DNA from: a virus
Length of the DNA: 22,956 nucleotides
Reading direction: 5' to 3' (one strand)
Virus record (IMG/VR): IMGVR_UViG_3300009076_000053
Location: 1 to 22,956 of that record
Both the position numbers and the translations under genes were made by a program. The notes beneath the pieces are model-generated. The model searched no databases. It worked only from the letters and a program-made list of their open reading frames with translations, and was not told where the DNA came from. Below, one piece after another: positions 1 through 22,956 of this stretch (the first letter of the stretch is position 1; every line of letters begins with the position of its first letter).

Positions 1-13
1 CGGTAATCTTCAT
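1..13 (-). CDS. Start of a truncated gene at the window edge
   Basis: An ATG at 13-11 opens a frame (M-K-I-T) that runs off the left edge. It lies 8 bases past the stop of the preceding gene, the usual spacing here, and a GGGTGATGAG stretch about 10 bases upstream could act as a ribosome site. Only four codons are visible, so no product can be named; it is inferred mainly from the dense packing of the operon. Confidence 0.3.
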
Positions 14-21
14 TTATTGTA

Positions 22-240
22 CTACTCATCACCCCACCCCGAATCCCATTCACCGAATATTTCTGGTGCTTGTTCCGATGCTTTCAGCATATAGTACTCG
101 CCTGGATAATGTTTAATACATCGATACGCTTCTTTGCGCACAGCCGATGGTACTCTTGGCGTTTTCTTAGGATCCATTAGATCCATTAGGAACTGTCGTG
201 TATTGTTCACCGCCCATCGGCGTTCATTTGGCATTGTCAT
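22..240 (-). CDS. Small conserved protein, BPSL0761-like
   Basis: A 72-residue protein. The pattern (MPNER near the start, then a run resembling TRQFLMDLMDPKKTPRVP, then KHYP, ending in APEIFG) resembles the small BPSL0761-type proteins of proteobacteria and phages, whose function is unknown. No membrane segment, metal site or catalytic motif is visible. The ATG at 240 sits about 10 bases after an AAGGAG; a second ATG two codons later is possible. It overlaps the end of the upstream gene by 17 bases, so translation is probably coupled. The coding assignment is firm; the family name is from recall only. Confidence 0.75.
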   Translation of the reverse strand: MTMPNERRWAVNNTRQFLMDLMDPKKTPRVPSAVRKEAYRCIKHYPGEYYMLKASEQAPEIFGEWDSGWGDE

Positions 241-430
241 TGGGAGTATTCTCCTTCTTAGCCTTTATTATACCAGTATCTTCGTCCATCACTATGACTT
301 CAGATGATATCAGCGTTGCTAGTAGAGCAGCGATGCCTGATTCCTCCCCCTGCTCAAACCCATACCTGTATGAAAAGTATGTGTTAGCTACAACAAACCC
401 CAACACTATAATAGTCCATTCTAATGACAT
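224..430 (-). CDS. Small single-pass membrane protein
   Basis: A 68-residue protein with one hydrophobic segment at about residues 4-20 (WTIIVLGFVVANTYF), followed by a short charged part and a second mildly hydrophobic stretch (GIAALLATLISSEVIVMDED) that is probably not a membrane span. The tail is rich in K, N and D. The ATG at 430 follows AAGGATAACAG. It lies 4 bases after the Rossmann-type gene and overlaps the next gene. I do not recognise a family; a small inner-membrane host-takeover protein is a guess. Confidence 0.65.
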   Translation of the reverse strand: MSLEWTIIVLGFVVANTYFSYRYGFEQGEESGIAALLATLISSEVIVMDEDTGIIKAKKENTPNDNAK

Positions 431-434
431 TCTG

Positions 435-1025
435 TTATCCTTTGTCTAGCTTACTGGTGAATTTGCTTAACCGCATACCTTTAACATTGTCAGCTTGGAT
501 CTGATGATTCTTGCCATCGTCAGGGATGACCATTATGATTGTTACGTCAGGGTGTTGTCGAGCAAACCACTCAAAGTATCGTATGCGCCAGTATGAATCA
601 GCCTCTTGGGCAGCTGTCTCGGGTCCATAGTTCTTTGTACCCTTGTAGACATTACCAACTGATTCCTTGCCCTCGAGTATGAAGTCAAACCCTAGACAAT
701 ACAGTACATTATGACCAAGCTTGATAGCCTCAGACATAGCATTCATACCAGCATTAGATCTGCGGCGGGGGACGCTATACTCAGCAGACTCCCACCTCTC
801 ATCTTCAGGCGGGAATATGATAGTGGTGTTGGGTAGCAGTGACCTATGGCTTTCTATCTCTTTGATCATACCCTCATCGATGGCTACGAGGTAATCAAGT
901 ACCCCGAAGTCACGATAGAGTGCGTTACATCCGAATGTAGTAGCATTTAAAGCCAGAGTGAAGAGATCAATAGGTTCACGGCTTGGTCCATTACCTATTA
1001 TGGCTGCTGCTTTGAGTTGATTCAT
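435..1025 (-). CDS. Rossmann-type GNGPS protein, DUF115/GT42-like
   Basis: A 196-residue protein that opens with AAAIIGNGPSREPIDL, then TTFGCNALYRDFG and YLVAIDEGMIKEI. A glycine-rich GNGPS loop followed by a CN(A/Q)-type second strand is the N-terminal hallmark of the DUF115/MptE-like fold and of GT42 sialyltransferases. Proteins of this kind are common in marine T4-like phages without an assigned activity. A second motif lies near LGHNVLYCLGFDF at about residues 103-115. In bacteria, DUF115 (Maf-type) proteins act in nonulosonate glycosylation, which fits the sugar genes elsewhere in the window, but that link is inference. The ATG at 1025 follows GGGAAG, and its first 35 bases overlap the upstream small gene in another frame. 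Confidence 0.6.
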   Translation of the reverse strand: MNQLKAAAIIGNGPSREPIDLFTLALNATTFGCNALYRDFGVLDYLVAIDEGMIKEIESHRSLLPNTTIIFPPEDERWESAEYSVPRRRSNAGMNAMSEAIKLGHNVLYCLGFDFILEGKESVGNVYKGTKNYGPETAAQEADSYWRIRYFEWFARQHPDVTIIMVIPDDGKNHQIQADNVKGMRLSKFTSKLDKG

Positions 1026-1167
1026 AATCTATTTCTTCCCACTGCATATTAGCGGTGGCTCCTTCAAGTTTTATCTTAGCATTATGCCGAGCTTCAGTTT
1101 TGAGTTTCTTAACCCTTAGATTATCTTCAGTGTATTGCTTGAAGCGTTTCTTAATCTTATTGGCCAT
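991..1167 (-). CDS. Small basic protein, unknown
   Basis: A 58-codon frame starting ATG-GCC-AAT-AAG at 1167. The protein begins MANKIKKRFKQYTEDN and is rich in K and R in its first 35 residues (KRFKQ, RVKKLKTEARHNAKIKLEG), then has ATANMQWEEIDYES. An AAGG lies about 10 bases before the ATG. It fills what would otherwise be a 160-base gap and overlaps the next gene by 35 bases in a different frame. The family is not recognised; its basic, helical look would suit nucleic-acid or protein binding, but nothing more can be said. Confidence 0.6.
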   Translation of the reverse strand: MANKIKKRFKQYTEDNLRVKKLKTEARHNAKIKLEGATANMQWEEIDYESTQSSSHNR

Positions 1168-1185
1168 AGTGATGCTACCTTCTTC

Positions 1186-1623
1186 TTAGTTCCAGTCTTT
1201 TGCTAGGTTGGGAAACGCTTCTGCTACTAGGTTTTTGGTCAGACCTTTGTATAGTAGTTTGCGGTTCTTCATGCCGAGGATAACCTTTGCGTCATCAGGA
1301 TCTACAACTTCTAGCATTTGGATGAACAGGCTCTCGCGCTTGGCGGGACTCAGGTTCTTCTGCGTATCAGTTGGACCATCAACGAATAGGTACATCTTCC
1401 GCAATTCAGATATGAGTCGAGCCTCTTGATCAGCTGACTTAGGGAGTGGTCTGTATGGGGGATCGGAGTCAGGGAGCAGCCATTTGACATTGGGGTCATA
1501 GGTGTATCCTAGGACTTGCTTCATCCCCGCACTACTGTACTTATGCAGGATGGCTATCTTGTCTTTCTTGATCGGAGCATCCGATACTTTTTGGAAGACT
1601 TCATGAAAAGTATTATGTCGCAT
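1186..1623 (-). CDS. Conserved phage protein, DUF6433-like
   Basis: A 145-residue protein. The order of blocks (HEVFQKVSDAP; KIAILHKYSS; YDPNVKWLLPDSDPPY; LRKMYLFVDG; KRESLFIQMLEVVDPDDAKVIL; YKGLTKNLVAEAFPNL) matches a family widely shared by T4-like and marine myoviruses that I know as DUF6433; its biochemical role is unknown. A longer frame exists through a GTG at 1635, but the ATG at 1623 is preceded by GAGG at six bases and begins with the family's usual short N-terminus, so it is preferred. It overlaps the upstream gene by 11 bases. Confidence 0.7.
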   Translation of the reverse strand: MRHNTFHEVFQKVSDAPIKKDKIAILHKYSSAGMKQVLGYTYDPNVKWLLPDSDPPYRPLPKSADQEARLISELRKMYLFVDGPTDTQKNLSPAKRESLFIQMLEVVDPDDAKVILGMKNRKLLYKGLTKNLVAEAFPNLAKDWN

Positions 1624-1864
1624 TTGTTTCCTCACGTAGATGTGTTATTACATCAGATTCAGTTACTATTACTACACGCGCACCGCACGATAGTATGGGT
1701 TTATCAGTTTCAGAGTACATAACCCTACTTGGGCCAAGTATCTCCACGTCATGACAATATTTATTCGTTTTGCCTGACTTGACTGTGATGACCGGATCAT
1801 CCTTCCCATGCTTCAAATTAGCACGGATCTTATGTTGATTCACATGAATATACGTCTTAGCCAT
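1613..1864 (-). CDS. Small conserved phage protein (NQHKIRAN type)
   Basis: An 83-residue protein beginning MAKTYIHVNQHKIRANLKHG, with DPVITVKSGKTNKYCHDVEILGPS and CGARVVI later. Proteins with this arrangement occur in many T4-like phages of marine bacteria without a known function. Two Cys residues (in KYCHD and LSCGA) are far apart and show no metal-site pattern. The ATG overlaps the TAA of the upstream gene as TAATG, so translational coupling is expected. No membrane segment is visible. Confidence 0.7.
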   Translation of the reverse strand: MAKTYIHVNQHKIRANLKHGKDDPVITVKSGKTNKYCHDVEILGPSRVMYSETDKPILSCGARVVIVTESDVITHLREETNAT

Positions 1865-1992
1865 TATGACACCTTCTCAACAATAACCATATCATATCCG
1901 CCAACTGTAGTGAACTCTTCCATAGCATTCATCGCTTCTTCCAAACTATCGTATGTGCCTAACCGCCTATCACCACTTGATATATAATACAT
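1864..1992 (-). CDS. Very small protein downstream of RNase H
   Basis: A 42-residue frame, MYYISSGDRRLGTYDSLEEA and so on, ending VIVEKVS. Its ATG overlaps the TGA of the RNase H gene (TGATG) and its TAA overlaps the ATG of the next gene (TAATG), so it exactly bridges two genes and is very probably translated by coupling. The sequence resembles a small beta-alpha-beta unit, but the family is not recognised. Confidence 0.6.
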   Translation of the reverse strand: MYYISSGDRRLGTYDSLEEAMNAMEEFTTVGGYDMVIVEKVS

Positions 1993-2855
1993 CAGAAATC
2001 TCCGATATATTCGATAAGATTCTTTAGCTTGAACTTGATGAAGTAGTTGAGCAGACCACGCTTGGCTGGCTTCTCATAGTTATCAAACTTCTCATTGATT
2101 TGATCACTAATCTCTTGAGGCACCATATCAAGGTCAACCAGTTGCTCATTCCTACGATAGTTCCGTAGCATATCGCCAGTACAGAACTGCTCTGGCTCTT
2201 GATCAACCCATACGTCTATCTTCTTAGTTGCCAGAGGCTTTTGGCGCTCGCTTGTCATGATACAACTATCAGATGATAGGAAGTTAGGAATACCATCACC
2301 TCGGTCGCCGCGCATAATATGCTCACGTAGGAAACGCCTCGGATCCTTGATGGTGATATTCTTCTTAGTGATGGGGCTGAACTGGTCGACATTACTGTAT
2401 TTCTGTAACTGACCAAAGTCCTTATCACCTGACAGTATCAGGATACGCTCAGAGGTTTCGTTATTCAGCCATACACCGTGACGAGTAGCGAGTACACCAA
2501 TGACATCATCAGCCTCAGCGTGCTCAACCTGTATCACGCGATATGGGAAGAACTCCTTCAGCTCCTCACGTATCTTGTTCAAGGAATTGAATACCTTACT
2601 CCAATCGACAGATGAATTCTCACGATCCTTCTTACGATGGGCTTTATAGTATGGGAATACATCTTTGCGCCAGTAGTTGCGGTCATCGCAGCAGATAATC
2701 ATCTCACCATACTGCGCGCTGAACTTGGTCTTATAGCTGCGGAGGCTGTTAAGCACCATATGCCTAACCAGCTCTTCATTAAATTCTTGACCACTCATGG
2801 CGATATGCTTCATCATGTTAGCGATCATTACTTGGTTTAGATCTAGGAGTATCAT
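1992..2855 (-). CDS. rnh: RNase H / FEN-like 5'-3' exonuclease
   Basis: A 287-residue protein of the T4 RNase H family (T4 Rnh is about 305 residues). These FEN/PIN-type nucleases remove RNA primers and adjoining DNA from lagging-strand fragments. Acidic residues typical of the two-metal site are visible: D5 (LLDLNQ), D57-D58 (ICCDDRN), E114-D116-D117 (EADDVIG), D144-D146 (LSGDKDFGQL) and D184-D187 (RGDRGDGIP). The helical-arch basic stretch YYKAHRKK lies at about 69-76. A strong sigma70-type promoter ends 32 bases upstream of the ATG, so it probably heads its own transcript. Together with the gp61-like primase it shows that the phage carries its own replication machinery. Confidence 0.9.
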   Translation of the reverse strand: MILLDLNQVMIANMMKHIAMSGQEFNEELVRHMVLNSLRSYKTKFSAQYGEMIICCDDRNYWRKDVFPYYKAHRKKDRENSSVDWSKVFNSLNKIREELKEFFPYRVIQVEHAEADDVIGVLATRHGVWLNNETSERILILSGDKDFGQLQKYSNVDQFSPITKKNITIKDPRRFLREHIMRGDRGDGIPNFLSSDSCIMTSERQKPLATKKIDVWVDQEPEQFCTGDMLRNYRRNEQLVDLDMVPQEISDQINEKFDNYEKPAKRGLLNYFIKFKLKNLIEYIGDF

Positions 2856-2886
2856 CTTTATTTACTCATTAATTGGTTGTTATACT

Positions 2887-2915
2887 ATTATAGCATACCT
2901 TTTAACAAATGTCAA
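2887..2915 (-). promoter_or_regulatory. Perfect sigma70-type promoter for RNase H
   Basis: On the minus strand, TTGACA (2915-2910), 17 bases, then TATAAT (2892-2887), with TG one base before the -10 (extended -10). Both hexamers match consensus. Transcription should start near 2880, giving a leader of about 25 bases to the RNase H ATG. The promoter fills the 61-base gap between two genes. T4-like early promoters are strong host-sigma70 promoters of this type. Confidence 0.9.
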
Positions 2916-2916
2916 C

Positions 2917-3297
2917 TTATTCTTCTTCAGGATCCTGCGCTTCCATATCTTCTTTATCGAGTAGCCAATTGCCATATACCTCATCGGTTTCCTCATTATA
3001 CTGGACTTCTATCAGGCTATCGACCACATCTTGTAAGAAGTGATTATGACCACGCGCTCGCATTATAAGTGACCGCAATCCCTCGGTGGCAAAGATGAAG
3101 TCCCGAGAAAACTCAGCACTCTCATCCGCTAGATCAAAATCCATCAACTCATCTAGCAATTGATTAATATAACCCTGTACCACCTCTTCAGTCGCATCGA
3201 CCTCATACTGACGATCTTCCCGAACAGCTTCGGCGGCCACCTCGACCACGCCGTGTTTCTTTGCTTTCGCCTTACTAAAATCAATAACTTTACTCAA
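2917..3297 (-). CDS. Conserved acidic phage protein, unknown role
   Basis: A 126-residue protein if translation starts at the TTG at 3297, which has GGAG six bases upstream and gives MSKVIDFSKAKAKKHG, a beginning typical of small phage proteins. An in-frame ATG at 3315 would add six residues (MIWRIS) but lacks a clear ribosome site. The middle is acidic (LLDELMDFDLADESAEF) and is followed by GLRSLIMRARGHNHFLQDVVD; the end is strongly acidic (QDPEEE). It sits between a conserved phage gene and RNase H. No catalytic motif is recognised. Confidence 0.7.
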   Translation of the reverse strand: MSKVIDFSKAKAKKHGVVEVAAEAVREDRQYEVDATEEVVQGYINQLLDELMDFDLADESAEFSRDFIFATEGLRSLIMRARGHNHFLQDVVDSLIEVQYNEETDEVYGNWLLDKEDMEAQDPEEE

Positions 3298-3895
3298 AGA
3301 AATTCTCCAGATCATTAGATTGAGTTCTTACTTGCGTCATTGCCTCAGGGGTATCCTCGGGAACATATGTCTCAGCGTTCCATCCAGCTGGCTTACCGCC
3401 TCGTTCCTCAGAATAGCCATAGATATATCCGAGGTCAAGATAGTACACGCCATAAGTGCGCTTTGGTGTCCCGTCAGGCTCATATGCCATAGTAGTACAG
3501 ACACGGTTCATACGGTGCTCACGAAACTCACCATAAAACATATCAGTCCACGTACTGCTCTCAAGATAATTCTGCATAGATCGAGCATAAGACTCAGCAT
3601 TAACACGCTTCGCAGTCGCACCCTTGACGCCGGCACGCTCGTTCTTACGATGCTCAGCCGCGAGTTCACGCTGAGTTTTGATCCACGCCTTAACACGTTC
3701 CATACGTAGAGGATGTTCATCGTCTAACTCAAGCACGGCAGGGTGGATATTCTTATACTGAGGGGGATTTTCCTTTAACCGCTTCTCGCGAGCCTTAGCC
3801 AACCGCTCGATAGCAGCAGCCTTTTGCTCAGGACTCATTGCTTTACGAGGTTTACGAATCTTCTTACGGACATGCTTCTCTGGTTCTTTAGCCAT
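3290..3895 (-). CDS. Conserved T4-like phage protein, basic N-terminus
   Basis: A 201-residue protein. The first 45 residues are highly basic and helical (KHVRKKIRKPRKAMSPEQKA, ERLAKAREKRLKENPP). Then come QYKNIHP, a VKAWIKTQREL segment, RAGVKGATAKRV, and a C-terminal part with TWTDMFYGEFREHR and PDGTPKRTYGVYYLD. This layout is familiar from hypothetical proteins of marine T4-like phages; no function is known to me. The basic front part could bind nucleic acid (inference). It starts 1 base after the upstream gene's stop and overlaps the next gene by 8 bases. Confidence 0.75.
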   Translation of the reverse strand: MAKEPEKHVRKKIRKPRKAMSPEQKAAAIERLAKAREKRLKENPPQYKNIHPAVLELDDEHPLRMERVKAWIKTQRELAAEHRKNERAGVKGATAKRVNAESYARSMQNYLESSTWTDMFYGEFREHRMNRVCTTMAYEPDGTPKRTYGVYYLDLGYIYGYSEERGGKPAGWNAETYVPEDTPEAMTQVRTQSNDLENFFE

Positions 3896-3896
3896 C

Positions 3897-4127
3897 TTAT
3901 TTCACCCAAACTTTACGATACATAGAAGGAAGGTTATCACAACTGTACATTTCAATAGCGTCATCTTCGGTATAATTAAGAACTCTTACGCACTCACCGG
4001 TAGAATTGCTATAATGGACGTCAGGTTGGTCAAGAACCTTTACGATTGAGTTCATCACGAACGATATAAACACCGCAGCGAGTAATCCACACGCCACGGC
4101 CACTGCTTTTTCTTTATTACTTATCAT
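3897..4127 (-). CDS. Small membrane-anchored protein, periplasmic Cys pair
   Basis: A 76-residue protein with an N-terminal hydrophobic segment at about residues 8-26 (AVACGLLAAVFISFVMNSI), then an outside part with VHYSNSTGECVRVLNY and MYSCDNLPSMYRKVWVK. The pattern of a membrane anchor followed by CV-V and YSC-NLP-Y-VWV recurs in T4-like marine phages. The two cysteines could form a disulfide if the C-terminal part is periplasmic (inference). The function is unknown. One base separates it from the upstream gene. Confidence 0.65.
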   Translation of the reverse strand: MISNKEKAVAVACGLLAAVFISFVMNSIVKVLDQPDVHYSNSTGECVRVLNYTEDDAIEMYSCDNLPSMYRKVWVK

Positions 4128-4128
4128 A

Positions 4129-4491
4129 TTACGCTACCTGCGCGAAGCAATTAATAGTTGGCTCACGGATCTCCGTAAACCCTACACGATCAACCATATA
4201 AGTAGTTACAACCGTATCAACCTCAAGTTCAAGGATATCGCCGACCGACATAGACTTACACATCTTTTCGATATACTCGATCTTCTCGAGGTCAGAGTCA
4301 TTCCAACGATTCAATATCATAAATGCTTCATCAAGTGAGTCAGTGTTAAGTGACGCTTTGTACTCAAACAGTTCAGCATGCTTTTCTTCATCGTAAGAAG
4401 CAGCGCCAAACACTGTTAATTCACGGTACATTTCCAGCTCAGCAGGAGAATAGTCACGGGGCAAATCATATTGGAAAACTCGAACAGTCAT
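4129..4491 (-). CDS. Conserved phage protein, first gene after a promoter
   Basis: A 120-residue protein beginning MTVRVFQYDLPRDYSP, with SLNTDSLDEAFMILNRWND in the middle and SVGDILELEVD and TYMVDRVGFTEI near the end. The order FQYDLP, then LDEAF..NRW, then SVGD, then VDRVGF recalls a small hypothetical family of marine T4-like phages with a YodL-like look; the activity is unknown. The frame extends to a TTG at 4509, but the ATG at 4491 has GAAAGAGAG about nine bases upstream and is preferred. A sigma70-type promoter lies 34 bases before this ATG. Confidence 0.7.
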   Translation of the reverse strand: MTVRVFQYDLPRDYSPAELEMYRELTVFGAASYDEEKHAELFEYKASLNTDSLDEAFMILNRWNDSDLEKIEYIEKMCKSMSVGDILELEVDTVVTTYMVDRVGFTEIREPTINCFAQVA

Positions 4492-4524
4492 AATACATCT
4501 CTCTTTCAATTAATCAATACGGGT

Positions 4525-4553
4525 ATTATGGACCATTGCAGACTTTTTGTCAA
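4525..4553 (-). promoter_or_regulatory. Sigma70-type promoter, TTGACA-17-CATAAT
   Basis: On the minus strand, TTGACA (4553-4548), a 17-base spacer, then CATAAT (4530-4525). The -35 is perfect and the -10 has one mismatch. The start should fall near 4518, giving a leader of about 27 bases to the ATG at 4491. It lies in the 108-base gap after the GT4 gene and would drive the 4491-2917 gene group. Confidence 0.85.
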
Positions 4554-4583
4554 GAACTATTTTAACTATTTTTATAGTATTTC

Positions 4584-4599
4584 GTTATATGCATATAAC
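4584..4599 (-). other. Perfect 16-base palindrome after the GT4 gene
   Basis: GTTATATGCATATAAC reads the same on both strands and begins directly after the TAA of the glycosyltransferase gene. It could form an 8-bp cruciform or mRNA hairpin, or be a dimeric repressor site 31 bases upstream of the next promoter. There is no U-run after it in the direction of transcription, so it is not a standard terminator. A weaker inverted repeat, ACTAT-TTTT-ATAGT, lies at 4565-4578. Confidence 0.45.
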
Positions 4600-5574
4600 T
4601 TATTGTAATATAGCACTGAACAGCGATGCCCACTCCTGCTTCTTCACTTCCCAACTATGATGCGTATCAATGTGACGTTTGGCTGTTGATAACTTAGCTT
4701 CAGTGTTTTTACTACGGATATTCTCGATGGCTTGATTCAGCACGTTGACAAAGATATTCGCATGTACCTGACGATCCTCGGCAAACTGATACTCTCGGGC
4801 ATATCCAGCTGTGGTCTCGAATAATGCCGCATGGTTGGGGCATACTACCTCGCATTGAGCACTCATCGCCTCAAGTACAGCGATACATGAGGTTTCTGGC
4901 CAGATGTTAGGATAACCAAAGATATGCGCCTTCTTCAACGCTTCTCTGACCACATCATTAGGTTGATACCCATGATATGTCATTTGGGGGTGGGCTTTGA
5001 TCTGATCAAACAGAGGTTGGTATTGCTTATCGCGCTCTTCCCATCCATATATCGAGAATGACGAGTATACGTCAAGGTGAATGTTATCATTCGTCTCAGC
5101 CAGCTTCTCAAAGCAAGGGACGAGTAACTCTAATCCACGGTGCGGAGTTGTGTGATAGATGATGTTGATTTTATCAGTGGGCTTCGCCTCATCAAGCATA
5201 ATTGGGTCGATGGCGTTCTTCATTACCAGCGAACTTTGATACGGCACCCCCAATGCTAGATTATAAGTCTGCATCTGTTGGTTGCTGACGAATATCAGCT
5301 TGTCGAACCGATTCCTGCTGTCGACATCCTTTAGGTGGGAAACTTCGGGGTCATTGAATAGGTCGTGTAGCACTAATAGGTTGCGCTTACTCGTATCAAC
5401 ATTACGAACTCGTGAATGTATCACGTTAATCTTGTCTTCAATACCCATTTCAGTGATCAATCCCTTGATCCTGTCAGCCATCATCTCGGTGCCACCTTTA
5501 GCGCCGGTATAAGTCCCATCATCAGTTGGACCAAGAGCCTCAACTTCAGTGTCATCAATAATAGTCAGGCTCAT
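4600..5574 (-). CDS. GT4-family glycosyltransferase (GT-B fold)
   Basis: A 324-residue protein. The C-terminal half is a Glycos_transf_1 (GT4) domain: KNAIDP at 119-124, the HRGLELL phosphate/nucleotide loop at 145-151, and an EX7E pair with E227 (WPETSC) and E235 (VLEAMSA). The N-terminal half has GAKGGTEMMADRI at 24-36, as in other GT4 enzymes where a GGxE loop leads the first domain, and VLHDLFND at 68-75. Such enzymes are usually retaining and move a sugar from a nucleotide-sugar donor; donor and acceptor cannot be told here. It is translationally coupled (TAATG) to the small gene upstream and is the last member of the glycan-related set. Confidence 0.88.
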   Translation of the reverse strand: MSLTIIDDTEVEALGPTDDGTYTGAKGGTEMMADRIKGLITEMGIEDKINVIHSRVRNVDTSKRNLLVLHDLFNDPEVSHLKDVDSRNRFDKLIFVSNQQMQTYNLALGVPYQSSLVMKNAIDPIMLDEAKPTDKINIIYHTTPHRGLELLVPCFEKLAETNDNIHLDVYSSFSIYGWEERDKQYQPLFDQIKAHPQMTYHGYQPNDVVREALKKAHIFGYPNIWPETSCIAVLEAMSAQCEVVCPNHAALFETTAGYAREYQFAEDRQVHANIFVNVLNQAIENIRSKNTEAKLSTAKRHIDTHHSWEVKKQEWASLFSAILQ

Positions 5575-5753
5575 TACTTCGCGACCTCGATTTTCTTACT
5601 CTGTAGGTAATTTCTGATCTTACCTTTCAGCTTGGCAGGAGTGTTTCTATTTTCTAGCGCGTCTTGCAATTCAGAGACTGGGGTTGTGTGCATATATGAG
5701 TGCTGCATACGCCCATTCTTCTTTCTCGAGCTTTGCTTAAACTTAATTGGCAT
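5574..5753 (-). CDS. Small basic conserved phage protein (MPIKFK type)
   Basis: A 59-residue protein starting MPIKFKQSSRKKNG, then HSYMHTTPVSELQDALENRN and KLKGKIRNYLQSKK. The same arrangement (MPI-FK, a basic run, HYY or HSY with a T at the domain entry, and a basic end) is typical of a small protein found across T4-like phages; its role is unknown. The ATG at 5753 has a strong GGAGG at six bases, so the longer frame to 5789 is not the start. It overlaps the upstream membrane-protein gene by 11 bases and its TAA overlaps the GT4 ATG. Confidence 0.75.
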   Translation of the reverse strand: MPIKFKQSSRKKNGRMQHSYMHTTPVSELQDALENRNTPAKLKGKIRNYLQSKKIEVAK

Positions 5754-5925
5754 TTGCGACCTCCTTCCTGCTATCAATCCACATATCAACTTCCAATGCG
5801 ATTAGGGTCGCGCTCACGATTAGCTGGACTGGGTCAAACAGAACGAACCCAGTTACTAGACCAACTAAACCAATTGTCATACCAGTACCGATGGCGGCAC
5901 GTGATTTCATAAACTTACTTAACAT
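5743..5925 (-). CDS. Small two-segment membrane protein
   Basis: A 60-residue protein with two hydrophobic stretches, about 11-28 (IGTGMTIGLVGLVTGFVL) and 33-46 (VQLIVSATLIALEV), then a short charged end (DMWIDSRKEVANAN). The basic start (MLSKFMKSR) suggests an inner-membrane hairpin. A good GAGGT lies five bases before the ATG. This size and topology would also fit a small holin-like protein, but it is far from the lysis genes and sits among nucleotide and sugar genes, so no function is assigned. Confidence 0.65.
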   Translation of the reverse strand: MLSKFMKSRAAIGTGMTIGLVGLVTGFVLFDPVQLIVSATLIALEVDMWIDSRKEVANAN

Positions 5926-5928
5926 ATT

Positions 5929-6168
5929 CTACCTCTTTTTAATGTAAATGTCAATGTTTTCTTTCAATTCTTTAGTCGTTACAGACTCAACTTTCTTCCC
6001 CTTGTATATAGTCCATATGCCCTCATGGGCTGACTGTAATGCAAACTTTACATTGGGGTATGTCAGGAACATCCCATCAAACTCCTTTGCTTTCAGTTTG
6101 CGTTCTTCAAGTATTATCATTCTCAGGTCAGACAGGCAGTGAGGTGATCTCTTTAGTTTCTTATCCAT
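5929..6168 (-). CDS. Small protein, unknown
   Basis: A 79-residue protein, MDKKLKRSPHCLSDLRMIIL and so on, with EFDGMFLTYPNVKFALQSAHEG, WTIYKGKKVESV and a basic end (IDIYIKKR). The frame continues to a GTG at 6177, but the ATG at 6168 overlaps the TAA of the upstream gene (TAATG), the common junction in this genome, and is preferred. No membrane segment or known motif was found. Confidence 0.65.
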   Translation of the reverse strand: MDKKLKRSPHCLSDLRMIILEERKLKAKEFDGMFLTYPNVKFALQSAHEGIWTIYKGKKVESVTTKELKENIDIYIKKR

Positions 6169-6710
6169 TAGTCCCACAACCCCTCATAATATTTGCCAAA
6201 TAGAAGGAACCCATTTGAGATCCTGTTTTGGTATGCATTTAACCCTTCCATATCAATCTTGGCGGTATGATTGGGTCCACGTGTCATCTCAAAGAGGCTA
6301 CCGTCTTCGTTGGGTATCCACTCAAAGTCTGTCTTTCCAGAATGAAACTGGTCTTCCCAATCGTCAGTCTTACTCTCAAAGGCAAAGATCATTTCACCTA
6401 TTACCCAGCTCCAACGCTTGTGGTAGTTATCATCAATGGTACCATCCTTTGTGTATTGGAGCAGCTGGTCAGAACTTGGTCGCAATTCGGAGGGCACATC
6501 TTCTGGGTACACATAAGGACTGCCGTGCTTAGTTTCCCGCAGTTGCTTTAACATCGGAACAATAATGTGAGCAAGTGTATGATCCATGCTCCAAGTATCC
6601 CAAGGATCAATGCGAACTTTGACCTTGTTCTCATTCTTCCAGCCGAGCTTCTCAAAGAGCCAATTATGATACCAACGGTGCGTCGGATACTTACCAATTT
6701 TAACTTTCAA
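6168..6710 (-). CDS. Conserved T4-like phage protein (DPWDTWSMDHTLA type)
   Basis: A 180-residue protein. The start codon is TTG at 6710, with GAGGACAG about eight bases upstream; no ATG alternative gives the conserved front (MKVKIGKYP). The central block VRIDPWDTWSMDHTLAHIIV followed by MLKQLRETKHGSP and VPSEL is strongly reminiscent of a hypothetical protein common in marine T4-like phages. A tryptophan-rich part follows (KRWSWVIGEMIFAFESKTDDWE). The function is unknown. It overlaps the sugar-epimerase gene by 11 bases. Confidence 0.75.
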   Translation of the reverse strand: MKVKIGKYPTHRWYHNWLFEKLGWKNENKVKVRIDPWDTWSMDHTLAHIIVPMLKQLRETKHGSPYVYPEDVPSELRPSSDQLLQYTKDGTIDDNYHKRWSWVIGEMIFAFESKTDDWEDQFHSGKTDFEWIPNEDGSLFEMTRGPNHTAKIDMEGLNAYQNRISNGFLLFGKYYEGLWD

Positions 6711-7560
6711 AGATTCTGTCCTCTATATAATCGTAAAGATTTCGTTTAGCTTCCCAGCCCAAGTCCTTGAGTTTCTTAGAGTTTAGCTCGCCATCCATAC
6801 GATTACCATGAGCAGGAGGCATCATGTCAGCCTCTAAATCAAACATATCAGTAAGCTCGAGGATGCTAAACTTCGAATCATGACCAATACCATAACCATC
6901 ACCATACCCCTCAAATCCAGCAATATACAGCCCATCGACCACATCATCAATATGAGTGAAGTTCCGCAGCTGTGTTCCTGGGTATGTGACGGGCAAACTA
7001 TGAGCGCCTTCTTGATACATTCTTAGGAACTTACCCACAACTGTAGCATACTTACCGTTAGACCTTTCGTGATCACCATATACGTTGTAGAAGTATACGA
7101 TAACATGATTGAGGTCATTCCATTGAGAAAACGCCTTTAGATACTCAGTATTCTGGGCTTTGGTGTAAGCATAGGGACTCATGCTCTTACCGTTACCCTC
7201 AACCGCAAACTTAGTTGACGACCCAGAGTATATCAGCTTACAATTACCATCATTAGCGAAATTGACCACATGAGGAAACGCATGGTAATTATATTCCATC
7301 ACTTTATTAAAATCATCAAAACTTTGCTCAACCCTAGAATACTCTCCCAAGTGGTAGATATAATCAAAGTCACTTGGGTCAAATAAAGACCGAAGCTGAT
7401 GGCTTTCCAAAGTGTGGTACTCCACGCCCTCATGGTGATTTCGTATATCACCGTTTGAGTAGTTATCAATGCTTGTGACCCTATGCCCAAGCTCGACCAG
7501 TCGCTCACATAATGCGGAGCCGATAAAGCCAGCTCCGCCAGTGACCAACACGCTACTCAT
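6700..7560 (-). CDS. NAD-dependent sugar epimerase/dehydratase (extended SDR)
   Basis: A 286-residue protein of the extended short-chain dehydrogenase family that acts on nucleotide sugars (GalE/RmlB-like). It has the NAD-binding GGAGFIGS loop at residues 8-15, an acidic ribose-binding D at IDNYSNGD (32), the YSGSS strand with the catalytic Ser at about 114-115, and Y130-x3-K134 (YAYTK). The substrate half carries RNFTHIDDVVDGLY, typical of UDP-sugar epimerases. The ATG at 7560 gives the usual start just before the first strand (MSSVLVTGG); it has GAGGAGATGG upstream and overlaps the thyX stop by 8 bases. Which sugar it converts cannot be told. It likely supplies a donor for the neighbouring glycosyltransferases. 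Confidence 0.9.
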   Translation of the reverse strand: MSSVLVTGGAGFIGSALCERLVELGHRVTSIDNYSNGDIRNHHEGVEYHTLESHQLRSLFDPSDFDYIYHLGEYSRVEQSFDDFNKVMEYNYHAFPHVVNFANDGNCKLIYSGSSTKFAVEGNGKSMSPYAYTKAQNTEYLKAFSQWNDLNHVIVYFYNVYGDHERSNGKYATVVGKFLRMYQEGAHSLPVTYPGTQLRNFTHIDDVVDGLYIAGFEGYGDGYGIGHDSKFSILELTDMFDLEADMMPPAHGNRMDGELNSKKLKDLGWEAKRNLYDYIEDRIFES

Positions 7561-8263
7561 CGCCCATCTCCTCAACTGCCAATGCGACATCAGGGAAGTG
7601 TTGCTTAATTATCGACCAGCATTCATCAGCTATGACCATATGCTCTTTCTGTGTTCCATTTCCTCGTCGCAGGTCGCAGTAGTGTACCCATGACCGCAGA
7701 GAACCGGCCATATACAGCGTGGTTTCCGTATTTCCCTCAGGCAGTACAGCTCGAGCCTGTTCCTTAGCGATGCCATTAGACAGCGCCCATTGGTACGCTT
7801 CTTTAGCGGCATTCATTGATTGCTTCTGCTTCATATTCCACGCTTCGACAAGACGGTCGCCATTAGAAGATTCAGTCGATTCACCGCCCCTGCCATAATC
7901 ATCAGAGATAATCTCAATAGAATTTTGACGGTTCTTAGGATCCTGTAAACGAGCTATCCTAGTCGTGAATGATTCACTCTCGGCATAACGCTGAGAAAAC
8001 TCTTGGAATGAGAATGACCGATGGCGTATAATCTGCCGCGATATATCTCGGGTAGTGGTAATTGACATAGTCATGTGTACCATTTCTAGAGGCGACCAAT
8101 GATTCTCTCTAATCAGATACCGGACTAGCTTGCCAGCAGTCTTGGTATTATTCTGATTAGCGGGATTACTGACTCGGGCTGAATATGCTACCAGCTCCTC
8201 GGCTGAATAACAACCAGTTTCTGCTGTTGGCTTACTAACTGCGATCAATTTAACTCTGCTCAT
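7553..8263 (-). CDS. thyX: Flavin-dependent thymidylate synthase ThyX
   Basis: A 236-residue protein. ThyX makes dTMP from dUMP using methylene-tetrahydrofolate, with FAD and NADPH. The diagnostic RHR-x7-S motif is complete at 80-90 (RHRSFSFQEFS, followed by QRY). Other ThyX features are HWSPLEMVHMTM at 55-66, where the His and Glu shape the flavin pocket, and RAVLPEGNTETTLYMAGSLRSW near the C-terminal active-site region, with an R at the usual LP-x-N/T-x position. The ATG at 8263 is preferred over the longer frame; GGGAAG precedes it. T4 itself uses the unrelated Td enzyme, so ThyX marks this as a different lineage. It supplies thymidine alongside NrdA/NrdB. Confidence 0.93.
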   Translation of the reverse strand: MSRVKLIAVSKPTAETGCYSAEELVAYSARVSNPANQNNTKTAGKLVRYLIRENHWSPLEMVHMTMSITTTRDISRQIIRHRSFSFQEFSQRYAESESFTTRIARLQDPKNRQNSIEIISDDYGRGGESTESSNGDRLVEAWNMKQKQSMNAAKEAYQWALSNGIAKEQARAVLPEGNTETTLYMAGSLRSWVHYCDLRRGNGTQKEHMVIADECWSIIKQHFPDVALAVEEMGDE

Positions 8264-8642
8264 ATTCTTCCCGTATTCCTCTGTATTCAAGTTCCAAATT
8301 AAACGCTTTGCGATACGTATCACCAATCGTCTTTACATTTTTCAACACTGCCTCAATATGGTCGGTGCTCATATCGCATAATCTATTCCACTTCAGTGGC
8401 TCATCACCGTTTATACCATAACTCCCCCACTCAACCGCTTCTCGCACTTCAATGAATGGGTCGGTATCCCAGACATTAAGGTATTTCTCATCACCGTGAG
8501 CAGAAGCGCGATGATACGCTAGTCCGCCATCTACCATATAGGTTTTGCCATTGGCATCTACATGCTCTCGGTAATCATGACGATGGCGCGAATACAAAAT
8601 CGTGCCATCAGGAGTCTGTAGAGAGTTCCTAACTAAATTCAT
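8250..8642 (-). CDS. Conserved phage protein (NSLQTPDGT type)
   Basis: A 130-residue protein. The opening NSLQTPDGTILYSRHRHDYR, then DANGKTYMVDGGLAYHR, DPFIEVREAVEWGSYG, PLKWNRLCDMSTDHI and ELEYR follow the plan of a family widespread in T4-like and other large phages, of unknown function. Several His and Asp residues in SRHRHDY could suit a metal or nucleic-acid site, but this is not established. It overlaps the methyltransferase stop by ATGA and overlaps thyX by 14 bases. Confidence 0.75.
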   Translation of the reverse strand: MNLVRNSLQTPDGTILYSRHRHDYREHVDANGKTYMVDGGLAYHRASAHGDEKYLNVWDTDPFIEVREAVEWGSYGINGDEPLKWNRLCDMSTDHIEAVLKNVKTIGDTYRKAFNLELEYRGIREEYEQS

Positions 8643-9271
8643 TTTATCACCTTTGCCCAGCTACTGTCAGAAAAATTAAAGTCAACCCCACCAAGAACTT
8701 CATCAATCGCCTTGATGGTTCCAGGGAACTGACTATCAATGGTCGCCCAATTACCCCTACTATCAATATTGAGGAATTTATAATCGTGTCCAGCTATTAT
8801 ACCTCCTTTCTTCAATTTAGGCAAGTATAATTCAATATCTTGTTTAACAGATTCATATGAATGATTGCCGTCAATGTAAATAAAGTCTACCGAATTATCT
8901 GGCCAGAGGTGGTGGCACTTGTGGCTATAGTTCTTATACTCCCAAACCTTGGGGTGGAATCCATGTCGCCATTGACGAGTATTGGTCTCGAACTCCGTAC
9001 GAACTGCTTCCCACGTTCGGTTTCCTTCATTATTAGACTCTTCCTCACCTTCCCACGGATCAATACAGTGTATTGAATTGAAGATACCGCTCATAGCAAA
9101 AATAGCAGTAGATTCCCCCATATATGATCCGATCTCAATCATATTCAACCCACCCTGCATCTTAAGATTGCGGATCGTAGATATAAGCTCGATCAAACCA
9201 AAGAAGTATTGGTTGTGCGCCGTATCACGAAACTTAGCAGAAGGATTAAACCTTAGCCCATTTCCACTCAT
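8639..9271 (-). CDS. Class I SAM-dependent methyltransferase
   Basis: A 210-residue protein with the Methyltransf_24 pattern: motif I IEIGSYMGEST (45-55), an acidic residue ending the second strand in HCIDPWEG (D71), VDFIYIDGNHSYESV with D134 and H137, and LPKLKKGGIIAGHDY at 150-164. Enzymes of this group often methylate sugars or small O-linked acceptors (macrocin O-methyltransferase relatives) and are common beside glycosyltransferases. The acceptor is not readable; a sugar hydroxyl is the best inference from the neighbours. No DNA-methylase motif (DPPY/NPPY) is present. It is coupled by ATGA to the genes on both sides. Confidence 0.85.
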   Translation of the reverse strand: MSGNGLRFNPSAKFRDTAHNQYFFGLIELISTIRNLKMQGGLNMIEIGSYMGESTAIFAMSGIFNSIHCIDPWEGEEESNNEGNRTWEAVRTEFETNTRQWRHGFHPKVWEYKNYSHKCHHLWPDNSVDFIYIDGNHSYESVKQDIELYLPKLKKGGIIAGHDYKFLNIDSRGNWATIDSQFPGTIKAIDEVLGGVDFNFSDSSWAKVIK

Positions 9272-9687
9272 TCACTTTCTCCCCAAAATATGTCAGGACG
9301 CTGATCGCCCTTGCCGTTCCAATATACTTTACAACCTGCCGCCTCAATTAGCGGAATGATTGCCGTTAAATTCTTGACACCCTGTTTACTGCCATTGAAG
9401 CAAAACGTACTGTTATCAATTTCATCAGAATTGCAGTATCGAGGGTGCCAATCCTCATCTTCATCCCAGGATGGTTCCCAGTCGCCTTCTTCTTCGATGT
9501 CTTGTTCATGATTGAATAGAACTTTCTCAAGGTCAATCTCCTCATCCATGTACTTACCTTCTTCATGCGCATCAGGAATCGCACCCCATGCGCAAGACTG
9601 GCAGCAAGGCAAACCCCATCCGCAATACCAACCCTCTTCCCGCAGAGTATCAAATAATACATCTAGATTATTCATCAGCTTACTCAT
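9268..9687 (-). CDS. DUF6891-like acidic protein with Cys-rich motif
   Basis: A 139-residue protein starting MSKLMNNLDVLFDTLREEGW. It has GLPCCQSCAWG, then LFNHEQDIEEE, WDEDEDWHPRY, STFCFNGS and later VYWNGKGDQRP. A CC-x2-C segment followed by a strand ending in H-xQD resembles DUF6891-type proteins of bacteria, whose role is unknown. The protein is very acidic (many D and E at about 55-85). The start at 9687 is chosen because ATGAGTAA overlaps the stop of the preceding small gene; a longer frame to 9774 would run through that gene. Confidence 0.65.
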   Translation of the reverse strand: MSKLMNNLDVLFDTLREEGWYCGWGLPCCQSCAWGAIPDAHEEGKYMDEEIDLEKVLFNHEQDIEEEGDWEPSWDEDEDWHPRYCNSDEIDNSTFCFNGSKQGVKNLTAIIPLIEAAGCKVYWNGKGDQRPDIFWGESE

Positions 9688-9829
9688 CGATCTTATTCCC
9701 GTAGTAGTCATGGGTGCCTGCATCATGATTCTTGCGGCGAGCATCAACATCTGATTGAGCGAGAACCGACCCATAAAGACCGATTATGATGCATGCTATC
9801 GTTACAATAATTGCGCCAAAAACTTCCAT
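9680..9829 (-). CDS. Small single-pass membrane protein, 49 residues
   Basis: ATG-GAA-GTT-TTT at 9829 opens a 49-codon frame: a hydrophobic N-terminal half (VFGAIIVTIACIIIGLYGSV) followed by a soluble charged tail (RRKNHDAGTHDYYGNKIDE). A very good AGAGGTGA lies four bases before the ATG and a promoter lies 28 bases upstream, so this short gene is well supported. Its TAA overlaps the next start. The family is not recognised; inner-membrane placement with the tail in the cytoplasm or periplasm is open. Confidence 0.75.
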   Translation of the reverse strand: MEVFGAIIVTIACIIIGLYGSVLAQSDVDARRKNHDAGTHDYYGNKIDE

Positions 9830-9856
9830 AGTTCACCTCTTCATAGTTATAGTTCA

Positions 9857-9885
9857 ATTATACTACATCCATGTACAAAAGTAAA
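9857..9885 (-). promoter_or_regulatory. Sigma70-type promoter, TTTACT-17-TATAAT
   Basis: On the minus strand, TTTACT (9885-9880), 17 bases, TATAAT (9862-9857). The -10 is perfect and the -35 weak, though a TTTAC-type -35 is typical of T4 early promoters. It lies in the 59-base gap between the two-domain glycosyltransferase and the small membrane-protein gene and would give a leader of about 20 bases. A TGCTTTA (MotA-box-like) is present but sits too far from the -10 for a T4 middle promoter. Confidence 0.65.
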
Positions 9886-9888
9886 GCA

Positions 9889-11547
9889 TTAATTCCTGGT
9901 GTTGTACGTGATCTCAGTAATGTACCAATGGTACCATCTACGGTATATATTGGCTCGGGCGACAGGGTCGTCAGCCTCAACCATAGCCCAAGTGAAGTCA
10001 AGGTCGTCAATATTACCTTCTATAACAGCATCCTGATACTCAGCATCACCGAACGCAACTACTTTAGCGTCATGTAACATTGCCTCTTGACCAACGCCAG
10101 AGTTGATCACATATACAGCGTCAACTTGGGGTATGACTTCATGGATGTTCAGGTTAGTGGTATATGAGACTCGATTATACTTTTGTATAATGCGTATTAG
10201 TGGATCCATTGACTGGAGGTTGGCAGGATGACCTTTGAATATGATATCAGGTCTATTGGCATCTGCGTCAGCCCATTTACACAGAGCCTCCACAAATTCA
10301 GGTACAGTTATGTCAGCATGATTGAGGATAGTCTCGTCATGCGGCAGCTGTAGTGGGACAAAGATAGTTGGGGAGTTGATTCTTGGTGCCTTGCTATCTT
10401 TGGGTTGCGCGAACTTAGTACCGCCTTGAATCGCATAATCACGCATGGTATTGAACGCTTCTTCAGTGTACATCATATCTGACTTGAATGTATCTAAGAA
10501 TGCAGCACCGCCGCCCCATCCCCATCTATCAATAGTGAATAACCAAGGGAACACCGTCTGCATGTAGAATTTAGTTTTATTCTTAATGAGACCACCCCAT
10601 TGAGGTTTCTCCGTATGTGGCACCAATAGAGAAACATCAGGGTCTAACATTCCTTCGATAGTTGAGTTGAACATCCATCGCGGGAGCTCTATTGTCAAAT
10701 CACAGTTTACGCTATCGGCGAAGTTAGCCCAATGCTGTCTAATCTCGGGCAGAGGAGCGTCAGAACGAATCTGTAGACCAAACCTTTTGAAAGGAATATC
10801 AAGTCTCGGCTTTAGTAGTACAGTCTTCGCAGCTCGAAGTTTTGTTATCCCCATCTGAGCAAACTCTATCTTCTTGTTCACATAGGTCGGATTGTCATAT
10901 TTCCTTGGACCCTTGCCAGTCCAGATAGCAGTACCTTCGACAAACTCCCAGTCCATAAATTCGTTATCAAAGATAGCAACATGCTCTTCCGGAACTTGCT
11001 TGAATACGTGTGACAATGCAATCTGATCAGCGAACCAGTTTAGGGGCAACCCAGCAAGAGTATCCCGTATCCCGTTGGCTATATTCATCACACCTTTGGT
11101 GAAGTATACAGCGCCGGCAGCAACCTTCATACCTTCGTGCGATTCGTTCGGTCTAGGGAAATACCCGCAAGGCTGCATTGTTGGGAATTTGAAGTTCTTC
11201 ATCACAAGGCAATCAATATCAAGCACCATCACGCGACCAGCAGAATCAAGTATAGTGGGCAGAACATTAAATCTTAGGCACGCATAGTACGTGCGCTTCT
11301 GGTCACCGGTCAACGCAGAGATGTCAGCATCATCAAACGTAAATGTCACAGCTCGGTCAGTCACGGCATTGACAATGCCCGCCAATGACAGAACTTTTTG
11401 GGTTGGGTTGGTTACATGTATATGAGTGTCGAACCCAGCCTTACTTGACGATATACAAAAAGGGAGTCCATGCTCCATGAAATACGCGCTGTCAGCCGCT
11501 GCAAAGATTACTGAGCCAAGAGGTAACTCACCGTATAACTCTTGCAT
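9889..11547 (-). CDS. Two-domain glycosyltransferase: GT-A plus capsule-synthesis domain
   Basis: A 552-residue protein with two unrelated-looking halves. The first, about 1-250, looks like a GT-A glycosyltransferase: a D-x-D at 110-112 in RVMVLDIDCLVM, and WFADQIALSHV at 171-181, as in GT8-like enzymes where a late DQ lies in the pocket. The second, about 250-540, ends with the signature of the Capsule_synth (KpsS/KpsC-like) group: IFVPLQLPHDE at 395-405, DIIFKGHP at 434-441, NSGVGQEAMLHDAKVVAFGDAEY at 482-504. In bacteria such domains transfer Kdo or act in capsule linker synthesis. The fusion suggests one protein adding two sugars in sequence. It is followed by a promoter and preceded by a second GT8-like gene at one base. 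Confidence 0.75.
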   Translation of the reverse strand: MQELYGELPLGSVIFAAADSAYFMEHGLPFCISSSKAGFDTHIHVTNPTQKVLSLAGIVNAVTDRAVTFTFDDADISALTGDQKRTYYACLRFNVLPTILDSAGRVMVLDIDCLVMKNFKFPTMQPCGYFPRPNESHEGMKVAAGAVYFTKGVMNIANGIRDTLAGLPLNWFADQIALSHVFKQVPEEHVAIFDNEFMDWEFVEGTAIWTGKGPRKYDNPTYVNKKIEFAQMGITKLRAAKTVLLKPRLDIPFKRFGLQIRSDAPLPEIRQHWANFADSVNCDLTIELPRWMFNSTIEGMLDPDVSLLVPHTEKPQWGGLIKNKTKFYMQTVFPWLFTIDRWGWGGGAAFLDTFKSDMMYTEEAFNTMRDYAIQGGTKFAQPKDSKAPRINSPTIFVPLQLPHDETILNHADITVPEFVEALCKWADADANRPDIIFKGHPANLQSMDPLIRIIQKYNRVSYTTNLNIHEVIPQVDAVYVINSGVGQEAMLHDAKVVAFGDAEYQDAVIEGNIDDLDFTWAMVEADDPVARANIYRRWYHWYITEITYNTRN

Positions 11548-11548
11548 A

Positions 11549-12277
11549 CTAATTACCTATTATGTTATATTTGACGTTACCTTCACCCGCATAATCCGCA
11601 GGATCATACCCATTTTCTTTGGCCATATGTACGTATGCCCAGAATAATTCAACATGTTCAGCTTTAGGGTGTTCTTCTGCCAATCCAGTGAACCAAGATG
11701 GCTTCCATGGTTGAGTTGGCATATGGGTGTAGTGTAACTGCTTAAATGGAAACGTATCACCATCATGACTATTCCACTCAGGATGCAGCGAACCGACTAG
11801 ATTTGGTGTTTTTACAAAGTACTGTATGAACTGATGATGGGCAGTTGCGTGGACTTTCCATTGTTCTGTGGGTGCTATAAACCCTTTGAACTTAGAGCAA
11901 TCAAAAAGGATAACGCAGAACTCTTTTCCGCCGAACCGCTTTCCGTCTCGGGCAAGCATGTAGTGATCGCCCATGTCCATATCGAACAACTCGCCGATAT
12001 CATGAAAATTTAGCATATCAACGTCAGTGTATATCGCTCGCCCTTCGAAGTTACAATGCTCGGGGATAGCCCATCGGAATCCTGAAAATGGAGTTGACCA
12101 ATTCTGATCAGCAAAGCCATGCCAGTATGACGACTCGTCATTTGTTTGCCGCATCCATACTATTTCTAGTTCGCGATCAGTTTCCTTGCGCAAGGAATAC
12201 TCATACGCCGCCTCAATCAACGCATCCTCACCATTCGATGACGAACCAATATACAGTCTAATCTTTTCCGAACTCAT
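11549..12277 (-). CDS. GT8-like glycosyltransferase (GT-A fold)
   Basis: A 242-residue protein. The N-terminal RLYIGSSSNGEDALIEAAYE (7-26) matches the first strand and helix of GT8-like enzymes, which read IYIGYDxRE. WSTPFSGFRWAIPE at 60-73 leads to the metal site D85-V-D87 in AIYTDVDMLN. LFDCSKF at about 125 and a C-terminal LHYTHMPTQPW, with a His available as third metal ligand, complete the pattern. Donor and acceptor are unknown. The ATG at 12277 is preferred over one two codons earlier because AAGAGAA sits about nine bases before it. The first 20 bases overlap the sulfotransferase gene, and a perfect promoter lies about 100 bases upstream inside that gene. Confidence 0.75.
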   Translation of the reverse strand: MSSEKIRLYIGSSSNGEDALIEAAYEYSLRKETDRELEIVWMRQTNDESSYWHGFADQNWSTPFSGFRWAIPEHCNFEGRAIYTDVDMLNFHDIGELFDMDMGDHYMLARDGKRFGGKEFCVILFDCSKFKGFIAPTEQWKVHATAHHQFIQYFVKTPNLVGSLHPEWNSHDGDTFPFKQLHYTHMPTQPWKPSWFTGLAEEHPKAEHVELFWAYVHMAKENGYDPADYAGEGNVKYNIIGN

Positions 12278-12872
12278 AACCATATTCTCTTATCTCGTTG
12301 TGGAATAAAGAAGCAACAAAGTCAATGTCATCCTTATCATAATACTCTGTGTAGTGACTTCTTTCAGTTTTCTTCAGTTTAGTATTATAGCGTAAATCCT
12401 TAGGAATGTCAACTCCAGTGATTAATTGAATCCACCCATAAAGGATATCTAAATTCTCATAAAAGAAAACATCAACAACCGGCTTATCATCGACAGTGTA
12501 GTTTGCCCAATCTGTAGGCAGCAGGGATGCATTCGATCGTAGATATTTACCAAAGTCTTGCTCCGCAATCCCAGGGAGGTGGGGTTTGATTACGGAATGC
12601 CACCTGAACGCGCTGACGCATTTATCCCATGGGTTGCGCTCAATGGCAATCTTCATATAAGACGCCCACTGTTCTGGATACAGACTCTTGATTTGATGAC
12701 ATGACATATGCCCCAACCCACTATTATCATTGAGTTGAGGCGTTCCGTCAGTAGGTGAACCTGTACATACGTCATCAGGTCCAAGGTGAGGCGACATCAG
12801 GCTCTCAAATGTTGAGCCAGATATCTTACGATTCTTCAGAAATATGAATCGGTGTTTGTTTGATATTATCAT
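12258..12872 (-). CDS. Sulfotransferase-like protein (Sulfotransfer_2 type)
   Basis: A 204-residue protein with the two PAPS-binding motifs of the carbohydrate sulfotransferase fold: a 5'-phosphosulfate loop near the start, RFIFLKNRKISGSTFESLM (8-26), and a 3'-phosphate site AIERNPWDKCVSAFRW (76-91) containing the R-x7-S pair R79 and S87. The C-terminal KTERSHYTEYYDKDDIDFVA and REYGYEF resemble family-2 sulfotransferases, where this part closes the fold. Such enzymes move sulfate from PAPS to a sugar hydroxyl. The first loop has K-I-S-G-S-T rather than the classic K-x2-GT-T, so activity is not assured. It lies upstream of two glycosyltransferases, suggesting a sulfated glycan. It overlaps the GIY-YIG gene by 47 bases. 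Confidence 0.8.
   Translation of the reverse strand: MIISNKHRFIFLKNRKISGSTFESLMSPHLGPDDVCTGSPTDGTPQLNDNSGLGHMSCHQIKSLYPEQWASYMKIAIERNPWDKCVSAFRWHSVIKPHLPGIAEQDFGKYLRSNASLLPTDWANYTVDDKPVVDVFFYENLDILYGWIQLITGVDIPKDLRYNTKLKKTERSHYTEYYDKDDIDFVASLFHNEIREYGYEFGKD
12384..12412 (-). promoter_or_regulatory. Perfect sigma70 promoter inside the sulfotransferase gene
   Basis: On the minus strand, TTGACA (12412-12407), 17 bases, TATAAT (12389-12384), with no mismatch in either hexamer. It lies within codons for GVDIPKDLRYNT of the sulfotransferase. The start near 12377 would give a leader of about 100 bases to the GT8-like gene, allowing the two glycosyltransferases to be made without the sulfotransferase. 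It may be chance, but the other exact matches in the window lie in gene gaps. Confidence 0.6.
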
Positions 12873-13314
12873 TATTAAAGTCTTCCTTCAATGCACTTAT
12901 ATGTTTGGCGTGAATTTTACAGCCGATAAACTCGTTGTAATAGTTATCACGCAGGAGCACATCATACTCGAACTGCAATTTAGCTTCAAAGTATGAGCAT
13001 TCGCCCTTAGTACGGCACAGCTTCAGTATCTCTCTTTTGAACGGAACGCCTGTAGCGACACGTTCCTTTACCTGTTCACTTGAGCCAAAATACTTCTTCC
13101 AATCGGATTGTACTTTAGTCTTAACCCTACGCTTTCGGGTCTTTGTGACAGGTAATGTTTTCGGTCTCCAGAAGAACTTCTTACCGATATACGACTTGCC
13201 TGTTTCCAGATCCGTAACACGATAGCAGAAGCCGACCCACTTCTTCAGTTCTTCTTCATCAGGGTCATAAGGTTTATGTTCAAAATTCCAAGGAATATCC
13301 CACGGGTTTGCCAT
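12826..13314 (-). CDS. SegE-like GIY-YIG nuclease family protein
   Basis: A 162-residue protein. The front MANPWDIPWNFEHKPYDPDE leads to VGFCYRVTDLETGKSYIGKK (27-46), a GIY...YIG-type pair, followed by a basic stretch (KTRKRRVKTK), SDWKKYFGSS (70-79), FKREIL and a Glu in SYFEAKLQFEYDVL, where the single catalytic Glu of the fold would sit. This is the plan of the SegE_GIY-YIG group of T4-like phages (Pfam, from recall). Such proteins may be homing or nicking endonucleases, or domesticated phage nucleases. It is not inside another gene. Its end overlaps the sulfotransferase start by 47 bases. Confidence 0.7.
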   Translation of the reverse strand: MANPWDIPWNFEHKPYDPDEEELKKWVGFCYRVTDLETGKSYIGKKFFWRPKTLPVTKTRKRRVKTKVQSDWKKYFGSSEQVKERVATGVPFKREILKLCRTKGECSYFEAKLQFEYDVLLRDNYYNEFIGCKIHAKHISALKEDFNNDNIKQTPIHISEES

Positions 13315-13317
13315 ATA

Positions 13318-13521
13318 TTAGTCCAAATCAGAATATAAATCATCATGATCCGGATCCATGTCCAAATCATCCTCTTCGTCAATATTACTTATATCAACTT
13401 CACTTCCGCACATTGGACAATAGATTGGCTGGTCTTCATTTACGTGTTCTGGTACAGTCTGGATGATTGTATATTCCGCACCACAATCATCACATTCCAG
13501 TTCGTAAGTTACTTCTTGCAT
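13318..13521 (-). CDS. Small zinc-ribbon protein with acidic tail
   Basis: A 67-residue protein. C10-x2-C13 (ECDDCGA) and C35-x2-C38 (YCPMCGS) form a typical zinc ribbon, and the last 25 residues are almost all D and E. Such small ribbon proteins in phages may bind RNA polymerase, nucleic acid or other proteins; nothing here decides. AAGGA lies nine bases before the ATG. It starts 6 bases after the nrdB stop. Confidence 0.75.
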   Translation of the reverse strand: MQEVTYELECDDCGAEYTIIQTVPEHVNEDQPIYCPMCGSEVDISNIDEEDDLDMDPDHDDLYSDLD

Positions 13522-13527
13522 TTGGTG

Positions 13528-14736
13528 TCATTCCTTCTCTGTGTTATATGCTTCGTCCCAGCCCCCTGTCAAACCTGCTACCTCATACTCAGTAACTCGG
13601 TTCTCGAAGAAGTTTGTGTGGTCAGCACCATTAAGTACCCACTCCAACCATGGTAACGGATTCTCTTTAACTTTAAAGTTTGTTTGCAGCCCAAGCTGTA
13701 ACAACCTTCGATCAGTGATATATCGGATATATTGCTTCACTTCTGAAGCTTCAAGACCCTCAACAGCACCCATCTTATAAGCGAGATCAACAAACTTATC
13801 TTCTAACTTGACAGCTTGCCTCGCTATCTCATATATATCTTTCTTGAAATCTTCATCCACAATGCGGGGATGCTCGGCGCAATACGCTTTGAATAACTTA
13901 GAGTTGCCCTCAACATGGATAGACTCATCTCGAATAGACCACTCTACAACCTTACCCATACCTTTCATCTTACCGAAACGCTGGAAGTTCAGTAGCATAA
14001 CGAATGACGCAAATAATGCCACCCCTTCATTGAATACTGATTTAGCCAGACATAGTCCTAGACCTCGAACCGTAGTAACATCAGCTTCCATCATGAAATC
14101 AATCTTATCAGCCATCTCGCTGTACTCAAGGAATGCGTGGTATTCAGCATCAGATAGTCCTAGAGTTTCATTAAGTAGCGCATACGCACGTTGGTGAATG
14201 CCCTCTCGGCCAGCAAAAGAACCAAGCATATTTCGCACTTCATTGTTCTTGAACTTAGGGATAAACTGATCATAGTAGTTTTGACCAACAGCAACGTCAG
14301 ATTGAGTGAACAGGCGTAGAATATTGGTAGTGTATTCTTTCTCTGTAAAGCTCATCTTTCCCATTTTCCAGTCAGTCACGTCTTCAGATAAGTCAATCTC
14401 ATCCTCAATCCAGTGAGCCTTCTCATGACGAGTAGTAATATCTACCGCCCATGGATAATGGAATGGCTTATATGTCTCTGAAAACTGCATCAAACCGCCT
14501 TGCTTCTTGACGTATGAATCAGCAACCTTCATAAAGTCATCATAGGTGCCGATCAACTTCTCGTCAATGAAGATCTGGGGAACTGACCTTGCTCCTGGAA
14601 TCTTCTGATAGAACGCCATACGCTGTTCTTCATCATCAAGGTTAATCTCAGTGAATTTGTATCCATGGGATTTGAACCAAAACTTAGCCTTTTCACAAAA
14701 TGGGCAATTGCTCTTACTATAGATCGTTACTTCCAA
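13528..14736 (-). CDS. nrdB: Ribonucleotide reductase beta subunit fused to glutaredoxin
   Basis: A 402-residue protein. Residues 1-80 are a glutaredoxin (MEVTIYSKSNCPFCEKAKFW, active site C11-P-F-C14; VPQIFID at 52-58). Residues 90-402 are a class Ia NrdB with all iron ligands and the radical tyrosine: D147, E178, H181, Y185 (EGIHQRAY), E237, E271 and H274 (RDESIHVEG). The D-to-E and E-to-E spacings of 31 and 34 match E. coli NrdB. The fused domain could reduce NrdA directly, replacing the separate NrdC of T4. No ATG lies before the Grx domain: the start is TTG at 14736, with AGGAG seven bases upstream. The longer frame to 14868 would run into nrdA. Confidence 0.9.
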   Translation of the reverse strand: MEVTIYSKSNCPFCEKAKFWFKSHGYKFTEINLDDEEQRMAFYQKIPGARSVPQIFIDEKLIGTYDDFMKVADSYVKKQGGLMQFSETYKPFHYPWAVDITTRHEKAHWIEDEIDLSEDVTDWKMGKMSFTEKEYTTNILRLFTQSDVAVGQNYYDQFIPKFKNNEVRNMLGSFAGREGIHQRAYALLNETLGLSDAEYHAFLEYSEMADKIDFMMEADVTTVRGLGLCLAKSVFNEGVALFASFVMLLNFQRFGKMKGMGKVVEWSIRDESIHVEGNSKLFKAYCAEHPRIVDEDFKKDIYEIARQAVKLEDKFVDLAYKMGAVEGLEASEVKQYIRYITDRRLLQLGLQTNFKVKENPLPWLEWVLNGADHTNFFENRVTEYEVAGLTGGWDEAYNTEKE

Positions 14737-14785
14737 TTTACTTCTCCTAGAATATGTATATTTCGTTTTATTTGATTCATTATCC

Positions 14786-16579
14786 TCAGCCTTCGCAAGC
14801 AACACAGCCGGATTGGGTGTCATCATCAGCTGTAGAAGATGGGTCGCTGAATTCAGCCAATCTATCACGCGCTACCTTCTGCGAGACGTTCTCTGCTTTG
14901 TTAGAAGTCTCAGTTCTCAGGTAGTATAACCCTTTTGTGCCATATTGCCAAGCATTAAAATGTACTTTATGTAGATACGATTTAGTTGCCCCAGATGGGA
15001 AGAATATGTTCAAAGACTGACCTTGACATAAGAACTCCTGTCGGTCACCGGCTTGCTTGACGATAACGTCCTGATCAAGCTCAATTGCTGTTTTGAATAC
15101 ATCCTTCAGGCGGTCTGATAGAAAGTCTAGATGCTGTACCGAGCCGCCGCTGGTGATGATTGACGACCAGATCTCAGTAGTATTCTTTCCTAGCGCCTCA
15201 AGATCTTCTTCAAGATACTTGTTCTTAGTCAAATGCGAACCAGCGCGTGTACGGGATGTAAACGCATTAGCTTTCCATGGCTCAATCGAAGGTGAAGTAC
15301 CGCCAATAAGCGAGCTGTTAGCATTAGGCGCGATAGCCAATAAGTGCGCATTTCTACGACCAGTACCTGCCATATCAGGTGCTTCGCCCTTTTCTTCACC
15401 GATCCTTACACTCTCGGCGATAGCTTTAGTCTGGATATCTTCAAAGATTGATTTGTTTAATAGCCCTGCATAGTCAGATTCAAACGCAATTCTGTGCTTT
15501 TGCAGGTAGCTGTGATAGCCCATTGCTCCGAGACCCAAACTGCGCTCTTGCACTGCAGAATACCTTGCTCGGGAAATTTCGTCTCCTGCGTTTTCAATAA
15601 AGAACTGCAAGACGTTGTCAAGGAAACGAATAAGATCGGCAACAATAGTCGAATCTTTCCATTCATCATATTTCTCCAAGTTGAGAGAGGATAAGCAACA
15701 TACGGCGCTACGGTCTTCATTCGTAGGCAGGTGAATCTCGTTACATAAGTTAGAACCATTAATCCTAAGACCCAAATCGCGTTGGGTTTCTGGCATAGCT
15801 CGGTTAGCTGTATCAATGAAGTTTAGGTATGGCTCGCCTGTACGGTATCGAGTCTCAAGAAGCAGTTCCCAAAGGTGCCGAGCCTTTTTAGTTTCTCGAA
15901 CGTCAGACTTATTAGGATCTTTCAATTCCCAGTCGGCATTATCACGCACAGCTTCCATAAACTCATCGGTCAAGTTTACCGCATGGTGTAGGTTTAGACA
16001 CTTGCGGTTCACATCACCGGTAGGAATGCGCATATTGATAAATTCAAGAATATCAGGGTGAGATATATCCATATATGCAGCGTATGAGCCTTTGCGAGTC
16101 TTGCCTTGGCGATACGCAGTCATATCACTATCTACTGTATGTAGGAAAGGCATAGGTCCAGGAGCAACATCAGATACTGACCGAATGTCAGACCAATGGC
16201 CTCCGACGCCGCCGCCCTTTACTGACAACCAGCGCAGCTCTGCGCTATGATCAATCAGCCCCTCAAGTGTATCAGGAACGTATGTCAAGAAACAAGATAT
16301 CGGCAGAGCCTTAACCTTCTCCCCCTTTATAGGAGCATTAGATAGAACTGGTGAAGAGAACATGAACCAACCCTTCGAAGCTCCATCATAAATTCTCTGA
16401 GCCAGCTTCTTATCACCATAACAGTACGCAGCTGCGGCGCGGGCAAATGCTTCTTGTGGGGATGTCTCATCGTCACGGCAATAATAATCTTTAAGAAGTT
16501 TAACAGCCTGTTCTGTCATCACTTCGTCACGGTTGTAATCTATTCGCACACCGTGGTGCTTGCTTGGCATACCCAGCAT
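14786..16579 (-). CDS. nrdA: Ribonucleotide reductase alpha subunit, class Ia
   Basis: A 597-residue protein that reduces ribonucleoside diphosphates to deoxy forms. Visible active-site residues are C96 (PISCFLTYVPD), the N-L-C-N-E block N277, C279 (thiyl radical) and E281, the second half of the redox pair at C294/C295, the radical-path tyrosines Y552-Y553 (LYYLRTE) and a C-terminal reducing pair C592-x2-C595 (GCVACEG). It is much shorter than E. coli or T4 NrdA (about 750-760 residues): the N-terminal ATP-cone is absent, so dATP shut-off via that domain is not expected. The start is ATG 16579 with AAGG about eight bases upstream; ATG at 16570 is also possible. It is followed after 48 bases by nrdB. 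Confidence 0.95.
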   Translation of the reverse strand: MLGMPSKHHGVRIDYNRDEVMTEQAVKLLKDYYCRDDETSPQEAFARAAAAYCYGDKKLAQRIYDGASKGWFMFSSPVLSNAPIKGEKVKALPISCFLTYVPDTLEGLIDHSAELRWLSVKGGGVGGHWSDIRSVSDVAPGPMPFLHTVDSDMTAYRQGKTRKGSYAAYMDISHPDILEFINMRIPTGDVNRKCLNLHHAVNLTDEFMEAVRDNADWELKDPNKSDVRETKKARHLWELLLETRYRTGEPYLNFIDTANRAMPETQRDLGLRINGSNLCNEIHLPTNEDRSAVCCLSSLNLEKYDEWKDSTIVADLIRFLDNVLQFFIENAGDEISRARYSAVQERSLGLGAMGYHSYLQKHRIAFESDYAGLLNKSIFEDIQTKAIAESVRIGEEKGEAPDMAGTGRRNAHLLAIAPNANSSLIGGTSPSIEPWKANAFTSRTRAGSHLTKNKYLEEDLEALGKNTTEIWSSIITSGGSVQHLDFLSDRLKDVFKTAIELDQDVIVKQAGDRQEFLCQGQSLNIFFPSGATKSYLHKVHFNAWQYGTKGLYYLRTETSNKAENVSQKVARDRLAEFSDPSSTADDDTQSGCVACEG

Positions 16580-16593
16580 ATAATACCTTCTAA

Positions 16594-16788
16594 TTAAGTT
16601 GTTTGTTTTTGTACTTTTCGTACTGTTAATTCGCCAAGGCACCAATCTTCTGCGGTCTCTTCAGCGTTCCATTTCTCGCCAGGAATACGAGCAATGAGTT
16701 TATCTCCTTCGAACAATTCCACTTTGTAGTCGTGACTAACAACTGCTCTCAGTCGTTTGTCTTCACTCATATGTTCTGATAAAATCAT
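16594..16788 (-). CDS. Small conserved phage protein between primase and nrdA
   Basis: A 64-residue protein, MILSEHMSEDKRLRAVVSHD and then YKVELFEGDKLIARIPGEKW, AEETAEDWCLGELTVRKV. The pattern of short strands followed by AEDWC.G.L is similar to a small hypothetical family in marine T4-like phages (AEDA-ENWV-G-L). The function is unknown. The ATG overlaps the primase TGA (ATGA) and GGAG lies six bases upstream; an alternative ATG six codons later is less well placed. It precedes nrdA by 14 bases. Confidence 0.65.
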   Translation of the reverse strand: MILSEHMSEDKRLRAVVSHDYKVELFEGDKLIARIPGEKWNAEETAEDWCLGELTVRKVQKQTT

Positions 16789-17813
16789 ACTCTACTCCAT
16801 TCTGATAACTTAGCTTTTGCGGCTAATCCGTCAAAGGTGTTACTACTTATAATTTCTGAAACTTCGCTGACGCTCATACCAGACATTATCATATCATTTA
16901 TGTCTTTTTCACGAATATTTTTAGGAAACAATACAATAGCATGGTTTCTATCAATAGATTTCTTTATCCTACGAACTATCTGCGCGCTTCTCGGCTCGTT
17001 GTCGTAAACGAAGATATAGTCGGCAGAAATCCTATCAAGACCACTGACGTCTGCTCCAGCCATCGCAATTGCGTTATTTACGAACATGCTATCAATTGGA
17101 CCTTCCACAACATAGACTGGTTTAGTAGGATCCATGGTGTCTAGGCCAAATATCTTAGGCGCATCTTCGTCAATCATGATAGTTATATACTTGAGATCTG
17201 AGTTGCCCAATGCTCTTCCTTGAAATCCAATCAGATTATCATCCTGATCAATAAACGGTATGATCAGTCGAGGCTCGTCTTTAGATATCTCGGGGAACTT
17301 ATTAGGAATACACTGATTCACGAACTCATAGAATTTGGGCGCGTAGAACAGTTTGAAGTGGTAGTTGCTGGGGATCATCCTAGACACGACATATCGCTTG
17401 GCTTTATGTCCTGGCATTAGCTGGGATACTTTCTTGAGTTTGCCGAGTGGAGTCTTCAGATAGCTCGCTTTCTTCTTGAACCTGAACTCGGTCTTGGTCT
17501 TTGCTGTGGTTGTGTTAGCAACCTTCTTATGCCCACCGCTATCCTTAAATTTCTCCATGGCATATTCTTTATGCAACATCGGGTTCACGTGCTTTATTAG
17601 GTTGTTGAGGGATGCGCCGTGACCGCAGTTATGACATTTGAATATGTAGGAGGCTTCTTTGAGGAAAACGTATCCGCGAGCCTTGTTTAAATTAGTCTGC
17701 GAATCTAGACAATATGGACAGCGAAAGTTCCATAGATTGTCATTCTTCTGCTTGAAGTGCGAAAGTTGCGCAGACAGGAGGTTTAGGTATTTGCTTTCAA
17801 TATAATTACTCAT
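16785..17813 (-). CDS. DNA primase, T4 gp61-like
   Basis: A 342-residue protein, the same length as T4 gp61, the primase that makes RNA primers with the gp41 helicase. It has an N-terminal zinc finger, C32-x2-C35 (RCPYCLDS) and C60-x2-C63 (KCHNCGHG), then a TOPRIM core: IIPFIDQDDNLIGFQGRALG at about 184-203, YVVEGPIDSMF with E237 and D241, and YIFVYDNEPR with D271 and E273 as metal ligands. The ATG at 17813 is chosen over a TTG at 17837 because the N-terminus then aligns with gp61 and because the TTG would lie within the promoter. The promoter places transcription start at or next to this ATG, so the main transcript may be leaderless. No clear Shine-Dalgarno is seen. Confidence 0.9.
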   Translation of the reverse strand: MSNYIESKYLNLLSAQLSHFKQKNDNLWNFRCPYCLDSQTNLNKARGYVFLKEASYIFKCHNCGHGASLNNLIKHVNPMLHKEYAMEKFKDSGGHKKVANTTTAKTKTEFRFKKKASYLKTPLGKLKKVSQLMPGHKAKRYVVSRMIPSNYHFKLFYAPKFYEFVNQCIPNKFPEISKDEPRLIIPFIDQDDNLIGFQGRALGNSDLKYITIMIDEDAPKIFGLDTMDPTKPVYVVEGPIDSMFVNNAIAMAGADVSGLDRISADYIFVYDNEPRSAQIVRRIKKSIDRNHAIVLFPKNIREKDINDMIMSGMSVSEVSEIISSNTFDGLAAKAKLSEWSRV

Positions 17814-17819
17814 GTACTC

Positions 17820-17848
17820 ATTATATAATAGAACCAATCAAATGTCAA
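17820..17848 (-). promoter_or_regulatory. Perfect sigma70-type promoter for the primase group
   Basis: On the minus strand, TTGACA (17848-17843), 17 bases, TATAAT (17825-17820). It starts 9 bases downstream of the preceding gene and would drive primase, nrdA and nrdB. The -10 ends only six bases before the primase ATG (17813), so the predicted +1 is the A of the ATG or a base next to it. Confidence 0.88.
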
Positions 17849-17856
17849 GAGTTATT

Positions 17857-18222
17857 TTAGAATCCCATCGATTCTTTTATCATCGGCCAAAGCATGGCAA
17901 AGACAATAACGCCACCGGCAGCTTGCCATTTCCATTGCTCAAGTTTAGCTACCCTATTGGACATTTCCTTCGCATGTTCACGCTGCTCTTCCTTCATCTC
18001 GCGAATTTCAACCATTATTTCTTTATGAGACTGGCTTATCTCTTTGTGTAATTCATCACGCAATGCGCCAATCCTCTTATGCAAGATATCCTGCTGCTGT
18101 TGAGCCTCGATACGGCGTTCCTCAAGTAGATTAAATAAATCCATACTAACGGATACCTTCTTAAGTTCTTCTTGCTCAAACACTATCTTAGGCTGGGCAT
18201 ATTTGGGTTGTGTGGTTTGCAT
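17857..18222 (-). CDS. Coiled-coil protein with C-terminal membrane anchor
   Basis: A 121-residue protein. Residues about 14-98 are a long charged helix with heptad-like spacing (FEQEELKKVSVSMD, EERRIEAQQQQD, LHKEISQSHKEIMVE, EMKEEQREHAKEM, RVAKLEQW). Residues about 101-116 form one membrane segment (WQAAGGVIVFAMLWPM), and four to five residues remain outside. This is the layout of XhlA-type and similar membrane-associated phage proteins found with lysis genes, though the sequence match is not specific. It follows a late-type promoter that starts 28 bases before the ATG; no good Shine-Dalgarno is seen. It closes the lysis-like module. Alternative: a tail or envelope-attached accessory protein. 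Confidence 0.65.
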   Translation of the reverse strand: MQTTQPKYAQPKIVFEQEELKKVSVSMDLFNLLEERRIEAQQQQDILHKRIGALRDELHKEISQSHKEIMVEIREMKEEQREHAKEMSNRVAKLEQWKWQAAGGVIVFAMLWPMIKESMGF

Positions 18223-18249
18223 AGATTATGTAATCACGTTATGTGAGTA

Positions 18250-18257
18250 TATTTATA
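18250..18257 (-). promoter_or_regulatory. T4-type late promoter TATAAATA
   Basis: The minus strand reads TATAAATA, the exact -10 recognised by the T4 late sigma gp55. It overlaps the stop codon of the upstream gene (the TAA lies within it) and lies 28 bases before the next ATG. It is the only exact copy I found in the window. That the phage has a gp55-type late system is inferred from its T4-like genes; no gp55 or gp33 lies in this window. Confidence 0.65.
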
Positions 18258-18504
18258 CTTTGGAATTCTTGGCTGGAGCACTAGCTTCTTCTAGAGCACG
18301 AATTCTTTCCGCCAAATTAGGATATTCCTTTAACCAAGCTTCTTCGCGCTCAGCAATCTTAATATCATACTTAACAGCAACATACTCCATAAACCTGTTT
18401 ATATGAGCCTGCAACCATACGCCAACTCGAGTGTTCTTAAACCAGTTATAGAACGAGCTTCCTATAATTGATCCTAGAATAGATTTTAGTATAAACCAAT
18501 ACAT
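18253..18504 (-). CDS. Small membrane-anchored protein with helical tail
   Basis: An 83-residue protein starting MYWFILKSILGSIIGSSFYN. The first about 16 residues are hydrophobic enough for a membrane anchor, and then come WFKNTRVGVWLQAHINRFMEYV and a charged helical end (KIAEREEAWLKEYPNLAERI, ALEEASAPAKNSKV). A longer frame up to 18864 lies inside the lipase gene in another frame and is not real. The ATG at 18504 comes one base after the lipase stop; an AAGG lies rather far upstream. The family is not recognised. Its place between the lipase and the coiled-coil membrane protein suggests a lysis or envelope role. Confidence 0.65.
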   Translation of the reverse strand: MYWFILKSILGSIIGSSFYNWFKNTRVGVWLQAHINRFMEYVAVKYDIKIAEREEAWLKEYPNLAERIRALEEASAPAKNSKV

Positions 18505-18505
18505 G

Positions 18506-19252
18506 TTATTCGTCAACCTTAAAGTTATCTTTATTATCTTCGATATTCTTAATATAGTTCCAGATGCCATGATCAGTGAACATATCAAGGAATTTACCCT
18601 GTTTCCAACCAGACCATATCCCGCGGAAGAAATCCTTAACTCGCTGCCATGATGTAAGCGCACGAACCTGCCCATATGCATTGAAGTATATCTTCTCACC
18701 ATCATGCTTGAACCCAAGTATAGCAGGCGGCACAGTACAAACGATGTCATTGTTATTGACGAAGCGATAGTGCGGACAATCAAGGTTCTTAGTGAACTTA
18801 CGACCACCAACACGCGGCGACCCAAAGGTGTATAGTTCCTCAGCACTACACCGGCTGGCGGCAATAGTAGCCATAGCAGCGCCCAATGAGTGGCCAGTGA
18901 AAAATAGTTTCTTTGGCTTCTTTAGGTTGTTATTGTTTTCAATCTCTTTGAGGCAGTCCATCCACAACTCATTAACTTCATCCTGGAACCCTGTATGAAC
19001 CTTACCGCCAGCAATTGATGAATTGCGAATTACATTTAGGTCAGCCATAACGTCATTCAATTTATCAGGCTGAGTGCCACGAAATGCGAACCATAACTCA
19101 CCACCGCCCCGAGCGACTAATACTTCAGCACCGTTTTTGCTGATCAACTTACCTGTCAATCCTATAGACTTGCAAGCCTTTTTCACTTGTTCTTCGGTGG
19201 CGTATGCGTATGCTGACAAGCAGCTTGCGCGGTATGCTCTATCATAATTCAT
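18506..19252 (-). CDS. Class 3 lipase (alpha/beta hydrolase)
   Basis: A 248-residue protein of the Lipase_3 group. The nucleophile elbow GHSLG is at 120-124 (S122), followed by the usual small residues AAMATIA. YTFGSPRVGG (141-150) and the aspartate in RFVNNNDIVCTVPP (D169) are standard for this family, and His228 in TDHGIW is the probable third triad member. WFAFRGTQ at 54-61 gives the oxyanion-hole region, and VHTGFQDEVNELW is the family's helix before the elbow. Such enzymes cut acyl esters of glycerides or phospholipids. No signal peptide is visible, so it probably acts in the cytoplasm or after membrane opening. It overlaps the spanin lipoprotein gene by 11 bases. Confidence 0.88.
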   Translation of the reverse strand: MNYDRAYRASCLSAYAYATEEQVKKACKSIGLTGKLISKNGAEVLVARGGGELWFAFRGTQPDKLNDVMADLNVIRNSSIAGGKVHTGFQDEVNELWMDCLKEIENNNNLKKPKKLFFTGHSLGAAMATIAASRCSAEELYTFGSPRVGGRKFTKNLDCPHYRFVNNNDIVCTVPPAILGFKHDGEKIYFNAYGQVRALTSWQRVKDFFRGIWSGWKQGKFLDMFTDHGIWNYIKNIEDNKDNFKVDE

Positions 19253-19637
19253 CTTCTTGCTCCGGTTCAGGTTCGTCAGATACTGACTTTTCGTAGTAGA
19301 TTATAAGTTCTTTCTGCTGTAATATATAGCGTTTCAACTCAGACATGTTCAGTGCTAGGGTTTCATAGTCTCGAACTGACATAGCGTAGAAAACAACAGA
19401 CCCATTCTCTTTCTCGAACCGCTCAATGAACTCTTCCATATTGCGCTCGGTGACAACATACCATTGTATGTCATTTAAGTCTACTTGCTTTGGCCTTTCC
19501 TGAACAGGAATGTTTGACTTGACAATCTCAGTCTTGGTGACTGTTTCTGTTAGTGCCCGATATGTATTACAGCCTGATAGAAATATGCTACTTAGCAGTA
19601 TCAGACTCAATGCTTTTAAATAGCGCTGATGTCCCAT
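19242..19637 (-). CDS. Outer-membrane lipoprotein spanin (Rz1-like)
   Basis: A 131-residue protein with a type II signal peptide: a basic start (MGHQRYLK), a hydrophobic stretch (ALSLILLSSIFL) and the lipobox LSGC with the modified Cys at 23. The mature part has TETVTKTEIVKSNIPVQERP and an acidic end (DEPEPEQEDEL). With the inner-membrane partner overlapping upstream by 50 bases in another frame, this is the arrangement of two-component spanins, which fuse inner and outer membranes at the last step of lysis. It is longer than lambda Rz1 (60 residues) and not proline-rich, so the call rests on lipobox and position. Confidence 0.82.
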   Translation of the reverse strand: MGHQRYLKALSLILLSSIFLSGCNTYRALTETVTKTEIVKSNIPVQERPKQVDLNDIQWYVVTERNMEEFIERFEKENGSVVFYAMSVRDYETLALNMSELKRYILQQKELIIYYEKSVSDEPEPEQEDEL

Positions 19638-19965
19638 TGTTTATTCTCGTCTCAATTAGTCCAGGTTTCTTTAGGCTGAGTTTGGTCAAATCATGCTTAC
19701 GCAATTGGCCAATCAGTTTATCCTGATATTGCTCAGCTTGTTGTAAATTAACTTGTAAGTCTTTTGTCAACGCAGCTTGAAGCTGAGCAGTTGCTTGCAT
19801 AGAATCTATGGTTGCTAAATTAGATTGATTTGCTGACTTGAGAGTGGCGTTATTAGCTGTTAGTTGAGAGATACGAGCCTGTGAGTCCTTGTAGTAAGCA
19901 TAAGCGCCATATAAAGACCCTCCCACAACCGCAAATAATGCCAAAAACATGTATATTCTGAACAT
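19588..19965 (-). CDS. Inner-membrane spanin (Rz-like)
   Basis: A 125-residue protein with one N-terminal membrane segment at about 4-24 (IYMFLALFAVVGGSLYGAYAY), then a periplasmic coiled-coil-like helix (DSQARISQLTANNATLKSAN, TKDLQVNLQQAEQYQDKLIG) and a C-terminal LRKHDLTKLSLKKPGLIETR and INNGTSALFKSIE. This C-terminal block is familiar from marine T4-like phages. The orientation N-in, C-out and the overlap with a lipoprotein gene fit an i-spanin. AGAGGTAATT precedes the ATG. Confidence 0.82.
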   Translation of the reverse strand: MFRIYMFLALFAVVGGSLYGAYAYYKDSQARISQLTANNATLKSANQSNLATIDSMQATAQLQAALTKDLQVNLQQAEQYQDKLIGQLRKHDLTKLSLKKPGLIETRINNGTSALFKSIESDTAK

Positions 19966-19967
19966 AA

Positions 19968-20123
19968 TTACCTCTTTATGTTTCTCTTCAACTCACTTAT
20001 CTTCGTCAATGTAACCTTCGCTGTACTCAACGCGCTTTCTTTCTTTGGCGTATTCGAGCTGCAGCTCTCAAAGAGGCTACCGAATTCTTTGCCACCCTTA
20101 GCAGGAGTGTTTCGCTTTGCCAT
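19968..20123 (-). CDS. Small basic protein upstream of the spanins
   Basis: A 51-residue frame, MAKRNTPAKGGKEFGSLFES and so on, ending LTKISELKRNIKR. It is rich in K and R and in S and T, has two Cys/Ser clusters (SCSSNTPKK), and no membrane segment. It fills the gap between the structural protein and the i-spanin, ending two bases before the i-spanin ATG. The family is not recognised; small and basic could mean a virion-packaged or nucleic-acid-binding peptide (speculative). Confidence 0.55.
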   Translation of the reverse strand: MAKRNTPAKGGKEFGSLFESCSSNTPKKESALSTAKVTLTKISELKRNIKR

Positions 20124-20137
20124 TTCGGCTATAGTTC

Positions 20138-20959
20138 TCACGCTGGCAGTACCGTGTTTGCTACAATCATCATATCAAATGCCGCAGAAAGAACACCATT
20201 AGCAGCGCCAATAGCCCGCACATCAATATCGGTCTTCTCGGTAAACTTAATCGGAGTAGCATACTCGATAGTGTGGTCACTTTGGAATAAGTACACTCCA
20301 CTAACGACTCGGAATGCGCCACCAAAAGGACGGGCAAACATAGCAATCTCTACTGCCTGATTCTTACTTGCTGTCATCTGTACAGTGTTTAGGAACCCAG
20401 TACAACCTGCGGGTACTGTATAGAATGCCTGTAGTGATTGTCCACGCCCTTCTTTAATCTCTGTGATAACAGTAGGTGTTGCATTCTTAACAACAATAGT
20501 GCCGACATTAGTGGCAGTACCAGACATAAATGCTCGGTTTATTCTGTGCCAAGTCTTGGTGCCAGTTACAGGAGTTTCTCCAGTCAGGCAAATAGTTTCA
20601 GTCTGGAAGGCATAGTTAGCATCCAACCCTTCTAATGTAACATCAGTTATGTCAGCACCGTCATCAGATACGACAGTAACGACACTAGCGTCAGCGATAG
20701 CTGGCCAAGGATACAACTGTTGCCCAGTTGTTTCTCCGCCAGTCCAAATAGTTGACCAACCAGTACCGATAGTACCGTCAAGCGCACCAAACTTATGTAC
20801 GGGAGTGTATCCGTCTAAATCACCATTTGCTAATGGGATATTAGATGCCGCTCCGAAGGTGTTAATAATATTACCATCTTTATCAGACAGCATGTTGACT
20901 TCGAAAATAGTAGTCCCATTTGCTAAGTATTCTTGGTTGTCTATTCTATACTGTGCCAT
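20138..20959 (-). CDS. Phage virion structural protein, beta-rich
   Basis: A 273-residue protein. VHKFGALDGTIGTGWSTIWTGG and YPWPAIADASVVTVVSDDGADITDVTLEGLDANYAFQTETI, then GETPVTGTKTWHRINRAFMSGTATNVGTI, match a recurrent tailed-phage structural family that I know from tail or head-associated virion proteins; the exact part is not established. The content is beta-strand with many T, G, V and N residues, as in fibers and decoration proteins. No Cys other than C123 and C192 stands out. It lies at the end of the late structural block, just before the lysis-type genes. Confidence 0.7.
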   Translation of the reverse strand: MAQYRIDNQEYLANGTTIFEVNMLSDKDGNIINTFGAASNIPLANGDLDGYTPVHKFGALDGTIGTGWSTIWTGGETTGQQLYPWPAIADASVVTVVSDDGADITDVTLEGLDANYAFQTETICLTGETPVTGTKTWHRINRAFMSGTATNVGTIVVKNATPTVITEIKEGRGQSLQAFYTVPAGCTGFLNTVQMTASKNQAVEIAMFARPFGGAFRVVSGVYLFQSDHTIEYATPIKFTEKTDIDVRAIGAANGVLSAAFDMMIVANTVLPA

Positions 20960-20962
20960 ATC

Positions 20963-21514
20963 TTATAACCCGAACCTTGACATGAAGTCTTTTCTTTCTT
21001 TAATTTTCTTACGCTTGGCCGATTGGTCAAGGTATCTTTTCAGGAATGCTTTAGTTTCTTTCTTACGAGCGTCTGGCTTCTTCCAATGTACTGGGTCGTC
21101 GCCAGTACCAGCAACTGCCGCACCAGTAACATTAGTTTCTTCAAATAACTTATTGAAATCTTTTTCTTGAAGTTGATTGAGTTCATCCATTGCTTCGTAT
21201 AACCCTTCTCGTAATTCGGTTTCGTTAAAATCTTGCTTGCTGGTGTCACCTTCTTTGATGAGGAAAAGCGCAGCAGCATAAGAACCGATCTTAGACTTGC
21301 CCCCAGGAACTTTCTCCAGCATCTTTTTAAGATTAAACACCATGCGGTCATAATAACCATATGAGTTCTTTTCGGCAGTAGTCTCAGGTGACTTCACCTT
21401 CTTACCGCTACCGTCAATAATGCCCAGCTTAAACGCTTCAGTCTTATCAAACGGTGTAGTGAGCCTCTTAATGAATTGGTAGACCAATATTAAATCTGAA
21501 AACTTACCAGCCAT
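20963..21514 (-). CDS. Conserved T4-like phage protein, probably virion-associated
   Basis: A 183-residue protein. The front KFSDLILVYQFIKRLTTPFDKTEAFKLGIIDGSGKK is followed by EKNSYGYYDRMVFNLKKMLEKVPGGKSK, AAALFLIKEGD, then AAVAGTGDDPVHWKK and a strongly basic C-terminus (KKETKAFLKRYLDQSAKRKKIKERKDF). The block FIKRLTTPFDKTEAF.LG.ID is one I associate with hypothetical or virion proteins of marine T4-like phages. The VTGAAVAGTGDD stretch looks like a linker. The function is unknown. The ATG overlaps the upstream TAA (TAATG). Confidence 0.7.
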   Translation of the reverse strand: MAGKFSDLILVYQFIKRLTTPFDKTEAFKLGIIDGSGKKVKSPETTAEKNSYGYYDRMVFNLKKMLEKVPGGKSKIGSYAAALFLIKEGDTSKQDFNETELREGLYEAMDELNQLQEKDFNKLFEETNVTGAAVAGTGDDPVHWKKPDARKKETKAFLKRYLDQSAKRKKIKERKDFMSRFGL

Positions 21515-21900
21515 TAAATGCCCCTTAGCGTCTTAACAATTTGAACGTCCAATGATATATCACAATCAAGGACACGATCACCATTTACCAAACCAAGTTC
21601 AGTTGGATAATACCCGAGGAATATGAGGAACGGTTTGAGATACTCGTAATAGCCATCAAGCTTCAGGAACAGCATTCTTGTCGCTGGCCTTGCCTCAAAC
21701 ATATTGTAAATGACAATCAAATGGTTGAGTATCAACCGTTCCTTTAATTCGCCTGTATCTCTATACTTCTTAAACAGTCGCTTGACGTACCTGATTCTCT
21801 TTAGGTCGTCTTGAAATTCTAATAAGTCCGCGCAGTGCGGGTTTGTATAACATTTCATAGCAAATATTTGGAAGTTGTCTTCCGTCAAGTTTTCAAACAT
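21514..21900 (-). CDS. Conserved phage protein, DUF7207-like
   Basis: A 128-residue protein: NFQIFAMKCYTNPHCADLLE, then FQDDLKRIRYVKRLFKKYRD, GELKERLILNHLIVIYNMFE, TRMLFLKL, and YLKPFLIFLGYYPTE. The pattern DLKRI.Y.KRLF.KY..TGELKERLILNHLIV.YN.F is that of a small family shared by large marine phages (DUF7207 from recall). The function is unknown. All-helical in appearance, no membrane segment. Three bases separate it from the upstream gene. Confidence 0.75.
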   Translation of the reverse strand: MFENLTEDNFQIFAMKCYTNPHCADLLEFQDDLKRIRYVKRLFKKYRDTGELKERLILNHLIVIYNMFEARPATRMLFLKLDGYYEYLKPFLIFLGYYPTELGLVNGDRVLDCDISLDVQIVKTLRGI

Positions 21901-21903
21901 ATA

Positions 21904-22248
21904 TTAGAATTCGCTCAGCAGCACTCGTTTAATAGCTGTATTACTTACAGCAATATATAGGTATGTACTATCATACCAGATCTTACCAGACCCAATATTT
22001 TCAGTGGTGGTATTACTTGATCCAGGTGTACTTGGTGTTAATCGCAGCTCACCAGTAACCGTGGCATTCGCAGAAATAGTCATAGTATTACCGCTCACAC
22101 TTAATGGGACTCTCAGGTCGCCAAATAAATTTGAGGCAGTAATCTTCTTATTCGTGGGAACGCCAGCAGGCGAATCGACGACCATAAAAAGGTCATCACC
22201 TGACACTAGAGTCAGAGCATCTAAGTTTGTAACCTTTTTATCGGCCAT
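21904..22248 (-). CDS. Small virion-type protein (LTLVSGDDLFMVVD type)
   Basis: A 114-residue protein beginning MADKKVTNLDALTLVSGDDL, with FMVVDSPAGVPTNKKITASN and FGDLRVPLSVSGNTMTISAN next. The start (VT-L-AL-DDL-VVD-P-GTP-KKIT) is the N-terminal element seen in many tail-fiber and virion proteins of marine phages, where longer proteins follow it with a fiber. This one ends soon after with WYDSTYLYIAVSNTAIKRV, a short strand-rich end that may act as a trimerisation or decoration part. The exact role is unknown. Confidence 0.65.
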   Translation of the reverse strand: MADKKVTNLDALTLVSGDDLFMVVDSPAGVPTNKKITASNLFGDLRVPLSVSGNTMTISANATVTGELRLTPSTPGSSNTTTENIGSGKIWYDSTYLYIAVSNTAIKRVLLSEF

Positions 22249-22259
22249 CTTTTAATTCC

Positions 22260-22760
22260 TTATTCTGGAAGTTGAGCGTCATCAGCCGCATCGCCAGAGA
22301 TAGAGCTTCCAGCAACCAATACTTCGTATGATACGCGACCAGCGCGACCACCTGAACCTTCGGTTCGACGAACCCAACCAGCGTGAGGAACTGCATCAGC
22401 CTCAGTACCAGCAGTGTTAGCATAAGCCATTTCGTCTGTATCTACGCCGAAGATCTTACTAGCATCGCCGTTAGCTTCAGAGTACACAACGTACAAAGGC
22501 TTCTCGGATACTACATATGCTCCGTTAGCTTGAGCGCCAACTAATGCGCCGCCATTAATGCCAGAACGAACAGTAGCAATTGATGCGTTAGCAATAGCAG
22601 TGAATACATAGTCATTGCCGCCTACATTTAAGAAATCGCCAACAGCGAATACTGACAGATCACCGCCGCCAGCGGCTTCAACAGTGCTATTAGCAGCTGA
22701 CACTACTACAGTGCCAGTTCCTGAACCTGTCTTCAGGTCTTTATTACCCCATAAACTCAT
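22260..22760 (-). CDS. Conserved structural protein (MSLWGNKD type)
   Basis: A 166-residue protein. MSLWGNKDLKTGSGTGTVVV, then GDFLNVGGNDYVFTAIANAS, YVVSEKPLYVVYSEAN, FGVDTDEM, VPHAGWVRR and GGRAGRVSYEVLVAGSSIS, matches a virion-associated protein of marine T4-like phages (MSLWGNKD, GVD..E, THAGWV, GR..YE.LVA). These are mostly beta and are thought to be head or neck structural parts; the precise place is not known to me. AAGAGGATAACGAA gives a good ribosome site. Confidence 0.75.
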   Translation of the reverse strand: MSLWGNKDLKTGSGTGTVVVSAANSTVEAAGGGDLSVFAVGDFLNVGGNDYVFTAIANASIATVRSGINGGALVGAQANGAYVVSEKPLYVVYSEANGDASKIFGVDTDEMAYANTAGTEADAVPHAGWVRRTEGSGGRAGRVSYEVLVAGSSISGDAADDAQLPE

Positions 22761-22795
22761 TTCGTTATCCTCTTAAGATATTTCGTTATTGTTAC

Positions 22796-22956
22796 TTATT
22801 TAGTATTTTTCATAGCCAATTTTTGAGAGGTCGCTTCCATCACAGCTTCCCAGCGACTACCATACTTTTTCTTAAACATTGATTCGTCTAACTTAGGATC
22901 AACGTCAACCTTTTCTTTTTTGCCCGAATCAATATCCTTATCATCTTTCTTCTTAG
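22796..22956 (-). CDS. C-terminal end of a late gene, cut by the window edge
   Basis: The last 52 codons of a gene running in from the right edge: a highly charged front (KKKDDKDIDSGKKEKVDVDP) followed by DESMFKKKYGSRWEAVMEAT and ending LAMKNTK, then TAA. The charged linker plus a short helical KKKYG..WEAVM end is the sort of tail seen on phage structural or scaffold proteins, but the family cannot be named. It lies 35 bases upstream of the MSLWGNKD gene, with no promoter between them. Confidence 0.7.
   Translation of the reverse strand, partial: KKKDDKDIDSGKKEKVDVDPKLDESMFKKKYGSRWEAVMEATSQKLAMKNTK

Follow-up and report, generated by a model that had tools for sequence, protein, structure and literature searches.

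Class 3 lipase or DUF1353 behind the spanins of T4-like marine phages: a possible lipolytic component of the lysis cassette

A spanin pair, a class 3 lipase and a small one-TM protein (here 'small') stand together in a fragment of a T4-like marine myovirus, and we think it fairly likely that together they are a lysis cassette expressed late, in which a membrane-targeted lipolytic enzyme is the fourth component and aids envelope rupture. The fragment is a virus record of 22,956 bases, hereafter the window. Most accounts of Gram-negative phage lysis name holin, endolysin and spanin as its components, or dispense with the spanin. The proposal draws on gene order, catalytic residues, recurrent non-homologous replacement of the enzyme, a pattern of transmembrane segments (TM) in cis or in trans and late-promoter motifs, all read from sequence; from these we infer the enzyme's activity here, its substrate, the membrane face and its effect on lysis. 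Spanins and the lipolytic LysB enzymes of mycobacterial phages are already known; for class 3 lipases and DUF1353, no published link to spanins was found in the open-access literature. The main text of a survey published in 2025 on the lytic proteins of prokaryotic viruses mentions neither lipases or phospholipases nor DUF1353 (PMC12596118), and a Klebsiella phage paper lists a 'phospholipase' among host-lysis genes, apparently without testing it (PMC9902359).

Gene layout and the class 3 lipase

The DNA of the ribonucleotide reductase (RNR) gene of the window shows a 72% match to Methylophilales phage Melnitz. In order of transcription, the minus strand encodes an i-spanin, an o-spanin, a class 3 lipase, 'small', a coiled-coil protein, a gp61-type primase and RNR. 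The features on which the argument depends are the following.

22797..22802, minus strand: late promoter core TAAATA, 5' of the gene that begins at 22760; the late transcript is proposed to start here
19588..19965, minus strand: i-spanin, 125 aa; PHROG 739 Rz-like spanin, 2.9e-13; N-terminal TM and periplasmic coiled coil
19242..19637, minus strand: o-spanin lipoprotein, 131 aa; PHROG 812 Rz-like spanin, 7.7e-15; lipobox LSGC
18506..19252, minus strand: class 3 lipase, 248 aa; Pfam Lipase_3, 8.6e-23; triad Ser122-Asp169-His228
18253..18504, minus strand: 'small', 83 aa; a single TM at the N-terminus and a charged coil at the C-terminus; would tether the enzyme to a membrane
18250..18257, minus strand: T4-type late promoter motif TATAAATA, 5' of the coiled-coil gene; the only exact match in the window
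17857..18222, minus strand: coiled-coil protein anchored by a TM at its C-terminus; related to DUF7201 proteins in Melnitz, Mosig and P-SSM2
16785-17837, minus strand: gp61-type primase

A sequence-only reading of this DNA had proposed the order of the first five genes, and it holds: all five ORFs of 17857-19965 are present on the minus strand, and dozens of diverged contigs keep the order, which shows that the spanin-lipase arrangement is not due to chance. The i-spanin and o-spanin frames overlap by 50 nt, those of the o-spanin and lipase by 11 nt, and 'small' starts one base past the lipase stop. An i-spanin with an N-terminal TM overlapping a lipoprotein o-spanin is what defines a two-component (Rz/Rz1-like) spanin, and the two proteins are 42% and 45% identical to gp33 and gp34 of Melnitz, respectively.

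The window lipase matches the Lipase_3 profile with 81 bits against a cut-off of 22 and carries a GHSLG nucleophile motif. The full Ser-Asp-His set claimed for it earlier is intact, and among 134 homologues it is kept in every lipase covering those columns. Its predicted model (pLDDT 90) has a lipase fold, and the nearest solved folds include fungal triacylglycerol lipases and plant phospholipase A1. Directly before the catalytic His228, residues 201-217 form a Trp-rich amphipathic helix with a moment of 0.60 as against 0.28 when shuffled, and 1.3% of shuffles were equally high. No signal peptide or TM was seen in the protein. The window lipase would be expected to hydrolyse lipids.

The enzyme slot behind the o-spanin

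To survey the slot, IMG/VR was searched with four queries (i-spanin, o-spanin, lipase and DUF1353), and purpose-built profiles served to score every ORF. Among the 80 contigs found with the i-spanin query, a count that includes near-duplicates, the gene after the o-spanin was Lipase_3 in 42, DUF1353 in 16, neither in 19 and truncated in three. The enzyme mostly overlaps or abuts the o-spanin, and in six loci a 242-aa gene lies between them. The slot lipase occurs in 20 lineages (less than about 80% alike), again mostly overlapping or abutting the o-spanin. The lipase is thus no acquisition of this phage only, a possibility the sequence-only reading had raised; it had also called for the gene order to be checked in relatives, where the same slot proved to be kept and DUF1353 is often present when the lipase is missing. 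Its suggestion that the lipase might assist envelope rupture gains support from this conservation of the slot and from the replacement by a family with demonstrated phospholipase A2 activity, while two points found here, the DUF1353 substitution and the pairing of 'small' with the enzyme, escaped it.

DUF1353 bears no sequence relation to Lipase_3. In Melnitz it fills the slot between o-spanin and coiled coil (Pfam 3.3e-14). The two families were not found together at any of the loci compared, and records of 123-142 kb hold one family each, the other being absent. On a maximum-likelihood tree of concatenated spanins from 73 dereplicated loci, some of which came from the lipase and DUF1353 queries, the two enzymes must have been exchanged at least seven times; taken by itself, the lipase label needs eight changes, at least five of these being forced by well-supported branches. 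This is a quick tree with a few unsure long branches, and several of the swaps fall within the well-supported Melnitz-like clade. The o-spanin query recovered mainly more distant phages, with either enzyme in 9 of 80. Together with the 19 enzyme-less loci of the i-spanin query, these distant phages, most of which have neither enzyme, indicate that spanins can be used without this function. In two of the distant phages with the same o-spanin family (L171 and L156), the gene after the o-spanin resembles a T4-lysozyme-type endolysin by sequence.

What DUF1353 may do is suggested by TtaP of the typhoid-toxin islet, a member of the family with no homology to the window lipase. TtaP is a phospholipase A2 by assay, and D85A abolishes its activity; it acts in the bacterium, stays cell-associated and is not known to lyse the cell, and no role in phage lysis is described for it (PMC11525133). 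It resembles prophage DUF1353 proteins, just as the islet muramidase TtsA resembles prophage muramidases (PMC11525133). H132-D133 and D158 are kept in 68/68 DUF1353 proteins, and from the motif they would be the counterparts of the TtaP dyad residues. A profile search of PDB sequences gave no match for DUF1353, and Foldseek with a predicted model of pLDDT 73 returned nothing significant; a second fold comparison placed a secretory phospholipase A2 in the top row, a weak match at Z 4.7.

DUF1353 genes are labelled 'tail assembly chaperone' in many phage records; PHROG 1158, which bears this name, matches every DUF1353 protein scanned (L004:3658-4263, L334:2938-3330 and L337:2965-3414 among them), and a single DUF1353 query matched 252 phage records. 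The label is probably wrong, given the phospholipase A2 activity of TtaP and the lysis genes found next to DUF1353. In half of the sampled phage lineages (9 of 18), DUF1353 has a recognised lysis gene no more than three genes away, a raw count uncorrected for chance. The neighbours are the spanins in Melnitz, an adjacent i-spanin-like gene in HTVC008M (profile E 1.2e-11; PHROG 739, 4.4e-6), an amidase in both Cobetia Carin1 and Fusobacterium Fnu1, an endolysin and a holin in Fusobacterium phiRTG5, a lysozyme in a Helicobacter prophage, a lysozyme and an Rz-like spanin in Salmonella gmqsjt-1, and an M15 peptidase in Erwinia Phobos as well as in a second Helicobacter prophage. The other nine lineages have no lysis neighbour by annotation. 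Searching unannotated neighbours in four phages added no lysis families and confirmed only the i-spanin of gmqsjt-1. The count covers phage lineages; 24 loci in bacterial genomes were set aside, as many of their proteins are longer and their contexts are not clearly prophage.

These neighbourhoods bear on a different explanation, in which the enzyme serves lipid metabolism late in infection, releasing fatty acids or remodelling host membranes as an auxiliary metabolic function, and shares the spanin operon only because both are late genes. The enzyme carries no export signal, lipase relatives lie away from spanins at 72 loci in many contexts, and TtaP remains in the cell without lysing it (PMC11525133), all of which would suit such a role. 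A free-standing metabolic gene would not, however, be expected to sit in a fixed slot behind the o-spanin that is repeatedly refilled by an unrelated lipolytic enzyme, nor beside endolysins and holins in unrelated phages, as DUF1353 does, and we regard this explanation as unlikely.

'small' and the membrane tether

The two enzyme families differ in how they may reach a membrane, and the presence of 'small' follows that difference. Where DUF1353 bears its own TM, as called from simple hydropathy windows, 'small' never adjoins it (92/92 loci; 14/14 lineages at about 80% similarity), whereas 'small' always adjoins a TM-less DUF1353 (7/7 loci; 5/5 lineages). It accompanies the slot lipase in all 20 lineages and lies nearly always directly downstream; the exceptions concern distance, which is about 1 kb in L023/L024 and about 5 kb in contigs of the L047/L069 type. 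The simplest reading of this pattern is that each slot enzyme needs a membrane tether, either fused or separate. Could 'small' be a one-TM class III holin instead? This fits less well than an adaptor, because its presence is tied to the type of enzyme, and profile searches found no holin-family match for 'small' or for the coiled-coil protein.

The order lipase-'small' also recurs in unrelated genome contexts. Some antibacterial effectors are lipases paired with membrane immunity proteins, and since the lipase and 'small' stay closely coupled, with overlapping genes, from one context to the next, they might be a toxin-immunity-like pair for superinfection exclusion or competitor killing, with 'small' as the membrane antidote. 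We consider this quite improbable: 'small' is likewise found with the soluble DUF1353, an unrelated enzyme, but not where DUF1353 has its own TM, and a protein that tracks the TM-less enzymes of both families fits an anchor and not a specific antidote. In three contigs (L198, L199 and L200), the lipase-'small' genes adjoin genes that are curli-like and FecR/adenylate-cyclase-like by sequence. This neighbourhood is similar to the curli operon of Melnitz, for which a link to lysis control was proposed by the authors of the Melnitz paper (PMC9004378).

For the membrane face, the positive-inside rule was tried and set aside. The C-terminal flanks of 'small' and of the TM-bearing DUF1353 are rich in K/R, which is uninformative, as the i-spanin, which has to have its C-terminus in the periplasm and served as control, gave the same sign in 146/155; no membrane face is therefore claimed from it.

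If the lysis reading of spanins, lipase and 'small' is right, a soluble lipase would be made late in infection and recruited to a membrane by the single TM of 'small', where it would hydrolyse envelope phospholipids. The products, lysophospholipid and free fatty acid, could weaken the membranes and so ease the fusion of inner and outer membrane and the rupture brought about by the spanins, a step that would come after a peptidoglycan hydrolase encoded elsewhere had acted. In relatives, a DUF1353 phospholipase A2, with its own N-terminal TM or accompanied by 'small', would do the same job.

Late expression, partner genes and known lysis systems

The T4-type late core TAAATA stands upstream of the coiled-coil gene in 44 of 72 relatives (6.4 expected) and upstream of homologues of the gene starting at 22760 in 19/20 (1.8 expected), and no enrichment before the i-spanin was found in relatives. 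A motif before these two genes and not before the i-spanin agrees with a single late transcript that extends into the spanin and lipase genes; it would start at 22797..22802 and run on to the spanins. Lipases outside the spanin slot and without 'small' have a TAAATA of their own in 16/31, mostly 26-38 nt upstream.

The coiled-coil protein had earlier been counted in the lysis module. The gene and its C-terminal anchor are there, but its membership is doubtful, since it has its own late promoter and since Mosig and P-SSM2, which lack this arrangement of spanins and lipase, have relatives of it; it belongs instead to the primase neighbourhood and is probably a separate core late gene outside the cassette.

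Late expression would also be expected of virion proteins, and the upstream genes (22760 to 20138) may be structural, so the lipase could be imagined as a virion-associated enzyme that breaches the envelope at entry. The genes flanking it are spanins and a small membrane protein, though, and the DUF1353 that takes its place with a TM fused to it is hardly likely to belong to a virion; we hold this to be very improbable.

No complete holin-endolysin-spanin cassette was recognised around the spanins. As the sequence-only reading had it, no endolysin or classic holin was recognised beside them in family searches, holins being hard to recognise by sequence, and lysins of the GH108 and Hydrolase_2 families are absent from the window. 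A Hydrolase_2 gene lies far from the slot in G001, a relative of 133 kb with the lipase, and Melnitz carries GH108 as well as Hydrolase_2, so that peptidoglycan cleavage is probably encoded elsewhere. A candidate holin is a small EF-hand/2-TM protein (examples L193:5659-5985 and L211:7394-7822; upstream of the i-spanin in L096, L107, L134 and others). Of the 63 spanin loci with a copy of it, 38 have it directly beside the i-spanin (-3 to +19 nt), and in four lipase loci that lack these spanins its distance to the lipase is 10-13 nt; its closeness to both genes counts in favour of the lysis reading. No copy was found in the window.

Among known systems, lambda-type Rz/Rz1 and T4-type lysis share with the window a two-gene i-spanin/o-spanin arrangement with overlapping frames, and these cassettes are not known to contain a lipolytic enzyme. 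LysB attacks the outer lipid layer of mycobacteria, that is, the mycolyl layer. Like the proposed lipase, it is a lipolytic enzyme of a phage lysis cassette (PMC6116114), but LysB cassettes lack a two-gene spanin slot. The LysB family is cutinase-like, and the Pfam search reported no Cutinase match for the window lipase. Prochlorococcus phage P-SSM2 has a lipase of the same family as the window (PSSM2_200, 30% identity), which overlaps a short protein with a hydrophobic N-terminus and lies upstream of gp61 and nrdA; unlike in the window, no spanins adjoin it, and its partner matches another family, PHROG 402. Melnitz (MZ577095-98, Kyanoviridae) comes closest, with i-spanin, o-spanin, enzyme, coiled coil, primase and RNR in the same order, but its enzyme is a TM-bearing DUF1353 (gp35) and 'small' is missing. 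The Melnitz paper discusses curli pores and gp67 in lysis; in a search of its text, DUF1353 and lipase did not occur, and spanins are named once, for lambda (PMC9004378).

A broader proposal, towards which we are divided and lean slightly to doubt, is that lipid hydrolysis is a general and unrecognised fourth arm of Gram-negative phage lysis beside holin, endolysin and spanin, in which at least two unrelated families, Lipase_3 and the DUF1353 phospholipases A2, are interchangeable, the TM is supplied in cis or by an exchangeable one-TM adaptor, and many 'tail assembly chaperone' genes are lysis phospholipases. The swapping of lipase and DUF1353 in one slot suggests that digestion of membrane lipids is an overlooked step by which some viruses burst Gram-negative cells. 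If true, a recurrent lipolytic component would change the picture of lysis for abundant marine phages, give a function to DUF1353, which is 'unknown' to Pfam and a 'tail assembly chaperone' to PHROG, and suggest that the typhoid-islet phospholipase TtaP derives from a phage lysis cassette. The system also offers a clean test of the limits that membrane lipids set on spanin-driven fusion.

Two further features of the window lie apart from these genes. At 13528-14868, the small chain of ribonucleotide reductase is fused to an N-terminal glutaredoxin domain. Between 4600 and 12872, a run of minus-strand genes looks like one for sugar metabolism and transfer. It includes a group 1 glycosyltransferase at 4600-5574; sequence also suggests an epimerase for nucleotide sugars, a methyltransferase and other proteins similar to transferases. 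This run possibly serves the decoration of glycans or DNA.
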